NCBI GenBank assembly: GCA_015075625.1
Contig: JABTTZ010000002.1
Coordinates: 434,001 to 498,000 of the forward strand
DNA from: Anaerolineales bacterium
GTDB lineage: Bacteria; Chloroflexota; Anaerolineae; Aggregatilineales; UBA2796
Direction of reading: 5' to 3'
DNA: 64,000 bases
Of the stretch, positions 1 to 64,000 are shown piece after piece. How positions within the stretch are numbered: position 1 is the first letter of the stretch; each line of letters opens with the position of its first letter. Under the pieces are notes generated by a model that made no database searches, was not told the origin of the DNA, and was given only the letters and a program-made list of their open reading frames with translations. Both the position numbers and the translations under genes were made by a program.

Positions 1-3000
1 AGCGGGACGGAGCGGGCGCTCTTTGAGGAAGGACTGGCGGCAGTGGCTGAGGATAATCCGGTGGGTGCGCTGTCCATGCTTCAACGGCTGATCAACCAGC
101 CCGATTTGGGGAAAGAAGATGCCGCCCTCCTACTGATCCTTGCCGCGAGAGCCCATATGGCGCGGGCAGCAGCCGATGATTTCGAAATGGCGCGGAATCT
201 CTTAGCGCTGGCGAAAAAACGCGCCGCCGACCTGCCCCTGATCGACGTAGCCGCCGCCGACCTCGCCCGCTTAGAAGGGGCATTTGATACCGCCCGTGCC
301 GCCTATCAGAAGGCTGCCGCCCAAACGCCCACCCTCGATACGGCACACGCTGTCAGTGGGGCGCTCGTTGGGTTGGGTCTCCTTGCTGAGCGCGAGGAAC
401 AGTGGGGCGAGGCGGATAAGTACTTTGATGCCGCCATTGCCGCCCTCCAACGCGCCGGCGTGGGCGATTTCCTGAATACATTCCGCGCCTACTTTGCGCC
501 GCGTTCTGGCAATCTTTACCTGCAAGCGGGCTACACCCTTCAGCGGATGCAGCCCGATCTGGCGCTGAAGGCGGCGGATGAAGCGATTGCCCTGGGCATG
601 AAAGCGCCCACTTCCCTGCCCTACCCAGAAAAGATTGCCCACCAACTGCGCGGCGATCTGTTGCGCGGGCTAAACCGTGTAGAGGAGGCGGCAGAGGCAT
701 ACCGCGAGACGGCGCAGCGTCACCAGTGGTCTTACCAAACGACGAACAACGCTGACGATCTGCGCGAATCGGGGGCGGCGTATGAGGCGGCGATCAACCT
801 GCTTTCCCCCCCACCAGATGGCGACGCCCGTCGCGCCTGGTGGGAACGTTGGCAAGGGCTGTATTGGAGCGGATCGGATACCTACCTGATCGCCAGCTAC
901 CTGAACCGCCCGCCTTATGTCGATGGATCGATGCTCGAACGGAGCATTGATCTCTACCATCGAGGGATGTCTTTTGGTGGGCAAAGCGCCGAGTACAACT
1001 GGACGTACACCCTCCGCGCCCGCCAGCTTGGGCAGCAAGCACAGCTTGAGCCGCCTCCCCGCCCGAAAGGGGAGTTGATTTGGGAAAGCCACCTGACACT
1101 GGAACGCGGCTGGCAAAAAAACCGCGAGGACGCCTACTTTTGGATTGCCCTCGCCCAGAGTTTCGCCGCCTTGTGGCTGGATACCAACGCTGTCGATACT
1201 GTTCGGCGAGCGCTTGCCCTGCTCCCACAGGATCGCTATGTCGTCGGGGAGGCGATTATCATTTTCGTCAATGCTGGCGAATATGCCGCCGCCCGCGAAT
1301 TGATCCCCCGCCGCTTGGAGTTGGAGGAGACGCCCGAAATTGAGGATTGGTGCGACGCCATTACCGCCTTCATCATGCTCCACGAGGGCAAGGCGGAAGA
1401 AGCCCTCGCCCTCATGAATGCTGTCCTCGCTGGCAAGGATTACGTCTGGGCAAGGGCGGGCTTAGGGTGGGCGGTGGAGATCAAGACCACCGCGCTGGCG
1501 GCGTTAGAGCGTTGGGAGGACTTTCACGCTTACGTCCTTGAGAGCGTGGCTAAGGCGGAAGACGCCGAACGGCACGGCGAAGGCGACGAACGACGCTGTG
1601 CCTACCTACGGATGATTGCCAACGGTTACGAGGCTGTCCTCCCCTTTTATCGGGACGAGATCGCCATTTCTGAACGGGAGGCTGCCGCCAACGAATTCAA
1701 CATGGCGATGTGCTACGCCGCCCTCGGTGATCTGACGCGGGCGGATCGCTTTGTGCGGGCGGCATTGGCAAGCGCCACGAACACCCGCGTCTTAGCCGAT
1801 TACATCGGGGCGGATTTGAAGATCATCGCCCATTACACGGCGGATAAACCTTATGCCGATGATCTGAAACGCTTGATCGCCGTCTGGCAGCAGATCGGCT
1901 TGGAGCGCCTTGCCGATTTGCAGCAGTACCCGATTGAACCGCTGAACGAGTTAGAAGGGGCGCTCACCTCGCCCGCCCTTACCCGCCGGGCGCGGGTGGC
2001 GCTCCAGAGCGGGGTTGCCCGCCTGCGCACCTTCGCCGCTGAGGATGGCGCTGCATCATGGCAAGAGGTTGTCCTCACCTATGAGGACATGCCCCTCAAC
2101 GACGATCCCGATCTGCGGGAGTGCGCCGAAAACGCCGCTGTTGCCCGTACTGCCTTCCTTGTCGAGGTGGATCGCCACATCCGCATAGGACGCAGCGATG
2201 AGGCGCTGCTCGCCCTCAGGACGCTGCACAACCTGCACCCGCCCCCAACGGGCGAATTGAGTCTGCGCCTTGCCGAACGGCACGCCTTCCTCGCCTTTCT
2301 ACGCGAGGGTGATACGCCCCTCGTCAGGGAACGCTTTGGAGAGGCACTTAATGCCCATCTCGGCACTCAGATGGTCAGCCTGCTCCCCGATGCAGAAACC
2401 TATTGGGAGCTTGATTCACTCTTGGCGGCGCTGAAGGAAAGCAGCAGCGCCGATAAGCAGACTCTGTGGGCTGCCGCCCAAACACAGCTTAGCGCCTTCC
2501 TAAACGTCCATTTTGGCTTGGTTGCCCCACAACCTGCGCCCATCCCCGCCGTCTACACACCGATCTACCTTGAACTGGATGAGGGCTTGATCACCGATGC
2601 GACACGGCGGGGTGAGGGGGCTGTCTTTGAAACCTACCTTCCGGCGCTGCGCGAACGCCTGATGGCGACCTATGGCGTCCGCCCACCGGGGATACGCCTG
2701 CGCGAGACAGGGGCAGAGACGCGCTATGGCTACCGCATCTTGCTGGATGAGATACTCGTGGAGGTGGGGACGGCAGACGAATCGCTGCCCGACCCGATCA
2801 CCGCTGCAATGGAAGCACTAGGGCGCATCCTAGAGGGACACCTCCCCTCTTTTGCCTTTTTGGACGATCTGGCGCTGTATATCCTTCCGGCGTGGCAAAC
2901 ACAGCCGGGTGTCCCCGATCTGATCACTCGCCTGCTGCCCGATACGGCGGCAAAACTGCGCCTCTCAGAGGTTTTGCGCGGGCTGTTGGCGGAGCGCCGT

Positions 3001-3102
3001 CCGGTGCTTGAAGGAAAACCCATTCTCGAAGCGCTGGCACACCCAGAATTGGATACGGTGGCGAAGGTGATCGCCTTCTTAGACGGGAGGGAATCGAACT
3101 AA
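1..3102 (+). CDS. Large TPR-repeat protein, 5' end outside window
   Basis: The reading frame is open from base 1. A GTG at 43 is possible, but coding continues to the left edge, so the true start probably lies upstream. The 1033 visible codons are Ala/Leu/Glu-rich and consist of repeated helix pairs with TPR spacing (for example around residues 75-160, 345-470 and 540-620). No signal peptide, membrane segment or catalytic motif is visible in the part present. TPR arrays usually act as protein-binding scaffolds. The stop TAA overlaps the ATG of the next gene by one base, so the two are translationally coupled. The partner is an FlhA-like domain protein, so a scaffold role in the same complex is a reasonable inference. 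The specific function is unknown. Confidence 0.8.
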   Translation, partial: SGTERALFEEGLAAVAEDNPVGALSMLQRLINQPDLGKEDAALLLILAARAHMARAAADDFEMARNLLALAKKRAADLPLIDVAAADLARLEGAFDTARAAYQKAAAQTPTLDTAHAVSGALVGLGLLAEREEQWGEADKYFDAAIAALQRAGVGDFLNTFRAYFAPRSGNLYLQAGYTLQRMQPDLALKAADEAIALGMKAPTSLPYPEKIAHQLRGDLLRGLNRVEEAAEAYRETAQRHQWSYQTTNNADDLRESGAAYEAAINLLSPPPDGDARRAWWERWQGLYWSGSDTYLIASYLNRPPYVDGSMLERSIDLYHRGMSFGGQSAEYNWTYTLRARQLGQQAQLEPPPRPKGELIWESHLTLERGWQKNREDAYFWIALAQSFAALWLDTNAVDTVRRALALLPQDRYVVGEAIIIFVNAGEYAAARELIPRRLELEETPEIEDWCDAITAFIMLHEGKAEEALALMNAVLAGKDYVWARAGLGWAVEIKTTALAALERWEDFHAYVLESVAKAEDAERHGEGDERRCAYLRMIANGYEAVLPFYRDEIAISEREAAANEFNMAMCYAALGDLTRADRFVRAALASATNTRVLADYIGADLKIIAHYTADKPYADDLKRLIAVWQQIGLERLADLQQYPIEPLNELEGALTSPALTRRARVALQSGVARLRTFAAEDGAASWQEVVLTYEDMPLNDDPDLRECAENAAVARTAFLVEVDRHIRIGRSDEALLALRTLHNLHPPPTGELSLRLAERHAFLAFLREGDTPLVRERFGEALNAHLGTQMVSLLPDAETYWELDSLLAALKESSSADKQTLWAAAQTQLSAFLNVHFGLVAPQPAPIPAVYTPIYLELDEGLITDATRRGEGAVFETYLPALRERLMATYGVRPPGIRLRETGAETRYGYRILLDEILVEVGTADESLPDPITAAMEALGRILEGHLPSFAFLDDLALYILPAWQTQPGVPDLITRLLPDTAAKLRLSEVLRGLLAERRPVLEGKPILEALAHPELDTVAKVIAFLDGRESN

Positions 3103-4451
3103 TGCCGATGGCAGCCGATTCGCAGCAGACAGGACAAACACAAATCGCTGTCACGATAGGGCTTTCGGCGGGATCGCCCCTGGCGGCGGCACTGGTACAG
3201 CCCCCCGCCTCCAAATTTAGCAGGGAAACCACCTTCACAACGGAGACGGTGCTGCTCCACCCCGCCGAACGCCCCTTCCGTCTGACGGTAGCGGGTGAAC
3301 CTCGTCTAACCGCCCTTGAACATCTTGAAGCGGTGCGGGCATCGCTCAGCGGGAATCACCCTCGCCATAGCGCCACACGGGGCGACCTCGCGGCGTGGCT
3401 AGATGCCACCGCAGAGGCAAATCCGGCGCTGGCATACCGCTTTGTCGAGGCGCTCTGTGCGGCGACACTGACGCCCCCCCTCACCTCAACCGCCCCCATC
3501 ACCGTCTGTGTGGCAGCCGATTACCTCAGAGAGCTAACCCGCGAAGATAGTGAGGCGAATCGCGCCAATTTTCCCTTCCTGCGCGATGGGATGATGGGCG
3601 AGTTGGGGATTGCCCTTCCCCCCTTTGCCTTTTCCGCCAGCCACACCCTCCCCGCACGAACCTTCGCCTTCGAGATCAATGGCGTTCAGACGACGCCCAG
3701 ACAGGGGCTTGCCAGCGGGGAGATCTTTGTCAATGGCGATTTAGGGTGGCTGATGCCCTATTTCAACGCAGGTAGCGGACAGCCCTGCGCCAACCCGACG
3801 AACTTCACAGCGGGGGCAGTGGGGGTGGTTTCTGAGGCAAACCGCCTCGCTCTGAATGAGCTTGGCTGTACGTTGTGGACACCCTTCGGGTTTTTGATCC
3901 TCTCGGCGGCGCAAATGATTCGGGATCAGGCGGCGGCGTTCGTCACCCCCGAAACGACAGACTCTCTGCTGACGAGCGCCGCCACCTTCAACAGCGAAAC
4001 CGTTCGTGTGGCGCGGGAAACATTCAGCCCAGAACAGGTTGCGGAGGTGTGCCGCGCTTTGCTGCGGGAGGGGCTGCCCCTCCGGGATGTGCGGGGTATT
4101 CTTCACGGAATGCTCACTGCCCCAAATCGGGACGACCTTGACGGACTGATCGCCGGAGCGCGGCGTTCGCAGTGGCTGCGCTTTGCCGCCTTCTGCGGAC
4201 AGGGCGTTTATGATCTTGCCGAAGATGCTCAGGCAGTCTTTCGTGCCGCACTCCGTCGGGAGGATGTGCTGCGGCTGGTTGACCAGTTCGAGGCGTTGGG
4301 CGGGACGGTCATTGTGCGCGTTCCGCCAGCGCTGCGGCGTGCGGTGGTGGCGCATCTGCGTCCTGCTTTACCACGTCTGACGGTCATAGCCGAGGATGAA
4401 CTTCCGCCAAAGGCAGCCATCACCAGTCGGGGTGTGGTGGGTTTGGCGTGA
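3102..4451 (+). CDS. FHIPEP (FlhA/SctV cytoplasmic-domain)-like protein without membrane domain
   Basis: A 449-residue soluble protein. From about residue 130 to 380 it follows the order of motifs found in the cytoplasmic domain of the flagellar/type III export gate protein FlhA/SctV: an ELGIALPP segment (ELGxxxPP in FlhA), an EINGV strand (KIKGV), a GEIFVN turn (GE.), a Gly-rich loop leading to an Asn-Glu-Leu-Gly-Cys-Thr block (GYTVVDP region), a long helix (VIxTHL region), then SPEQVAEVCRALLREGLPLR, which matches the FlhA 'VLQxLLREGxSIRD' helix. FlhA normally carries eight transmembrane helices before this domain; here there are none, and the first 90 residues look like a different small domain. 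No other flagellar or injectisome gene is in the window. The assignment rests on recognising the motif series by eye. The role is unknown. It may act as a binding platform with its TPR neighbour. Confidence 0.6.
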   Translation: MPMAADSQQTGQTQIAVTIGLSAGSPLAAALVQPPASKFSRETTFTTETVLLHPAERPFRLTVAGEPRLTALEHLEAVRASLSGNHPRHSATRGDLAAWLDATAEANPALAYRFVEALCAATLTPPLTSTAPITVCVAADYLRELTREDSEANRANFPFLRDGMMGELGIALPPFAFSASHTLPARTFAFEINGVQTTPRQGLASGEIFVNGDLGWLMPYFNAGSGQPCANPTNFTAGAVGVVSEANRLALNELGCTLWTPFGFLILSAAQMIRDQAAAFVTPETTDSLLTSAATFNSETVRVARETFSPEQVAEVCRALLREGLPLRDVRGILHGMLTAPNRDDLDGLIAGARRSQWLRFAAFCGQGVYDLAEDAQAVFRAALRREDVLRLVDQFEALGGTVIVRVPPALRRAVVAHLRPALPRLTVIAEDELPPKAAITSRGVVGLA

Positions 4452-4523
4452 TTGTTCGCATGGTAAAGGGGGCATGAAGTAGATAGAATGGGGTGGCGTT
4501 TCTTTGGCGTAGACACAGGATAG

Positions 4524-5321
4524 GTGAGGGCGGCTGTGCCTTATAAACAACTTTTTTCGCGGCTGATCACAACAGACGCCCCGCTTGATCTTGCCTCTGC
4601 CTTCGCCCTTGAGGATGGACGCCTGTATATCGAACTCGGCGGAGAGGTCGCCCATTTTGATCTAGGGGTACATGATCTTTCAATCACCCTTGCCTTCAGC
4701 GAGCGTGCCTTTGCCAGTGGCGAAAACACAGCAGCGACAGAACGTGCCGAGGGGGCTGAGGGCACCATCTGGCGGACGACGATTAGCGTGGAGCGAGCGT
4801 CCTCAGCGGAGCAGCCGGATTATTGGTTGAACCATGCTGATATGGATGCGGCGCACTTCCGGCGGCTGAAGCTGAACGCACACAGCAGCGCCCCGCGTTG
4901 TGGGGTAACGCCCAATGGACATCTCTATGTTGTTGATGATGAGGGGATCATTCGCCTGTATGACGCCCATAAAGGCGATCAAGTGGGGGCATTCCAAGCG
5001 GCGGGGACGGATTCCCGTGTGATCGCCCTGACTGCCAACGCCGACGGGCGGTTGGTTGCCGCCTTAAACAGCCGCAAAGAGATCACCCTCTACGACACCC
5101 AGTTGCGGCGTTTAGCGTTTGTCCGTCAGGTGCGTGATGAAGCGGTGTGGTATGATCCTGAACCGGGGGCAATCATTTCGCTTTCTGCCGATGCCTTGTA
5201 TATTATTGCGGCGGCACGTGCCCACCTCACTCTAGCCGATGCCGACACACCGCCAACACCCATTGTCTACGCGATCACCCTTTTGCACTTTGTCACCCTG
5301 CCCACAGGAGTCACACCATGA
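4524..5321 (+). CDS. Beta-propeller/WD-like repeat protein
   Basis: A 265-residue protein with no signal peptide or membrane helix. Residues about 125-235 contain successive blade-like strands with the pattern 'hydrophobic-YVVDD...IRLYD', 'VIALTANADGRLVAAL...ITLYD' and 'AIISLSADALYIIAAA', typical of degenerate WD40 or PQQ-type blades; the N-terminal 110 residues are less clear. The GTG at 4524 or the one at 4536 could be the start; neither has a decisive ribosome site. It lies 72 bases after the FHIPEP-like gene and overlaps the next gene by ATGA, so it belongs to the same operon. The likely role is protein interaction; I cannot assign a reaction. Confidence 0.6.
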   Translation: MRAAVPYKQLFSRLITTDAPLDLASAFALEDGRLYIELGGEVAHFDLGVHDLSITLAFSERAFASGENTAATERAEGAEGTIWRTTISVERASSAEQPDYWLNHADMDAAHFRRLKLNAHSSAPRCGVTPNGHLYVVDDEGIIRLYDAHKGDQVGAFQAAGTDSRVIALTANADGRLVAALNSRKEITLYDTQLRRLAFVRQVRDEAVWYDPEPGAIISLSADALYIIAAARAHLTLADADTPPTPIVYAITLLHFVTLPTGVTP

Positions 5322-5815
5322 GTCCTTTTCGTCCACGCCTTGCTGCCCTCAGCCTTGCCCTTGCGCTCAGCTTGAGTGCCTGCGGGGGCAGCGCCCCACC
5401 CCCACCCACCTTCACGCCGATCTTTGGCTCGCCGCCCACAACCGAACCAATCAATGCCGAAACCTGCCCCAAACGAGGTCTGGAGCAATGGCTGCAACGT
5501 GCCACCAACCTGACAGCGGAATTCACCGACATTGTGAACAAAAGTCTGACCACCCCCCCCGGACAGTTCACACCGATTTTGAATCGGCTGATCTCCGTCC
5601 GCAGTGTCGCCCTTGCTGCGCCTTATCCACCCTGTGCCGCCCGTCACTATGAATTGCTCAACACCGTCACCGATGACACTGTGCGCACCCTTGAGGCATA
5701 CAGTTTAGGGAGCGCCCTCGATATGCCCAGCTTTATCGCGGCAATCAACCGCCAGTTTGACGAGCTGCGTAATTTGGAAAACGAGTTGAACACGATCTAC
5801 CGCTCCCTGCCTTAG
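5318..5815 (+). CDS. Small lipoprotein of unknown function
   Basis: A 165-residue protein beginning with a basic n-region, a Leu/Ala-rich h-region and a lipobox LSAC at about residues 19-22, followed by a Gly/Ser/Pro-rich linker. It is therefore expected to be lipid-anchored on the outer face of the membrane. The rest is helical, with two further cysteines around residues 50 and 105. It starts in the ATGA overlap with the propeller gene and is the last gene of the four-gene operon. I do not recognise the family. Its presence suggests that the TPR/FHIPEP-like proteins work at the envelope. Confidence 0.7.
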   Translation: MSPFRPRLAALSLALALSLSACGGSAPPPPTFTPIFGSPPTTEPINAETCPKRGLEQWLQRATNLTAEFTDIVNKSLTTPPGQFTPILNRLISVRSVALAAPYPPCAARHYELLNTVTDDTVRTLEAYSLGSALDMPSFIAAINRQFDELRNLENELNTIYRSLP

Positions 5816-5856
5816 GTGGTGGGGTACGGGTCGCTGTCCTATGTCGCCCGTATCCC

Positions 5857-5884
5857 GTAGGGGCGACCCTGTATGGTCGCCCGC
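5857..5884. repeat. Dispersed mini-palindrome (GTAGGGGCGACC family)
   Basis: The motif GTAGGGGCGACCCTGTATGG followed by TCGCCC carries GGGCGACC and GGTCGCCC as inverted arms. Close copies lie at 15663-15692 and, reversed, at about 58632-58657. It sits between the lipoprotein and asnS, which converge here, and could serve as a bidirectional hairpin. Confidence 0.7.
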
Positions 5885-5908
5885 GCTATTGCGCCTTGCA
5901 CCTCACCC

Positions 5909-7315
5909 CTACGGGTATTTCCGATTCAACGTCCGCGCATAGGGGACGGCTTCGCGGATGTGCTGCAAGCCGCAAATCCACGCCACACTGCGTTCCACAC
6001 CCAAGCCAAAACCAGAATGGGGGACGCTCCCGAAGCGGCGCAGATCGAGATACCACGCATAGTTCTCGCGGTTGATGCCTATCGTCGCCACCCGCTGCTC
6101 GATCAGATCACGGTCATAAATGCGCTCGCTGCCGCCTGTCACCTCGCCGTAGCCCTCCGGAGCAAGCAGATCGACGCTGCGGCAGACCTCTGGACGCCCT
6201 TCGACAGGCTGCATGTAAAACGCCTTCACCGCCGTTGGGTAATGGTAGACGAACACGGGCTTCTCAAAGCCCTGTGTCAGCGCCGTCTCGTGCGGGGAAC
6301 CGAAATCGTTCCCCCAGTCAATCTTCAACAAGGCGCGGAGGTCGGCAAGGTGCTGCGCATGGGTTTTGCCTTCGGGAGGGGTTTCCTCCACGCGCAGCAG
6401 ACGAATGATCTCGGCATCACTTGCCTCGCTGGAGAGCGTGTTCAGGCGCGTCACCGCCTCGTCATAGCTGATGCGCGGGAAGGGCGCAGTCACTTTTTCA
6501 AGGAAGGTTGTGTCCCGCTCTAGAATGCTCAGTTCCAGCCGATGCTTTTCGAGGACACGCCCGACAATGGCGCTGATGAACTGTTCTTCCATATCCATCA
6601 TGTTTTCAAGGGAGTAAAACGCCATCTCCGGCTCAACCATCCAAAATTCGGCAAGGTGGCGGCGCGTCTTCGATTTTTCTGAGCGGAAGGTGGGACCAAA
6701 ACAATACACCTTGCCGTGCGCCATGATGTTCGCTTCGTTGTAAAGCTGCCCCGTCTGGGCAAGGTAGGCGACATCCTCAAAGTAGCTGATCTCGAACAAC
6801 TCCGAGGTCGATTCGCCAGCGGCAGGGGTGATGATCGGTGTATCCACCAGCAGAAAGCCGTGATCATCAAGCCAATTCCGAATCGTGCTGATGATCGTCG
6901 CCCGGATGCGCAAGATCGCCCATTGGCGGGAGGAGCGCACCCACAAATGGCGCTGATCCATAAGGAATTCAATGCCGTGTTCTTTCGGGGTGATTGGGTA
7001 CTCATCCGCTGTTTGGAGAACGCTGAGCGCCTTCACCCCAATTTCGTAGCCGCCCGGATAACCCGGGGCGCGATCATCTTTCTTGACAATCCCCGTCACA
7101 CTCAGGGAGGATTCCTGCGGGAGTTTTTCGGCGGCGGCAAAGGTTTCTTCGGGAAGTTCCGGTTTAAAGGCGACACATTGGCAAATGCCTGAACCATCGC
7201 GGACTTTGAGGAAGGCGAGCTTACCCTTCCCCGTCCGATCATAGAGCCAGCCGCGCACGGTGACTTCTTCGCCAACGTGGTTGGCGAGATCAGCAATACG
7301 AACAATCGGTATCAT
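5909..7315 (-). CDS. asnS: Asparaginyl-tRNA synthetase
   Basis: 468 residues, the normal bacterial length (about 466). It charges tRNA-Asn with asparagine in an ATP-dependent cytoplasmic reaction. The N-terminal OB-fold anticodon-binding domain (about 1-105, with VTVRGWLYDRTGKGKLAFL) is followed by the class IIb catalytic core: motif 2 FGPTFRSE, the RRHLAEFWMVEPEM stretch and motif 3 GFGLGVERSVAW near the C terminus. The start ATG follows a GAGGA-like ribosome site. Together with aspS at 54.6 kb it implies direct synthesis of Asn-tRNA, at least in part, rather than complete dependence on the amidotransferase route. Upstream lies a MITE-like repeat. Confidence 0.97.
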   Translation of the reverse strand: MIPIVRIADLANHVGEEVTVRGWLYDRTGKGKLAFLKVRDGSGICQCVAFKPELPEETFAAAEKLPQESSLSVTGIVKKDDRAPGYPGGYEIGVKALSVLQTADEYPITPKEHGIEFLMDQRHLWVRSSRQWAILRIRATIISTIRNWLDDHGFLLVDTPIITPAAGESTSELFEISYFEDVAYLAQTGQLYNEANIMAHGKVYCFGPTFRSEKSKTRRHLAEFWMVEPEMAFYSLENMMDMEEQFISAIVGRVLEKHRLELSILERDTTFLEKVTAPFPRISYDEAVTRLNTLSSEASDAEIIRLLRVEETPPEGKTHAQHLADLRALLKIDWGNDFGSPHETALTQGFEKPVFVYHYPTAVKAFYMQPVEGRPEVCRSVDLLAPEGYGEVTGGSERIYDRDLIEQRVATIGINRENYAWYLDLRRFGSVPHSGFGLGVERSVAWICGLQHIREAVPYARTLNRKYP

Positions 7316-7345
7316 AAATCCTCAGTTTTTAGCCATAGGTTGTTG

Positions 7346-7487
7346 CTCACCTTACACACAGACCCTCACCCCCTACCCCCCTCTCCCGCTGCGCGGAGAG
7401 GGGGAATGCACTTTTTGAGGGGGCTTCCCCCTCAAACTGCCCTTTTCGATGAATAGGCGGTGAACAAACCCAACTGCGTAAGGTGAG
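7346..7487. repeat. MITE-like element, copy A
   Basis: A non-coding element of about 142 bp bounded by perfect 10-bp terminal inverted repeats, CTCACCTTAC (7346-7355) and GTAAGGTGAG (7478-7487). Inside are a CCCTCACCCC...CTCTCCCGC block, its complementary GCGGAGAGGGGG, and the hairpin GAGGGGGCTTCCCCCTC. The same internal order, in reverse orientation, occurs at 56842-56983. No open reading frame is present. Together with the palindrome at 7540-7571 it fills the 280-bp gap between the asnS start and the biotin carrier gene. Confidence 0.75.
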
Positions 7488-7539
7488 TTATTAGGCAATT
7501 TTGTTTAGGCGTTACGCCGTTGCTCTCATCCCCCCGCGC

Positions 7540-7571
7540 CCCTATAGGGACACCCTCTGGGGCGTCCGCTG
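7540..7571. repeat. Dispersed mini-palindrome (GGGACACC...GGCGTCCGC family)
   Basis: The sequence CCCCTATAGGGACACCCTCT followed by GGGGCGTCCGC. A reversed copy lies at 11795-11824 (GCGGACGCCC...GTGTCCCTACAGGGG) and a diverged one at 18351-18376. These copies lie outside the genes. Confidence 0.6.
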
Positions 7572-7595
7572 CTCAGTTTACACTGCCAACAGACC

Positions 7596-8090
7596 TTAAC
7601 TTAAGGTAATCAGCGGCTTGTTTTGCTCCACACCCTCGCCCTTTTTGACGAAGATTCGCCCGACTGTTCCGGCGCGGGGCGCTTTCAATTCATTTTCCAT
7701 CTTCATCGATTCCAAGACGACCAATGCCTGTCCCTTATGGACTTCTTGCCCCTCGGTCACCCGGACATCAACGATCAAGCCCGGCATGGGCGATTTTACG
7801 GTGATCTCGCCGTGTCCTACCGCCATGCCGCCCGCCGTGTTCAAAAGGCGCTGCTGGCGTTCGTCTTTCACCTCCACCTCGTAGAGATCACCGAACATCA
7901 GCAGGTCGTAGACGGCATCGCGCCGTTCGACAAGCGCTTCGATGCTCTCGTTGTTGACAATCACGGAATAAAGCGTGTCCGTGATGCGGGCAAAGTCCAC
8001 CGTGCGCGGCTGTCCGTTCACGATCACTTGCCCATCTTGCCCGATCTCAATTTCAAAGGTCTTTCCGTGAACGGTGGTCAGGTATTTCAC
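7596..8090 (-). CDS. Biotin/lipoyl carrier protein (biotin carboxyl carrier type)
   Basis: The C-terminal 75 residues form a biotinyl domain with the attachment motif ESMKMEN (the lysine between the two Met is the biotin site), preceded by PMPGLIVDVRVTEGQEV and followed by GTVGRIFVKKGEGVEQ. The N-terminal part (KYLTTVHGKTFEIEIG...) resembles the linker domain of oxaloacetate/propionyl-CoA-type carriers. The frame can be extended to an ATG at 8147, but the family homology begins at the GTG at 8090, which has GGAG upstream, so I take that as the start (164 residues). It carries CO2 between a biotin carboxylase and a carboxyltransferase, neither of which is adjacent, so the parent enzyme is not identified. 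Confidence 0.85.
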   Translation of the reverse strand: MKYLTTVHGKTFEIEIGQDGQVIVNGQPRTVDFARITDTLYSVIVNNESIEALVERRDAVYDLLMFGDLYEVEVKDERQQRLLNTAGGMAVGHGEITVKSPMPGLIVDVRVTEGQEVHKGQALVVLESMKMENELKAPRAGTVGRIFVKKGEGVEQNKPLITLS

Positions 8091-8171
8091 AGTGTCATGA
8101 CACTCCAACAACATAACATCTAAGGTAAATACACGGATCACGAGCATCCGTTGCGCGAATTCTACCGCACA

Positions 8172-8201
8172 GGGGGCGGTGATACGATTTTGCCCGCCCC
8201 C
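8172..8201 (-). terminator. GC-rich hairpin after the TolB-like gene
   Basis: The inverted arms GGGGGCGG (8172-8179) and CCGCCCCC (8194-8201) lie 17 bases beyond the stop of the leftward gene. There is no T-tract, so this is only a possible transcription end or RNA-stabilising hairpin. Confidence 0.35.
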
Positions 8202-8217
8202 GTACCAAACAGAGTCT

Positions 8218-10197
8218 CTAACGCGGCATCAGGTTGTTTTCGATATTCCCCGCCGCATTGGTGAATTGATCCACGACCCATCCGCTTAGCCCATCGGGAG
8301 TGCGCACGACATTCCACCAGCGCAGCCCGTTGACCACCTGCGGACCGCTCTGAATGATTACCACATCGCCCGGACGGAGCAGCCCAACGACGTTATCGGC
8401 AGCAACGGCTGGCTGCCGCCGGACGTTCACATTGCCGCCCGCTGGAACATAAGCCTGCCCGCCAACCACCAACCCTAAGGGGTTATTCCCACTTGTCCCA
8501 CTGATTGACCCCGCGCCGGTGATTTGGGCGGGAACAGCGACGAACGCGCTCCCCGTGCTGAGAACAGGTTTCATCCCATTGCCCGCTAAGAAGAAGGGAT
8601 AGCCCGGCTGATTGGGCAGGGTGGGCGTCAGACCAATCCGCCAAACAGGAGCCGCCGCCAACGCTGCCGCCATCCCGTTGGCGCTGGCGAGGATCATCTC
8701 CGCGTCGGAGGTGATCAGGGTGAAGGCGATCAGGTTCGTTTGGGTGCTGGCGCTCAATGTGCCAAAGGCGAACCCTTCTGTTGTGTAGAGTGTCGTAGAT
8801 GCGCCGCCCGTTGCGGGGACAGTATGCAGCCCAAGGCTGTTGACCGCGCCGTTCCCGCCAGAGATCGGGTCAAGCCCACTGCCCGGCGGCGGGCTGACCG
8901 TGCGGGAAAGGACATTCGTCGTGTAAACAAGTGTCGCCCCGCCGGGTAGCCACACGACGCGATCCACACCGGGGAGGGTCGCCAGCGGCGTAATCGCGCC
9001 GCTGACCAAGTCAATGATTGCCAAGCCAGTCGACGTGGGGCTGCCATCCGCCGCAAACTGAACGGCGGCAATCTTCAAGCCATCAGGCGAGAGGGCGAAC
9101 CGTCCATAGTTCGGCAGCGTCCAGCGGACGGTGCCATCAAAGCCCGTCAGCGCCATGCCCCGTCCGGTGCAGTTTGTCGTGTGGAGAATCCCCTGTCCGG
9201 TGTAGACGAGGCGTTTTTGCGACCCTTCATAGCCGGTATCCATCATGGCACGTTGGTAAGCGGCGCTGTAACCACCTCCGCCGCAGCCAACGCCAAAGGC
9301 AAAACTGCCCGCAACAAAGGGCTGTCCACCAGTTGCTAGCACGCCCTGCACTTGGATCAGTACATCGTTTGGGTTGGTTGCCGAGGGCTGTCCGGTAAAG
9401 ACGGGATAAAGAACCGACGTCCCATCCAGCGACCACGCAACCCCGATCTCGGTCATGATTCCCGTTGCCACGCGGAGCGGTGCGCTGCCCGAGGTGGCGA
9501 CATAAAGTTCTTGGCTGTTTTCCGTCCGCTTCGTGAAGGCAAAGCGCGAGCCATCGGGCGACCACGTGAGGTTGTCATAATAGGCGTCTGCCGTCCAATA
9601 GGGGCTGGCGGCGTCACGTCCGCCGTTGGCATCACCCGTCACGTTTGTTGCTGGCACGTTCGGCGCAGCTTGCAAGACACGCACATTGCCACTGTCGCCC
9701 ACATAGGCTAAAACGGGGATGTTATAGGTTGTCGTTGTAGTTGTACCGAGCGCTTCCACCGCAACTTTCCCACCCGCGACAGGAATCACTGGCGGCGGCG
9801 CGGTGGGATCTGCGCCGCCTGTTGTCGCCCCAAGCCCCGTCCCCGTGCAGTAGAGGATCACACCGCCATTCAGCGTTGTGCGGTATTCGTAGCTCCCCAC
9901 GTCACGCAGGGTGATATCGACCTTCCAAGCGCGGGTGACGCCCGGCGCTGCCCCCGCCCCAACGGTGCAGCCGAGGTTGTCGTTGCTCACGGCGACTTCT
10001 TCCCAAAGGTACTGCCCATCCATCCGTCGCCAGCTAACGCTTTTCCCAATGCGGCTGCTCAGATCATTGAAAATGGCGTCAAGGATGGTCTCGCTGGGAC
10101 CGCCTTGCGCACGAACAGGCGAGGTCAGAGAGAGGAAGGGAACGCACAGCACCAGCAGTACTGCAATGGGAAACGCACGTCGAAAAGAATTGGTCAT
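8218..10197 (-). CDS. Secreted TolB-like beta-propeller protein with C-terminal SH3b domain
   Basis: The chosen start is the ATG at 10197, which has AAAGGAG at proper spacing and opens a clear signal peptide (basic NSFRR, hydrophobic IAVLLVLCVPFLSL, then an AQG cleavage region). The frame can be extended to 10410, but that would run through the tRNA-Thr gene. The mature protein (about 630 residues) has several PD40-type blades with the pattern 'LTWSPDGSRFAF', 'FALSPDGLKIAAV' and 'VVWLPGGATLVY'. The last 60 residues are an SH3b domain (NVRRQPAVAADNVVGLLRPG to GWVV), a module often found on cell-wall-binding proteins. It is probably exported and attached to the envelope; the ligand is unknown. 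Confidence 0.85.
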   Translation of the reverse strand: MTNSFRRAFPIAVLLVLCVPFLSLTSPVRAQGGPSETILDAIFNDLSSRIGKSVSWRRMDGQYLWEEVAVSNDNLGCTVGAGAAPGVTRAWKVDITLRDVGSYEYRTTLNGGVILYCTGTGLGATTGGADPTAPPPVIPVAGGKVAVEALGTTTTTTYNIPVLAYVGDSGNVRVLQAAPNVPATNVTGDANGGRDAASPYWTADAYYDNLTWSPDGSRFAFTKRTENSQELYVATSGSAPLRVATGIMTEIGVAWSLDGTSVLYPVFTGQPSATNPNDVLIQVQGVLATGGQPFVAGSFAFGVGCGGGGYSAAYQRAMMDTGYEGSQKRLVYTGQGILHTTNCTGRGMALTGFDGTVRWTLPNYGRFALSPDGLKIAAVQFAADGSPTSTGLAIIDLVSGAITPLATLPGVDRVVWLPGGATLVYTTNVLSRTVSPPPGSGLDPISGGNGAVNSLGLHTVPATGGASTTLYTTEGFAFGTLSASTQTNLIAFTLITSDAEMILASANGMAAALAAAPVWRIGLTPTLPNQPGYPFFLAGNGMKPVLSTGSAFVAVPAQITGAGSISGTSGNNPLGLVVGGQAYVPAGGNVNVRRQPAVAADNVVGLLRPGDVVIIQSGPQVVNGLRWWNVVRTPDGLSGWVVDQFTNAAGNIENNLMPR

Positions 10198-10329
10198 TCC
10201 AGACTCCTTTTGAAAGAACCTAATCACCCTCGCTGCTCTTGCTTCCATGATAGCCCATTTTTGCGCGGCGGGGCGTATTAACGTGAGCAAAAAGGGAAAT
10301 AAAAAACGCCCCTTTACAGGAGCGTCTTG

Positions 10330-10401
10330 AGCCACCTTCGGGACTTGAACCCGAAACCCCTCGCTTACGAAGCGAATGCTCTGCCATTGAGCTAAGGTGG
10401 C
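10330..10401 (-). tRNA. tRNA-Thr (anticodon CGT)
   Basis: A full cloverleaf reads on the minus strand: acceptor GCCACCT paired with AGGTGGC, D-stem GCTC/GAGC, anticodon stem TTCGC-like with loop TTCGTAA (anticodon CGT, reading ACG), and T-loop TTCAAGT. CCA is not encoded. It is preceded by a good promoter at 10425-10453. Confidence 0.95.
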
Positions 10402-10424
10402 AAGGGACATATCGATTGAGGGTA

Positions 10425-10453
10425 ATTATAGTGACCTCCCTCATTTGCGTCAA
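10425..10453 (-). promoter_or_regulatory. Sigma-70 type promoter of tRNA-Thr
   Basis: On the minus strand TTGACG (10448-10453), a 17-bp spacer and TATAAT (10425-10430) lie about 24 bp before the tRNA 5' end. Confidence 0.8.
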
Positions 10454-10481
10454 GGGCAGAGGCGTGCTGTTCCCCCGCCCC

Positions 10482-11129
10482 CTAGCTTGTCTCGGCGTCG
10501 GCGTTCACATCCAGCGGCACATCGACCTTCGCCGCAATGTCTGTCGGCTTGAGGGTGGGCTTAGAGGGCGGTTGGGCGGCGGGCTGTGCTGGAACAGGGG
10601 TCGAAATGGGCGTGACCGGATTCGAGGGTGCCGGCGTTGTGGCGGGGACGGCTGCCGAGACGTTACTTCCGCCGCGCATGATCTCTCGATCTTGGACGAT
10701 CTTGTTGATCCCGTTGCGGACGATGTTCATTGTTTTCAATAGGTGGGATTCAAACTCGCGCAGCACATCCAACACATAACTATCGGCATCAGAGCGGATT
10801 TGCTCAGCATCCAACCGCGCCTGTTCGATGATCTGTGCGGCGCGGTTTTGTGCCGCTTGGGTGATCGCGTCCCGCTGGATGAGCATTTCGGCTTTATCCT
10901 TCGCCTGATCGACAACGCGGGCGGCTTCTTCGCCTGCCTGTGCCATGAGGCGATCCCGCTGCGTCAGAATGCGATTTGCCTTGTCGATCTCCTCTGGAAC
11001 GGAGATGCGCATCTGATCAATAACTTCTAAGGCGCGTTCCTCATCAATCAGGGTCAATTTCGTCAACCAAACATGACGTCCCTCATCGATGAGTTCTTCC
11101 AGCCGATCTACAAGGTGCTGAATATCCAT
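10482..11129 (-). CDS. DivIVA/SepIVA-like coiled-coil protein
   Basis: 215 residues. Residues 1-35 (MDIQHLVDRLEELIDEG...) resemble the short N-terminal region of DivIVA-like proteins; residues 40-150 form a long charged coiled coil (ARVVDQAKDKAEMLIQRDA, AAQIIEQARLDAEQI); the tail is Pro/Ala-rich and disordered. No membrane helix or catalytic motif is visible. The gene lies just downstream of coaD on the same strand with a 43-bp gap, an arrangement I recall for similar coiled-coil genes in Actinobacteria and Chloroflexi. A role in cell division or polar growth is inferred from the family resemblance only. It could instead be an uncharacterised ATP-synthase-b-like coiled coil. Confidence 0.65.
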   Translation of the reverse strand: MDIQHLVDRLEELIDEGRHVWLTKLTLIDEERALEVIDQMRISVPEEIDKANRILTQRDRLMAQAGEEAARVVDQAKDKAEMLIQRDAITQAAQNRAAQIIEQARLDAEQIRSDADSYVLDVLREFESHLLKTMNIVRNGINKIVQDREIMRGGSNVSAAVPATTPAPSNPVTPISTPVPAQPAAQPPSKPTLKPTDIAAKVDVPLDVNADAETS

Positions 11130-11172
11130 AGCCGGTCAATCCCCCCCCGCGTTGGTATGGTATAGGTATGAT

Positions 11173-11709
11173 TTAAGAATCACCCAAACTGATCACGTAA
11201 TCGCGCTCAATTCCATTTTGGCGCTGTTCACTAAATTTTTGCCCTAACGCCTCGCAAATATGAGACGGCGCCATGCTGGAGACATCCCCGCCAAGTGAGG
11301 CAACCTCGCGCACGGTGCTGGAACTGAGATGAAGGTGACGCTCATCGGCAATGAAGGTGACCATCTCAATTTCTGGCGCTAGGCGGCGGTTTGCCAGCGC
11401 CATGCGGAATTCCAACTCAAAATCAGAAAAAACCCGCAAGCCGCGAATGATCGCATACGCGCCAATCTTTTTCGCATAGTCTACAGTCAATCCGCTGTAG
11501 GATGCAACCTTTACGTTGGAAAGGGCGTGCAGGGATTTCTCCAACATGGCAACGCGCTCATGGACATTGAACAGCAGTTTCTTCGCCGGGCGGTCATAAA
11601 CGGCGACATAGACTTCCTCGAAAACCCGCGCCGCTCGCGTCACAATGTCAATATGCCCAAAATGCGCTGGGTCAAACGAACCCGGGTACACCCCGCGACG
11701 AATAGCCAT
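11173..11709 (-). CDS. coaD: Phosphopantetheine adenylyltransferase
   Basis: 178 residues, close to the usual 160-170. It transfers AMP from ATP to 4'-phosphopantetheine to give dephospho-CoA, the penultimate step of CoA synthesis. The nucleotidyltransferase motif GSFDPAHFGH is at the N terminus (HxGH signature), KKIGAYAIIRGLRVFSDFE in the middle carries the conserved RGLR...DFE segment, and HLSSSTVRE near residue 128 is the ISSTxVRE motif. The start ATG follows AGGAAA. It is co-directional with the DivIVA-like gene downstream. Confidence 0.96.
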   Translation of the reverse strand: MAIRRGVYPGSFDPAHFGHIDIVTRAARVFEEVYVAVYDRPAKKLLFNVHERVAMLEKSLHALSNVKVASYSGLTVDYAKKIGAYAIIRGLRVFSDFELEFRMALANRRLAPEIEMVTFIADERHLHLSSSTVREVASLGGDVSSMAPSHICEALGQKFSEQRQNGIERDYVISLGDS

Positions 11710-11794
11710 CTTTTTTCGTTTCCTCTCCTTCTCTTACCTTTAAGGGTATCGTTAAATTTTAAATTTCGCACATCGATGAATCACTGGAGGTGTG

Positions 11795-11824
11795 CGGACG
11801 CCCTCTAAGGTGTCCCTACAGGGG
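11795..11824. repeat. Dispersed mini-palindrome (reverse copy of 7540-7571)
   Basis: GCGGACGCCCTCTAAGGTGT followed by CCCTACAGGGGG reads as the reverse complement of the copy at 7540-7571, with a few changes. It lies between coaD and the aldehyde dehydrogenase. Confidence 0.65.
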
Positions 11825-11856
11825 GATGCGGCGGCGCAGTGGGCAACAACAGGGGA

Positions 11857-13302
11857 TCACCCCTCCACGCCAACGACTCGTGTCCCGCAGAAAAAGCGGT
11901 AAGTCTCCACCGTCCCTTCCTCACTGTAGCCGCTCCATCCCCATGCCGGACGGGGGGCAAAAAGGTTCAGGCTCATCATGCTAGAGCCGTTCACTTTGAC
12001 CCCGCCCGCATGGACGCGCCGCCCAATGCGCATGGCGCGTTCACTATCGCCGGCAAAGAGATAGCCCTCCAACCCGTAGGGGGTGCCGTTTGCCAGCGCC
12101 AGCGCCTCGTCATCGGTACGGAAGGGATGTACCGTCCCGATGGGTCCGAACAACTCATCTTGAGCATCGGCGGGGTGAACTCCAGTGATTAACGTGGGGG
12201 CGAGGTAATTCCCCCCTTCGGGGAGCGGTGTTGTGCTGTGTGTCGTGCCGCCCTTGCGTTGCAGCGCCTCGATCTGCCCACGCAGTTTTGCCACATGGCG
12301 GGAGTGGATCAGCGGACCCATCGCGCTTTCGGAGGCAAGTGGGTGACCAACCTTTACCCCGCGCAAGCGTTCCAAGACCATCTCTAGCAGACGCTCGGCA
12401 ATCGTTTCATGGATGATCAAGCGCCCTAACGCCCGACACCACTGCCCATTCAGAGCGGTCATCAGGTTCACTATACCCGCTGCCGTCTTGTCCAGATCGG
12501 CATCCTCTAAGACGATCACTGGATTGTTGCCGCCAAGCTCCAACTGGGCGGGCTTGAAATCTGCCGCGCACGCCCGTGCAATTGCCCGCCCGCCCTCCAA
12601 CCCGCCAGTGAAACTGATCGCCTTGATGCGCGGATCGGCAACGAGGGTCGCCCCTTGCGCTGCCGCCCCATGCACAATCTGGAAAACCCCCGGTGGGAGT
12701 TTCGCCGCCGCCGCTGCCTCAGCAAAGACATCGCAGCCCTGGGGGGCGAATTCTGAGGGTTTCAAAATCACCGGACAGCCCGCCGCCAGCGCGTTAGCGA
12801 CCTTGTGTGCCGCCATCGGTGCGGGGGCGTTCCAGGGGACGAGTGCCAGCGCCGGACCCCAAGTCTGGCGATGGATCTCCGTCGGATTGCCGTTCGGTCC
12901 CTCCATGATCAGCGGAGCGGCGTGCGCCTCCATCTGTTGGATTGCCAAATGCCATGCCCCGCTGACGATGATTGTCAGCATACTCGTTGTGCCGATTACC
13001 GCCCCTGTCGTGCGTGATTCGAGTTCAGCAATCCTTTCCTTGCGGGAGTCCAGTTCGGCGGCGAGCGCGGCAAGATACGCCGCCCGCTCCGAGAGGGGTA
13101 GCCCCGCCCACGTCCCCTCGCTGTGGACGCGCCATGCCGCCGCCAACGCCCGTTCAAGGGCGGCATCGTCCGTCGCCCGCATGGGCTGAAGACGCTCCGC
13201 AGTGGTGGGGTCTTCTAACCATGTCTCAAGGGTGCGGGTGGGGGGGGCTGTCTGCCCGTCGATGTAATCGCGTGGTTCAGGCAGTGGCGAGGTCATCAGC
13301 AC
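11857..13302 (-). CDS. NAD(P)-dependent aldehyde dehydrogenase family protein
   Basis: 481 residues of the ALDH fold. It has a Rossmann cofactor-binding region with PWNAPAPMAAHKVANALAAG and FTGG, the general base glutamate in QLELGGNNPVIVLEDADLD (about residue 252) and the catalytic cysteine in GQWCRALGRLI (about residue 286); ELFGPIGTVHPF is the conserved C-terminal segment. The active-site context differs from classic GQxC[TC] enzymes (Trp before, Arg after the Cys), so the substrate cannot be named; oxidation of a small aldehyde to the acid is expected. A GTG (13302) and an ATG (13296) are both possible starts behind AAGGA. It is not in an operon. Confidence 0.88.
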   Translation of the reverse strand: MLMTSPLPEPRDYIDGQTAPPTRTLETWLEDPTTAERLQPMRATDDAALERALAAAWRVHSEGTWAGLPLSERAAYLAALAAELDSRKERIAELESRTTGAVIGTTSMLTIIVSGAWHLAIQQMEAHAAPLIMEGPNGNPTEIHRQTWGPALALVPWNAPAPMAAHKVANALAAGCPVILKPSEFAPQGCDVFAEAAAAAKLPPGVFQIVHGAAAQGATLVADPRIKAISFTGGLEGGRAIARACAADFKPAQLELGGNNPVIVLEDADLDKTAAGIVNLMTALNGQWCRALGRLIIHETIAERLLEMVLERLRGVKVGHPLASESAMGPLIHSRHVAKLRGQIEALQRKGGTTHSTTPLPEGGNYLAPTLITGVHPADAQDELFGPIGTVHPFRTDDEALALANGTPYGLEGYLFAGDSERAMRIGRRVHAGGVKVNGSSMMSLNLFAPRPAWGWSGYSEEGTVETYRFFCGTRVVGVEG

Positions 13303-13346
13303 GGTATCCTTATCTCATCTAAAATCTACGTTAGTATAGATAGGGG

Positions 13347-13508
13347 TTATGCCGTTGCCCTCATCCCCCGGCGACCCGCCTTCGGCGTGTACCCGCTCTC
13401 CCACTGGGAGAAGGGGGAATCCATTTTTTGAGGGGAAGCCCCCTCACCCGCAGAATCGCTCCTTCTTTTCCCGCAGACAGGGAAAGGGAGCGGGGGGACT
13501 GGGGTTCT
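13347..13508. repeat. Composite GC-rich repeat block
   Basis: The 382-bp gap between 13303 and 13684 contains no supported gene. It holds CTCATCCCCC, CCGCTCTCCC...GGGAGAAGGGGGAA, the hairpin GAGGGGAAGCCCCCTC and CTTTTCCCGCAG...GGGAAAGGGAG, the same building blocks as the MITE-like elements at 7346 and 56842 but without clear terminal repeats. The short open frames here are products of the repeat. Confidence 0.6.
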
Positions 13509-13684
13509 GAACTAAAAACGTCGCCACAGCCTAGTTTGGTCACTTTTGAGTTTACCCCTTCTTGGCAGATGTTCCTTTTCTATTTGCCGACACGCCTTTT
13601 AGCGGCGGGATGATGAGCGATCCCGTTTTTTCCTTGTGGGGGTACTTCGCTTCGGACAAGCCTTATCTGGCAGCCCCACCCGCG

Positions 13685-14359
13685 CTAATCCTGAATCAGG
13701 TATTTGGTGCGGAACGCCTCGGCATCAAGCACCCCTTGATCGGCGGCATCAAAGGGGATTCCGTTGGGCATCGTCGCGCCGGTGAATTCCACCTGCTGAA
13801 GGTTCAGCGCGTTCGCTAACTTTGCCCCTGTTAAGTCCGCGTGGGAAAAATCAACCCGTTCAAGGTTGGCGCGGCTGAAAATCGCCCCGCGCAGCGTGGC
13901 ATAGAGAAAACGCGCCCCACGCAGATCGGCATCGCGGAAATCGGCAGCATTCGCCGTCGTCCGATTCAGGATCACATTGCGCAAGCCGCAGCCTTTCAGC
14001 GCCGCTTCTGTCCAATCCGCCTCGCTAAAATCCTTCGATTCCAACAGGCTGGCATCCTTCGAGAGCAGCCCATCGACGTTCAGTTCAAGCAGGGCGCGGT
14101 AGGTATCGACGCGGTTTTTGCTTCGCGCTTGGAGCAGCAGTTTTTGGACATCACGCTCGGTCTGAAGACGCTTTTCCACCCCGTTCAAAAGCCAATTGAA
14201 CAAGAGGAAGGTGATGAACGTCCCTGCCATGCCCGACCCAAAATTGAGGGCGAGATCAGCGATCTTTGATCCGCTCTGGTCAGCCAACCCCCATGCGGTG
14301 GGGACGAGGGTCAGGATGAGCAAGACGCCGCCAATAAGCAAAAGCCACCGTTTGTTCAT
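13685..14359 (-). CDS. Membrane-anchored pentapeptide-repeat protein
   Basis: 224 residues. Two hydrophobic segments (about 4-26 and 42-65) would place it in the membrane as a hairpin, followed by a short coiled coil (VEKRLQTERDVQKLLLQ) and, from about residue 105, tandem A(D/N)LXX pentapeptides (ADFRDADLRGARFLYATLRG, ANLERVDFSHADLTGAKLAN) forming a right-handed beta-helix. The layout is common in uncharacterised bacterial proteins with two membrane spans and pentapeptide repeats. The biochemical function is unknown. It lies 37 bp downstream of the dinB-like gene on the same strand. Confidence 0.8.
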   Translation of the reverse strand: MNKRWLLLIGGVLLILTLVPTAWGLADQSGSKIADLALNFGSGMAGTFITFLLFNWLLNGVEKRLQTERDVQKLLLQARSKNRVDTYRALLELNVDGLLSKDASLLESKDFSEADWTEAALKGCGLRNVILNRTTANAADFRDADLRGARFLYATLRGAIFSRANLERVDFSHADLTGAKLANALNLQQVEFTGATMPNGIPFDAADQGVLDAEAFRTKYLIQD

Positions 14360-14396
14360 GCCGTTTCTTTCTGTTTAGAGGCTGCCCTGCGCCCTA

Positions 14397-14900
14397 TCAT
14401 TCGGGGATGTAAGGCGCTTCGGCGTGGATCGCCCCAACGAACACGCCCAAATCGGTATGCCCCAAAAGTTGGCGGATCGCCTGCGACTCCCCGATGTGAT
14501 ACCAATAGTGATACGTCATCCGCCGCAGCATCGATCCGATGCTTTCGGGGAGAGACTTTTCGTTCAGGGTGAAGTGGGTCGTCAAAAGGTCGGTGGTGAT
14601 CGTCTCTAGGAAGGGGTCGGCGGCAGCCGTGATCGTCCGCCAGACCTCCCACATAGCGCTGATCGACGGTGTGCTGGCGGGTTTGCCGAATCCAGCATCG
14701 TTCACGTCGGGAAAAGGGGTCTGTCCTTGCGCCGCCGTCAGCCAATAGCGCTGTTCTTGCCACGACAAATGGGCGACCACCCAACCGAGGGAATTCATTG
14801 GCTCAATGCGGCGGAAACCGTCTTCCTCGCTGATTCCTGCCAGCGCCCGTTGAAACTCGCTGCGGGTGAAGCGCAGTTGCAAAACAAGGGGATGGGTCAT
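14397..14900 (-). CDS. DinB-family protein
   Basis: 167 residues from the ATG at 14898-14900. Longer frames upstream run into the RNase HI gene and are not supported. It is a four-helix bundle of the DinB/YfiT type, with histidines at the positions expected for the metal site (VVAHLSW near residue 46 and YHYWYHIGESQAIR near 130). The family includes thiol S-transferases and damage-inducible proteins, so the activity cannot be fixed from sequence. It follows the RNase HI gene with a 49-bp gap on the same strand. Confidence 0.8.
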   Translation of the reverse strand: MTHPLVLQLRFTRSEFQRALAGISEEDGFRRIEPMNSLGWVVAHLSWQEQRYWLTAAQGQTPFPDVNDAGFGKPASTPSISAMWEVWRTITAAADPFLETITTDLLTTHFTLNEKSLPESIGSMLRRMTYHYWYHIGESQAIRQLLGHTDLGVFVGAIHAEAPYIPE

Positions 14901-14949
14901 GGTGTGCGGGTAGTCCTTCTGTGTGTTCGTAGGGGACGGTGGGGCGTCT

Positions 14950-15624
14950 TTACTTCCGTCCAAAATCTGCCGGATTTTCGCCCCAATGAGAAGTTTCCCA
15001 CTTGAGGACGGGACTGCTGTACTCATGTTCGTTCAGCCATTTTTCCGCCCTCTCCACAAGTTCGAACAGGGTATCGTTCGAGGCGCGGCGCAGATGGGTT
15101 GTCTTGCATTTTTTCTGGCGCACCCAACTGATTGCTGTGCGGGAGTCACTGTAGACGGGGGTAGTCTTGCCCGCCTTTGTGAGGAGGGCAAGGGCGTGAA
15201 CAATCGCCAAAAACTCCCCGATGTTGTTCGTCCCATCGGGGTAGGGTCCCACGCGAAAAAGTTCTTCTTTTGTATAGGTGTCCACCCCCCGATATTCCAC
15301 CGGACCCGGCACGCCCGCACAGGCGGCATCCACCGCCCAACTGTCCCAGATCAACTCTGGCAGGGGGGCTGTACGGGCGGTGCGCACCACATGGGCTGGT
15401 TTTGCGGCGGGCTGCCCTTCGGCGGAAGGGGGCGTGCCTTTCTTGATGTACGACTCAGCGGGCTGCTCAAAGGCTGCCTTTGCCTCGGCAAGGGAGAGGA
15501 ACGCCTTATGCCGCGCCTGAGGAAAGCCCTTTACCTGTGCCTCACACGCCGCCCATGTCTCGTAGATACCCGGGGTGCGCCCCGCCCAGACGACGTACCA
15601 TTTTTTTACGGGTTTCGCAGCCAT
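14950..15624 (-). CDS. rnhA: Ribonuclease HI with N-terminal RNA/DNA-hybrid-binding (viroplasmin) domain
   Basis: 224 residues from the ATG at 15624, which has AGAAAGG just upstream; the longer frame to 15759 covers a dispersed repeat. Residues 1-50 (KKWYVVWAGRTPGIYETWA...) are the hybrid-binding domain found in RNase H1 of eukaryotes and some bacteria. The catalytic domain has the four acidic residues: Asp in WAVDAACAGVPGPVEYRGV, Glu in NNIGEFLAIVHAL, Asp in VYSDSRTAISWV and Asp in ENPADFGRK at the very end. It removes RNA from RNA-DNA hybrids in primers and R-loops. The conserved Gly of the first motif is replaced (SGNPG to AGVPG), as is common in this subfamily. Confidence 0.92.
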   Translation of the reverse strand: MAAKPVKKWYVVWAGRTPGIYETWAACEAQVKGFPQARHKAFLSLAEAKAAFEQPAESYIKKGTPPSAEGQPAAKPAHVVRTARTAPLPELIWDSWAVDAACAGVPGPVEYRGVDTYTKEELFRVGPYPDGTNNIGEFLAIVHALALLTKAGKTTPVYSDSRTAISWVRQKKCKTTHLRRASNDTLFELVERAEKWLNEHEYSSPVLKWETSHWGENPADFGRK

Positions 15625-15662
15625 AATACCTTTCTGGGGAGGTGCTAGGATAAAAACACGCC

Positions 15663-15692
15663 TGTAGGGGCGACCCTGTGTGGTCGCCCACC
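15663..15692. repeat. Dispersed mini-palindrome (GTAGGGGCGACC family)
   Basis: TGTAGGGGCGACCCTGTGTG followed by GTCGCCCACC, nearly identical to the copy at 5857-5884. It lies between the M29 peptidase and RNase HI genes. Confidence 0.7.
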
Positions 15693-15709
15693 ATCTCATC
15701 CGGCACGCC

Positions 15710-16816
15710 CTACAGCACCAAAAATTCACCGTTCTCGTAGAAGGTTTCACCATCAACACGGATCACGCCACCATCGCGCATGTCGCAGATCATGTCCCAA
15801 TGGATTGCCGAATGGTTCACTGCGCCGGTGCTGGCATACGCCTTCCCCAACGCCATGTGAACCGTCCCCTGAATCTTCTCATCAAAGAGGATTTGCCCTG
15901 TGAAGCGATTCACCCCGCGATTCGTCCCAATAGCAAATTCGCCCAGACGCCGCGCCCCTTCATCGGTATCGAGGGTGGCGAGTAGAAACGATTCGTTCTC
16001 GGCTGCCGTCGCCTTCACGACGACGCCATCCTTGAAATGAAGTTCTGCCCCGCGCACGATATTCCCATTGTAGATTGCCGGATAGGTGAAGCGCACCCAC
16101 CCGTTCACGCTGTTTTCGACGGGTCCGGTGAAGATTTCGCCATCGGGAAAGTTAAATTTCCCGTTGGCGTTTTCCCAAAGGCGTCCTTCGGCGCTGAAGG
16201 TGAGATCGATGTTTTTGCCTTGCACATGGAAGGCTTTCTTCCCGCGCAGCCAGGTGATCAGCTTGTCTTGCATGGCGGAGAGTTCGTGCCAAAAGCGAAG
16301 CGGGTCTGGCTCGGCAACCATGCACGCCCCAAAGACGAAATTTTCGTAATCGGTCTCGCTCATGCCGGCGTCGCGGGCATAGGCGGGCGTGGGGTAAAGG
16401 GTTGTGCAGCGGCGGAGCGTTCGCGCTGCCTCCCGATCCATCTGAATGTTGATGATCCCTCCTTTGGAGCGCATGTACGCTTGTTGTTTTTCGGGTGGGA
16501 AGGCGACCAACGCGCCGGTTTCTTCTTCCGCCTCAATGCGCACGATGCACGATGCTGTTTCGTACATCAGCTTGAGCATCGGATTTAGGCGTTCAATCTG
16601 CGCTACCGCGCCGTGTTCCAACAAAACGACGCCCTCGCCGCTCATGTGGACGTAATTGAACGGGACGCCGCCTGCCTTGAGTGCCTCGGCGGTGAGCGCC
16701 CGCATAAGCGGCTGCGCCAATGGCGAAGTCCCTCGGAATAAACAGACCTCGCCGGGTTTGACCGCCAGCGAATAATTCACGATCACTTCCGCCATTTTTT
16801 GAGTGCGGGAATCCAT
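15710..16816 (-). CDS. Aminopeptidase, peptidase family M29
   Basis: 368 residues, the usual M29 length (about 370-410). It is a cytoplasmic metallo-aminopeptidase that releases N-terminal residues from peptides. The metal-binding residues seen in thermophilic aminopeptidases are present: Glu in FPDGEIFTGPVE (about 225), Glu in GAELHFKDG (about 260), His in TVHMALGKAY (about 322) and the HWDMICDM pair (about 342-348). The segment IGTNRGVNRFTGQILFDEKI is the conserved tail block. It is monocistronic: a bidirectional terminator lies upstream and RNase HI begins behind a repeat downstream. Confidence 0.92.
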   Translation of the reverse strand: MDSRTQKMAEVIVNYSLAVKPGEVCLFRGTSPLAQPLMRALTAEALKAGGVPFNYVHMSGEGVVLLEHGAVAQIERLNPMLKLMYETASCIVRIEAEEETGALVAFPPEKQQAYMRSKGGIINIQMDREAARTLRRCTTLYPTPAYARDAGMSETDYENFVFGACMVAEPDPLRFWHELSAMQDKLITWLRGKKAFHVQGKNIDLTFSAEGRLWENANGKFNFPDGEIFTGPVENSVNGWVRFTYPAIYNGNIVRGAELHFKDGVVVKATAAENESFLLATLDTDEGARRLGEFAIGTNRGVNRFTGQILFDEKIQGTVHMALGKAYASTGAVNHSAIHWDMICDMRDGGVIRVDGETFYENGEFLVL

Positions 16817-16935
16817 AAAACCACCTTTAGAGACTGCAAAATCAAGAAGATGTTTACGCGCTGTAGCTTAGCATGAGGGGTAAAAAGTCGCAATGCAGGG
16901 AGGGTGATTCAAGCTATCCGCCGCGCATCGGAATG

Positions 16936-16964
16936 AAAAAAGCCAGAGTTTCTCTGGCTTTTTT
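16936..16964 (-). terminator. Intrinsic terminator after initiator tRNA-Met
   Basis: A perfect stem, AAAAAAGCCAGAG (16936-16948) and CTCTGGCTTTTTT (16952-16964), with a 3-base loop. On the minus strand it follows the tRNA 3' end by 8 bases and is followed by T residues; it is symmetric and could work in both directions. Confidence 0.85.
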
Positions 16965-16971
16965 GGTGGCT

Positions 16972-17043
16972 TTGCGGGGGTAGGATTCGAACCTACGACC
17001 TCCGGGTTATGAGCCCGACGAGCTGCCACTGCTCTACCCCGCG
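16972..17043 (-). tRNA. Initiator tRNA-Met (anticodon CAT)
   Basis: The minus strand reads CGCGGGG...CCCCGCA A, with the C1-A72 mismatch typical of bacterial initiator tRNA, three G:C pairs at the foot of the anticodon stem (TCGGG CTCATAA CCCGG) and T-loop TTCGAAT. CCA is not encoded. Confidence 0.95.
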
Positions 17044-17054
17044 ATATAGGTGGT

Positions 17055-17082
17055 AGTATAGCAGAGTCATCGCCTGTGTAAA
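17055..17082 (-). promoter_or_regulatory. Promoter of initiator tRNA-Met
   Basis: The minus strand has TTTACA (17077-17082), a 16-bp spacer and TATACT (17055-17060), 11 bp before the tRNA. It is divergent from, and directly abuts, the ribosome site of the chromate transporter gene. Confidence 0.75.
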
Positions 17083-17092
17083 GGGGGAACTT

Positions 17093-18337
17093 TTGGTAGA
17101 ACCCGATCCCGCGCCGATCTCGCAGATGGAGATTCTGCGCACCTTTTTGATCTTTGGCTTGCTCAGTTTTGGCGGACCCGTCGCTCACCTCGCCTTTATG
17201 CAGCGTGAGTTGGTAGAGCGCCGGAAGTGGCTGGACAACGACGAATTCTTAGAGGTCTTGGCGGCGATCAACCTTGTGCCGGGTCCGAACAGCACCGAAA
17301 TGGCGTTCCATATCGGCTTGCTGAAGGGCGGGTTTTGGGGGCAGATGATGGCTGCTATTGGCTTTGTCTTGCCCGCTGTCGTTTTTTCGGCGGTGGGGGC
17401 GGCAATTTATGTGGCGGCGGGGACGCTCCCCCGTGAATCCATCCTGTGGCGGTTGGTACAGGGGATTTTGGTGGGGATGAAACCGATCATCCTTGTCCTG
17501 ATCGCTAGTGCCGCGCTGCGTCTCGGCGTGAAGGCACTGGATAACAGGGCAATGCGCTTTTTGTTTGGTTGGGCGCTGCTGGTCACAGCCCTGACCCTTC
17601 CCCCGCTGATGGGTCTTATGGGGCTTGCCCCCCTGCCGATCTCCGAATTCCTTTTGCTGATCCTGTGTGGAGCGCTGTACGTGATATGGCGGCGGCGGCT
17701 GAGTGCGGGGGTCCTGTGGTGGCTGCCCTTTGTGGGTGTCGTGGGACAAGTGATCGAGGGGATCCGCCCCACTGCCCTTGATCTTTTTGCCCGCTTTGTC
17801 CTCATTGGCGGAACGCTGTTTGGGAGCGGGTTTGTCCTTGCCAGTTATATGGAACGTGCGTTTGTCCTTGAGACAGGGTGGCTGACCCAACAACAGCTTT
17901 TGGATGCGCTTGCCATTGGGCAGGCAACGCCCGGTCCTGTCCTCAGTACCTCGGCGGCGGCGGGGTTCATCATGACGGCGACGCCCAACAATTTATGGGC
18001 GGGGGTGATTCCGGCGTTGGCATCGGCGGTGGGAGTGTTCCTTCCGGCATTTGTGATTGTCTTGCTGTTCGGGCGGGTAATTCCCTATGTGCGCCGTTCG
18101 GCGGCGGTAATGGACTTTTTGAAGGGAGTCAACGCGGGCGTGATCGCCCTGCTGGTAGGGACATTCGTCACCCTAACATGGGGGACGCTGCTCGTCGGCG
18201 GGGGTGTGGAGTGGCTCTCGGTAGGCTTGTTGGGGGCGGCTTTTCTCGCCTCGGAACGGTGGCGGTGGTCAGCGCTGCGCTTAGTGGGGATGGGAATCAT
18301 TGTCGGCGTGATGCGGGCGTTTTTGGGGTGGGTATAG
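17093..18337 (+). CDS. chrA: Chromate transporter (two CHR domains)
   Basis: 414 residues, long-chain CHR family. The N-terminal CHR domain (about 8-185: LLSFGGPVAHLAFM, LVPGPNSTEMAFHIG) and the C-terminal domain (about 225-410: LFGSGFVLASYM, GQATPGPVLSTSAAAGF) each have a PGP motif and about five to six membrane helices. The family exports chromate or imports related oxyanions; the substrate in this organism is not certain. The start is a TTG at 17093 with AAGGGGG six to seven bases upstream; no ATG is suitable. The gene is single and starts 49 bp from the divergent tRNA-Met. Confidence 0.9.
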   Translation: MVEPDPAPISQMEILRTFLIFGLLSFGGPVAHLAFMQRELVERRKWLDNDEFLEVLAAINLVPGPNSTEMAFHIGLLKGGFWGQMMAAIGFVLPAVVFSAVGAAIYVAAGTLPRESILWRLVQGILVGMKPIILVLIASAALRLGVKALDNRAMRFLFGWALLVTALTLPPLMGLMGLAPLPISEFLLLILCGALYVIWRRRLSAGVLWWLPFVGVVGQVIEGIRPTALDLFARFVLIGGTLFGSGFVLASYMERAFVLETGWLTQQQLLDALAIGQATPGPVLSTSAAAGFIMTATPNNLWAGVIPALASAVGVFLPAFVIVLLFGRVIPYVRRSAAVMDFLKGVNAGVIALLVGTFVTLTWGTLLVGGGVEWLSVGLLGAAFLASERWRWSALRLVGMGIIVGVMRAFLGWV

Positions 18338-18350
18338 GGTGATGCGGAGG

Positions 18351-18376
18351 GCGGACGCGCCATAGTCCGTCCCTAC
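18351..18376. repeat. Dispersed mini-palindrome, diverged copy
   Basis: GCGGACGCGCCATAGTCCGT followed by CCCTAC matches both ends of the element at 11795-11824, with a changed middle. It lies between the convergent chrA and penicillin-binding protein genes. Confidence 0.5.
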
Positions 18377-18392
18377 AAGGGCGCGAGGGCGG

Positions 18393-20660
18393 TTAATCCC
18401 CAGTGAGGTTGGGCAGCCCCCCTTGATACCAGGGCGGGTAGGGGGTAATCGGCTGGTTGTAGTAGGACTCAATAATGCGGCGGACAATTGGCGCGGCAAT
18501 GTACGACCCTTCGTTGCTGCGCTCGGCAATAACGACAACGGCAATCTCCGGCTCGTCGGCGCGTTTGCCGGCGAATGCCGCAAACCATGCATGAGGAAGT
18601 CCGCCCGTCTCCGCTGTTCCCGTCTTGCCACAAATGACCGCCCCTCCGTCGTAATCTTTGAAAACGAAATACGCCGTCCCATAGCGGGCATCCGTCATCA
18701 CGGCGCACATCGCCGCACGGATTCCCTGCAAAACGCCGGGCTTAAAGGTCAACTGTCCATTGGCAATCGGTTCGGCGGTGTAACTAGGCGCGCCAATAAT
18801 CCCCACCTCTCGCACCAACAATGGTTGGTAAAGCGTCCCGTCGTTGGCAACTGCCGCCACCATGCGGGCAATTTGCAGCGGCGAGACGACAATATCCCCC
18901 TGCCCAATAGCGGCGTTCAGGGCGTCGCTGCCGCGCCACGCCCGCCCCGCCACTTGCGGGTAGGTGGCGGGGTTGGGGATATATCCGGGCGCTTCGGCAA
19001 TATCCCGAATCCCTGTTGGTGCGCCAAACCCCATCCGCAAGGCATGGTCGATCAGCGTGTTGGGGTCGCTCCCATTCAGCGACCAGGCGATATGCCACAT
19101 GTAGATGTTGCACGATCCGGTTAATGCCTGCGAAAGCGTGATGGAGCCGTGCTGACGCTGATCGGTGTTGGCGATCCAGTCTTTTCGCTCCCGATCCCCA
19201 AGCCGCGTCCCATTCCAAATGCCGCCACAGTAATAGCGCTGGTTCAGGGTGAACGCCCCGCTATCCAAGCCCGCCGCCACCGTGACGATCTTAAACACCG
19301 ATCCCGGCGCATACTGCCCCAACGCTGCCCGATTCAACGTTGGCTTGCGCGGGTCGTTCGTCCACTGGCGGAGCAGCGCCTGGGCGTTTGGGAGCGCCGT
19401 GTTGGGGTTGAAGGCATCCACATCAAACGTGGGGTAACTGGCAATAGCAAGCACTTCCCCTGTGCGCACATCCAAAACCACCGCCGCCCCACCGGGCGAA
19501 TATTGCCCCCACGCCGATTCCTCCCACGCTTCTTTTAGGGCATTCTGGACGACAAGCTGAAAATCACGCTTTAAGGTGAGATAGACGCTTTGGCTTGGGA
19601 TCGCCGGAATCGAGGCGAGGATGCGCGTCTTCGCCCCTAAACGCAGGCGCAGCGTCACTTCTCCGCGTCCGGCGAGGGCGGATTCCCAAAAACGCTCGAT
19701 CCCATCAATCCCAATGAGGGCATCGGGGGAGTAGCCTCGTGCCAGCCATTCATCAATCCGTTCCGCCGGAATCCGCCCCACATAGCCAACGACATGGGGG
19801 GCAAGCCCGCCAGCAATATAGCGCCGCGCCGGACGATTGGCGTATTCCAGCGTGCAGTGTTGTTCGAGAAAAAGGTGTTTTTCTTCAAAAACCTCTAAGG
19901 AAAGGACGCCGACCTCGTAGGCAAAATCGCGCCCGGTGGCAGCCCCATAGATCGTCTTGAGTCGTTCGGCGCTCCGCAGCGGAAAGACCTCGGCTAAGGC
20001 GGCGAAACAGCGTTCCGGGTCGTTCGTCGGGTATTTCTGCGTGCGCAAGGTGACAACAATCAACTGCCCATTCTGATCGGCAATGGTGAAGCCATCCCGA
20101 TCATAGATGTTCCCTCGGTTGGTGGCAGTGGTGATCACCTCCAGCGCTGCGCCGTCTTTGAACTCGCTGAAGATATAGGCGGGCGTCCATGCCAAGCGCC
20201 AGCCTTCGGGCATGGCGACGAATTGCAGCAGACGGGCGCTGTCGGTGAATATGCCGAATAGGTCGGTTTCAATGTGCAGATCGTAGGCGATGTCGGCAAA
20301 CGTCCCTTGATGAATGGCGCTCGTCAGGGTGTAGGTCAGCCGCTTTAGGGTGAGCGTTTTTGCCGTTGCCCGATATTCCCGTTCAAACCCATCGCGGCTG
20401 TAGGCGTCTTTGCTGTTTGCCGTTAGCAGGGCATACATGGCGTCAAAGTTTTCCGCTGCCCATGCGTTCAGAAAATCGGCGGCGGCACGCTGCGCCTCGA
20501 TCAAGGGGAGGCGTCCGACGGGAATGAAGGGCGTCGCCGCATCGGGGGCGGCGGGGTTCGGGCGGCAGGCAGAAAGGATCAGGGCAAGCGCCATCATGAG
20601 ACTAAACAGGGAAAGCGGGCGGCGGTGATTTGGGTGGCAGGTGGATTGCGTCTGCGCCAT
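18393..20660 (-). CDS. Class B penicillin-binding protein, lipid-anchored, MecA_N-type
   Basis: 755 residues. A signal peptide ends in a lipobox LSAC (Cys32), so it seems to be a lipoprotein rather than anchored by the usual N-terminal helix. Residues about 55-165 form an NTF2-like MecA_N domain, 180-345 the PBP dimerisation domain, and 385-745 the D,D-transpeptidase domain with all three active-site motifs: SVFK (Ser454), SCN (516-518) and KTG (679-681). It cross-links peptidoglycan outside the membrane. MecA_N domains occur in PBP2a/PBP3-like proteins of Gram-positive bacteria, some of which have low beta-lactam affinity; that property cannot be read from sequence. It is divergent from the membrane protein gene at 20718. 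Confidence 0.92.
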   Translation of the reverse strand: MAQTQSTCHPNHRRPLSLFSLMMALALILSACRPNPAAPDAATPFIPVGRLPLIEAQRAAADFLNAWAAENFDAMYALLTANSKDAYSRDGFEREYRATAKTLTLKRLTYTLTSAIHQGTFADIAYDLHIETDLFGIFTDSARLLQFVAMPEGWRLAWTPAYIFSEFKDGAALEVITTATNRGNIYDRDGFTIADQNGQLIVVTLRTQKYPTNDPERCFAALAEVFPLRSAERLKTIYGAATGRDFAYEVGVLSLEVFEEKHLFLEQHCTLEYANRPARRYIAGGLAPHVVGYVGRIPAERIDEWLARGYSPDALIGIDGIERFWESALAGRGEVTLRLRLGAKTRILASIPAIPSQSVYLTLKRDFQLVVQNALKEAWEESAWGQYSPGGAAVVLDVRTGEVLAIASYPTFDVDAFNPNTALPNAQALLRQWTNDPRKPTLNRAALGQYAPGSVFKIVTVAAGLDSGAFTLNQRYYCGGIWNGTRLGDRERKDWIANTDQRQHGSITLSQALTGSCNIYMWHIAWSLNGSDPNTLIDHALRMGFGAPTGIRDIAEAPGYIPNPATYPQVAGRAWRGSDALNAAIGQGDIVVSPLQIARMVAAVANDGTLYQPLLVREVGIIGAPSYTAEPIANGQLTFKPGVLQGIRAAMCAVMTDARYGTAYFVFKDYDGGAVICGKTGTAETGGLPHAWFAAFAGKRADEPEIAVVVIAERSNEGSYIAAPIVRRIIESYYNQPITPYPPWYQGGLPNLTGD

Positions 20661-20717
20661 GCGTTAGACTCCAGGAAACATCTGATTTGGATTGTACCCA
20701 ACCCACCGAAAGAGACC

Positions 20718-22364
20718 ATGCCCACACCACACCCCCGCTTGTTCTCCCGCCGCGAATGGCGTATCGTATCGTTCGCGGCGGCGCTGATCATGCTTTTGAC
20801 AACGCTCCCTTATCTGGCGCGGGCAGCCGCCACACCCGATGGGCGTCAGTTTGGCGGGTTTGTGATTGGCAGCGAGGATGGAAACTCGTATCTGGCAAAA
20901 ATGCGCCGAGGGGCAAACAGCGCATGGCTGTTCAGCCTTTCTTATACGGCTGAGCCGCACGCCCCCGCCCCGCTCTTTCTGCTGCACCTTGCGCTTGGCA
21001 AGATCGGCGGGGCGATCACCCCCCCAAGTGATCCAAACCACTGGCGGACACTGCTGCTGATTTACCATGCGGCACGCCTGCTCTTTGGCTTTCTGGCACT
21101 GATCATCACCTACCGTTTCGCCGCCGCCTTCATCCGCCCCCGCCCGCAGCGCTGGATCGCCTTTGCGCTGATCGCCCTCGGCGGTGGGTTGGGATGGCTA
21201 ATCCTGATTGGGGGTGAGGCAGCCTTTGACCGCTACCAACCGCTGGACATGATGACGCCGGAAGCCTTTACCTACCTCACCTTGTATGCCTTCCCTCACC
21301 TCGCCCTTGCCCGTGCCGCCCTGTTTGGAGGGTTGTTGTGCCTGTTTCGGGCTGCCGCCCTTCCCCGACAAGGGGCGTTCCGATGGGCGTTAGCGGCAGG
21401 GCTGTGCTGGTTGATTATGGCGGTGCTTGTTTCGTTTTACACAGGGGTGATCGCCGCTGTCTTAGGCGGGTGGGGCGTTCTGCTCTGGCTGCGAACGCGC
21501 CGCCTTTCGCTTGGGCTGCTGTGGCGCTGTATGGTGGCGGGCATTCTCCCCGCTTTGTGGACGCTCTACAGCGCCCTCTCCATCGCCCGCGATCCGGTCT
21601 TGGCGGGGACGCTCCAAGCCCAAAATGTCTTGCTCTCACCGCCGCCGCTCAGCCTGTTGTGGGCATATGGTATCCTCGCCCTGTGTGCGCTTCCGGCGCT
21701 GGCGTTGGCATGGCGGCGCGGTGGACGCGATCCGCGTTGGCTGCTGCCTCTGGCGTGGGTGATCCTGACGCCCTTCTTAGCATACGCCCCGCTTCCCATT
21801 CAGCGGCGCCTGCTAGAGGGGGTGTGGGCATCCTTCGTCATCCTCGGCGTGATCGGGCTGCGCCTGTGGTGGATTGCCTTGCGGCGAGCGCTGAAACGTC
21901 GCATCCGGTGGGCGTGGCGGGTGGGGGTGACGGGGATCGTCGTTGTCAGTTTGCTGACGCCCTTTCTGGTCATGGGTTTGGCGGCGTTCGGCTCAGCAGG
22001 CGCAGGGGGCATCGATCAACTCTATCACCCCGATGGGCTGCTCGCCGCGCTCTATTGGCTGGATAGTCACGCCGAGGCGGGGGCTGTTGTCTTGGCAAGC
22101 ACGCGCCGCGTGGGGAATCTGCTCCCCGCTTTCGCTGATGTGCGTGCCTACATTGGGCATGGGGTGGAGACGCTGAACGCCCTAGCCAAAGAGGACGCCG
22201 TGAGCGCCCTATACGCCGGAAGGCTCTCTGAACAGGAGCGTTCCGCCCTGCTCGCCAGCGTCGATTATTGGCTGTTCACCCCCGCTGATCCGCCGCCGCC
22301 CGATGTGGGAAGGGTCGTTTATGAGGCTGAAGGGTATGTGATCCTCACCCTTAGACCCCGCTGA
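20718..22364 (+). CDS. Polytopic membrane protein, possible GT-C-like glycosyltransferase
   Basis: 548 residues from the ATG at 20718; an upstream extension would overlap the divergent penicillin-binding protein gene. About 10-12 hydrophobic segments are spread from residue 15 to 450, then a soluble tail of about 100 residues with 'EAGAVVLASTRRVGNLLPAF' and 'VETLNALAKEDAV'. This topology resembles Chloroflexi membrane proteins of the GT-C/PMT-like class, in which the tail often reads like '...RVGNYLPAYAGR...GHxxET'. A conserved acidic pair in the first loop (GSEDGN) is compatible with such an enzyme, but I cannot confirm the fold. The gene overlaps the convergent SDR gene by 14 bp. Confidence 0.7.
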   Translation: MPTPHPRLFSRREWRIVSFAAALIMLLTTLPYLARAAATPDGRQFGGFVIGSEDGNSYLAKMRRGANSAWLFSLSYTAEPHAPAPLFLLHLALGKIGGAITPPSDPNHWRTLLLIYHAARLLFGFLALIITYRFAAAFIRPRPQRWIAFALIALGGGLGWLILIGGEAAFDRYQPLDMMTPEAFTYLTLYAFPHLALARAALFGGLLCLFRAAALPRQGAFRWALAAGLCWLIMAVLVSFYTGVIAAVLGGWGVLLWLRTRRLSLGLLWRCMVAGILPALWTLYSALSIARDPVLAGTLQAQNVLLSPPPLSLLWAYGILALCALPALALAWRRGGRDPRWLLPLAWVILTPFLAYAPLPIQRRLLEGVWASFVILGVIGLRLWWIALRRALKRRIRWAWRVGVTGIVVVSLLTPFLVMGLAAFGSAGAGGIDQLYHPDGLLAALYWLDSHAEAGAVVLASTRRVGNLLPAFADVRAYIGHGVETLNALAKEDAVSALYAGRLSEQERSALLASVDYWLFTPADPPPPDVGRVVYEAEGYVILTLRPR

Positions 22365-23193
22365 ACGCCGAAAAGCCACCATCGACGGGGAGGACGATTC
22401 CGGTGACGAACGCCGCTGCCGGACTGCACAGCCAGATCAGCGCTCCGATCAGATCGTCCGGGCTGCCAAAGCGTTTCATCGGGGTATGGGCGTGGATCGC
22501 CTGCCCACGCGGGGTGAGCGTCCCATCGGGGTTGTGGAGCAGCGCCCGATTTTGGTTTCCCACGAAAAAACCCGGCGCAAGGGCATTCACGCGGACGCCC
22601 GCGCCGTACTTCCGCGCCAGTTCCACCGCCAGCCAACGGGTGAGGTTTTCCACCGCCGCCTTTGCCGCGCTGTAAGCGACGACACGAGTCAGCGCTCTGT
22701 CTGCCGCCATCGAGGAGATGTTCACAATGCAGCCGGCGCCCTGCGCCGCCATTGTTGCGCCGAACACCTGCGAGGGTAAGACCGTCCCTAGCCAGTTTAG
22801 ATCAATGTTAGCGCGGAGCGCATCAGGATCAAGATCGAAGAAGGCTTTGTCGTCGGGGACAGTGGCGTTGGGGCTGTTCCCGCCAGCGGCATTGACCAGC
22901 ACATCAATCCGCCCCCATCGAGCGAGGATCACCTCCCGATCTCGTTCTAGGGCAGGGCGGTCTAGGACATCGGCGGTGAGCGCCAGCGCCTCGCCGCCAG
23001 CCGCCGCCACTTGGGCGGCGTTCGCCTCCCCCCGTTCGACATTCCGATCCAGAAAGACGACTCGCGCTCCGGCACGCGCCAAGCCGTGCGCCATCGCCCC
23101 GCCGAGAACGCCCCCCGAACCTGTGACAAGAGCAACCTGTTCGCGCAGGGAAAATAGGGACGTGAGGTAAGCTGATTCAGATTCAGAGGTCAT
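22351..23193 (-). CDS. Short-chain dehydrogenase/reductase
   Basis: 280 residues with the classical SDR plan: nucleotide-binding TGSGGVLGGAMA (about 19-30), acidic residue after the second strand (VVFLDRN) suggesting NAD(H) preference, NAAGG, catalytic Ser in NISSMAA, YSAAK (Tyr and Lys) and the PGFFVGNQNRALL loop. The last feature and the overall length resemble the fructuronate/mannonate or gluconate-5 reductase subgroup; the exact sugar acid is not established. The ATG at 23193 follows GAAAGG. Its 3' end overlaps the convergent membrane protein gene. Confidence 0.88.
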   Translation of the reverse strand: MTSESESAYLTSLFSLREQVALVTGSGGVLGGAMAHGLARAGARVVFLDRNVERGEANAAQVAAAGGEALALTADVLDRPALERDREVILARWGRIDVLVNAAGGNSPNATVPDDKAFFDLDPDALRANIDLNWLGTVLPSQVFGATMAAQGAGCIVNISSMAADRALTRVVAYSAAKAAVENLTRWLAVELARKYGAGVRVNALAPGFFVGNQNRALLHNPDGTLTPRGQAIHAHTPMKRFGSPDDLIGALIWLCSPAAAFVTGIVLPVDGGFSAFSGV

Positions 23194-23358
23194 GTGGTGT
23201 GCCTTTCTAAGCGTGAGGTTCTGGGTAGGACAAAAGCCAGCTAAAGTTACCCTACAAATTCGTTCAAAACCCCCTCGCCTGCACCAATGTTCTATCGCCC
23301 GCCGTTATTAGCGGTGTGTCCGCGAACTAGGGTGTGTTGACAATGTAACCTCAGGAAT

Positions 23359-23404
23359 CCCGCCGCTAAAGCAGCGGGCTGAAAGCAGTCACCCCTTCGG
23401 GGCT
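23359..23404. repeat. Dispersed hairpin repeat (GCCCCGAAGGGGT/CCGCTAAAGCAGCGGG family)
   Basis: CCCGCCGCTAAAGCAGCGGG followed by CTGAAAGCAGTCACCCC and TTCGGGGCTT contains two hairpins. The reverse orientation is present at 63389-63438 and 63529-63578. In the gap 23194-23584 I see no gene, only this repeat and the next one. Confidence 0.7.
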
Positions 23405-23435
23405 TGCCCCCATCTCGTAAACAGAGGTAGGGCAT

Positions 23436-23485
23436 CCCTCCCCCTTTCCCCGCAGACGGAGAAAGGGGGCAGGGGGTTCTTCTAC
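23436..23485. repeat. CCCTCCCCCTTTCCCCGCAG inverted repeat
   Basis: A stem of CCCCCTTTCCCCGCAG...GGAGAAAGGGGGCAGGGGG type, the same family as 27630-27679 and the right half of 13347-13508. Confidence 0.6.
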
Positions 23486-23584
23486 AAATCACTGTGGCGG
23501 ACGACTAAAGCGCACTGAAACAGTAGTAGAATGCTATACTCCCTATACGAGTAGCCAAATCGTCCTTGCTTGGTATGAGAGTGC

Positions 23585-23902
23585 TTCCCACTTTTAGAAG
23601 CCACCGGGGACGATGTGTTTATCTTCCTCGATCCGCCTTATTGGAAGACAACAAATTCTCGACTCTACGGGGTGAATGGGGTGCTCCATACAGGGTTTGA
23701 TCATAGTCGTTTTGCCGAAGCCGTAAAGTCGTGTCCCCATCGCTGGCTAATCACCTATGACGATTCCCCCTCTATTCGTGATTTGTATCAGTTTGCTGCC
23801 GTATCCTCTTGGGAATTGCAGTATGGCATGAATAATGTCAACCAAGCGACAGCGCCACGCGGCGCAGAATTGTTGATCAAAAACAAGCACCCTTCCCCTT
23901 AA
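23585..23902 (+). pseudogene. Remnant of DNA adenine methylase (Dam/D12 class), C-terminal part only
   Basis: The frame encodes FIFLDPPYW (motif IV DPPY of adenine-N6 methylases) within the first residues after the GTG at 23615, then FDHSRFAEAV, WLITYDDSPSIRDLY and GAELLIKN, the normal C-terminal half of a Dam-type enzyme. The sequence homologous to the region before DPPY (PLLEATGDD) continues in frame upstream to about 23585; further up a possible SASHF segment is in another frame and ends at a stop. The SAM-binding FxGxG motif I and the target-recognition domain are missing, so the gene cannot make an active methylase. It is a decayed mobile or phage-type gene. Confidence 0.7.
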
Positions 23903-24066
23903 ACCTCACCCTTGCTATTGTAGAACTTTTGTGCTATACTTTCTCCCGAAACACTGCGCAGTGTTGTTTCGTTCCCAAGAAGCATACCGAACGGTATCAC
24001 CTTCCCAAAGGTTACGCCAGCACCTTTCCAAGCGACCTAGCCCGCCTAAGTAGCCACCAAGCCCGA

Positions 24067-24100
24067 CTTCCCCTCTCCCAAAGGAGAGAGGGCAGGGGGG
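24067..24100. repeat. CCCCTCTCCC inverted repeat
   Basis: CTTCCCCTCTCCCAAAGGAG followed by AGAGGGCAGGGGGG, another hairpin of the dispersed CCCTCTCCC family, between gene remnants. Confidence 0.55.
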
Positions 24101-24272
24101 GTAGGGAGGCGGAACGACGGCAAGACCGAGTTCGTCCAGCGGTGAATGTCGCCCGTCGGGGTGCTGCCCCCTACGAAACACCCACACTCAGCCTACCCCC
24201 ACGCGGGGTGGGCTGTTTGTGCTGCCTTTCCACCCCCCCGCGAATAAATCCCGCTGTGGTACAATTCCTCCC

Positions 24273-24600
24273 ATGCCGATTCAACCGTACACCGCGCCGG
24301 AAACGCCCGATCTCTCTATCCTGATCGTCGCTTGGAATGTCCGTGACGATCTCCGCGCTTGCCTTCAGTCCATCCGCAGCAGCGTGGAGGATCCACCCCT
24401 CCGCGTTGAGGTGATCGTTGTCGATTCAGCGAGCGCTGACGGCACAGGCGAGATGATCGAGCGCGACTATCCCGCCGTTCATTACCTTCCTCATGCAGAA
24501 AATATCGGCTTCACACGGGGGAACAACCTTGCCTTGCAAACGGCGCGAGGGCGCTTTTTGCTGCTGCTCAACCCCGATACGCTCATCCTCGGCGCGGCGC
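24273..24600 (+). pseudogene. Truncated family 2 glycosyltransferase
   Basis: From the ATG at 24273 (TACAAT about 14 bp upstream, so possibly a leaderless transcript) the frame gives the N-terminal 108 residues of a GT2 enzyme: LSILIVAWNVRDDLRACL, EVIVVDSASADGT, NIGFTRGNNLAL and the LLLLNPDT block (DxD-like). Coding similarity stops at about 24597, where the sequence passes into the 3' end of an IS200/IS605 transposase on the other strand; the frame then closes at 24623. Only about one third of the catalytic domain remains, so no activity is expected. The rest of the gene is not found beyond the IS remnant. Confidence 0.75.
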
Positions 24601-24837
24601 TTTGCTTGGTAGAGCCGAGATAAACAGGTGAACATGATCGGGCATCACTTCCAGCGCCTCAATCGTGACCTGCCGTTGTTTGGCTTTTTCCTGAAGCAAG
24701 TCGCGCAAATCCTGCTCTACGGCGCCCACCAGAACCTTGCGACGGTGCTTTGGACACCAGACCAGGTGATATTTCAGCGCATAAACTACGCCTGTACTAC
24801 GGCGATATTCGACCATAGGTACAGCATAGCGCGACAT
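24583..24837 (-). pseudogene. tnpA: IS200/IS605-family TnpA transposase, 3'-truncated
   Basis: The minus strand encodes EYRRSTGVVYALKYHLVWCP, KHRRKVLVG and EVMPDHVHLFISALPS. This is the N-terminal half of a Y1 (HUH) transposase with the HVH metal-binding motif. Normal length is about 130-150 residues; here the frame breaks after about 85 residues and lacks the catalytic tyrosine helix. The break coincides with the glycosyltransferase remnant. No accessory TnpB and no clear terminal hairpins are visible. It is an inactive mobile-element fragment. Confidence 0.75.
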
Positions 24838-24934
24838 TTGATATTTTATAACTATCAGCCACACAGAGGAGAAGAAGTGGCGAAATTACCTATGGTTATC
24901 GGATGATCGCCTAAATGCCAATTTTGCTCCATAG

Positions 24935-25148
24935 GACATTGACTTTTCCGTCAACGATTGGGTCCCACGGGCGGCAAAAGCGGGGTGGAAACTGTGGGCG
25001 CTGGTCGTCCCCGAAAGCCTTGCCGGACGTGGCACAATGGTGCCGATTGTGACAACATTCAGCAACTTGGGCGTGCATGTGCGCATCTTCACGCAGTTGA
25101 ACGAGGCACGCGAGTGGCTTATAAGGCGCAACCTTAGCGGTGCAACTG
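24935..25148 (+). pseudogene. C-terminal remnant of a STAS/SpoIIAA-like protein
   Basis: An open stretch following a TAG at 24932 reads DWVPRAAKAGWKLWALVVPE, then LAGRGTMVPIV, FSNLGVHVRIFTQ and EAREWL. I recognise this as the tail of small STAS/SEC14-like proteins common in Chloroflexi and cyanobacteria. The N-terminal half and any start codon are missing and the frame runs on without a natural end. It is part of the decayed region next to the carbohydrate locus. Confidence 0.5.
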
Positions 25149-25227
25149 ATCCTTATCGAAAGCACCATCCCCCTTGCCTTCGGCATAGGTATGGGGATAG
25201 AAGGGGCTTTCGATGTATCGGTCTGCC

Positions 25228-27540
25228 TCAATTTTGCTGTAAAACCATAACCCCATCTCTCCCTCTCAGTTTGAGACGCTGGTCCCCCACCTGCCCAACA
25301 ATCAAGGACTCATCACACTGATACCCGCTGAGACTGACTTCAGCCCAAAACTCTGGCTGCTCTGTTCTAAGCGTTAGCCGCCCCCCTTCGTCAATGATCT
25401 CAATCACCTCTGAGGTCAGGTAATGGATGACGATCTCCGGTCGGATGTGCCACTCTAGAGGCAAGATAGCCCCAGACCGTGCCGGAAGCCTTAACCTGTG
25501 TCCGCCAAAAAGGGAAACGTCAGCGGCGGCAATGGTCGTTTCAAGGGGATCATCCTGATAGTTAGTGATGAACAAGAACCCTCCGTTTTCGCCATCGGAA
25601 AGACGCACATCAGCCCAACTGCTTAAGGTGAACTGGGGCGGACAGCCCATCCGATCTGCCATCTGGCGCAGAATATCTAAATCGTCGGGGGTATTTGCCG
25701 CTAACGCTGCACCAAAGACCATCACCTGACCCATCCCTACCTGTTTGATGAAGCCCACAGGCTGCCCCTCTGCTGAAGTAGCAAACACTTCATCAAAGTC
25801 CCCCGAATAGGTTTCCATAAACGAGACCGGAACATCTCGGTAGGCAAAGGCTTGGAGTGCAGCGGGCATAAAGGGCGGGACGCTGTGGATGGACTGAATG
25901 CCGATTGTTTCTTGCAAGATCGTGCAGGGGGTATGCTCAAAGGTCTCTGCGCACATGCGCCCAACAAGGATCAACGTCCCGCCCTTCTGAACGTACTCTT
26001 GTAGTTTCAACTGGCTGGCTGTTTCACACAGTTTGTCCATCATCACCCAAAGGATGGGTGTCTGTTCCACATCGAGGTCAGCGCGAGTCAGGTCGAGGGC
26101 GTCAAAAGGGCGGTGGGTTAGGGCTAACCCACGCGCTAGAAAATCGAACAAAATCACCTCCCGCTGATGGGTCAGAATGTCCGTAGTGGGGCGGGTAAAG
26201 GTGTTGTTCACTTCAGTCATAAAATAATCGAGCAAAACGCCGATGGTGGTCACGGCTTTGGGCTGCGCCCGCATCAGATCAGCACCGTATGCCTTCAACA
26301 CCCGCGAAAGTTTAGGATAGCGGTGATAATGGCTGCGCAGGCTGCCATCTTTACGTACCGGATGCCCCCAGTCGTGGCGCTTTATCGGACTGAGCAAGGG
26401 ATCATTTTCGCCGTCGAAAAACAGATAGTGATTCACCGCCCGCATCCCACAAGAAATACACAGGCGGCTGTGCAACTCGTAGAGTGAGCTTTGGGCGCCG
26501 CTGAAATCCTGGTTTCCGCCCGCCTGAAACTCAATCGAAAAGAGCGCTTGCTCTGGATTTTGCCAGGCTTTGGTCATCTCATTCACCAGCAGCAGTTGAT
26601 GAAAGTTGCCTTCCCCGATGAAGATCGGATACACATCGGTGGCACTGATCATACCCTCCAGAGCGATCACTTCCACCAACTGGGAAAGCCCGATAGGGAA
26701 GGTTTTTCCGCCGTTGCCAAACCCATGAATGTTAATTACGGCTGGGGTTTCCATACCGTGCGCTTTCGCCCGCTCCCACAAATGTGAAGCATAGTCGCGC
26801 AGGTAAGTGCGGTAGAAACGCCGATAGTCTTCGATCACCAGGGACGCATGGGAACTCTGAGGGTGGGCGATCTGCCCCACAAGGAAATCTGTCAGATTGA
26901 GGGCGGGGTAGTGTTGGGTAAGGCGCTCCCCGTAATGGGTGCGCAGAAAATCCCCAAACCGAGCGAGGGTGTCCGGGTTGAGATCGATCACATTCCGCAC
27001 CCACTGGATCATGCCCATCTCATTATCCAACTGGGTGAGGACGATGTTGCCCCCCCGCGATATTTGGCGCGGCGCTAGAACCTCAAACACCGCCTGATAC
27101 CAGCCTTCAACACACCTCAAAAAATCTGGGTGCAAGTAACTGGCTACATTGTGGGCTTTACCGTCCTGCCCAATGAACGCCGCTTGGGGATATTGGCTGA
27201 ACACCCAGGGTGGGATGCCCTCGTTGATGGTCTCCGCCATAATGTAAGGACCAGGGCGGGCGATGATTAAAAAGCCCATCTGTGCGGCTAGATCAAGAAA
27301 CCCGGACAAACTGCGCATGGGGTGGGTGTGTCCATCTAAATCAGTGTGTCGCGGTTCGGGTTGATGCCATAGCCATGGGATATAGGTTGCTACTGCATTG
27401 AATCCGGCTGTGCGCAGTAATCCAAGAGAATGGGACCACTGATCGATGGGGGTGCGAAAGTAGTGGAACTCACCCGCCTGAAGGAAGAGTGGGTTATCGT
27501 TCAGCCAAAACTGCCCGCCGCCTACAGAAAATGTACTCAC
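25228..27540 (-). CDS. Glycoside hydrolase family 35 enzyme
   Basis: 770 residues, no signal peptide, so cytoplasmic. The GH35 TIM barrel is at about 10-350: GEFHYFRTP, GFNAVATYIPW, FLIIARPGPYIMAE, the proton donor Glu in LTQLDNEMG (about 174; the usual GH35 motif is ENEYG) and the likely nucleophile Glu in LFSIEFQAG (about 337). A beta-sandwich region with a Gln-amidotransferase-like fold (about 400-640) follows. GH35 enzymes are usually beta-galactosidases, but members linked to GH144 genes act on beta-1,2-glucosidic bonds, as I recall from an Ignavibacterium enzyme. Given the GH144-like neighbour, that activity is more likely here (inference). The start is a GTG with AGGGGA upstream. Last gene of the leftward operon. 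Confidence 0.87.
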   Translation of the reverse strand: MSTFSVGGGQFWLNDNPLFLQAGEFHYFRTPIDQWSHSLGLLRTAGFNAVATYIPWLWHQPEPRHTDLDGHTHPMRSLSGFLDLAAQMGFLIIARPGPYIMAETINEGIPPWVFSQYPQAAFIGQDGKAHNVASYLHPDFLRCVEGWYQAVFEVLAPRQISRGGNIVLTQLDNEMGMIQWVRNVIDLNPDTLARFGDFLRTHYGERLTQHYPALNLTDFLVGQIAHPQSSHASLVIEDYRRFYRTYLRDYASHLWERAKAHGMETPAVINIHGFGNGGKTFPIGLSQLVEVIALEGMISATDVYPIFIGEGNFHQLLLVNEMTKAWQNPEQALFSIEFQAGGNQDFSGAQSSLYELHSRLCISCGMRAVNHYLFFDGENDPLLSPIKRHDWGHPVRKDGSLRSHYHRYPKLSRVLKAYGADLMRAQPKAVTTIGVLLDYFMTEVNNTFTRPTTDILTHQREVILFDFLARGLALTHRPFDALDLTRADLDVEQTPILWVMMDKLCETASQLKLQEYVQKGGTLILVGRMCAETFEHTPCTILQETIGIQSIHSVPPFMPAALQAFAYRDVPVSFMETYSGDFDEVFATSAEGQPVGFIKQVGMGQVMVFGAALAANTPDDLDILRQMADRMGCPPQFTLSSWADVRLSDGENGGFLFITNYQDDPLETTIAAADVSLFGGHRLRLPARSGAILPLEWHIRPEIVIHYLTSEVIEIIDEGGRLTLRTEQPEFWAEVSLSGYQCDESLIVGQVGDQRLKLRGRDGVMVLQQN

Positions 27541-27629
27541 TTACGTCCCCTTTTCGCTTGATAAAACCCAAGAATCTAGCCGTAAACTAGGGTTTGGCTT
27601 GTAATCAGGGTAGAACGTATTTCAAAAAT

Positions 27630-27679
27630 CCTATCCCCCTATTTTTGCTTGCAGGGAAAGGGGGCAGGGGGATAGGGGA
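27630..27679. repeat. CCCCCTATTTTTGC inverted repeat
   Basis: TATCCCCCTATTTTTGCTTG followed by CAGGGAAAGGGGGCAGGGGGATA forms a hairpin between the GH144-like and GH35 genes. It might reduce expression of the last gene, but there is no T-tract. Confidence 0.55.
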
Positions 27680-27716
27680 GTTCTACTCAATCAATCTAGG
27701 AGGAGCGCTGTACCGA

Positions 27717-28973
27717 TCAGTTCTTGATGGGCATGGAGGGGGAAGCCTCCCGTTTGGTGAAATGGAGGGTGCGAAGAGCATTCTGAACATATGGACTGTT
27801 CGTGTAGGTGTTCCAGATCAGCCCACTGAGGTAATTCTCAATCATGAGCATCGAGCAGCCTTTATCGATCCCGTACAGCGCACTACTGTACCAGGGGGGA
27901 TCACTAACTAGGTTGTAGGCGTCAAAAAAGCCGTACTTACCCCACGTTTGGGGATGTTCATGATAGAGATACTCCATCATTGCTATCGTTAAATCAGGGA
28001 TGAAAGGCAGACAGGCGATTGCACTGTAGATGGAAACTGTACCCGTATGGTGAGGCGGATGCAGCGACGGAGAACTGCCAGCCACTTCATACCCCTTAGG
28101 ATAGTCTCCAGCGCTTAACCCCCAGCTATTGGCATGATAGGTCTTGAAGGACTGCGCTTGTTCGATGCAAAAACTGCGGTTGGCTAATGCCGCCAGTCGG
28201 GTATTGTTAAACCAGTCAATGCCATCGGGATCGAGATATCTTGCCGTGTCGAGCCATGCCTCGCTGAACTGGTAGGCGAATAAGTTACCGCCGGGATTGA
28301 TGATAATGGGCTGCCCTTCAAAGTAGCCTATATCACGCCGAAACCCTTGATAAAGCCGGCGTGCCACCGAGGGATCAAGGTGTCCAGCCGCTTGCAAGTA
28401 CATCATCTTTTGTTCGGCAGCCATATCCCACTGACCGATAAATCCCGGTTCACCCTCCACATAGTCCCCGTCCTTATCGGGGTTATATGCCATCCGAAAA
28501 CGGGTCTGCCCCTCATGCTCAAAAACCAGCCACGCCCAATCCACCCGTTCGAGTAGTTTCTGAGCCGTTTCGCGCACCTGATCATCGTGAAAATAGGCGG
28601 CTGCGGTAATCACCCCATTCAGGCATAGGGCGGTGTCGATGGTCGAATACTCACACTTATTCAGGCGTTGAGCGCTTTTCATGTCTAAGAAGTGGGCAAA
28701 AAAGCCCCGATGATGGCTGACTTGATTCCAGAGAGTGCGCAACGTCCCCTGTGTGATCTCCAACGCTTTCTGCCGGGGCAGCAGACCACGCTCACTGGCG
28801 ATTACCCAAGCACTCAGGCTAAATCCCAGGGCGGCAATCGATGCGATCTGAAGATTTTTGGTAGCGTCCACCGTCAAGCCAAATCCCTGACTGTGTGGGT
28901 CGAGATTAGTGAAGTCCAAAAAAAATTGAATTGAACCTTGCAGTTCACGATCAAGAAGCGAGCGAACATCCAT
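27717..28973 (-). CDS. GH144-like enzyme (Glycoamylase-fold, probable endo-beta-1,2-glucanase)
   Basis: 418 residues from the ATG at 28973 (GGAGAG nine bases upstream); the TTG further up is not needed. It is an (alpha/alpha)6-barrel of the Glycoamylase domain: GFGLTVDATKNLQIASIAAL with ASIAALGFSLSA, GFFAHFLDM, STIDTALCLNG, then SWGLSAGDYPKGYEV, HTGTVSIYSAIACLPF and GKYGFFDAYNL. This domain order matches GH144 endo-beta-1,2-glucanases. There is no signal peptide, so it acts on imported oligosaccharides or intracellular glucan. Its neighbours are a LacI regulator, a GH35 and a full ABC import system. Known relatives also include GH189-type cyclases, so the product is predicted, not proven. Confidence 0.8.
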   Translation of the reverse strand: MDVRSLLDRELQGSIQFFLDFTNLDPHSQGFGLTVDATKNLQIASIAALGFSLSAWVIASERGLLPRQKALEITQGTLRTLWNQVSHHRGFFAHFLDMKSAQRLNKCEYSTIDTALCLNGVITAAAYFHDDQVRETAQKLLERVDWAWLVFEHEGQTRFRMAYNPDKDGDYVEGEPGFIGQWDMAAEQKMMYLQAAGHLDPSVARRLYQGFRRDIGYFEGQPIIINPGGNLFAYQFSEAWLDTARYLDPDGIDWFNNTRLAALANRSFCIEQAQSFKTYHANSWGLSAGDYPKGYEVAGSSPSLHPPHHTGTVSIYSAIACLPFIPDLTIAMMEYLYHEHPQTWGKYGFFDAYNLVSDPPWYSSALYGIDKGCSMLMIENYLSGLIWNTYTNSPYVQNALRTLHFTKREASPSMPIKN

Positions 28974-29007
28974 AAGGTTGTGTCTCTCCAACTATTCGGG
29001 CATTACT

Positions 29008-29973
29008 CTACAACATAGATGATTGGCGTGCGATGAATTGGACAGGAATGCGATCTATCTGAAAGGGCATTTCCTTATCAAGGAAGTCGATTAACTGTCG
29101 CGCCGCAGCCGCGCCCCACTCAAAACGCGACTCCCTGAGCGTCGAAAGCGGGGGATCGGTGTGCCGTGAAAGGGCAATATCATCAAAGCCAACAAGGGCA
29201 ATATCGGTGGGAGCGCGAAGTCCACGCTCATGCATGGCACGCAAGAAGCCAATAGCCATCTGGTCATTCGCACAAAAAACGGCATTGGGCAGATCGTTCC
29301 CCGCAAAAACCATCTGAGCCGCCTCATAGCCTGAAACCTCTGTAAAATTGGCTTGATACACGGGGACCTGTATCTGATGCTGTTCAGCCTCCGCAAGGAA
29401 GGTCGCCATACGTTCGGCATTATCGAAGGAATCAGCAGCGCCGGCGACAAACGCCAACTTTTGTAACCCCTGCGCGTAAAGATGGTGAAATACTTGGCGA
29501 ACCCCTTGCGCGTTATCCAACAGCAAGGTGACAATAAAATCGCTTTGCAAGGGGCGATCTAAGACCACCACAGGAAAGCGACTAGCCGCCAGTTTGAGCA
29601 GAGTCTCATTGGAAATTTTGGAGTCGAACACAATCGCCCCATCCACCTGACGATGAAGGAGAATTCGTCGGGGGGAACGGCTTTCCGGGCATACCAACAA
29701 TTCGTAATCAGTCTCTAAAATGACGCTGTGAATGCCTTCCAAAATCTCCTCATAAAAGGAGCCGCCAAAACGGGAGATAAACACCCCGATGGTGTGGGTT
29801 TTGCGCTTTTTGAGGTTTCGGGCGAAGGCGTTGGGGTGGTAGTTAAGCTCTGTAGCAGCCTCCATTACCCGCTTGCGGGTGGCATCGCTAATCGTCCCTT
29901 TCTGATTGAGAACATACGACGCGGTGGTGACACTCACCCCCGCGCGGGTGGCGACATCTCGAATGGTGGTCAT
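29008..29973 (-). CDS. LacI-family transcriptional regulator
   Basis: 321 residues. The N-terminal HTH (TIRDVATRAGVSVTTASYVL, about 3-22) and hinge helix (about 45-60) are followed by a periplasmic-binding-like effector domain (IGVFISRF, VDGAIVFDSK, FVAGAADSFDNAERM, NAVFCANDQMAIG, GFDDIALSRHTDPPLST). It probably senses an intracellular sugar and controls the locus. Candidate operators are the twin palindromes at 42534-42585, between the two divergent arms. It lies inside the leftward operon, hence likely autoregulation. Confidence 0.93.
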   Translation of the reverse strand: MTTIRDVATRAGVSVTTASYVLNQKGTISDATRKRVMEAATELNYHPNAFARNLKKRKTHTIGVFISRFGGSFYEEILEGIHSVILETDYELLVCPESRSPRRILLHRQVDGAIVFDSKISNETLLKLAASRFPVVVLDRPLQSDFIVTLLLDNAQGVRQVFHHLYAQGLQKLAFVAGAADSFDNAERMATFLAEAEQHQIQVPVYQANFTEVSGYEAAQMVFAGNDLPNAVFCANDQMAIGFLRAMHERGLRAPTDIALVGFDDIALSRHTDPPLSTLRESRFEWGAAAARQLIDFLDKEMPFQIDRIPVQFIARQSSML

Positions 29974-30038
29974 GGATTTTCCTTACCTATAACGTTGTAG
30001 TAGCGTCCGTGTGAAAGGATGATGGTAAACAATGCACT

Positions 30039-30980
30039 TCATTCGCCAGTAACCCCGCTTCGTTCAACCGATTCGACAAACCACCGTTGCAAAATGAAGT
30101 ACATCACCAGCAGAGGTAGGATATTCAAAAATGTGCCGCTCATTTTGACCGCCTCATTCAATCGGTCAAAAACGTTGACCACGCCCGGCGGATAAAGGTT
30201 TTCGTAAGCCTGTACAAATTTGGAGAGCTGCATTGGCAGGGTGGTTGTACCCCCTTCCAAGAAGATCACCGTGAGAAAGGTTTCGTTCCAATACCACACT
30301 ACCGAGAAAATGAACGAAACAATATAGGCTGGAAGTGCGGCGGGCATTGCCACCGTGAAGAAAATGCGTACATCAGAAGCACCATCAAGGCGGGCTGATT
30401 CCTCCAATACTTTGGGCAGTGAAAGAAAGTTTTGGTAAAAAATCAGGACGAAAATCGCACTTCTGAAGCCTTGCCCCATGAGAGCAGGCAAAATGAGCGC
30501 CAGCGGATTTCCCAACAGCCCCATGTCTCGATAGGTGAGCATCTGCGGGATGACGGTGTTCTGTGGGGGGATGATGAAAGTCGCCAGTAAAAGCAGCAGA
30601 ACGATAGGCTTGCCCCAGAAGCGGTAGCGTGCCAACCCATAGCCCACTAGGGAGGCAACAAATGTCTGAAGCAGCGATGGAATCACACTGATTAGCACCG
30701 AAGCCAGCAAGGTGTTGACGTAGTTCAATACGCGGAACGCCTTCAGGTAGTTGCCCGGATAGAACTCGGTTGGCACCCACTGCACCATGGGGTTGAGCAA
30801 ATCATTGGGGCTTTTGATGCTGGTCACAAACATGAACAGCAGCGGATGCAAATAGACAAAGCCGATGGCGATCAACAGCGCATACAAGACGAGAGTAAAG
30901 ATCGCCCCGTGTCGGGCGCGGCTGCCAAAGAGGAATCCACGCAGCCGCTCTACCATCGGATGACGGAGGATTTGTTTCAC
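30039..30980 (-). CDS. Carbohydrate ABC transporter permease, MalG type (system A)
   Basis: 313 residues from the GTG at 30980, which overlaps the stop of the upstream permease (GTGA). The longer frame to 31328 is not supported, because it covers that gene. Six membrane helices are expected (first at about 25-48). The cytoplasmic EAA loop, which contacts the ATPase, is EESARLDGASDVRIFFTVAMP at about 205-225. It forms the inner-membrane channel with the MalF-type partner. No ATPase is encoded nearby. Confidence 0.9.
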   Translation of the reverse strand: MKQILRHPMVERLRGFLFGSRARHGAIFTLVLYALLIAIGFVYLHPLLFMFVTSIKSPNDLLNPMVQWVPTEFYPGNYLKAFRVLNYVNTLLASVLISVIPSLLQTFVASLVGYGLARYRFWGKPIVLLLLLATFIIPPQNTVIPQMLTYRDMGLLGNPLALILPALMGQGFRSAIFVLIFYQNFLSLPKVLEESARLDGASDVRIFFTVAMPAALPAYIVSFIFSVVWYWNETFLTVIFLEGGTTTLPMQLSKFVQAYENLYPPGVVNVFDRLNEAVKMSGTFLNILPLLVMYFILQRWFVESVERSGVTGE

Positions 30981-31864
30981 CTTGCCCCCTTCCTTGCCCA
31001 ATTCATGAGGACCCAATAAACAAGCCCCAGAAGGACAACCATCACCCCAAAGTAGATGAACGCCAGCGCACTGGCATAGCCGATTCCCCCGTGAATGTCG
31101 TATGTCCGAGCATAAACATACTGAATCACTTTGTTTTCCGAAAAATGAGAGAGGGTGATGATCGTGTAAATGGCGTTGACCACCGTTGCCATCGAGAGCG
31201 AAGGCAAGGTGACCTTCCAGAAGATTTCCCAACCCGAAGCGCCATCGATTGCTGCTGCCTCGTAGATGCTCCGATCCACTTTCTGTAAACTGGCAAGATA
31301 GATCAGGATTTGCACCCCCGAAAACCACAGGATGAGGATGAACGAGGTGAGCAAGTACTCTACGGGATTGCGCAATGCTTGTGGAAGCTGCTCCAAAAAG
31401 GCGATTACCGCCGGGGTGTTGGCAATGCCCGGCGCAGAAGCAGCCCCTTGCTCAGTCAGTTCTTTGATCACCGGTCCACTGGTAATGACGATGGGCAGGA
31501 AAAAGATGGTGCGAAAGAGTCCTTTGAATCGGAACTTAAGGTTCAGGAACATCGCAATCAACATGGCAAAGATCAACACAATCGGCACGGAGACGACGGT
31601 TTCGATGGTGTACCCGATTAGCAGCTCGACAAAGGTGGGATCGGTGAATAAGCCCCGTGTATAGTTTGCCCACTCAACAAAATCCAACGTGATGCTGGTG
31701 GCAGTCACCGTGACGCGATTTTGGCTGTAACGAAAGGTTTCTACAAGCGGCAAAAAGGTGAACAGCGCAAAGCCTACAAGCCAGATTAGGATAAAGGCGT
31801 ACCCGTGCAGGGCTTCCCGGCTGCGGAGGCTGATCTCACGGCGACGGGGCGTGCGAATCGTCAT
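30977..31864 (-). CDS. Carbohydrate ABC transporter permease, MalF type (system A)
   Basis: 295 residues with six predicted membrane helices. The EAA loop reads [20 protein letters not shown] (about 205-224). It starts in an ATGA overlap with the DUF5696-like gene and ends in a GTGA overlap with the MalG-type gene, so the three are translationally coupled. The substrate is predicted to be a gluco-oligosaccharide from the enzymes of the locus. A second permease pair lies at 36085-37908. Confidence 0.9.
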
Positions 31865-34059
31865 TGGCTATTCTCCAAAAGCGCGGCGTTTTTTGCCTCG
31901 ATGGTTATCCCGCCATAGACAAAAGGGTGATCCGTGTAATTGACGATGATCTGCTTGCCGTTGCCGTAGGTGGTGGCAAAGACCCCCTTATTAAGCTGTT
32001 TGCGGGCGACAATGGGTTGTCCCCGTACTGGAGACAGAAGATCATTCAGCCACAGGTAAGTGCGTTTGATCTGCTCACCCCACTGGGCATAAGAGGAACT
32101 GTAAATAAGCCATGCCGAGGCGGTGTTGATCATGTTGGCAGTGGGTTCATAGGTCACAAAGTACGATGGGTAAATACCATAATCAATGTGATGCAAGAGA
32201 TCGTTTTGAACATTGGACGAAAAGTTGAGCGCTGCGCCGTAGTAGGGAACATAACCCGCTAACACCACCGGCAAAAACGGAACAGCCTCAGTGGTGTAGA
32301 TGTACCCATTATCGCCCAAGGGCATATCGTAATAAGCCTCCATCTGCCCCCAAAGATAGCTGTTGGGGCGGTAGAAACCGAGGGGTAGAGGCGAGTCGCT
32401 CAGCATGGTCTGGTAAAATGCGATGGCTTCTTCACGGTTGAGCAAATGCCCCTGCCGGAAGTCACTGTAGAGGTTTGACCCGATGCTGTCGAGGGCAAGC
32501 CCAACTTTGATCTGATCGGCTGCGTCCTTTACAAAGGTGGTATAGCGCCACTGGAGGGTTTCAGCAGTGAAGTAGTAATTGTAGAAGCGGTTGTAGCCTT
32601 CGATATTCACCCCTGTGATCGCCATCGCCAGATCGTTACGGACTGAATACCCCGATTCGCCCCACAGCGCCGCTTGTGCGTCTAGATAGAGTGAAAAGCG
32701 CCCCCCTTCCGCCGCGATTCTTTCAGCCAGTGTGTGTAGTTCACCGATATTGCCTAACGCGGACTCTACAGTTAACGATAGGGAGGGCATGGTTAACGCC
32801 CCCAAAGGCTGCCAGCCAAAGTAGATCACATGGGGGTTGGGAATGTTCAGCGCTGCCAGAATGTCGCTCATCTGGCGGATGGTGGTCATGGGGACAAAAC
32901 GATCCCAGACCATCACTTTTTCTTTATCGCCGCCCAGAAATTCAAGGCGGATACCAATGTTGGGATTGGGATCGGTATGTTTGAATAGAAGCCCCTTTCT
33001 GACCAGATACTGCTGATAACTGAGTGCCATGCCTACATAGTTTGCCGCTTCACCCGTGAGGAAACGATAGTGAACGACGACATCATAGGTGTTGGGGCGC
33101 CTCTGGATGGTTGTTACCCCTGCTCCCGAACGGTTTGTTGCCTGAAAGTAACTTTGGTTGCGAATGAAAGCGTTATAGAGGAAATTGAAGTTGGTGATGA
33201 TCCCCGCAGGGTGTACCTGAAGTTCTCCATAGGCAGCGCCTTTTTCAACCACAACGAGAAAAGCGTTTTCGCCCTCCCCATGCACCATCCCAAAGACGGG
33301 GAAAGAGATGGGATAGGGTAAATTCACCAAGGGGTTATAGGGCTGAGTGGCAATCATGCCCAAATCTGCGCCATAGTAGCGCCCATAAAACATGGTTTGG
33401 GCTTTCGTGGAATCGGCAAAATGGATCAAGCTGCCCGTTCCATCAGGGATGAACATATAGCCGGGTATCGTGCCGCCCCGCGTCGCGCCCATAAAGGGAT
33501 ACAAAATAATCTGCCCCAATCGGTATTGGGGGCTGTCTTCAACAATGGACGTGTAAGGTATTTCCACCCTCACCCCTTCAGGCTCCAACTGTACAATTAG
33601 CTTTAGGGAGATGCCCACATCTTGAAAGGTTATGTGGGCTAAAATGCCTTGATCCATCGGGTTGACCACTACGATAGGGCTGCTGTTGCTAAGGGAAAGG
33701 CGTTTGCTAATTGCCTTCTCGTCCAGATAGTCGATACTGATCCCACTGCGAGCAAAGGCTTGCCACGAGCGGTTGAGCCGATCCCCCTCAATCAGGTCAT
33801 CAATGCCCGAATGCCACAGGTAACCGCTGCGTTTATCCACCACCTTAAAGGACAGCGTGGTTGCATCGAGATGCAATTGAAATACGTCATTTTCAGCAAC
33901 TTGCCGATAAGAAGCAGGGATTCCCTGCAACGGAGGTTCCGCTCTCACCGTATATGCCGCCGTACTTCTAGCCGTCAGAACCAGGCACATCAGGAGCAGC
34001 ATAACGCGCCCATAGATACCTCTTTGATGCCCCGTCGGGGGGGAAATCATGTTAGCCAC
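31861..34059 (-). CDS. DUF5696-like secreted protein, possible glycoside hydrolase-type barrel
   Basis: 732 residues from the GTG at 34059, which has GGAGG nine bases upstream; an ATG at 34050 is the alternative. An N-terminal signal or anchor segment ([12 protein letters not shown]) exports it. Residues about 45-300 form a beta-sandwich ([27 protein letters not shown]) as in the N-terminal domain of several GH clans. Residues about 320-620 look like a barrel, with [31 protein letters not shown] and [15 protein letters not shown] containing acidic residues at strand ends. I recall the family as DUF5696, often found beside sugar ABC genes in Bacillota. The activity is unknown; an extracellular glycosidase is my inference. 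Confidence 0.7.
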
Positions 34060-36088
34060 GTAGACCGACCTCCTGAATGATTGCTTGGATGAACTCAAAC
34101 AATTGATTAAACAACACATAGAGGATGTAGCCAGTCAGAAGGAATATCCCCATCGTAAATAGAGTGATCAGGATATTCCGCACTGTTTCTGAAACCGAGT
34201 AATTGTGAATCTCCTTGACCATAATGATCAGCATGAGGATCGTCCACAACCACATGAGTTGGGTGGAGAAGGCGACGATAAAGACCTCATTGAGCGTCAA
34301 TAGGTTGGAGAGGAGAGCGATTGGCAGGGCAAACAAGGCGTAAGGAAAGAGGCTATAAGCGCTACCGATAATCACATGGCGCAGACGCCCTTCCCCATCG
34401 CTGATAGTGGCAACCAAATAGTTTGCGGCATTCCAGATGATGATCATCAAGAGGGTGGAAATGATTTCTGACTCTACTTGAATTTGCCAGGCGGTGGAAT
34501 ACGGGCTGAAGATGAACCCGGTCACATAAATGGTGACAACCCGCATCGCCAGTACCCAAGCATAGAGGATGAAGGCAAAGACAAGGCTGCCCCGGAGATT
34601 GTGCTTGATGTAGTAGAAACTATCGGCGGGCTGCCGGATAAAGCGGAACATAAAGGCAAAATCATCGACCAAACGAATTTTCTGGGCGCGGCGGATGCCC
34701 TGTCGTAGTGGGTCTAGCCAGTGGCGGCGCTGCTCCAAACGATTGAAAAGGCTTAAGACGATCCACGCCCCTAAAAAAAGTAGTAGGGCATCGCCCAATG
34801 AGCGCTGTAATACAGCGTTGCGCAGTTCCCAAAAGGTCTCAGAATAGCCGTTGCGATCTTCGGCATAGCGGTAATTCTGTAAGGCGTTGGTATAGTCGCC
34901 TTCCTTGTAGTAGGCGTCGGCGATAGCTTGATACGCCATAATGAACAGCCCATTGTACTTTAACACCTGCTCAAAATAGGGCTTTGCCTCTTGGTAGAAG
35001 CCGTTCATATAGAGTTGCACCCCATCATGGACGATTTTGGCAAAATCAGTGGTGCGGAAGGTGATAATCGCGTTCTTATCTTTGTCCAGCACGTAGAGGT
35101 CATCCCCCACGCGTTCAATGGCGGTGGGATAACGCAACATGCCTAAGCGCTGCTCCCCCCTATCCTCTGCGCCAAAGCGGAACAAGAGAGTCCCATTCAG
35201 GGTATATTCATAGATATGTCCACGTCCATCTATCGCCAAAAGTAGACCGCTGTCGCTTGTGTGAATGTCCCGAAAGGTTCGAGACCCGATGTGGTCTTTC
35301 ATCACGTTCTTGCCAGAGACAGTGAATTTGCGAATGCTCCTATTGGGTTCTGTTCCTCCCGTGATGGTATACACCAGCGACTGGTCATCAATGGTCACGT
35401 TGGAAGGGGAGGCGGCTTCATTCTTGACAAACTGATCAAGCTGCTCTTTGGTTAGGAAAAGCCGCTGCACGATCATCTTTAAGGACATTTCCGCCGAATT
35501 GGAGCCAAAATAACCGATGAAATGCCCATCGGTGTTCATCATTACCAGCCCATCCACTGAGCCTTCACTGACAATATAAAGATTCTTGCGCACATCAACG
35601 GCGATCTTGCGCGGCAGGAAGTCACGATTTGCGCCAAAGAGTGGCTCTGAGGGGCGTCCGAACTCCTTTACCAAGGTTCCCCTCTGGTCAAGGATCACGA
35701 TTGTATTTTTGCCCGCATCAGCAATGTAGATCATGCCGCTTTCGTCGACGAACACCCCCGTAGGAGTTTGCACCAACGCTTTGCCTAATTCCGCCACCAC
35801 CTGAAAGGTGGTGTCAATTTTGAGGATGCGTCCATTACCGGTATCGGCAATATACAAAAAACCATCTGGAGCGTAGTACATCTCCTCTGGACTAGAGACG
35901 GGTAGATCGATCTCTTGGAGCGGCGTGTAAGCGTCTTGGGTGGGGATGAATGCACCGCCGGGTCCAATTGCCCATGTGGTATAGGGTGAAATCGCACGGG
36001 CTTGGCTGTTGAGCGCTAACCACCCAATGAGGAGGAGCAGACCTAACCAAATCAGGCGTCTTTTCATCTGGTATGTTCTCATGGTCAC
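34052..36088 (-). CDS. NHL-repeat/TPR/Yip1 membrane protein
   Basis: 678 residues. A signal or anchor helix (about 10-30) precedes a six-bladed NHL-type propeller (about 55-355) with the pattern [43 protein letters not shown] and [24 protein letters not shown] pair follows at about 370-425 ([11 protein letters not shown]), then a helix at about 432-447. The C-terminal 200 residues form a Yip1 domain with about five helices ([35 protein letters not shown]). The propeller would be outside and the Yip1 part in the membrane. It starts by GTGA overlap with the permease upstream and overlaps the DUF5696-like gene downstream. A role in transport or sensing is inferred from position only. Confidence 0.8.
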
Positions 36089-36990
36089 TTCAACCCCGAA
36101 TGCGACATGGTGTTCATCACTTGATTTTGGAGGACGATGAAAATCAGCAAATTGGGTAGAAACATAATCAGCCCTGCCGCCGCCGCGATACCTTGCCCGG
36201 CAACGGCGTTGGCGCCGGCTGTGGTAGTGGTTAGGGTGCTGAGGTAAAAGGCAAATGTCCTCAAGGTCTCGTTGTTTAGGTAAAGCGAGGATGTGTCGGC
36301 ATTATTCCACGCCGCATGAAAGGTGAGGATGGCGATGGTGGCGAGGGCGGGTTGAATCAGAGGTAGGATGATACGCCAGTAGATGCGCCAATCTGAAGCG
36401 CCATCGATCTGAGCCGCCTCAATGACCTCATCGGGGATGCCGTCGATGAACTGCTTAAGCAGGAACAAACCCACTGGCATTGCCAACACCGGCAGAATAT
36501 GCACCCAGAAGGAATCGAGCAGGCTTAACCGTTCGATCACCAAAAAGCGGGGGATGGTTACAGCGATGGGGACAAACATCAGCGCGATGTTGTTCACGGC
36601 AAAGAGGGTTTTCTTCAGCTTAAAGCGCTTTTTGGAAAGCGCATAGGCTGCCATGCTGGAGACCATGATTGAGGCAGCCACCGTGACAAGGGTGATTAGG
36701 ATGCTGTTAAATAGGTAGCGGCTTACAGGAATGCCCGATGTGGACATTTTCGAGAACAAGTCAGAGAAATTCTTGAGCGTGGGATTGACCACAAAAAAGC
36801 GCGGCGGATAGGCGAACAATTCATCCGGCGGTTTGAAGGCGTTGGAGATCACAAAAATGATGGGCAGCAGCATGAAGATTGCCAGCGGCATCAACAGCGC
36901 ATAAAACTTGATCTGGCTGACATGGAAGCCCTGTGGATTAACGCCGCGGTTGCGTAACCCTGAAAGCCGACGAACCCTGTTTCTGCTCAT
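36085..36990 (-). CDS. Carbohydrate ABC transporter permease, MalG type (system B)
   Basis: 301 residues, six membrane helices, EAA loop [20 protein letters not shown] at about 190-209. It lies 6 bp after the MalF-type partner and overlaps the NHL-Yip1 gene by four bases. The N-terminal [14 protein letters not shown] stretch is positively charged and cytoplasmic. Probably pairs with the MalF-type permease at 36997-37908. Confidence 0.9.
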
Positions 36991-36996
36991 AGGTCG

Positions 36997-37908
36997 TTAC
37001 GCCTCGCTGCCAAACAAGCGGTTAGAAACGCGGGTAAAAAAAAGTACCATCAACAGCAGAGCCACCGAGACCGCCGCCGCATAGCCCATCTCGTAGCGCA
37101 AAAAGCCGTAGTCTTCAATGTGGTTGACAATCAACTGCCCGGCGTAGCGCGGGGTAGGGTTGCTGCCGGAGAGGGTGACTCCAATTGCACCGGCTTGGAA
37201 CGTCCCTACAATAGCCATTACCGCCCCAAAAAGCATCTGAGGCTTCATCGAGGGGATGGTGATGAAAAATATCTCCTGCCAGCGACTTTTTAGCCCGTCA
37301 ATGGCTGCCGCTTCGTAAAGTTCGGGGTTTATTTCGAGGATGCCCGCCAACATCGCCAAAAAGCCGATCCCCATGCTGCTCCATAGGGTGACCACGATCA
37401 TGATGGTCATGAGGTATTGGGGCGATTGCAGCCATTGAATTGGCTCTTGAATGAGACGCAAGCTAAGTAGGAAACTATTCAGGTAACCCGTCTGATCGCC
37501 ACTGAAAAGAGTCTTCCAGACAACAGCCATGGCGACTCCGGCAGTCATTGAGGGGGAGTACAAGATCAGGGCGAAGATTGTTCGGGGGAACTTAGGAAGC
37601 TGCGCCAGCACCCACGCCAACATGAAGGCAAGGGCATACCCACCCGGTCCGACAATCACGGCAAACTGGATGGTGTTAGGCAGGACATACTTCATAAACG
37701 TATCGTCCTGTGTGATCAGGGAGATGTAGTTACGCAGCCCGATGAACTGTGGTGGTTGGATGGTATCAAAAAAAGTAAACGAGAGTATCACTGCCGCTAC
37801 CACAGGGACAACGATGAAGATAATGAACAACACCCCATAGATTGAGAGGAAGGCATAGGCACTGCCTTCCTTTTGTAGCCACTTTCGGAAAGGATTTTTA
37901 GTTTGCAT
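36997..37908 (-). CDS. Carbohydrate ABC transporter permease, MalF type (system B)
   Basis: 303 residues from the ATG at 37908; an ATG at 37935 would extend it further into the binding-protein gene. Six membrane helices are present, with EAA loop [20 protein letters not shown] near residue 200. The start lies inside the end of the lipoprotein binding-protein gene (11-bp overlap), so translation is probably coupled. Partner of the next gene. Confidence 0.9.
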
Positions 37909-40804
37909 TTTCCATCCATTCCACCACCCGCTCAATAGTGGGAATCGTGAACTCCTTCACCCGCTGACCGTCTTTGAGGTAGCCGAATTCCTCCATTTTT
38001 CGGGTGATCTCGCGGTTGATGATGATTACAGCGCGGTCAATGGCTACACGTGGGTTGATTCCGTCAAACACAATACGATTCCATACATTGCTCAACTCCC
38101 GCTCCTGCATGTAACTTCCCGGCAAGCGCACCGGTTCTTGCAGCCAGCGCCATTGTTCAAGAATGACGGTTTTATGCTCTTGGGGAATATCCAGACGGCT
38201 GAATGCCTCAAGGTTGGCGGAATTCCATAAATACTCCCGCCCATAGTTAAGCATCAGCCGTTCCTGAAATTCCGATTGTGTTTCGGTGGACATCCACCAC
38301 TTGAGAAACTGCCAGCCTTCCTGAGGCTTATCGGTGTTTTTGAACATGAGGCTGGTCTGGGCAGAACCGGTGGCATAGCGGTTCTGAGTTCCATCGCCTA
38401 AAACTGTCGCTGGGTAGAGATCAATGCCCCACATCCCCCCAATCTCTGGGGCGGCAGTCATGAGCTTAATATAGGTCTCAACGTTGGAAACCCCAATGGG
38501 CAGCGTGCCATAGCGAAAGCTCTCATAAAAACTCGATGTGGTGAGGGGCATTCCATAAAGGGTGAAACTATCAGCCATAAATTTGACAGCGGCAACGGCT
38601 TCTTCACTTTGCAGACCTGTAGAAAACCCATCTTCGCTGTAAAGTTTGGCGCCAAAATTAAACAGATAGGGCGAGGTGAAAAGATAGTCTTTTTGCCCGC
38701 CACCACTAGACAGCGGGGTATTGAAGTTCATCCCGTAGCGCTGCAATTCGGGCAGTATCTCGATCACATCGTTCCATGTGTGAGGCACGGGCAACCGCAG
38801 TGAGTTGAGGATGTCCTTCCGGTAATAAGTCACCCAAAAGTCCTGTGTCTCTGGGATAGCGTAGACCGAATCATTGATGATGTAGCTCAGGAGCGCGCCG
38901 GGTGAATAGATGCGGATGAAAGAGCCAAAATCAGCGAAGGTACGCAGATCATACAAGGTGTTCCGAATGGCAAGCTCATAGGGGATATTCGTGCTGACCC
39001 CTAAGGCAATATCCGGTTGAATGTTGGCAGCGTTTGCCAGCACCAGTTTGGACTCATTGGGCATGATTGAGAACTTGACGCGAATACCGGTTTGGGGTGT
39101 GAAAGTCTCGTCAGACATCAGTTGAAGCAAGTCTACGTACTGACGGGGACGGTTAACCCACACCTCTAGTTCGTTCGCCTCGGCGCTCAATGATTGGTAA
39201 GGGTCTGGTTCAAAGGAGTGAACAAAGCGTTTGATTCCATCACCGAGGCTGGTAGTGAACGGCACACCGGGAGTCTGTGGCACGTTTGTGGGGGAGTGAA
39301 TATAGATTTTATCAAGCGCCAGCGGTTGATTCTGAAGCAGCGGCAGAAGGGATCCCAGAAGTTGCGCTGCTGATCCTGTACCCTCTGAGAGCCGCCCCAT
39401 GTAGATTGGAATCTTATCAGGGTCTGCGGCAAGGAACAGCAGATTATCAATCGCCATTTGGTAACTCAGAATTTCTGTCGAGCCGCTGCTCTGATTAATC
39501 GCCAGCAGGATGTCCTTGTCGTCAATCAGGTTTTGGGCAATGGTCATTAAGCGGGTCTGAATATCGGGGATGTAGTTGACCAGTATCCATTCTTTATAGG
39601 GGTCGCGCTGATTCCCCGTCAGCTTTTTGATCTCCAAGGACAGCGTGTTGATGTCCAAGAGCGCCTTCTGAATCGTCTCAATAGCGGGTAAGTAGGGGGC
39701 GTTGGTGACTTCCACACCCAACACATTCTGCCCCTTGCGAAGGAAAACGTTGTAGGGCGTCTGGGCATCCTCACCGAGGGTCACATCCAGCCAATCGATT
39801 GAGGACACAAAGGGGACTGTGTTGAACTGCGCAAAGGGTACTTTGCCGTTGATGCTGATGCGGCGAAACACCGTGAAGTTGCTGCGGGTATTTTGCAAGG
39901 CACGCAAGGTGAAGGTATACAGCCCATCTTCGGGTACGCTGAAGGTGTAATACACCGCACTGCCGCTTTTTATCCAGCTTTCCCCGCCAAGGGTGTTTAG
40001 GAGCAAGCGATACGTATCATAGGGAGTCACCGTGAGGTTGCGATCACTCGCTGGGCGCACCGAGGTATCGTTTTTATAGGTGGGTGTCTCAGCCTCCAAG
40101 ATGAGCATGACGCCGCTTGTTTCGGGTGCGCGGTGTTCAGCGCTATACTGGGTATAGTCCGGGTAAGGGGAGAATTCCTCCACATACATGCTGCCCAGAT
40201 ACAAAGCCCCTTGGCTTAGGGTGAAATTAAGAAGGTGTTTCCCTGCGGAGAGCTTCACCCGAAGGGGATAGGGGTGGCTAAAGTTCACATCCCAAACAAA
40301 GGCTTTGCTCCAGCGCACATCACGCACCTGCTGAATGAGGGCATCATTGCCGTAGCGGTCTTTGGGAAAGACGCTCTCCCGATTGCGGTAAAAAACTGGG
40401 AAAAGGATACGCTGAAAGGCGCTGAGGGGGAATGCCCCATCCACCTGTAGCTGCCCTTCAGGACGCTCTAGCCGAGAGTCCGCAGCCGCACTATCAAAAC
40501 TGAACGTAAATTCCCCTTCAAGCGCAATCGTAATCTCAACCTGAACGGTATCTCCGGGTTGAAGGAGGACACTGGCTTGGGCATATTGGGTAGAAATATC
40601 ATCTTGGATAAGGGGCAGTCCATATGATTCGGCGTGGACTTCGATCACGGGCTGACGAGGGGGGGCTAAAGTCGGCGGGAGAGTTGGATTCACAACCCGC
40701 TCTGGCGTGGTGGGCGGTGGCGCACACGCCGCAGATAGGCTAACGGTAAGGAGTATCAACAAAGAAAAAGCCGACCTAAAAGAAATCGCTAATTTCGAGG
40801 GCAT
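37898..40804 (-). CDS. Giant lipoprotein: beta-sandwich region fused to a sugar-binding protein
   Basis: 968 residues from the ATG at 40804 (GGAGAG upstream). The signal peptide ends in a lipobox SAAC. Residues about 45-560 contain two jelly-roll-like carbohydrate-binding regions ([39 protein letters not shown]) and a helical linker; residues about 565-960 form a family 1 extracellular solute-binding protein ([59 protein letters not shown]). Typical binding proteins are 400-450 residues, so the N-terminal half is an unusual addition. It probably captures oligosaccharide at the cell surface and delivers it to system B permeases, with which it is translationally coupled. Confidence 0.85.
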
Positions 40805-40904
40805 AGCCACTCTCCAACCGTAAGGTGCGATCTAACGTGTGGGCAAAAACCCACTACAGCGCAGATTGTTCAATCATACGTCTGCTGTGACATTAAGGAA
40901 TGTT

Positions 40905-40933
40905 GAGGTTTTGAGTTCAGAACCCAAAACCTC
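40905..40933 (-). terminator. Intercistronic hairpin between the two binding-protein genes
   Basis: Arms GAGGTTTTG (40905-40913) and CAAAACCTC (40925-40933) with an inner GTTC/GAAC pair form a strong stem in the 183-bp gap between the binding-protein genes. On the minus strand it is not followed by a T-run, so it may stabilise the upstream mRNA, or slow transcription, rather than end it. Either would give more binding protein than permease. Confidence 0.5.
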
Positions 40934-40987
40934 ACTACCTTCTCATTTCACCTGAGACGTATGGTTACGTTCCTGACGGACGACTAG

Positions 40988-42337
40988 TTACTTCGATAGC
41001 TCTGCCTTGGCATCATCCAGAATCTTGTTGGCAAACTCCTCTAATTTCGCTGAGTAATCCTCGTACTTGTACGTGCCGGCACTGGAGTTGGCAAACATAT
41101 ACCACATGTTCACGTCCTTATCGCTGCCAATATCAATACCGGGCTTGCCTTCCCAACGGGCATTGATATAGCCGGGGACAATCTTGGCAAGTGCTTCAAT
41201 CAGGCTGTTGTCTAGTCTTTCCAGCGCCATTCGCAGACCCGCCTTTTCGCCGGCAAAGGACAAATACAGGTCAATGGTCTCGGCGTTCACAGAGACAGGC
41301 ATTCTGGTGGGCACCCCTCCGGCATCTTTCGCCAGTGCAGCTTCCTTCGCATACCCTTCTTGAGAGAAGGTCATCCACTTGGCGAAGTCATAGGCTGCGG
41401 CGGCATCGGCGGCGGTCTTGGAGACAACCAATATGTCAGTTACCATCGCCTGATTGCCGCCGGGAATACCCACAAAGTCCCAGTCAAAGGTGGCTTTCTT
41501 GGCGTAGTCGGGGATTGCCCAACCACCATCCCAGCGTACCCCTGATTCTTGATTCAGGAACAGTTCCCATGGACCGGTGGATTTGAATCCCTTCTTCTGA
41601 TCATCATTGAGACCCTGCCAGGTGTGGAACTTCAGTTCGGTGGCTTTAGCGATTGCCCCCTTGAACGCGGTGGAGTTGTAATTCAGGTGTGTCCCATCAA
41701 AGCTGAACCACTTCAGGTCACTGTTTTGGGTGCTGGGGTACCAGCCAAGGATGAATTCCATCTCATCCAGACCTAATTTACCCTTTGAGACATCGGTCAG
41801 AGCAGTTACCGCAACAAGGAAGTCCTCAACCGAAACACCATATTCAGGCGCATCAAGGTTGGCGGCATCAAAGAGGTCTTTGTTGACAAAGTAGCCCATC
41901 ACAAACTGCGCGGCAGGCAGCCCCAATGTCATCCCAGAATAAGAGACCGCACCCTTCAGAACTTCCGGCACGTCTGCCCAATCAGGATCATCTTTCACCA
42001 TGTCACTGAGATCAGCCGCCCAGCCGTTTTTGACATAATAGGGCATGTTGTCTGCCATGAACACATCGGGAAGCTGCCCTTTGGCGGCATAATTAGTCAG
42101 TTTTTCGTCCCAACGACCCTCCCCAGACATATCCACAAATTCAACCACGACATCAGGATGCGCTTCCATATAAGCGGCAACCAACTGGCGCTGAAGGTTG
42201 TTCTCCTCAGCCGTGCCAACATTCCAATTGGCATAGCGCAGGCTGACTTTGGCATTGGCAGGCTTGACAACGGCAATCAAGTTGACTGCCAGCACCATAA
42301 CGATGGCAAGGGTTAAAAATTTGCCGAGCGATTTCAT
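40988..42337 (-). CDS. Extracellular sugar-binding protein (family 1)
   Basis: 449 residues from the ATG at 42337, nine bases after AAGGAG; the ATG at 42346 overlaps that ribosome site. A Sec signal peptide ([20 protein letters not shown], cleavage near AKV) has no lipobox cysteine. The mature part has the binding-protein fold: [59 protein letters not shown] and the aromatic-rich [11 protein letters not shown] ligand region. First gene of the leftward operon, directly under the operator-promoter region. Without a lipid anchor in a one-membrane cell it may be held by a partner or cell wall. Confidence 0.93.
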
Positions 42338-42503
42338 TATCAACATCTCCTTAAAAGTTGGTTACAGGAAGCATACAAAGACTTCCGCTAAGAGCAAGAC
42401 TAAAAACAGATGGTTAGCCTTTGCCGACACCTCCTTTTGTCCAATCACCATAAGGCGTTCTGAATCTTTCAGCCTTTGTCCTCATGGAGAATCCCTTTTT
42501 CTT

Positions 42504-42532
42504 TTGACAGCCTTTACGGTACACTCTATAGA
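42504..42532 (+). promoter_or_regulatory. Promoter for the GH3 gene (rightward)
   Basis: TTGACA (42504-42509), a 17-bp spacer and TATAGA (42527-42532) match the sigma-70 consensus closely. The first palindromic operator starts two bases after the -10 box. The transcript would run through both operators and the opposing promoter into the GH3 gene at 42798, with a leader of about 260 nt. Confidence 0.75.
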
Positions 42533-42533
42533 C

Positions 42534-42553
42534 GAAGTGAAATGTTTCACTTC
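42534..42553. promoter_or_regulatory. LacI-type operator 1
   Basis: Palindrome with 9-bp arms GAAGTGAAA and TTTCACTTC around a central TG. The TGAAA..TTTCA core is typical of LacI/GalR-family sites. Identical in sequence to operator 2; centre-to-centre distance 32 bp, about three helical turns. Confidence 0.85.
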
Positions 42554-42565
42554 ATTGAAATAGGC

Positions 42566-42585
42566 GAAGTGAAATGTTTCACTTC
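42566..42585. promoter_or_regulatory. LacI-type operator 2
   Basis: Second identical copy of the 20-bp palindrome, six bases downstream of the -10 box of the leftward promoter. Bound repressor would block both promoters. The LacI-type regulator at 29008-29973 is the obvious candidate. Confidence 0.85.
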
Positions 42586-42591
42586 ACTCTG

Positions 42592-42620
42592 AAACTACCA
42601 TAAGTATTTTTCTTTGTCAA
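42592..42620 (-). promoter_or_regulatory. Promoter for the leftward sugar operon
   Basis: On the minus strand TTGACA (42615-42620), a 17-bp spacer and TAGTTT (42592-42597). The -35 is perfect and the -10 is weak. It would make a leader of about 250 nt before the binding-protein gene. Confidence 0.65.
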
Positions 42621-42797
42621 GCACACCTGAAGGCACCGCTCTTGCGTCGTCCAAGGTTGACCGTTTGAGACTATAGGGTTATAGGGGGAAGGTAACCCTG
42701 ACGTTCGATCAGCCATCCCTATCGTGCGTGCCATCCCCATCGTGCAAACAGGTACTCTCTGCATTGGCTTTCTGTAGCTGACGGATAAGGATGATCC

Positions 42798-44909
42798 ATG
42801 TCTCAAGAAACCGAAGCCTTTATCAACCACATAATCACCCAAATGACCCCAGAGGAAAAAATTGGTCAGATGAACCAATATTCTGCCGATCCCGAACTCG
42901 CCCCTGATCTTCTTCGGCAGGGCAAGGTCGGATCACTCTTTAACGCTTCCGGGGCGCTCACAGGACACGGCTTTTCCGATTCAGGGAATGCCGAGATCAG
43001 CAATTATTTTCAAACGCTCGCCCTTGAATCTCGTCTCAAAATCCCGCTCATTCTAGGGCGAGACGTGATTCATGGATTCCGCACGGTGTTTCCTATTCCG
43101 CTGGCGCAGGCTGCCACTTTTAACCCTGATCTGGTTTGTGAAGCCGCCTGTGTGACTGCCCGCGAAGCAACCGCCAACGGCATTAAATGGACGTTTGCGC
43201 CCATGCTGGACATTGCCCGCGATCCCCGTTGGGGGCGGGTGGCGGAGGGAAATGGTGAAGACCCTTTCTTGGGCGCACAGATGGCTGCGGCAGCAGTCAA
43301 AGGCTTTCAGGGGGAACGGGTATCTGATCCAGATAAACTGATCGCCTGTGCCAAGCATTATGTCGGGTATGGTGCTGCCGAAGGCGGACGCGACTACGAA
43401 AACGGGGAAATTTCCGAACCCACGCTCCGCGATGTGTACCTTCCACCCTTCCGCGCTGCTATTCAGGCGGGAGCAGGCACAGTTATGTCGGCATTCATCG
43501 ACTTAAACGGAATCCCGTCCACCGCTGATCGCCGCCTTTTGACCGATATCCTTCGCGGCGAGTGGGAATTTGATGGCTTTGTGGTTTCCGATTGGGAATC
43601 GGTTAAGGAACTGATCGCTCATGGAATCGCAGAGAATGACGCCCATGCTGCCCGCCTCGCCTTACACGCAGGGCTGGATATGGATATGGTCAGCGGGGTC
43701 TACCTAAACACTCTCGGCGAAAGTCTGCGACAGAACAAAATTACCCTGGCAGAGCTTGACGAGGCAGTGCGTCGGATCTTGCGCATCAAACATCGCGCCG
43801 GATTGTTTGAGAATCCCTTCACCGACACCACTCGCATCTCAAAGGATATTCTCACCCCGGAGGCACGTACCCTTGCTCGAACGGCTGCACGCGAAAGCAT
43901 GATTTTGCTCAAAAACCATAGCAACTTGCTCCCTTTGCAAGGCTTCCGGCGAATTCTGATCGCGGGGGATTTCGTCCATGCGCGTGGGGAACTTTTTGGG
44001 ACGTGGACTCCCGATGGACGCAGCGAGGATGTCACCCCATTGGATGAGGCGCTGCGCCACACTGCACCCAAAGGCGTGGAGTTTCTCTTTGCTGATTCGC
44101 CCGATCTCGCCCAAAACCTGACTCACCATGTTGACGCGGTGGTGCTGCTGGTAGGTGAACATCCGGCACGCTCCGGCGAAAACTGCAATGTGAGCGACCT
44201 GAACCTTCCCCCCGGTCAGGCTGAATTTGTCGAAGCGGTGGCAGGACTAGGTAAACCCCTCATCATGGTTGTCTTTGCCGGGCGTCCATTGGCGATCACG
44301 CGGCAAATGACCCAAGCCGATGCGGTGTTGTATGCGTGGCATCCGGGCATTGAAGGGGCGGCAGCTTTGGGAGAACTGCTTTTTGGCATAGAATCCCCTT
44401 CTGGGCGTTTGCCCATCACCTTTCCCCGTGCTACCGGGCAAGTGCCGATCTACTACAACCAGAAAAATTCAGGGCGTCCAATCGCCAATGAAGGATTGTT
44501 CCGCACCCGTTACCTCGACCTGCCTCCGATTCCACTCTTTCCCTTTGGCTTCGGGCTGAGTTACACCCAATTTGAGTACGCCAACTTGAAACTGAGCCAT
44601 GAGATGTTACGGGGATCGCTCGATGTGAGCGTGGAAGTGACCAACTGCGGCGTGCGCGCCGGTGTAGACGTGCCACAGCTTTATGTGCGTGATTTGGTCG
44701 GCTCACTCACCCGTCCTGTGCGCGAATTGAAAGGTTTTCAGCGGATACTGCTTCAACCGGGCGAAACGCGGCGAGTGAGCTTTACCATCCATGAGGCAGA
44801 CCTCGCCTTCACCCGATCCGATGGCACATTCGGGGTTGAGTCGGGCGCTTTTCATGTCTGGATTGCCCCTGACAGCCGGCGCGGATTGCAAGGCGAATTT
44901 CGGCTGTAG
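42798..44909 (+). CDS. Beta-glucosidase, glycoside hydrolase family 3
   Basis: 703 residues, no signal peptide, so cytoplasmic. The GH3 N-terminal barrel (about 10-330) carries DIARDPRWGRVAEGNGEDPF, AKHYVGYG and the nucleophile Asp265 in FVVSDWES. The alpha/beta sandwich domain (about 360-560) contributes the acid/base region (VGEHPARSGENCNVSDLNLP), and a fibronectin-III-like domain ends the protein (FGFGLSYTQFEYANL, VPQLYVRD, LKGFQRILLQPGE). It would release glucose from beta-linked gluco-oligosaccharides such as sophorose. It is divergent from the transport operon and shares its operators. The start ATG is preceded by GGATGATCC at 42789-42797. Confidence 0.93.
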   Translation: MSQETEAFINHIITQMTPEEKIGQMNQYSADPELAPDLLRQGKVGSLFNASGALTGHGFSDSGNAEISNYFQTLALESRLKIPLILGRDVIHGFRTVFPIPLAQAATFNPDLVCEAACVTAREATANGIKWTFAPMLDIARDPRWGRVAEGNGEDPFLGAQMAAAAVKGFQGERVSDPDKLIACAKHYVGYGAAEGGRDYENGEISEPTLRDVYLPPFRAAIQAGAGTVMSAFIDLNGIPSTADRRLLTDILRGEWEFDGFVVSDWESVKELIAHGIAENDAHAARLALHAGLDMDMVSGVYLNTLGESLRQNKITLAELDEAVRRILRIKHRAGLFENPFTDTTRISKDILTPEARTLARTAARESMILLKNHSNLLPLQGFRRILIAGDFVHARGELFGTWTPDGRSEDVTPLDEALRHTAPKGVEFLFADSPDLAQNLTHHVDAVVLLVGEHPARSGENCNVSDLNLPPGQAEFVEAVAGLGKPLIMVVFAGRPLAITRQMTQADAVLYAWHPGIEGAAALGELLFGIESPSGRLPITFPRATGQVPIYYNQKNSGRPIANEGLFRTRYLDLPPIPLFPFGFGLSYTQFEYANLKLSHEMLRGSLDVSVEVTNCGVRAGVDVPQLYVRDLVGSLTRPVRELKGFQRILLQPGETRRVSFTIHEADLAFTRSDGTFGVESGAFHVWIAPDSRRGLQGEFRL

Positions 44910-44952
44910 ATCGAAGTCCCTCGGTTACAGGGTGCGTTGAGATCAGACTCGG

Positions 44953-44983
44953 CAAGGGGGGTGATGCGATTCACCGCCCCTTG
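44953..44983 (+). terminator. Hairpin after the GH3 gene
   Basis: CAAGGGGGGTG (44953-44963) pairs imperfectly with CACCGCCCCTTG (44972-44983), 44 bp beyond the stop. There is no T-tract, so it is a possible but unproven terminator. Confidence 0.45.
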
Positions 44984-45028
44984 TGGGGAATACTGATCAG
45001 CGCCATCCCTAGCGGTGAATACTTTGTC

Positions 45029-45056
45029 TTGACACAAGAAGGACGTCTGCTAAAAT
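45029..45056 (+). promoter_or_regulatory. Promoter of tRNA-Met
   Basis: TTGACA (45029-45034), 16-bp spacer, TAAAAT (45051-45056), 27 bp before the tRNA. Confidence 0.75.
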
Positions 45057-45083
45057 CCCTATCAGCGAGTTGAGATGCTCGAC

Positions 45084-45155
45084 GGCGTGGTAGCTCAGTG
45101 GTAGAGCAGGGGACTCATAAGCCCTTGGTCACAGGTTCAAATCCCGTCCACGCCA
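45084..45155 (+). tRNA. tRNA-Met, elongator type (anticodon CAT)
   Basis: Acceptor GGCGTGG/CCACGCC, D-arm GCTC/GAGC, loop CTCATAA and T-arm ACAGG-TTCAAAT-CCCGT, like bacterial elongator tRNA-Met. A CAT anticodon could in principle be lysidine-modified tRNA-Ile; the body resembles Met. CCA is not encoded. Confidence 0.9.
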
Positions 45156-45226
45156 CTTCTTTTTCCCTTAATAAGGTATCCCACCGGATGCGAAAAGGCG
45201 TCTGATTCATTGGGAATAAGCCCCAG

Positions 45227-45650
45227 TTATACCCATTCCATCCCTTCCCCACTCATCATCATCGCCAATCCTATTCCACCCACCACCCCCTCAATGGGGT
45301 CTTTTGTGAGGATCCCCTCCAAATCAGGATGCATGTACCGCGCACAGAGGTAAACGAGGGCGATTACGTCAACCCGTTCCCCCGTGTAACTGACGGTGGG
45401 CGCGTCCGGGTAGAGTGGCACGCTGCAAGGGTCGTAATCGATTCGTTTGGTAAGATTCGCTGAGGCAGCGGTGATCCCCCGCACACTACCGAGGGTGTCG
45501 TACCGGAAATACGATCACGCCGTGTCCGTCTGCTGCCCAATCAGGTCGAGTCCGTCGCCGTCCCGTTGGCGGTCACGCAGTAACGGTCACCATCCCCGTT
45601 ATAAGCGTAATGTACGGTGGTGTCATCCAAAAGCCGCTGCCCCTTTTCCC
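45227..45650 (-). pseudogene. RHS/YD-repeat core remnant
   Basis: On the minus strand, HYAYNGDGDRYCVTANGT ends at a TGA (near 45541); after a further in-frame TGA, YFRYDTLGSVRGITAASANL continues into YDPCSVPLYPDAPT, then TVSYTGERVD, LVYLCARYM and ILTKDPIEG. These are the successive signatures of an RHS-repeat-associated core (normally YDxxGSVRG, YxYDPFG, YTGE, LYLRARYYDP, FLxxDP). At least two in-frame stops and altered key residues (Phe to Cys, Tyr to Met) show decay. The fragment stops just short of the tRNA-Ala promoter. RHS proteins are large surface or toxin proteins often exchanged by recombination. Confidence 0.75.
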
Positions 45651-45652
45651 CC

Positions 45653-45681
45653 TTGACACCCGTCTAGCCACCCACTATGAT
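45653..45681 (+). promoter_or_regulatory. Promoter of tRNA-Ala
   Basis: TTGACA (45653-45658), 17-bp spacer, TATGAT (45676-45681), 28 bp before the tRNA. Confidence 0.8.
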
Positions 45682-45709
45682 CACGAACAGTTCTGAGAAT
45701 AAACCATGC

Positions 45710-45782
45710 GGGGATGTAGCTCAGCTGGGAGAGCGCCTGCTTTGCAAGCAGGAAGTCAGGGGTTCGAGTCCCCTCATCTCCA
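45710..45782 (+). tRNA. tRNA-Ala (anticodon TGC)
   Basis: Acceptor GGGGATG/CATCTCC, anticodon stem CCTGC/GCAGG around loop TTTGCAA (TGC) and T-loop TTCGAGT. CCA is not encoded. It has its own promoter and lies 60 bp before the rRNA promoter, so it is not in a 16S-23S spacer. Confidence 0.95.
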
Positions 45783-45841
45783 CTTGTAGAGGGTAAAACG
45801 GGGAAAAGGAAACGAATTTCCAACCAATTTCCGAAAAGCCC

Positions 45842-45870
45842 TTGACAATGTTCTGAAAGGTTCGTACAAT
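45842..45870 (+). promoter_or_regulatory. Strong promoter upstream of the 23S rRNA
   Basis: TTGACA (45842-45847), 17-bp spacer, TACAAT (45865-45870). A start near 45877 would give a 300-nt leader before the 23S gene. Confidence 0.75.
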
Positions 45871-45977
45871 CTTCCCCAAGATTGAGAAAGAGAACGCGAG
45901 ACAAACGATTTGGATACACTGGTGGTCACGGGAACTGAATAGTCATAAGACACTCTAGGCAAGCGCAGTTCACCGCG

Positions 45978-46002
45978 ACCCGACAAAGTGTCGGGTTTTT
46001 TT
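45978..46002 (+). terminator. Intrinsic terminator inside the rRNA leader
   Basis: ACCCGACA (45978-45985), AAG loop, TGTCGGGT (45989-45996), then six further T. It lies about 100 bp after the promoter and 175 bp before the 23S 5' end. Confidence 0.8.
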
Positions 46003-46094
46003 GTCTCTGATTACGGCTCATTACCAGTTGTGCATCGACGAGGCGAGATAACCAAAATGCATGGTTATGGCGCGTCATCGGGGTGCAACCCGAA

Positions 46095-46105
46095 TGTTCT
46101 TTACC
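46095..46105 (+). promoter_or_regulatory. boxA-like antitermination site
   Basis: TGTTCTTTACC resembles the rRNA boxA (TGCTCTTTAAC), and an AACCA...TGGTT hairpin lies about 30 bp upstream, as in boxB-boxA leaders. Confidence 0.5.
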
Positions 46106-46145
46106 AACCGAATAAGCGATAGAAAGACGTAACGTAGCATTAGAA

Positions 46146-46175
46146 GACACGAGAGAAACGATTTCTCCGTGCCAC
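46146..46175 (+). other. 5' arm of the 23S processing stem
   Basis: GACACGAGAGAAACGATTTC and the following TCCGTGCCAC are complementary, with few mismatches, to 48983-49014 beyond the 23S 3' end. The long stem is the expected RNase III substrate. Confidence 0.75.
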
Positions 46176-46177
46176 AT

Positions 46178-48982
<2,805 letters not shown>

Positions 48983-49014
48983 TGTGGTGCGGAGAAATCG
49001 TCGTTCTCGTGTGC
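48983..49014 (+). other. 3' arm of the 23S processing stem
   Basis: TGTGGTGCGGAGAAATCGTC and the following GTTCTCGTGTGC pair with 46146-46175. Confidence 0.75.
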
Positions 49015-49125
49015 AGAACCATGAGACGTTACGTCAGCAGAAGGCTATCGCTTATTCGCAAGGGCTAGAGCAGCTTGTACAGCCCCCGGCAGGACGTTTG
49101 GGGATGGTATGAGGGTGAAAGAGTT

Positions 49126-49240
<115 letters not shown>

Positions 49241-49267
49241 TCCTTTTTCACCTTCTTACCTTCCCCC

Positions 49268-49291
49268 AACCCCCCACTCCGGGGGTTTTTT
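49268..49291 (+). terminator. Terminator of the rRNA unit
   Basis: AACCCCC, six-base loop, GGGGGTTTTTT, 28 bp after the 5S 3' end. Confidence 0.85.
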
Positions 49292-49450
49292 CTTGCCCCC
49301 TTTCTACCCATCTTCCCCCAATGAGAAAAAAGACATAAGACGCTCAACCGCAGCCTAACCACCCCGCTACATTTTTCTAACCTGATTTTGCCCACCTTCT
49401 GCGCTGAGCGTGGTAGACTTTCCTCTACACATCGAAGTGAGGTGATCACG

Positions 49451-50707
49451 ATGGCGCTCCAACCGCTGGAACTCCTACAACGCGCATTCCCTACCATCTC
49501 CCGCGAGGAACTGCTTGAGCTTGCTCAATTGGCGCGGGTGCGTACCTACCCCCCGGAAACGGTTCTCTGCCGTGAAGGGGCGTATGAACACATCCTCTAC
49601 CTCATTGCTGAGGGACGCTGCGCCATTACAAAGCGGCTCACCGACCACGAAGATATGTTCTTGCGGCACGCCGCCCCCGGCGATTATGTCGGTGAGATGG
49701 CGATCATCTCCGATGCGCCTCGTTCAGCGACAGTGACCACCCTTGAGGAAGTCGTCGCCCTCGAAATAGACCGTGAATTATTCCTCCGCATTTTGCGGCA
49801 AAACGCCGAACTCGCCATGTCCATCATCCGCCATACCTTTGAACGGCTGCGGGTGAACGACAAAAACGCCATTGATGGCTTGCGAGAGGCTTACGGAACG
49901 CTGGAGAAATTGGACAAAGCGAAACTAGATTTCATCGAAGTAACCGCCCACGAACTGCGCACCCCACTAACGATCATGCGCGGCTACGCCAGCATGATGC
50001 TGACCGATCCGGCCATTCGGGAAAACCCCGTCCTGCGTGAGATGGTTGAGGGAGTGGTCAACGGCAGCCAGCGCCTTCACGAGATCGTCAACAACATGCT
50101 TGATGTCCAGCGCATCGATATGGAACAGTTAAATGTCGCCTCTGTTCCCGTCTCCTTGCCCGTTGTTTTGCGTGGGGTGGAGATGGAGTTTCGCAGCGCC
50201 ATTCAACAGCGCAAACTGAACCTTGTCATGGACATTGCCCGTGATACTGGCATTTTATACATCGAGGCAGACCCTGGCTTGCTGAGCAAGGCGATGCATC
50301 ACCTCCTCATGAATGCGATCAAGTACACGCCCGATGGCGGCATGATCCGCATCAAACTTGCTTATGAAATTCATCCAGAAATGGGGCGTATCGCCCATAT
50401 TCAAGTGGCGGATACAGGCATTGGAATCAACAAAGACCAGCAGCGCCTGATCTTTGAGAAATTTTACCGGTTGGGCGATGTTGCTCTCCATTCATCAGGG
50501 CAAACAGCGTTCAAAGCAGGGGGACCCGGTTTGGGGCTTGCCATTGCAAGGGGGGCGGCTGTGGCGCACAGCGGGCAAATTTGGGTGGACAGCGAAGGGT
50601 ACGACGAAGAACGTCTCCCCGGCAGCACCTTTCACCTGCTTTTGCCCATTACCCCACCCAAACAAGGGGAAAAGACCGCCGCCCTCAAGAAGCCCGGGCG
50701 GTTGTAA
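49451..50707 (+). CDS. Sensor histidine kinase with N-terminal cyclic-nucleotide-binding-like domain
   Basis: 418 residues from the ATG at 49451 (GAGGTGATC upstream). Residues about 10-130 are a cNMP-binding/Crp-like beta-barrel (LCREGAYEHILYLIAEGRCA, PGDYVGEMAIISDAPRSATV, with Arg-Ser-Ala at the phosphate-binding cassette). A coiled coil then leads to the HisKA domain with FIEVTAHELRTPLT (phospho-acceptor His near 160), followed by HATPase motifs: N box HLLMNAIKYTPDGG, G1 VADTGIGI, F box FEKFYR and G2 GPGLGLAIARG. There is no membrane segment, so it is a cytoplasmic kinase. No response regulator is adjacent. The input may be a cyclic nucleotide or another small ligand. Confidence 0.92.
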   Translation: MALQPLELLQRAFPTISREELLELAQLARVRTYPPETVLCREGAYEHILYLIAEGRCAITKRLTDHEDMFLRHAAPGDYVGEMAIISDAPRSATVTTLEEVVALEIDRELFLRILRQNAELAMSIIRHTFERLRVNDKNAIDGLREAYGTLEKLDKAKLDFIEVTAHELRTPLTIMRGYASMMLTDPAIRENPVLREMVEGVVNGSQRLHEIVNNMLDVQRIDMEQLNVASVPVSLPVVLRGVEMEFRSAIQQRKLNLVMDIARDTGILYIEADPGLLSKAMHHLLMNAIKYTPDGGMIRIKLAYEIHPEMGRIAHIQVADTGIGINKDQQRLIFEKFYRLGDVALHSSGQTAFKAGGPGLGLAIARGAAVAHSGQIWVDSEGYDEERLPGSTFHLLLPITPPKQGEKTAALKKPGRL

Positions 50708-50782
50708 GTTTCACCGCTAGAATCATCGCCAGACGATCATCGATAAGGCTGGCTGCCGTTCAACCAGCAAAGGTAATGCCCT

Positions 50783-52174
50783 ATGACAACTACCGTCCCC
50801 AAAATACCAACGACACCCTCGGTCAGCCCGCAAAACGCCCCCTATGCCCCACAGGTACAGGGGACGGTAGAAAAATTACGCCGTCTGCGTGCCTTGCGGC
50901 GTGATCCGCTCAATTACTTCCTCTCGCTCCCCCGTGAGTGGGGCGACCTTTGCTATTTCCAACTGTGGGGCTTGAAGTCGATCTACCTGAACCACCCGCA
51001 GCATATTCACGAAATGTTGGTGGAAAAGGCAAAGCTGTTCGTCCGCTCTCGCAGCCAGACCCAAGTGATCAGCCGTTTGATCGGCAAAAGCATCCTCACC
51101 ACCGATGGTGATTTTTGGCGGCGACAGCGGAAGTTGGTTCAGCCCGCCTTTCATCACAAACGAATTGCTGGCTATGCCGACATCATGGTCAAGCACACGC
51201 TGACCCTTGCTGAATCATGGCAGGCAGGTGAGCAGCGCAACGCCGCCCACGATATGATGGAGGTCACCCTTGCCATTGTTGCCGAGTCGCTCTTTGGGGC
51301 AGATGTCAGGGGGGCGGCACAAACAGTTGGAAAGGCTGTCGAAGAAGGACAGACCGCCGTCACCGAGCAAAGTTTTATGTTCATCCCCATTCCGGCATGG
51401 CTGCCCATCCCGCAGAATCTCGCTATGCGCCGTTCCACTGAAGCACTTGATGCGGTGATCCTGCCCATCATTGCTGAACGGCGCAAAACGGGCAAGGATA
51501 CAGGCGATCTGCTTTCGATGCTCCTTCTGGCGGTGGATGATGAGGACGCCGCTGTGCGCATGACCGATGAACAGGTGCGCAACGAGGCAATGACGATGTT
51601 CCTTGCCGGACACGAAACAACGGCGAATGCCCTTGCTTGGACGTGGTATCTTTTGGGGCGCAACCCCGATGTAGAGGCGAAACTGCACGCCGAACTGGAT
51701 CGTGTCCTTGCCGGGCATACTCCCACGCTGGATGACTTGCCAAACCTGCCCTATACCGAGATGGTGATTAAAGAATCGATGCGGCTTTACCCGCCAGCGT
51801 GGATTATCACCCGTTCGGCGGTGGAAGATACAACTCTCGGTGGTTTCCGCGTCCCAAAGGGGACAATCGCCGCGCTCAGCCCCTATGTCACCCACCGCGA
51901 TCCGCGCTTTTTCCCCGATCCAGAACGGTTTTACCCAGAGCGTTTTCTCAAGGAGAACGAAACAAAACTCTCCCGCGAGGCATACATGCCCTTTGGTGAT
52001 GGTCCCCACATTTGCATTGGGAACATGTTTGCCATGATGGAGGCGCGGCTGATTCTGGCGACGCTGGCATCCCGCTACCGGCTTGTTCTGCCGCCGAACT
52101 TCACCGCCGAGCCACTCGCGCTGATCGCCCTCCGTCCCAGGGACGGCATTCCGGTGACCATTGTGAGTCGATAG
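50783..52174 (+). CDS. Cytochrome P450
   Basis: 463 residues, soluble (no N-terminal anchor). P450 signatures: the I-helix oxygen-binding motif FLAGHETTANALAW, the K-helix ESMRLYPP (ExxR), the PERF-type region PERFYPERFL, and the heme-binding loop FGDGPHICIGNMFAMMEARL with its axial cysteine. The second Gly of the usual FGGG/FxGGxRxCxG motif is Asp and the Arg is His, both tolerated in the family. A monooxygenase on a hydrophobic substrate is expected. No ferredoxin or reductase gene is nearby, so the redox partner is elsewhere. It stands alone between the kinase and the convergent glycosylase gene. Confidence 0.93.
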   Translation: MTTTVPKIPTTPSVSPQNAPYAPQVQGTVEKLRRLRALRRDPLNYFLSLPREWGDLCYFQLWGLKSIYLNHPQHIHEMLVEKAKLFVRSRSQTQVISRLIGKSILTTDGDFWRRQRKLVQPAFHHKRIAGYADIMVKHTLTLAESWQAGEQRNAAHDMMEVTLAIVAESLFGADVRGAAQTVGKAVEEGQTAVTEQSFMFIPIPAWLPIPQNLAMRRSTEALDAVILPIIAERRKTGKDTGDLLSMLLLAVDDEDAAVRMTDEQVRNEAMTMFLAGHETTANALAWTWYLLGRNPDVEAKLHAELDRVLAGHTPTLDDLPNLPYTEMVIKESMRLYPPAWIITRSAVEDTTLGGFRVPKGTIAALSPYVTHRDPRFFPDPERFYPERFLKENETKLSREAYMPFGDGPHICIGNMFAMMEARLILATLASRYRLVLPPNFTAEPLALIALRPRDGIPVTIVSR

Positions 52175-52217
52175 GGTGCTGTGGAGAGGGGGAATTTCTC
52201 CCCCTTTCCTCACTGGC

Positions 52218-52901
52218 TTAAAACAGTGTCAGCTGCGTCGGGCTATCTTCGGCGGGTTTTTCCTCGCCCGCTTGTGCTGCCGTCTCGCTCCCTCCCCCAC
52301 CGCCGGACGCCTTCGCCAGCCGCGCTGTGTAATCTTTCACCAGTGTGGGGATTTTCTGGAAATCATCTTCCATTTGGGGCATGATCGCCATATTCCGCAA
52401 AACCGCCGCCGGATGAAACAGCGGGAGGTAATACCGCCCGTTCTCCCACTTCGCCTGCCCATGAATGGCGGTGATCTTCGCCTTCGGAAAAAACAAGCCC
52501 ATGCTAAAGCGCCCCAAGGTGACAATCACCTTCGGCTGAAGCGCCTCGATTTGTTTGAATAGATATGCCTCAGTACAGGTTGTCACTTCGTCGGGGAGTG
52601 GATCGCGGTTTTCCGGTGGGCGGCACTTCACGACGTTGCCGATGAACACCTGATCGCGGTTCAGCCCGATCTTCCCCAGAAGGGTTTCCAGAAGTTTTCC
52701 CGACTGCCCCACAAAAGGCAGCCCTTTCTGGTCTTCATGAAAGCCCGGACCTTCCCCGATGAACATGAGGTCGGCGTTGGCGGGACCCGCCCCTGGCACG
52801 GCGCGGGTGCGGTTTTTATGAAGCCCACAGGCGGTACAAGCATTCACCTGAACAGCAATCGCATCGAGGGCGGCTTTGCTCTCGGCTGGCGTCATAGACA
52901 T
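52218..52901 (-). CDS. Uracil-DNA glycosylase, family 4 (Fe-S)
   Basis: 227 residues from the ATG at 52901, which has AAGGAAGGG seven bases upstream. It removes uracil from DNA as the first step of base-excision repair. The four cysteines of the [4Fe-4S] cluster are visible (CTACGLHK near the N terminus, KCRPPENRD and a later TTC); motif A is GEGPGFHEDQKGLPFVGQSG and motif B is HPAAVLR. The tail after residue 190 is a Gly/Glu-rich linker ending in QLTLF-COOH, which fits the bacterial beta-clamp-binding consensus QL[S/D]LF. It lies 13 bp after the M32 gene and is probably co-transcribed with it. Confidence 0.93.
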   Translation of the reverse strand: MSMTPAESKAALDAIAVQVNACTACGLHKNRTRAVPGAGPANADLMFIGEGPGFHEDQKGLPFVGQSGKLLETLLGKIGLNRDQVFIGNVVKCRPPENRDPLPDEVTTCTEAYLFKQIEALQPKVIVTLGRFSMGLFFPKAKITAIHGQAKWENGRYYLPLFHPAAVLRNMAIMPQMEDDFQKIPTLVKDYTARLAKASGGGGGSETAAQAGEEKPAEDSPTQLTLF

Positions 52902-52914
52902 GGCGATCCCTTCC

Positions 52915-54417
52915 TTAAACCCCATAAATGGCGCTGTACTTATCCTTCAGATAGGCGACATAAGCACGGGCATTCATCGCCTCACCTGTTGCCCGCTGGA
53001 TCAGTTCCTTTGGCTCGAACTTTCGTCCGTGACGGTAGAGGTGTTCCGCCATCCAGCCGCGCAGCGTATCAAACTTTCCGGCGGCGATCTCTGTGGGGAT
53101 CGTTGGGTGGGCAGCCCGCGCCGCCTCGTACAACTGCACCGAGAGCAAGTTTCCCATCGAATACGTTGGGAAGTAGCCGAACAGCCCCGCCGACCAGTGA
53201 ATATCCTGAAGGACGCCGAGTGCGTCATCAGGGGGCGTAATCCCCAGATAGTCTTGATATTTCTTGTTCCAAGCGATGGGCAGATCGGCTACCTTCAACG
53301 CACCGGTCAGCAGCGCCATTTCCAACTCAAAGCGCACCATGATATGGAGGTTGTAGGTCACCTCGTCCGCCTCAACGCGGATGAAGGACGGCTCTACTTT
53401 GTTCACTGCGTGGTAGAAGGTGTCCAGAGCAACCGTCCCCAACTGCTCTGGAAAAGCCGCTTGCAACTGGGGATAAAAATGCGCCCAGAAGCCCCGGCTG
53501 CGCCCGACAACGTTTTCCCACAGGCGCGATTGACTTTCGTGAACGCCCAACGAGGTGCCACCGCCCAAACCGTAGGGGTCAAGCGCCTGTGCGCTGCCTT
53601 GCTCGTACATCCCATGCCCTGCCTCGTGGAGCGTCCCAAACAGGGCGGGGTTTAACCAATTCGCATCATAGCGCGTCGTGATGCGCACATCGTTGCAAGA
53701 AAAGCTGGTACAGAAGGGGTGTACAGCGCGGTCTTGCCGCCCCCGTGTGAAATCATACCCAAAGGTGGCCACGACCATCTCCGCAAAATCGCGCTGTTTG
53801 TCCTCATCATAGGCTTGGTGGAGGACGGCATCGCTCACCTTGTCTGCCTTTGCCCGAATCGCCGCCACAAGCGGGACAATCTCTTGGCGCAAGCCATCAA
53901 ACATGGCGGCGACATCGGCAGCTTTCACCCCCGGCTCGTAAACATCCAAAAGGGCATCGTAGGGGTGATCGGTGAAGCCGCGATAGTCTGCCTCGCGGCG
54001 TTTCATGGCGATCACCTGCTCAAGGGTAGGGGCAAAGGCTGAAAAGTCCTTCGCTGCGCGTGCCTTTGCCCAGACCTCGTGGGCGTGGGAGGTGAGCGCT
54101 GTCATCTCCGCCACAAACGCCGAGGGGAGTTTTCGTTCGTTTTCGTAATCTCGTTTGGTCACGCGGATCAGGCTGGCGTCATCACTGTCATAGTCCGCCC
54201 CGTTCAGCATTTTTTCTGCCTCGCCCAGAAGCGATCCTGTTTCTTCGGCAACAAACATCGCATGGGTTAGTTTTGCCAATGTACCTAACTGGCGAGCGCG
54301 GGACTCCCCTGCGCCAGAGGGCATATTCGTTTGCTGATCCCATCCCAACAGGGCCCCTGCCGAGCCAAGATTGCGCACATCGGCAAGGCGTTCTTTGAGT
54401 GTATCCAAAGGGGTCAC
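52915..54417 (-). CDS. Carboxypeptidase Taq-type metallopeptidase, family M32
   Basis: 500 residues, the normal M32 length. The HEAGH zinc motif is at 264-268 (HEAGHGMYEQG), with the third ligand Glu in SLGVHESQSRLWEN (about 294) and the family-specific HPFCTSFSCNDVRITTRY segment. It removes C-terminal amino acids from peptides in the cytoplasm. The start is a GTG with CAGGAG upstream. Upstream of the uracil-DNA glycosylase gene, divergent from aspS. Confidence 0.94.
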   Translation of the reverse strand: MTPLDTLKERLADVRNLGSAGALLGWDQQTNMPSGAGESRARQLGTLAKLTHAMFVAEETGSLLGEAEKMLNGADYDSDDASLIRVTKRDYENERKLPSAFVAEMTALTSHAHEVWAKARAAKDFSAFAPTLEQVIAMKRREADYRGFTDHPYDALLDVYEPGVKAADVAAMFDGLRQEIVPLVAAIRAKADKVSDAVLHQAYDEDKQRDFAEMVVATFGYDFTRGRQDRAVHPFCTSFSCNDVRITTRYDANWLNPALFGTLHEAGHGMYEQGSAQALDPYGLGGGTSLGVHESQSRLWENVVGRSRGFWAHFYPQLQAAFPEQLGTVALDTFYHAVNKVEPSFIRVEADEVTYNLHIMVRFELEMALLTGALKVADLPIAWNKKYQDYLGITPPDDALGVLQDIHWSAGLFGYFPTYSMGNLLSVQLYEAARAAHPTIPTEIAAGKFDTLRGWMAEHLYRHGRKFEPKELIQRATGEAMNARAYVAYLKDKYSAIYGV

Positions 54418-54567
54418 GTGATTGATCTCCTGAAAAATAAGGTTTCAACCTGGTTATAGAACGATTGTACCGCATCTCGCCGCTGAACCTCCCAGAGATT
54501 TTCCTGTTTTGCGTTAGAATCCCCAATCACAAACCTGCAATCTACCAACCAACGGAGTTTTTCCTCA

Positions 54568-56334
54568 ATGTTGAAAACACATGCCTGTGGTGATTTACGC
54601 CCTGATCATGTTGGGCAGTCTGTCACGCTTGCCGGATGGGTCAGCCGCACCCGTGCCTTAGGCGGCGTGATCTTCCTCATCGTGCGGGATCGTTCGGGCG
54701 TCGTTCAGGCAACCGTTGATGCCTCGATCAATCCCACCGCGCACGCCGCCGCCGAAGCGCTTGGACGGGAGTACGTGATCCAAGTGAAGGGCGTTGTTCG
54801 CGCCCGCCCAGACGGGATGATCAACCCCAACATGGCAACGGGCGCAATAGAACTTGAGATTCAAACGATTACCGTCCTCAACCCCGCCAAGACGACGCCC
54901 TTTGAGGTTGAAGGCGAGGGGCGTGTAGACGAGGCAATCCGCCTGAAATACCGCTACCTCGATCTGCGTCGCCCGCACATGCAGCGGAACATCCTCTTAC
55001 GCGGACGGGTGACGAAATTCATCCGCGATTACCTTTACAATGAGGGTTTCACTGAGATTGAAACGCCCATTCTATTCAAGACGACCCCCGAAGGCGCACG
55101 GGATTACCTCGTCCCAAGCCGCGTCCACGCGGGTAAGTTCTACGCGCTGCCGCAAAGCCCACAGCAGTTGAAACAACTGCTTATGGTGGCGGGCTATGAG
55201 CGCTATTTCCAGATTGCCCGCTGCTTCCGCGATGAGGACCAGCGCGGGGATCGCCAGCCGGAATTCACCCAGTTGGATATGGAAATGTCCTTTGTGGAGC
55301 GTGAGGATGTCATGAACCTGATCGAGGGCTTGATGATCGCCCTTGTGGAGCAGGTTTCAGACCGCACGTTGGTGACAAAACCCTTTCCGCGCCTCTCCCA
55401 TGCCGAGGCGCTGGCACGCTATGGCTCAGATAAACCCGATCTGCGCTATGGGCTGCCGATCATCGACATTTCGGATATTGCCGGCGCGACGGCGTTCAAT
55501 ATCTTTGTAGAGATTGTCGCCGCGGGAAAGCCCGTGCGGGCGATCACCATTCCCGGCTGCGGCGGCTACAGCCGGAAGCAGTTGGATGAACTGGTTGAGC
55601 TTGCCAAGAGTGCGGGGGGGCGGGGTATCTCGTGGTTGGCGCTAGAAGCGGGCGAGGCGGGCGAGGTGAGATCGAACATTGGGAAGTTCTTCAGCGTCGA
55701 TCAATTGAAAGCGACGATTGACCGCATGGCGGCACAGCCGGGCGATTTGATCTTGATCGCCAGCGACACAGCGAGCGTCACTGCCGCTGTCATGGACGCT
55801 GTGCGCCGTGAATTTGGGGCGCGGTTAGGGCTTGCTGACCTGCAAAAGATCGCCTTTTGTTGGGTGATTGATTTCCCGCTCTTTGATTGGAACGCAGACG
55901 AAAAGCGCTGGGACCCCAGCCATCACCTTTTTACCTCACCCATGCGGGAGGATATTCCTCTTTTGGAAACTGACCCAGGCAAGGTGCGCGGGCAGCAGTA
56001 CGACCTTGCCTGCAACGGCTATGAGGTTGCCGGCGGGAGCATCCGTATTCACGAGCGTCCACTCCAAGAGAAAATTTTCGGTTTGATTGGGCTGGATGTG
56101 GAGGACGCCAAAGAGCGTTTTGGGCATATGTTGGAGGCGTTTGAATACGGAACGCCCCCACATGGCGGGATCGCGCCGGGGATTGACCGCCTGACGATGC
56201 TTCTGGCGGGTGAACCAAACATCCGCGAGGTGATTGCCTTCCCCAAATCGCAGCAGGCGTCCGACCTCATGGCGGGCGCTCCCTCCGAGGTGGAGGCTGT
56301 GCAATTGAAGGAACTGCACATTACGACAAAATGA
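54568..56334 (+). CDS. aspS: Aspartyl-tRNA synthetase
   Basis: 588 residues, the bacterial type. An N-terminal OB-fold (about 1-105, GQSVTLAGWVSRTRALGGVI), class II motif 2 FRDEDQRGDRQPEFTQLDME, a GAD insertion domain (about 290-420) and motif 3 GIAPGIDRLTMLLAGE are all present. It charges tRNA-Asp with aspartate. The residue set that separates discriminating from non-discriminating enzymes cannot be judged reliably by eye; the presence of asnS suggests the discriminating type. TAGAAT at 54514-54519 is a possible -10. Confidence 0.97.
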   Translation: MLKTHACGDLRPDHVGQSVTLAGWVSRTRALGGVIFLIVRDRSGVVQATVDASINPTAHAAAEALGREYVIQVKGVVRARPDGMINPNMATGAIELEIQTITVLNPAKTTPFEVEGEGRVDEAIRLKYRYLDLRRPHMQRNILLRGRVTKFIRDYLYNEGFTEIETPILFKTTPEGARDYLVPSRVHAGKFYALPQSPQQLKQLLMVAGYERYFQIARCFRDEDQRGDRQPEFTQLDMEMSFVEREDVMNLIEGLMIALVEQVSDRTLVTKPFPRLSHAEALARYGSDKPDLRYGLPIIDISDIAGATAFNIFVEIVAAGKPVRAITIPGCGGYSRKQLDELVELAKSAGGRGISWLALEAGEAGEVRSNIGKFFSVDQLKATIDRMAAQPGDLILIASDTASVTAAVMDAVRREFGARLGLADLQKIAFCWVIDFPLFDWNADEKRWDPSHHLFTSPMREDIPLLETDPGKVRGQQYDLACNGYEVAGGSIRIHERPLQEKIFGLIGLDVEDAKERFGHMLEAFEYGTPPHGGIAPGIDRLTMLLAGEPNIREVIAFPKSQQASDLMAGAPSEVEAVQLKELHITTK

Positions 56335-56503
56335 TACAGTCTTGGCCACGTTCAAGCTGTCAAAAGCTGAATGCCATTAGCGCCGCACTTTAGTTCGGAT
56401 TACAGCGCATTTCGACGAGATGCAAGGGAAATCTCCTCACCGCCTACTGCCTTTTTCCCGTAGAGTGGTTAAGGGCCAGCGGTGAGGGGTAGTATTGCCT
56501 CGG

Positions 56504-56809
56504 TTATGCTCGAAAATCCTCACGGGGAGGACTGAACACATCATAGAGTTCGGATGCCTCCAACGCCTCGGCGCTGTGGACGACGTTCCCCGGTACACGG
56601 GCAATATCCCCCGCCGCCAAGATGTGGGGGACGCCGTTGACGGTCAGTTTGATGCGCCCCTGCCGCACCTGCGTGATCTGCTCATGCGGGTGGCTGTGAT
56701 CACCGACGACCCCATTTGCCTCAAAGTGAACTTCAACAACCATCATCTTTTCGCCGTCTAGGACAATCCGTCGTTTCACCGCCGGATTCATCTGCACCCA
56801 TTCCGCCAT
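56504..56809 (-). CDS. Small cupin-domain protein
   Basis: 101 residues from the ATG at 56809 with AAGGAG six bases upstream; the frame to 56914 covers repeat DNA. A single cupin barrel carries metal-ligand motif 1 (GDHSHPHEQITQVRQGRIKL: HxH...E...G) and motif 2 (GDIARVPGNVVHSAEA: P...H). Such small cupins often bind metal and act as dioxygenases, isomerases or sensor modules. The substrate is unknown. Single gene in a 640-bp stretch between aspS and the aldehyde dehydrogenase. Confidence 0.85.
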   Translation of the reverse strand: MAEWVQMNPAVKRRIVLDGEKMMVVEVHFEANGVVGDHSHPHEQITQVRQGRIKLTVNGVPHILAAGDIARVPGNVVHSAEALEASELYDVFSPPREDFRA

Positions 56810-56841
56810 GCTGAACTCCTTTTTCGCCCGCTTGTTAAGCT

Positions 56842-56983
56842 TAGGACTTACGCAGTTGAACGTGTTTACCCCGTATTCATCGAAAGGGGAAGATTGAGGG
56901 GGCTTCCCCCTCAAAAGGATGATTTCCCCCTCTCCCGCAGCGGGAGAGGGGGCTAGGGGGTGAGGGTCTGTGCGTAACGCCTA
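56842..56983. repeat. MITE-like element, copy B
   Basis: 142 bp with imperfect 13-bp terminal inverted repeats TAGGACTTACGCA (56842-56854) and TGCGTAACGCCTA (56971-56983; two mismatches). The same inner blocks as copy A at 7346-7487 occur in the opposite orientation: TTCATCGAAA, GAGGGGGCTTCCCCCTC, CCCCCTCTCCCGCAGCGGGA and GGGGGTGAGGGTCTG. The last three bases are the stop codon of the aldehyde dehydrogenase on the minus strand. Confidence 0.8.
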
Positions 56984-58483
56984 ATCTTTCAGCGCGTCGT
57001 CGGTGTCAATCTGCGCCCGCTGCAAGCGTCCGCTGTAATCGACATATACGGACTTCCATTCGGTGAAGGAATCGAGTGCGGTTTGCCCTGCCTCGCGCAT
57101 CCCGTTTCCCGTCCCTCGTGTGCCGCCAAAGGGGAATTGAATTTCCGCCCCTGTTGTCCCGTGATTGATGTAGACAATCCCCGTTGTAAGATCGCGAATG
57201 GCGCGGAAGGCAGCATTCACATTCTCGGTGAAGATGCTGCTGGAAAGCCCATGCACCACCCCATTGTTGATCTGGATCGCCGTCTCCAAGTCGGGCGCTT
57301 CAATCATGGAGAGGACAGGTCCGAAGATTTCCTCTTGGGCAATGCGCATCGTTGGTGTCACATTGTCGAAGATCGTCGGCGTGTAGAAAAAGCCCTTCCC
57401 GCCATTGACGCCGCTGCCCATTTTTTCCCCACCCGCCAGCAAACGTGCCCCCTCACCTTTTCCAATATCAACATACTGCTGGACGGTCTCCCGTGCCGAG
57501 GCGTTCACCAGCGGACCGACTTGGATTGATTCATCAATCCCATAGCCGACCTTCAGCCCCTTCACTTTTGCCACCAGCGCTTCAGTCAGTTTGGGGCGAA
57601 TCCCGCTTTGGACAATCACACGGCTGCACGCCGTACAGCGCTGCCCGGTTGTCCCAAAGGCGCTCCACAAAATGGCGTCCACCGCCAGATCAAGGTTGGC
57701 GTCGTCCAAGACGATGATGGCGTTCTTTCCGCCTAGCTCCAAGCCAACCTTCTTGCCCTTTTTCGCCGCACGGGAATACAGTTCATAGCCCACTTCTGTA
57801 CTCCCTGTGAAGGAAATCACCCGCACATCGGGATGATCGGCAATGGCGTTCCCCAAAACGCCGCCCGGTCCGAGGACGATGTTAAAGACGCCCTCTGGCA
57901 GTCCCGCCGTCTCGAAAATACGGACGAATTCCGCGCCCAATTTCGGGGTGTCGCTGGCGGGCTTAAAGACGACAGTATTTCCGGCGATCAGCGCCGGGAG
58001 CGATTTCCAACTGGGGATGGCTATCGGGAAATTCCAGGGCGTGATCAACGCCACAACACCGACGGAATCGCGCAGCGCCATGCCAAACTTGTTCGGCATT
58101 TCAACCGGCGCGGTGTAGCCCAACAAGCGCCGCCCCTCGCCGCCCATGAAGAATGCCATATCAATTGCCTCTTGCACGTCCCCACGTGCCTCGGCAATGA
58201 CCTTTCCCATCTCTTGCACCATCAGTTGGGCAAGCGCTTCTTTGTTCTCCATCAAAAGCTGCCCAACGCGGTAAAGAATTTCCCCTCGGCGTGGGGCGGG
58301 CAAAAGCCGCCACGAGGTGTATGCCTTCTTTGCCGCAGCAACGGCGTTGTTCAAATCGTCGGCGTTGCTTTTGGCGACAGGAGCAATGACATCCTCCGTC
58401 GCCGGATTGATCGTTGTAAAGGTTGCCCCCGATTGCGCGGCGACCCATTTCCCACCAATGTAATTCCGAACCAAATCCGACAT
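56981..58483 (-). CDS. Aldehyde dehydrogenase (NAD(P)+)
   Basis: 500 residues from the ATG at 58483 (AAAGGA seven bases upstream). A canonical [34 protein letters not shown], catalytic base in [19 protein letters not shown] (about 267), catalytic Cys in [13 protein letters not shown] (about 301) and [10 protein letters not shown]. It is similar to the YcbD/alpha-ketoglutaric-semialdehyde-type subgroup, but the substrate is not certain. Its stop codon lies in the terminal repeat of the MITE-like element, so the original C terminus may have been changed by a few residues. Confidence 0.92.
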
Positions 58484-58631
58484 GAGCGAATCCTTTTTTG
58501 TATGGCTAGTCAATACGGTTAGGGTGGAAGTTTTTTGTGCATTTTTCCACTTGCGAAGGGCTATTTTACCTGATTGACCTCCGGTAAGCCATGTCGTTTT
58601 CCGCAGCTTGGCTGAGGATGCGCTGTGGGGC

Positions 58632-58657
58632 GGGCAGTCATACGGGGTCGCCCCTAC
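58632..58657. repeat. Dispersed mini-palindrome (reverse of GTAGGGGCGACC family)
   Basis: CGGGCAGTCATACGGGGTCG followed by CCCCTAC is the reverse complement of the copies at 5857 and 15663, with a small deletion. It lies between the ABC-F and aldehyde dehydrogenase genes. Confidence 0.55.
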
Positions 58658-58692
58658 GGAATACCTCACGAACCGTCCTGATCGTGGGATGG

Positions 58693-60348
58693 TTATTTCG
58701 TCAGCGCCGCCCCCATCGCCGCCAGATAATCCGTATAGCCGCCGTCGTAATCTCGCGCCGCGCCATCGCGCAGTTCAACGACGCGATCCACCATCTGATC
58801 CAGGAAGTAGCGATCATGGGAGATGACGAGAATCGCCCCCTGAAAATCCTCTAAGGCGTTTTCCAGCGCCTCCACACTGGGAATATCAAGGTTATTCGTC
58901 GGCTCGTCCAGAAGCAGCAAATTCGGCTCGCTGAGCATGATCACCGCCAACTGTAGGCGGCTGCGTTCTCCGCCGCTCAGGGTGCGGATGGGCTGGCAGG
59001 CTTGGGCGTAGCCGAGGGCGAACTTACCCAAAACTGCTACCGCCTCATTTTCTGTCATCGGTTTCACATCGCGCAGGCGCTCAATGGCGGTGCGCTCTGC
59101 CCACACTTTCAGCGTTTGATGTTCCTGAGCATAGTAGCCAATCTTCGTACTCGGACCGCGTTTAATCACGCCTTCGAGGGGCGTCAGTTCCTCCAAAATC
59201 AGGCGAAACAAGACAGACTTTCCAACACCGTTCCCACCCACGATTCCCACCCGTTCGCCATGCCGCAGCAGCATGGTCACATCGCAAAAAAGCAGATCGT
59301 CGTCAAAACCCATCGCCAGGCGCTGGATTTCCAACATCTTCGCGCTGCCGCGCCATCCGGCAATCTGCATGTCCATCGTGCGGGGGGCGCGCACCCGTTC
59401 GATGATCTCGCCGCGTTCTTCCATCCGCTCTAGCATCTTGCGGCGGCTGCGGGCTTGTTTGATATGCCGTTCATCAACGACGATGCTCGCCCAATGTTCA
59501 AAGCGGGCGATTGCCGCCTCGATGCGGGCAATCTCTTTCTGTTGGGCAATGTACTGTTGGTGTTGGCGCAAGCGGCGCAGTTCTCGCTCGGTGGTATAGG
59601 CGGTGTAATTCCCCGGATAAAGCGTCAGTTTGCCATCTTCCAATGCGGCAATATGGGTGACCACCTCATCGAGAAGGTAGCGATCATGGGAGATGATCAC
59701 CACCCCGCCCGGATAGCTGCTGATGACCTTTTCCAGACCGCGTTTCGCCTCGATATCAAGGTGATTGTCGGGCTCGTCAAGGAGCAGGATCGTCGGCTGC
59801 TCCATGATCAGGCGCGTCAGCGCGACAAGTTTTTTCTGCCCACCGCTCAGTGTTTCTGTGCGAAGGGCAAATTGGGCAGCGGCGAAGCCAAACGCCGTGA
59901 GCGTATCGCGCAGGCGTCCTTCGTGCCGCGCCCCTTCCAACCGTTCGTATTCGGCAAGAGCGCTTTCTTGGCGGGCAAGCCAGCGTGTTAATTTTGCCTC
60001 GTCCCCGTAAACGGCGGGATCACCGAGGGCAGTTTCCACCCGCCGCAGTTCAGCCTCTACCGCTGCCAACGCGGGGGGCAAGACGTTTGCCGCCTCCCAG
60101 ACCGTCTGCCCCGCAGGGAGGATCACCTCTTGGGGAAGGTAGCCCACCTCTATTCCTCGCTGGCGGGTGATCGCCCCCTTATCCGGTGTGACCAAGCCCA
60201 TGATGGCGCGGAACAGGCTTGACTTTCCCGCGCCGTTCGCGCCGATCAGCCCAACGCGCTGCTGATCGTCAATCGACCACCGCAGATCGCGGAAGATCAC
60301 CCGTCCGGCATGGTTGATGGTCAGCGAATCGACTTGAATGACGTGCAT
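58693..60348 (-). CDS. ABC-F family ATPase
   Basis: 551 residues with two ATPase domains and no membrane part. Walker A: GANGAGKSSLF and GGNGVGKSVLF; signatures LSGGQKKLVAL and LSGGERSRLQLA; Walker B: LLLDEPDNHLD and LLLDEPTNNLD. The linker between domains (about 240-330, charged, with ERELRRLRQHQQYIAQQKEI) is the segment that reaches the ribosomal P/E site in this family. ABC-F proteins act on ribosomes as translation factors or ribosome protectors against antibiotics; which applies here is open. The unusual point is an intrinsic terminator in its leader at 60377-60416. Confidence 0.93.
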   Translation of the reverse strand: MHVIQVDSLTINHAGRVIFRDLRWSIDDQQRVGLIGANGAGKSSLFRAIMGLVTPDKGAITRQRGIEVGYLPQEVILPAGQTVWEAANVLPPALAAVEAELRRVETALGDPAVYGDEAKLTRWLARQESALAEYERLEGARHEGRLRDTLTAFGFAAAQFALRTETLSGGQKKLVALTRLIMEQPTILLLDEPDNHLDIEAKRGLEKVISSYPGGVVIISHDRYLLDEVVTHIAALEDGKLTLYPGNYTAYTTERELRRLRQHQQYIAQQKEIARIEAAIARFEHWASIVVDERHIKQARSRRKMLERMEERGEIIERVRAPRTMDMQIAGWRGSAKMLEIQRLAMGFDDDLLFCDVTMLLRHGERVGIVGGNGVGKSVLFRLILEELTPLEGVIKRGPSTKIGYYAQEHQTLKVWAERTAIERLRDVKPMTENEAVAVLGKFALGYAQACQPIRTLSGGERSRLQLAVIMLSEPNLLLLDEPTNNLDIPSVEALENALEDFQGAILVISHDRYFLDQMVDRVVELRDGAARDYDGGYTDYLAAMGAALTK

Positions 60349-60376
60349 GATAAAACCCTTTCACCCGACTCCTAGG

Positions 60377-60416
60377 AAAAAACAAAAAACGGCTGTGAGC
60401 GTGCGCCCACAGCCGT
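60377..60416 (-). terminator. Intrinsic terminator in the ABC-F leader (candidate attenuator)
   Basis: On the minus strand ACGGCTGTG, ten-base loop, CACAGCCGT, then TTTTTGTTTTTT. It ends 29 bases before the ABC-F start codon. No gene on this strand lies between it and the upstream promoter at 60558-60586. Confidence 0.75.
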
Positions 60417-60463
60417 GAAAGATGCCGAAATGATGCCTAAGCAAGCCCAGTCAGTTCAGCCGA

Positions 60464-60550
60464 TCAGCAGGCGCAATCCTCCCCCGGATACGCCGTCCAA
60501 GATGCCTTGCGGCAAAAAGAGAGAATAACAATCCCGCTGAAGTGAACCAT
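60464..60550 (-). CDS. Possible 28-residue leader peptide
   Basis: An ATG at 60550, one base after the predicted transcription start, opens a 28-codon frame (MVHFSGIVILSFCRKASWTA...) that ends 48 bases before the terminator stem. A leaderless leader peptide would fit ribosome-controlled attenuation. There is no ribosome site and no homology evidence, so this is tentative. Confidence 0.3.
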   Translation of the reverse strand: MVHFSGIVILSFCRKASWTAYPGEDCAC

Positions 60551-60557
60551 GCCTAAG

Positions 60558-60586
60558 ACTATAGCGCAAAGGATATTTTTTGTACA
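60558..60586 (-). promoter_or_regulatory. Candidate promoter of the ABC-F leader
   Basis: On the minus strand TGTACA (60581-60586), 17-bp spacer, TATAGT (60558-60563). The -10 is good and the -35 matches four of six. Confidence 0.5.
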
Positions 60587-60692
60587 GTCCATTACGAATA
60601 AACAGGGGCAATGGGCTGCCGTGAATGGTGCGAAATTCATGGCGGCGTGCTACACTTTTGCCACATTCAAGCGTTTTGAGAAGGGCGCGGGC

Positions 60693-61229
60693 GTGGAACA
60701 AACCATTGGCTCGTTGATTTTGTTTGGGATTATGGCTGCCGGCGCGGTTACCGCCGCACTTTGGCTTGGCTTGGTCTTATGGACGTGGCGCGATATGAAA
60801 GCGCGTTCGCGGGATAGTCTTGCTCAGATTGCGGCAACCCTCGTCGTCGCGGTGTTGAACGTTTTTGGGTTGATCATTTACCTGCTGCTCCGCCCGCGTG
60901 AAACCCTCGTCGAATCCTATGAGCGTTCCCTTGAGGAAGAAGCCCTTCTTCAGGGAATTGAGGAAAAACCTGCTTGCCCGGGTTGTGGGCGTCCGGCGAA
61001 CAGCCGCTGGCAAGTGTGTCCCTATTGCCACACGCGGCTGAAGAAACCCTGCCAACAGTGTGGCGAGATGCTTGAACTGGGGTGGAATATTTGCCCTGTC
61101 TGTGCCACCGTGCAAGCCTCCCCAGAAGGGGAGCGCCGCCGCACCGCTGGACGCGGGGGGGTGCGTCCACCGCCCCGCCGCGACCCTGATCCGAATCCTC
61201 AATTAGAATTTGTTGAAGGCGAGGACTAA
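60693..61229 (+). CDS. Membrane protein with C-terminal double zinc ribbon
   Basis: 178 residues from the GTG at 60693, with AGAAGG eight bases upstream; an upstream extension is possible but has no support. Two membrane helices (about 5-28 and 43-67; the region resembles a PLDc_N-type hairpin with WLGLVLWTWRDMKARSRDSL) are followed by eight cysteines in four pairs: CPGC, CPYC, CQQC and CPVC (about 92-140), a double zinc ribbon. The tail is rich in Arg/Pro. Probably a membrane-bound zinc-ribbon adaptor of unknown partner. It is 8 bp from the ferritin gene, so the two are likely in one operon. Confidence 0.8.
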   Translation: MEQTIGSLILFGIMAAGAVTAALWLGLVLWTWRDMKARSRDSLAQIAATLVVAVLNVFGLIIYLLLRPRETLVESYERSLEEEALLQGIEEKPACPGCGRPANSRWQVCPYCHTRLKKPCQQCGEMLELGWNICPVCATVQASPEGERRRTAGRGGVRPPPRRDPDPNPQLEFVEGED

Positions 61230-61237
61230 CTAAACCG

Positions 61238-61768
61238 ATGCTCACTGAAACGATGACAGCGGCGCTGAACGCGCAGATCAACAAAGAACTGCGTGCCTTC
61301 TATACCTATCTTTCTATGGCAGCCTATTTTGAAGACGATGGCTTGAAGGGCTTCGCCGCATGGATGCGCCATCACGCCGAGGAAGAGATGCTTCACGCCA
61401 TGAAGATTTACGATTTTGTCCTCCAGAGGCGCGGACGGGTAACTCTGCAAGCGATTGACGCCCCTCGTGCTTCGTGGGAAAGCGCAAAAAACGCCTTTGA
61501 GGATGCGCTTCATCACGAGCAGAATGTCACAGCCTCCATTCACGCCCTTGTTGATACCGCCCGTAAAGAGGGCGACCATGCCACCGAGACATTCCTCATT
61601 TGGTTTGTCAACGAACAGGTAGAGGAAGAAGAAATCGTTGATGAGGTGCTGCAAAAAGTAACCCGCATTGGCGACTTTGCCCCCGCCCTATTCTTGCTGG
61701 ATCGGGATTTGGCAACTGACGCCGCTGCCGCTGCCACAAGCGCAGAGGGTACATCGGAAGGGGCGTAA
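61238..61768 (+). CDS. ftnA: Ferritin
   Basis: 176 residues of the non-heme ferritin type. The ferroxidase ligands are present: Glu in INKELRAFYTYLSMA (about 17), the EEEMLHA motif (about 47-53), Glu in HHEQNVT near 94 and QVEEE near 127-131. It oxidises and stores iron in a 24-subunit shell. The C-terminal 20 residues are an Ala/Thr-rich extension. It sits between a zinc-ribbon membrane protein and an HTH gene with short gaps (8 and 9 bp), suggesting one transcript. Confidence 0.93.
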   Translation: MLTETMTAALNAQINKELRAFYTYLSMAAYFEDDGLKGFAAWMRHHAEEEMLHAMKIYDFVLQRRGRVTLQAIDAPRASWESAKNAFEDALHHEQNVTASIHALVDTARKEGDHATETFLIWFVNEQVEEEEIVDEVLQKVTRIGDFAPALFLLDRDLATDAAAAATSAEGTSEGA

Positions 61769-61777
61769 ATCAGGCGG

Positions 61778-62374
61778 ATGGATGAGGTGTGGCTGAGCTT
61801 AGCAGAGGCAGCAAAGCGCTTGGGCGTTCACCCGGCAACGGTACGCGCTTGGGCGGATCGCGGCGTGCTGCCCTCACAGCGCACCCCGGGCGGGCACCGG
61901 CGCTTCAAGCCTGCCGATCTAGAGGCGTGGCAAGCCGGACGAAGTGCCGGCTCTGTCGAGGCGCAGCTGCTTGTCCAAAGTGCGATGGGGCGTTTCCGCC
62001 TAGAAATTGGCGAACGCGGGCTGGCAGACGCCCCCTGGTATCAGGCGCTTGATCCCGTTGCCCGTGATGCGATGAGCGCCTACGGACGCCAACTGATGGA
62101 TATCCTTGTCCAGTACCTTGCCACTGGGGACGATGCCCTCCTGAAACAGGCTGAGGTTATTGGCACGCGCTATGCCGAGACGATACGGGCGCAAAACCTG
62201 AAACTCTCCCAAGCGGTGCAGGGCTTTTTCATCTTTCACGATCTGCTGCTTAATGCGGTGATCCAGTGGATTGAGGCGGGACGTATGGGGGGCGATCAGG
62301 GCGGCGCCCTTCGCAAAGTGAACACCTTCACCCACACGATTATCATCGCGCTGGTGGCTGCCTATGAGTCGTGA
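61778..62374 (+). CDS. HTH (MerR/excisionase-type) protein with RsbRD-like helical domain
   Basis: 198 residues. Residues 5-50 are a MerR-type winged HTH (LSLAEAAKRLGVHPATVRAW, TPGGHRRFKPADLEAW). Residues about 70-195 form an all-helical domain resembling the RsbR N-terminal/histidine-kinase-like sensor region, without a phosphorylatable motif. It is probably a ligand- or stress-responsive DNA-binding protein. Nine bases after ferritin and overlapping the sortase start by 11 bp, so it may regulate its own operon. Confidence 0.8.
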   Translation: MDEVWLSLAEAAKRLGVHPATVRAWADRGVLPSQRTPGGHRRFKPADLEAWQAGRSAGSVEAQLLVQSAMGRFRLEIGERGLADAPWYQALDPVARDAMSAYGRQLMDILVQYLATGDDALLKQAEVIGTRYAETIRAQNLKLSQAVQGFFIFHDLLLNAVIQWIEAGRMGGDQGGALRKVNTFTHTIIIALVAAYES

Positions 62375-63233
62375 GCGAGCGCGGCGCGGTAAACGGAAGC
62401 CGCCCACCGAGAATGTATCGTTCCTCGCTGGCGGGCTTCTCCTCCTTCTGACGATGGGGGGTGTCTTTCTCCTCGTTGTCACGCTCACCCAGTTTTCACG
62501 TACCGTCCTTGCCCCGTCCGTCGCCGTCCTTCCCACTCCCGCCGCCGAAGGATGGTGGATGGGCGCTGTTTTTGAAAATACAGCAACACCCCCGCCCACC
62601 ACAACGCCCCTCTCACTCTTTACAGGGCTGAACCCAACGGCTGCCTCCACGAGTGTTTCTGCACCGTCTCTCTTAGCCCAAACGGTGACCCCAACAGAAG
62701 TTTTAGCGTGGACGCCCCCGCCGCTTCTCTCGCCAACCCCAACCGCCACCCCTCGACAAGAGCGGGCAACTGTCGTCGCCTTTGCCCCAGTGGATGTGCG
62801 CCCGCCCCCATCCGATCAGTTCCGCCTCCAAATTCCCAAACTGGGGCTTGATCTCCCTGTGATCAATGCCCGCTTCACGGGGACAACATGGGATTTCAGC
62901 TATATCACCTCGCAGGCGGCACACTTAGAGGGCTTGGCACTTCCCGGTGCGGGAAATACAGTGATTGGAGCGCACAGCGAACTGGCAAAACGGGCGCGGG
63001 GACCCTTCTATGACCTGAAACTGCTCCGTCCGGGGGATGTGATCAGCGTTTGGCGTGGGGGCGTGGAATACCGCTATGTTGTCCAGCGTTCGTGGTTGGT
63101 TGTCCCTTCGGATATTAGCCCCATCAATCAGAGGGTGGGGGATGTGTTGACGTTGTTAACGTGCGACGGGTACAACAGTCGCACCAGTGACTATGACACC
63201 CGTCTGATTGTTCGGGCGACGCGGACAAGCTGA
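62364..63233 (+). CDS. Sortase (class D/E-like)
   Basis: 289 residues. A basic N terminus and one membrane helix (about 21-43) are followed by a long Thr/Pro-rich linker and, from about 150, the sortase beta-barrel. The catalytic triad is visible: His in TVIGAHSEL (about 195), Cys in LLTCDGYN (about 271) and Arg in YDTRLIVRA (about 282). It cleaves sorting signals and links proteins to cell wall or pilin subunits. No sorting-signal substrate was noticed next to it. The start ATG overlaps the HTH gene. Confidence 0.9.
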   Translation: MSRERARRGKRKPPTENVSFLAGGLLLLLTMGGVFLLVVTLTQFSRTVLAPSVAVLPTPAAEGWWMGAVFENTATPPPTTTPLSLFTGLNPTAASTSVSAPSLLAQTVTPTEVLAWTPPPLLSPTPTATPRQERATVVAFAPVDVRPPPSDQFRLQIPKLGLDLPVINARFTGTTWDFSYITSQAAHLEGLALPGAGNTVIGAHSELAKRARGPFYDLKLLRPGDVISVWRGGVEYRYVVQRSWLVVPSDISPINQRVGDVLTLLTCDGYNSRTSDYDTRLIVRATRTS

Positions 63234-63388
63234 GTGCAAAGATGGAATGTGGACCCGCTGCTTTAAGGCTTGTCTGGTACTTGTGGATAAGGGTCGCCAT
63301 AGCCATGAGTGGGCGATCCACAAAACGATGGTCACAGGGAAAGGGGGTGGAGAGAGCCCCCGCCTCTATTTACGGAGTGAGGGTTTCC

Positions 63389-63438
63389 AAGCCCCGAAGA
63401 GGTGGTTATTCTTAGCCCGACATTTTAGCGGCGGGCGA
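63389..63438. repeat. Dispersed hairpin repeat (GCCCCGAAGGGGT family), copy 2
   Basis: AAGCCCCGAAGAGGTGGTTA ... TTTTAGCGGCGGGCGA. The gap 63234-63647 holds no supported gene; it is filled by this repeat, the next copy and related GGGGCTAAAGCCGCCGCG sequence. Confidence 0.65.
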
Positions 63439-63528
63439 GTGCGGGGGTGAAGGCGCGGGGCTAAAGCCGCCGCGCTAGGAATGATCACCCCGTTGGGGCT
63501 GAAAGATGCATAGCGGCTTTTTGCCTTT

Positions 63529-63578
63529 AAGCCCCGAAGGGGTGGCTGCTTTCAGCCCGCTGCTTCAGCGGCGGGCGA
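63529..63578. repeat. Dispersed hairpin repeat, copy 3
   Basis: AAGCCCCGAAGGGGTGGCTG CTTTCAGCCCGCTGC then TTCAGCGGCGGGCGACT. Nearly identical, in reverse orientation, to 23359-23404. Confidence 0.7.
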
Positions 63579-63647
63579 CTCGCCCCTACGCGGAGGCGAG
63601 GTAGGGGGATGGGGGGGTTTCTAGCAATCATTGTCGTTGGCTGCTGC

Positions 63648-64000
63648 TCAACGGACGCCCACCCCATAGATTTTCATGTAAATCTCGTACTGTTCATAAA
63701 TACGACGGACATAGGTGCGCGTTTCCTCAAAGGTGATCGCTTGCACAAACAAATCGGGATCGCTGTTGGAAATACGCAGCCATTCAGCACTGTTGCCGGG
63801 ACCGCCGTTATAAGCTGCTAACGCCGCATAGACCTTACCATCGAACACATTCAACTGCTCAGCGAGGTAGAAAATCCCAAAAGGGACGTTGATATAGGGA
63901 CGATAGAGGTCTGCCGTTTGGAAATTCGTATAGCCTAACTGACGGGCGATGTAGTCACCGGTGGGAGGGATAATCTGCATCAAGCCCCGCGCCGCCGCGC
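63648..64000 (-). CDS. Lytic transglycosylase (SLT domain), 5' end outside window
   Basis: The frame is open to the right edge: AAARGLMQIIPPTGDYIA is the conserved SLT block (normally SxAGAxGLMQxMPxTA) that follows the catalytic glutamate, which would lie just outside. Then LYRPYINVPFGIFYLAEQL, AALAAYNGGPGN (the AYNxGxG motif) and the C-terminal RTYVRRIYEQYEIYMKIYG complete a Slt70-like catalytic domain. It cuts peptidoglycan glycan strands, forming anhydro-muramyl ends, outside the membrane. Only the last 117 codons are in the window. Confidence 0.9.
   Translation of the reverse strand, partial: AAARGLMQIIPPTGDYIARQLGYTNFQTADLYRPYINVPFGIFYLAEQLNVFDGKVYAALAAYNGGPGNSAEWLRISNSDPDLFVQAITFEETRTYVRRIYEQYEIYMKIYGVGVR

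Follow-up and report, generated by a model that had tools for sequence, protein, structure and literature searches.

An FlhA/SctV-type cytoplasmic domain without its export gate, encoded beside CHAT and TPR genes in Chloroflexota

Within a 64,000-nucleotide stretch of an Anaerolineales genome (contig JABTTZ010000002.1; hereafter the window, numbered from its first letter), we found a homologue of the soluble cytoplasmic domain of the export-gate proteins FlhA and SctV (FlhA-C) as the last gene of an operon in which a CHAT gene is followed by a TPR-FlhA-C gene and an FlhA-C gene. Five further Chloroflexota genomes from two classes carry the order CHAT, TPR(-FlhA-C), FlhA-C, with FHIPEP scores of up to 140 bits. 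An export-gate domain that shares an operon with a CHAT gene and a long TPR gene, and that is accompanied by no secretion machine, suggests reuse in a soluble peptidase-signalling complex. That the conserved operon makes such a complex rather than serving export, with FlhA/SctV-C as its scaffold and probably with a function in conflict or stress, is a reading to which we give an even chance.

To our knowledge, FlhA/SctV-C has been regarded as belonging only to flagella and injectisomes. The export-free homologues described here, accompanied by a caspase-like gene in all six cases, show that the domain can exist without the gate, and a gate-free FlhA-C allows the activities that it has on its own, such as assembly and binding, to be tested. 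They add an undescribed CHAT-centred operon type to the Chloroflexota, and they warn that an FHIPEP annotation does not equal type III secretion.

The FlhA-C gene of the window and its operon

The open reading frame at 3102-4451 matched the Pfam family FHIPEP (PF00771) with an E value of 7.6e-17, at 61.5 bits against a curated cut-off of 29.1. The match spans profile positions 328-550 of 657, that is, the soluble half only, and an HMM built from Chloroflexota FlhA proteins aligned the protein over SD1-SD2-SD3 and then, separately, over SD4 (Table 1). The N-terminal export-gate membrane domain was not found in this protein, whose hydropathy over 19 residues peaked at 1.56, versus 3.2 in the FlhA control. 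These results bear out the original prediction, which had recognized an FlhA cytoplasmic domain lacking the membrane region and had described its coupling to the TPR gene; the two genes overlap by one base, in a TAATG at 3100-3104. A genome-wide search returned 3102-4451 as the sole FHIPEP gene of the source genome. As to fliPQR, whose presence the original prediction had left to be checked, FliP, FliQ and FliR (SctR, SctS and SctT) were not found in the source genome, while the control genomes responded as expected. An AlphaFold model of the protein from a two-row alignment had a mean pLDDT of 36.5. A tandem duplication inside the gene, which we suspected by eye in the N-terminal half, received a probability of only 0.2% in a profile comparison and was discarded.

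Following the contig leftward, as had been proposed (L032, the identical contig 10 kb further left), recovered the start of the TPR gene 299 bases left of the window and placed a CHAT gene directly 5' of it. The full TPR gene encodes 1133 amino acids, and the CHAT stop overlaps its start as ATGA; all three operon genes are full-length in the source genome, and stop and start codons overlap at both junctions. The window's TPR protein is homologous to that of genome G699 over 915 amino acids (E 2e-34). The FlhA-C-like nature of its degenerate C-terminal module is clear through its relatives, which score 93-140 bits in G574, G745 and G699, and through profile comparison and alignment. The TPR array stands where FlhA and SctV have their membrane part.

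Table 1. Coordinates of the operon genes, their domains and neighbouring features (window positions unless a locus is named)
Feature	Position	Strand	Basis and remarks
CHAT gene, directly before the TPR gene, outside the window	about -1810 to -296		504 aa; PF12770 35.2 bits (cut-off 24)
TPR protein gene; operon gene 2; cut by the window's left edge	1..3102	+	TPR_2 25.4 bits, just below cut-off 27
Degenerate FlhA-C-like module, C-terminus of the TPR protein	2548..3099	+	SD1 and SD3 present, SD2 and SD4 missing; FHIPEP 21.3 bits alone, below cut-off
Stand-alone FlhA/SctV cytoplasmic-domain protein; operon gene 3	3102..4451	+	449 aa; FHIPEP 61.5 bits; TAATG coupling; homologues in G699, G574, G745, G116, G251
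SD1-SD2-SD3 of the FlhA-C domain	3576..4118	+	HMM alignment, residues 159-339
SD4 of the FlhA-C domain	4266..4445	+	HMM alignment, residues 389-448
WD40/propeller-like protein; neighbour, probably outside the conserved system	4524..5321	+	Weak WD40-type matches only
Small lipoprotein; neighbour, probably outside the conserved system	5318..5815	+	Signal peptide with LSAC lipobox (read from sequence); ATGA overlap with the propeller gene
G745 HExxH-type paralogues	L131:1689-4163, 4153-5961		No Pfam, NCBIfam or PADLOC family
G745 CHAT protein, 1134 aa	L133:3287-6691		Alpha/beta-hydrolase-like N-terminus (GHSNGG, by eye) and CHAT domain, 34.9 bits

Downstream, the propeller-like and lipoprotein reading frames are present as originally described. 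Neither is found next to the system in the five further genomes, and among 150 genomes of the class the propeller found weak matches only. Hydropathy revealed no clear membrane helix in the core proteins, which look soluble. Because the two downstream genes are not conserved and the core lacks a clear membrane segment, nothing binds the system to the envelope. The original prediction had joined the FlhA-like, TPR, propeller and lipoprotein genes into a four-gene unit and had suggested that the domain may be part of an envelope-associated machine. Its proposal that an FlhA/SctV domain was reused in another system survives, in that the system lacks the gate, has several conserved genes and is neither flagellum nor injectisome; the envelope association is not supported, and the conserved unit is instead CHAT, TPR-FlhA-C and FlhA-C, with the first gene outside the window.

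One gene order in six loci

Our first survey covered a draw of 400 Chloroflexota genomes, in which the FHIPEP matches were mostly full-length FlhA. Two further genomes, G116 and G251 (an uncultured Ktedonobacteraceae bacterium), had the C-domain only, again beside CHAT and TPR genes. An HMM made from the non-flagellar modules alone retrieved those modules together with FlhA proteins and uncovered G699 and G574, both from the window genome's class and both with full operons of CHAT, TPR-FHIPEP and FHIPEP genes; in G699 the last two score 140 and 135 bits. A model of the enlarged set, run on the 56 genomes of the order of G699, added G745 (117 and 116 bits). Comparison of these five loci with that of the window genome shows that in all six CHAT comes first and the TPR and FlhA-C genes come last. 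CHAT precedes TPR-FlhA-C in 6/6 loci, directly in all except G745, where two peptidase-like genes intervene; the six are not fully independent, as G699, G574 and G745 belong to different genera of one family. Presence is patchy, with three of 400 genomes in the phylum draw and three of 56 in the order of G699. Weak FHIPEP matches in G083, G214, G328 and G344 were set aside, and the ORF lists of G083 and G214 contain no such operon. Pattern scans of collections of genome contigs and viral contigs returned nothing except the known Ktedonobacteraceae locus. In PLSDB, the annotated records among the matches listed were flagellar or injectisome homologues only; two unannotated phage records match as well.

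The homology of these modules to FlhA/SctV-C is clear in several comparisons. Against the G699 proteins, PDB sequences for the cytoplasmic domains of SctV and FlhA reach E values as low as 3e-32, and profile-profile alignment to FlhA-C gave 99.8% (E 4e-29) for the third-gene C-domains and 99.9% (E 2e-31) for the TPR C-termini. NCBIfam models showed a mixed preference between FlhA and SctV, with all scores far below the curated cut-offs for true members. In the tree, the modules fall mostly outside the FlhA clade and close to SctV, but their branches are long. Three of the four modules carried by TPR proteins cluster with one another, and likewise three of the five encoded by the third gene, a pattern in line with two old paralogues that would have been inherited together.

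Like FlhA and SctV, the fullest Chloroflexota members contain a homologous soluble domain with SD1-SD4; unlike them, the modules come without the export-gate membrane domain, FliPQR and the chaperone-binding dimple, and often without SD2. In FlhA this dimple involves Asp-456, Phe-459 and Thr-490 (PMC8166844). We placed these residues by motif and spacing, on an alignment without the Salmonella sequence, and found SD2 absent from five of the 11 modules and the Phe-459 and Thr-490 positions replaced in most others. Given the frequent lack of SD2 and the largely replaced dimple residues, the modules appear unlikely to dock type III chaperones. The same loss weighs against a type III secretion docking platform, reduced or repurposed, that would still receive secretion chaperones or substrates; such a platform would account for the clear homology to FlhA/SctV cytoplasmic domains, solved SctV structures included, but with the membrane domain missing and FliP, FliR and FliQ not found we regard it as very improbable. 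Of the six genomes, FliP and FliR were absent from the three covered (the source genome, G116 and G251), and FliQ was absent from the five covered (all but G745).

CHAT, the proposed complex and its rivals

The CHAT domain (PF12770, cut-off 24) scores 75.6 bits in G251, 66.6 in G116, 59.4 in G699, 50.6 in G574, 35.2 in the window genome and 34.9 in G745. Four loci appear to retain its His/Cys dyad, which the other two have lost. Alignment supports an intact dyad in G116 (HFVGHG/QACESG), G699 and G251; in G745, where the aligner displaced the His, it is recognized by motif only (YFYCHA/NACET). G574 has Trp in place of Cys, and the window genome has Pro in place of His and Asn in place of Cys. 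Catalytic activity is thus not a universal property of the family. In the window genome, where both catalytic residues are gone, the complex would either act without cleavage, as a scaffold, decoy or binding device, or be decaying.

The type III-E CRISPR Craspase is a TPR-CHAT peptidase (PMC9935389, PMC9729208), and our operon likewise combines a CHAT domain and TPR repeats within one system. Unlike in the Craspase fusion, CHAT and TPR are separate genes in 6/6 loci, the TPR protein bears FlhA-C, and no large Cas7-11-like gene was seen among the neighbouring ORFs, as read by eye; the dyad, moreover, is lost in two of the six loci. In its patchy presence and its added peptidase-type genes, the operon resembles, by analogy, the NTP-dependent conflict systems with effector-associated domains, in which varying peptidase-type genes lie near a constant core (eLife 2020, 52696). 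In contrast to those systems, the operon proteins at all six loci had no Pfam match to a MoxR or STAND NTPase, and the survey of conflict systems mentions neither FHIPEP nor FlhA. At its C-terminus, the CHAT protein of G699 has a sub-threshold EAD7 match (18.8 bits, cut-off 32). Around the loci we saw no clear defence island, and PADLOC matches were weak. In the literature covered, we found no account of such a system that links FHIPEP to CHAT, Chloroflexi or tetratricopeptide repeats, or FlhA to the CHAT domain, which is not proof of novelty as subscription journals lay mostly outside; judging by titles and abstract openings, none of the covered papers that mention FHIPEP treats one.

The cytoplasmic domains of FlhA and SctV assemble into nonameric rings (PMC8213127). 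For the Chloroflexota operon we infer a signalling role in which the TPR array would recognize a ligand or partner, and the second and third proteins would assemble with each other through their FlhA/SctV-C modules, perhaps into a ring or an arc in the manner of FlhA/SctV. This assembly may gather and switch the caspase-like CHAT subunit, which, where active, would cleave a cellular target in response to stress or conflict. In favour of the soluble complex we counted the FHIPEP homology, the profile match, the six-locus order with CHAT, the missing FliPQR, the dimple loss, solubility and patchiness; against it we counted the dyad loss in two of six loci, the lack of a defence island, the weak PADLOC matches and the variable operon content. 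A more specific version, possible and put forward tentatively, takes FlhA-C as the scaffold on which a caspase-like complex for death or defence oligomerizes. Such a use would be inflammasome-like, in that the two FlhA-C proteins would form a mixed ring enclosing the TPR sensor and variable peptidases. If this version is true, FlhA-C would for the first time be known to act outside protein export.

The same soluble peptidase complex might instead serve development or housekeeping, through regulated proteolysis in Chloroflexota that sporulate or grow as filaments, and not conflict. HetF, a CHAT protein of cyanobacteria, is a comparable case. The loci lie amid ordinary genes, without phage, transposon or defence-island context, and the operon has been retained, at low sequence identity, across two classes, both of which suit such a role; a presence this patchy, even within one family, would be unusual for it, and we consider this reading rather unlikely. 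The dyad substitutions raise a further option, namely that the window genome holds a decaying copy without peptidase activity, whose TPR-borne module is eroding and which does nothing notable there. The replacement of both catalytic residues and the loss of SD2 and SD4 from that module fit decay, but the three genes have kept their full length and overlapping codons. Moreover, G574, independently of the window genome, lacks the Cys and yet has full-length genes, which suggests use as a pseudo-peptidase. Judged from these residues and reading frames, decay appears improbable, and the soluble signalling complex remains the reading that we prefer.

Variable genes around the operon

Upon inspection of individual loci, we noticed that G745 carries two paralogous genes between CHAT and TPR-FlhA-C, one with an HExxH motif (LPIVAHEFAHVV) and the other having lost it (LPFTAAEYGYLL), so operon content varies. 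A homotypic adaptor shared by the 602-aa protein of G745 and the TPR protein, suspected by eye, was unsupported (E 2.7). The G251 locus (L034:7832-10628) has a short TPR gene and interrupted CHAT and TPR frames, which in this draft metagenome may reflect assembly error or real decay. Closely 3' of the G574 operon lies a gene for a MutS domain V ATPase (L111:7352-9091; PF00488, 91.5 bits), possibly a chance neighbour. Cys-rich, zinc-ribbon-like tails end the CHAT proteins of G116 (L033:13365-14912) and G574 (L111:1112-2656) and none of the others. Lastly, proteins without a Pfam family are encoded directly before CHAT in the two loci of family f31 (L033:14933-15865; L034:10676-11851) and may be substrates or extra subunits.

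Follow-up and report, generated by a model that had tools for sequence, protein, structure and literature searches.

A family 4 uracil-DNA glycosylase of the Chloroflexota with a conserved C-terminal motif predicted to bind the DnaN sliding clamp

The human uracil-DNA glycosylase (UDG) UNG2 belongs to UDG family 1. Its PCNA site lies in the N-terminal region (PMC9266487), and the likeness to UNG2 that a sequence-only reading had proposed for the enzyme described here proved to be loose, as a clamp site in the tail of a UDG, a predicted one in the present enzyme, is shared by both, whereas the UNG2 tail is N-terminal, its enzyme family is a different one and its clamp is eukaryotic. The archaeal family 4 UDG, described as binding PCNA in Sulfolobus solfataricus and Pyrobaculum aerophilum (PMC4894655, citing Dionne and Bell 2005), is a closer parallel than UNG2, with the same enzyme family placed on a sliding clamp, although archaeal PCNA and its motif differ from bacterial DnaN and QLxLF. 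Nei2 of M. tuberculosis, also a bacterial base excision repair glycosylase, has been reported to bind DnaN with its activity raised (PMC9690074), and PMC11109965, besides restating that Nei2 binds DnaN, describes a NucS activity on G/U that depends on the clamp; Nei2, however, is of another family and acts on another lesion, and its clamp motif is called peculiar in PMC9690074, whereas that of the present UDG is canonical. The same pentapeptide, QL[S/D]LF, is found in PolC, where QLSLF is described as almost universal (PMC3919608), and in DnaE, but these are polymerases, and here it stands on a glycosylase. The family 4 UDGs of Thermotoga maritima and Sulfolobus tokodaii (PDB 1vk2 and 4zbx) share the fold of the present enzyme at 40–46% identity in the structure match, but their chains lack the long tail and stop no more than a few residues from where the core alignment ends. 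The table of PMC9690074 lists Nei2 and XthA on the bacterial clamp, UNG2 for PCNA only, and no bacterial UDG. None of the titles and abstracts among the open-licence literature matches listed describes a clamp motif on a bacterial UDG, and with modest confidence such an enzyme seems to be unreported so far.

The gene lies on the minus strand of the window, the whole stretch of 64,000 nucleotides that was analysed, and its features are as follows, with residue numbers counted from the ATG at 52925.

52218..52901, minus strand: gene of the family 4 UDG, likeliest start ATG 52901, frame open from ATG 52925
52909..52916, minus strand: AAGGAAGG, probable ribosome-binding site, the letters read directly
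52338..52868, minus strand: catalytic core, residues 20–196, with GEGPGFHED and HPAA motifs and Cys30, Cys33, Cys101 and Cys117
52236..52301, minus strand: variable linker rich in Gly, Ala, Glu and Pro, residues 209–230, from structure model and alignment
52221..52235, minus strand: QLTLF, residues 231–235, predicted DnaN-binding motif, from sequence and conservation

Counted from its first ATG, the frame (52218..52925) comprises 235 codons and ends in SPTQLTLF followed by a TAA stop. The ATG at 52901 is nevertheless the better start, as in the sequence-only reading, because AAGGAAGG, probably the ribosome-binding site, stands 7 bases 5' of it and because the orthologues in relatives have their starts near that position.

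The assignment of the product as a UDG, already made in that reading, was borne out and narrowed by profile searches, according to which the product of 52218–52901 is a family 4 uracil-DNA glycosylase: NCBIfam TIGR00758 (UDG family 4) scored 181.7 bits against a cut-off of 125.3, and Pfam UDG gave an E value of 1.2e-34 with 119.9 bits against a cut-off of 24.3. The archaeal equivalog model NF040953 matched below its cut-off (200.4 vs 250), and an identity as UdgX was rejected, TIGR03914 reaching 113.3 bits, under the cut-off of 189.95. The predicted structure matches the family 4 fold (4zbx, E 1.5e-20; 1ui0, E 1.1e-19). G-E-x-P-G and H-P were conserved in 33 of 33 orthologue rows of the alignment. 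The four cysteines stand at the positions that we take, from family 4 structures, to be those of the [4Fe-4S] ligands; Cys30, Cys33 and Cys117 were present in 33 of the 33 rows and Cys101 in 30, with His in the other 3, which are the orthologues L029, L053 and L055. The PF03167 search of the genome returned only one other match, a 173-amino acid protein that we read as a short MUG/TDG-like enzyme, and the family 4 enzyme is therefore probably the chief general UDG of the genome. The neighbours of the gene in the window are an M32 carboxypeptidase, an aspartate-tRNA ligase and a cytochrome P450; in 29 relative loci none of them turned up within 1.5 kb, whereas M32 and P450 were recovered at the window's own locus, and no operon argument can therefore be drawn from them.

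The placing of QLTLF as the last five residues after a flexible linker agrees with the end of the frame and with the structure model, in which most of the core has a pLDDT of 95–98 and a tail of about 25 residues, including the Gly/Ala/Glu/Pro linker, a pLDDT of 54–71; linker residues 209–230 are thus modelled as probably disordered. Clamp-binding peptides have been given the consensus QL(S/D)LF (PMC9690074) and, more widely, Q-phi-x-[L/M][F/L] (PMC13254535). At the level of DNA, a pattern for QLxLF plus stop had 5 matches in the 4.68 Mb genome, 4 of them with a true stop, namely the UDG gene, a 505-codon helicase-C frame, a 149-amino acid protein and a 25-codon frame, and a control with the reversed pattern had 13 matches; the QLxLF-stop pattern is therefore not enriched as such, and the weight falls on conservation.

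Conservation in orthologues, which the sequence-only reading had named as the check, with absence from close orthologues as what would refute it, was found in three sets of sequences. Among relatives, 61 genomes including the source genome were searched, 60 had a match, and 54 full-length orthologous frames were read, leaving aside G003, which had no match, G052 and G057, truncated at contig ends, and G043, G047, G055 and G058, which gave the distant paralogue class only. Strict QLxLF ends 50 of the 54 frames, the source frame included, and the count reaches 53 with relaxed forms, the remaining four tails being QLSMF and QMSLF (relaxed), QMGLFD and QKTLF. The named loci, which are the 80 best of the 581 relatives in the genome_contigs scan and are labelled Chloroflexota in nearly every case and Candidatus Gracilibacteria in one, include Chloroflexus, Viridilinea, Chloroploca, Oscillochloris, Thermoflexia, Ardenticatenia and Sphaerobacter, and 79 of these best 80 carry the motif (63 strict, 16 relaxed, 1 none). 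An even draw of 151 genomes from the phylum gave 140 with a match at E 1e-20 or better and 11 with no match; 139 frames from 137 genomes were read, excluding the source genome and omitting G115 and G188, whose only matches lay at E about 1e-21. Strict and relaxed forms together accounted for 127 of these 139 frames, comprising 63 strict frames, 33 with a relaxed form at the C-terminus and 31 with one inside the last 14 residues, while 12 failed this filter.

When pooled, the tails were counted as distinct by their last 30 residues (n = 249), because the relatives and the 80 named loci are overlapping sets, and even so the counts are not independent events, because the orthologues are related by descent. 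Exactly QLxLF ends 161 of the 249. A wider filter, which asks for Q-x-x-[LMFI]-[FLMWI] among the final 18 residues, is passed by 243, and 227 agree with Q-phi-x-[L/M][F/L] when phi may be L, M, I, V, A or T. The wider filter was used for the last two counts; the first filter had missed L176 (QLDLF plus ten residues) and had scored QTSMF, QKTLF, QPTLF and QRSLF as none. Six of the 249 tails lack the motif over their last 18 residues, of which one ends beyond the fetched stretch (L194 has no stop within it) and one has RQLSLSW near its end; in seven more of the 249, motif position 2 is T, K, P or R. Shuffling each tail for 200 rounds produced 0 strict QLxLF, and the conserved motif at the C-terminus is not due to chance.

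The genome encodes DnaN in a single copy, with 102 identities to E. coli DnaN over 365 columns. At the positions that we take to form the peptide pocket in E. coli, L155, G174, R176, P242, N320, Y323, V360, M362, P363 and M364 are kept, and five substitutions were seen, with A for T172, Y for H175, M for L177, L for V247 and P for S346, two of which (L to M and V to L) are conservative; judged by this alignment, the pocket is largely conserved. The DnaE of the genome contains GQLGMFGD as its sole match to the motif pattern searched, with QLGMF near residue 956 in a frame of 1319 residues, in keeping with the position after the helix-hairpin-helix region of the polymerase described in PMC3919608. 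A search with PF00817 for a Y-family polymerase as a further clamp client found none in the source genome.

The 149-amino acid protein, which ends in QLSLF, is encoded outside the window at C2:660851-661300 (locus L066, 1501-1950, minus strand) and had no Pfam match, with relatives in 33 of the 61 genomes. Its family combines a conserved N-terminal F..EW.ACL.AHY, a variable acidic linker and then the Q-motif; in 18 of 20 loci, that of the source genome included, the C-terminus has the form Q[LIA]x[LFM]F, one of the other two having a frame that runs off its contig and the other an internal stop, and from its sequences it looks like an unnamed clamp-binding family. The 505-codon helicase-C frame (L063, 1501-3018, minus strand) ends in QLALF, with PF00271 just above cut-off, and is possibly another clamp client. 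The structure obtained for a side protein, P0008, had a mean pLDDT of 52 and was unusable.

The reading that we favour, with a probability of roughly 0.86 on sequence evidence, is that the tail of the family 4 UDG binds the DnaN pocket and would hold the enzyme on clamps at or behind replication forks for uracil repair. The last five residues would dock in the hydrophobic peptide pocket of DnaN, and the flexible linker of variable length would allow the catalytic core to range over adjacent DNA, with the enzyme held on clamps at the forks or left behind them. Uracil misincorporated from dUTP or arising by cytosine deamination would be excised there, and its excision would start base excision repair. 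Docking of the tail in DnaN is the part strongly suggested by the sequences, and from it we infer the placement at forks and the benefit for repair. The motif might also bind DnaN for another use, for example in loading the enzyme on clamps left on finished DNA or in handing over abasic sites to clamp-bound Pol I and ligase; clamps serve many repair partners, and M. tuberculosis Nei2 and XthA are described as using DnaN (PMC9690074). Such a role would be a variant of the favoured reading that the sequence data fit equally well, and is less likely than not.

The form and position of the motif bear on whether the C-terminal peptide could instead be a tag for another partner, such as a protease adaptor or a PDZ-like domain. 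In 243 tails, position 2 is L in 208 and M in 26, position 4 is L in 212, M in 22 and F in 8, and position 5 is F in 229 and L in 11, tolerances that are close to those given for clamp motifs in PMC13254535. The motif stands at the very end in 216 of the 243, as such a tag would have it, but in 27 of the 243 it is followed by 1 to 10 residues; a free C-terminus is therefore not needed, and the trailing residues are easier to reconcile with clamp binding than with a C-terminal tag. The substitutions moreover obey the clamp consensus (Q kept; L/M; L/M/F; F/L), in agreement with the clamp motif originally proposed for QLTLF, and the same type of peptide is internal in DnaE of the same genome, which together make a tag for another partner very improbable.

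Differential conservation was also observed along the protein, with mean pairwise identities in the 33-row alignment of 0.61 for the core, 0.23 for the linker and 0.87 for the motif. Among 104 distinct proteins with a strict motif, both Gln codons and both Phe codons occur in it, each Leu is encoded by all six of its codons, and every one of the three stops is found after it; with all synonymous codons in use, it is therefore the protein sequence that is conserved and not the DNA, and on these alignments the motif is under purifying selection across the phylum. Distant UDG-superfamily paralogues of the same phylum had the motif in 0 of 16 (10 from the phylum draw and 6 from the relatives, L058 among them being cut by a contig end), and 12 homologues outside the phylum, 9 from plasmids and 3 from phages, had a C-terminal motif in none. 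A Stanieria plasmid UDG (L302, 299-949) is without a C-terminal tail, and its N-terminus, MIKQTQLF, is a possible clamp motif; an argument from N-terminal motifs was dropped, as it rests on this one of the 12. Three of 80 viral-contig loci passed a similar filter, two of them being one family 4 UDG on two IMG/VR contigs (L306, 700-1305, and L307), with the tail TKQMELF and 47% identity to the query, adjoining a frame that resembles a SIS-domain protein, while the third, in a 419-residue frame, looks like chance. That the tail is a functionless extension kept by common descent would agree with all tail-bearing bacterial sequences that were read coming, as far as labels show, from one phylum, besides the two viral contigs, but it is scarcely credible beside a motif so much better conserved than its linker and saturated with synonymous changes.

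Uracil repair is thus probably tethered to DNA replication in the source bacterium, because the tail is kept across the phylum and resembles the tag that holds proteins on the clamp. A wider view, that replication-coupled uracil repair extends through the Chloroflexota, with the main UDG a permanent clamp client that acquired the bacterial motif where its archaeal counterparts acquired the PCNA motif, and forming here the chief route of uracil removal, is put forward tentatively and with somewhat less than even confidence. Uracil removal is already tied to the clamp in eukaryotes and archaea, and the present tail suggests that one glycosylase family was linked independently to the two types of clamp. 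Replication-coupled uracil repair would become directly testable in bacteria, given one small enzyme whose canonical motif is conserved across a phylum.
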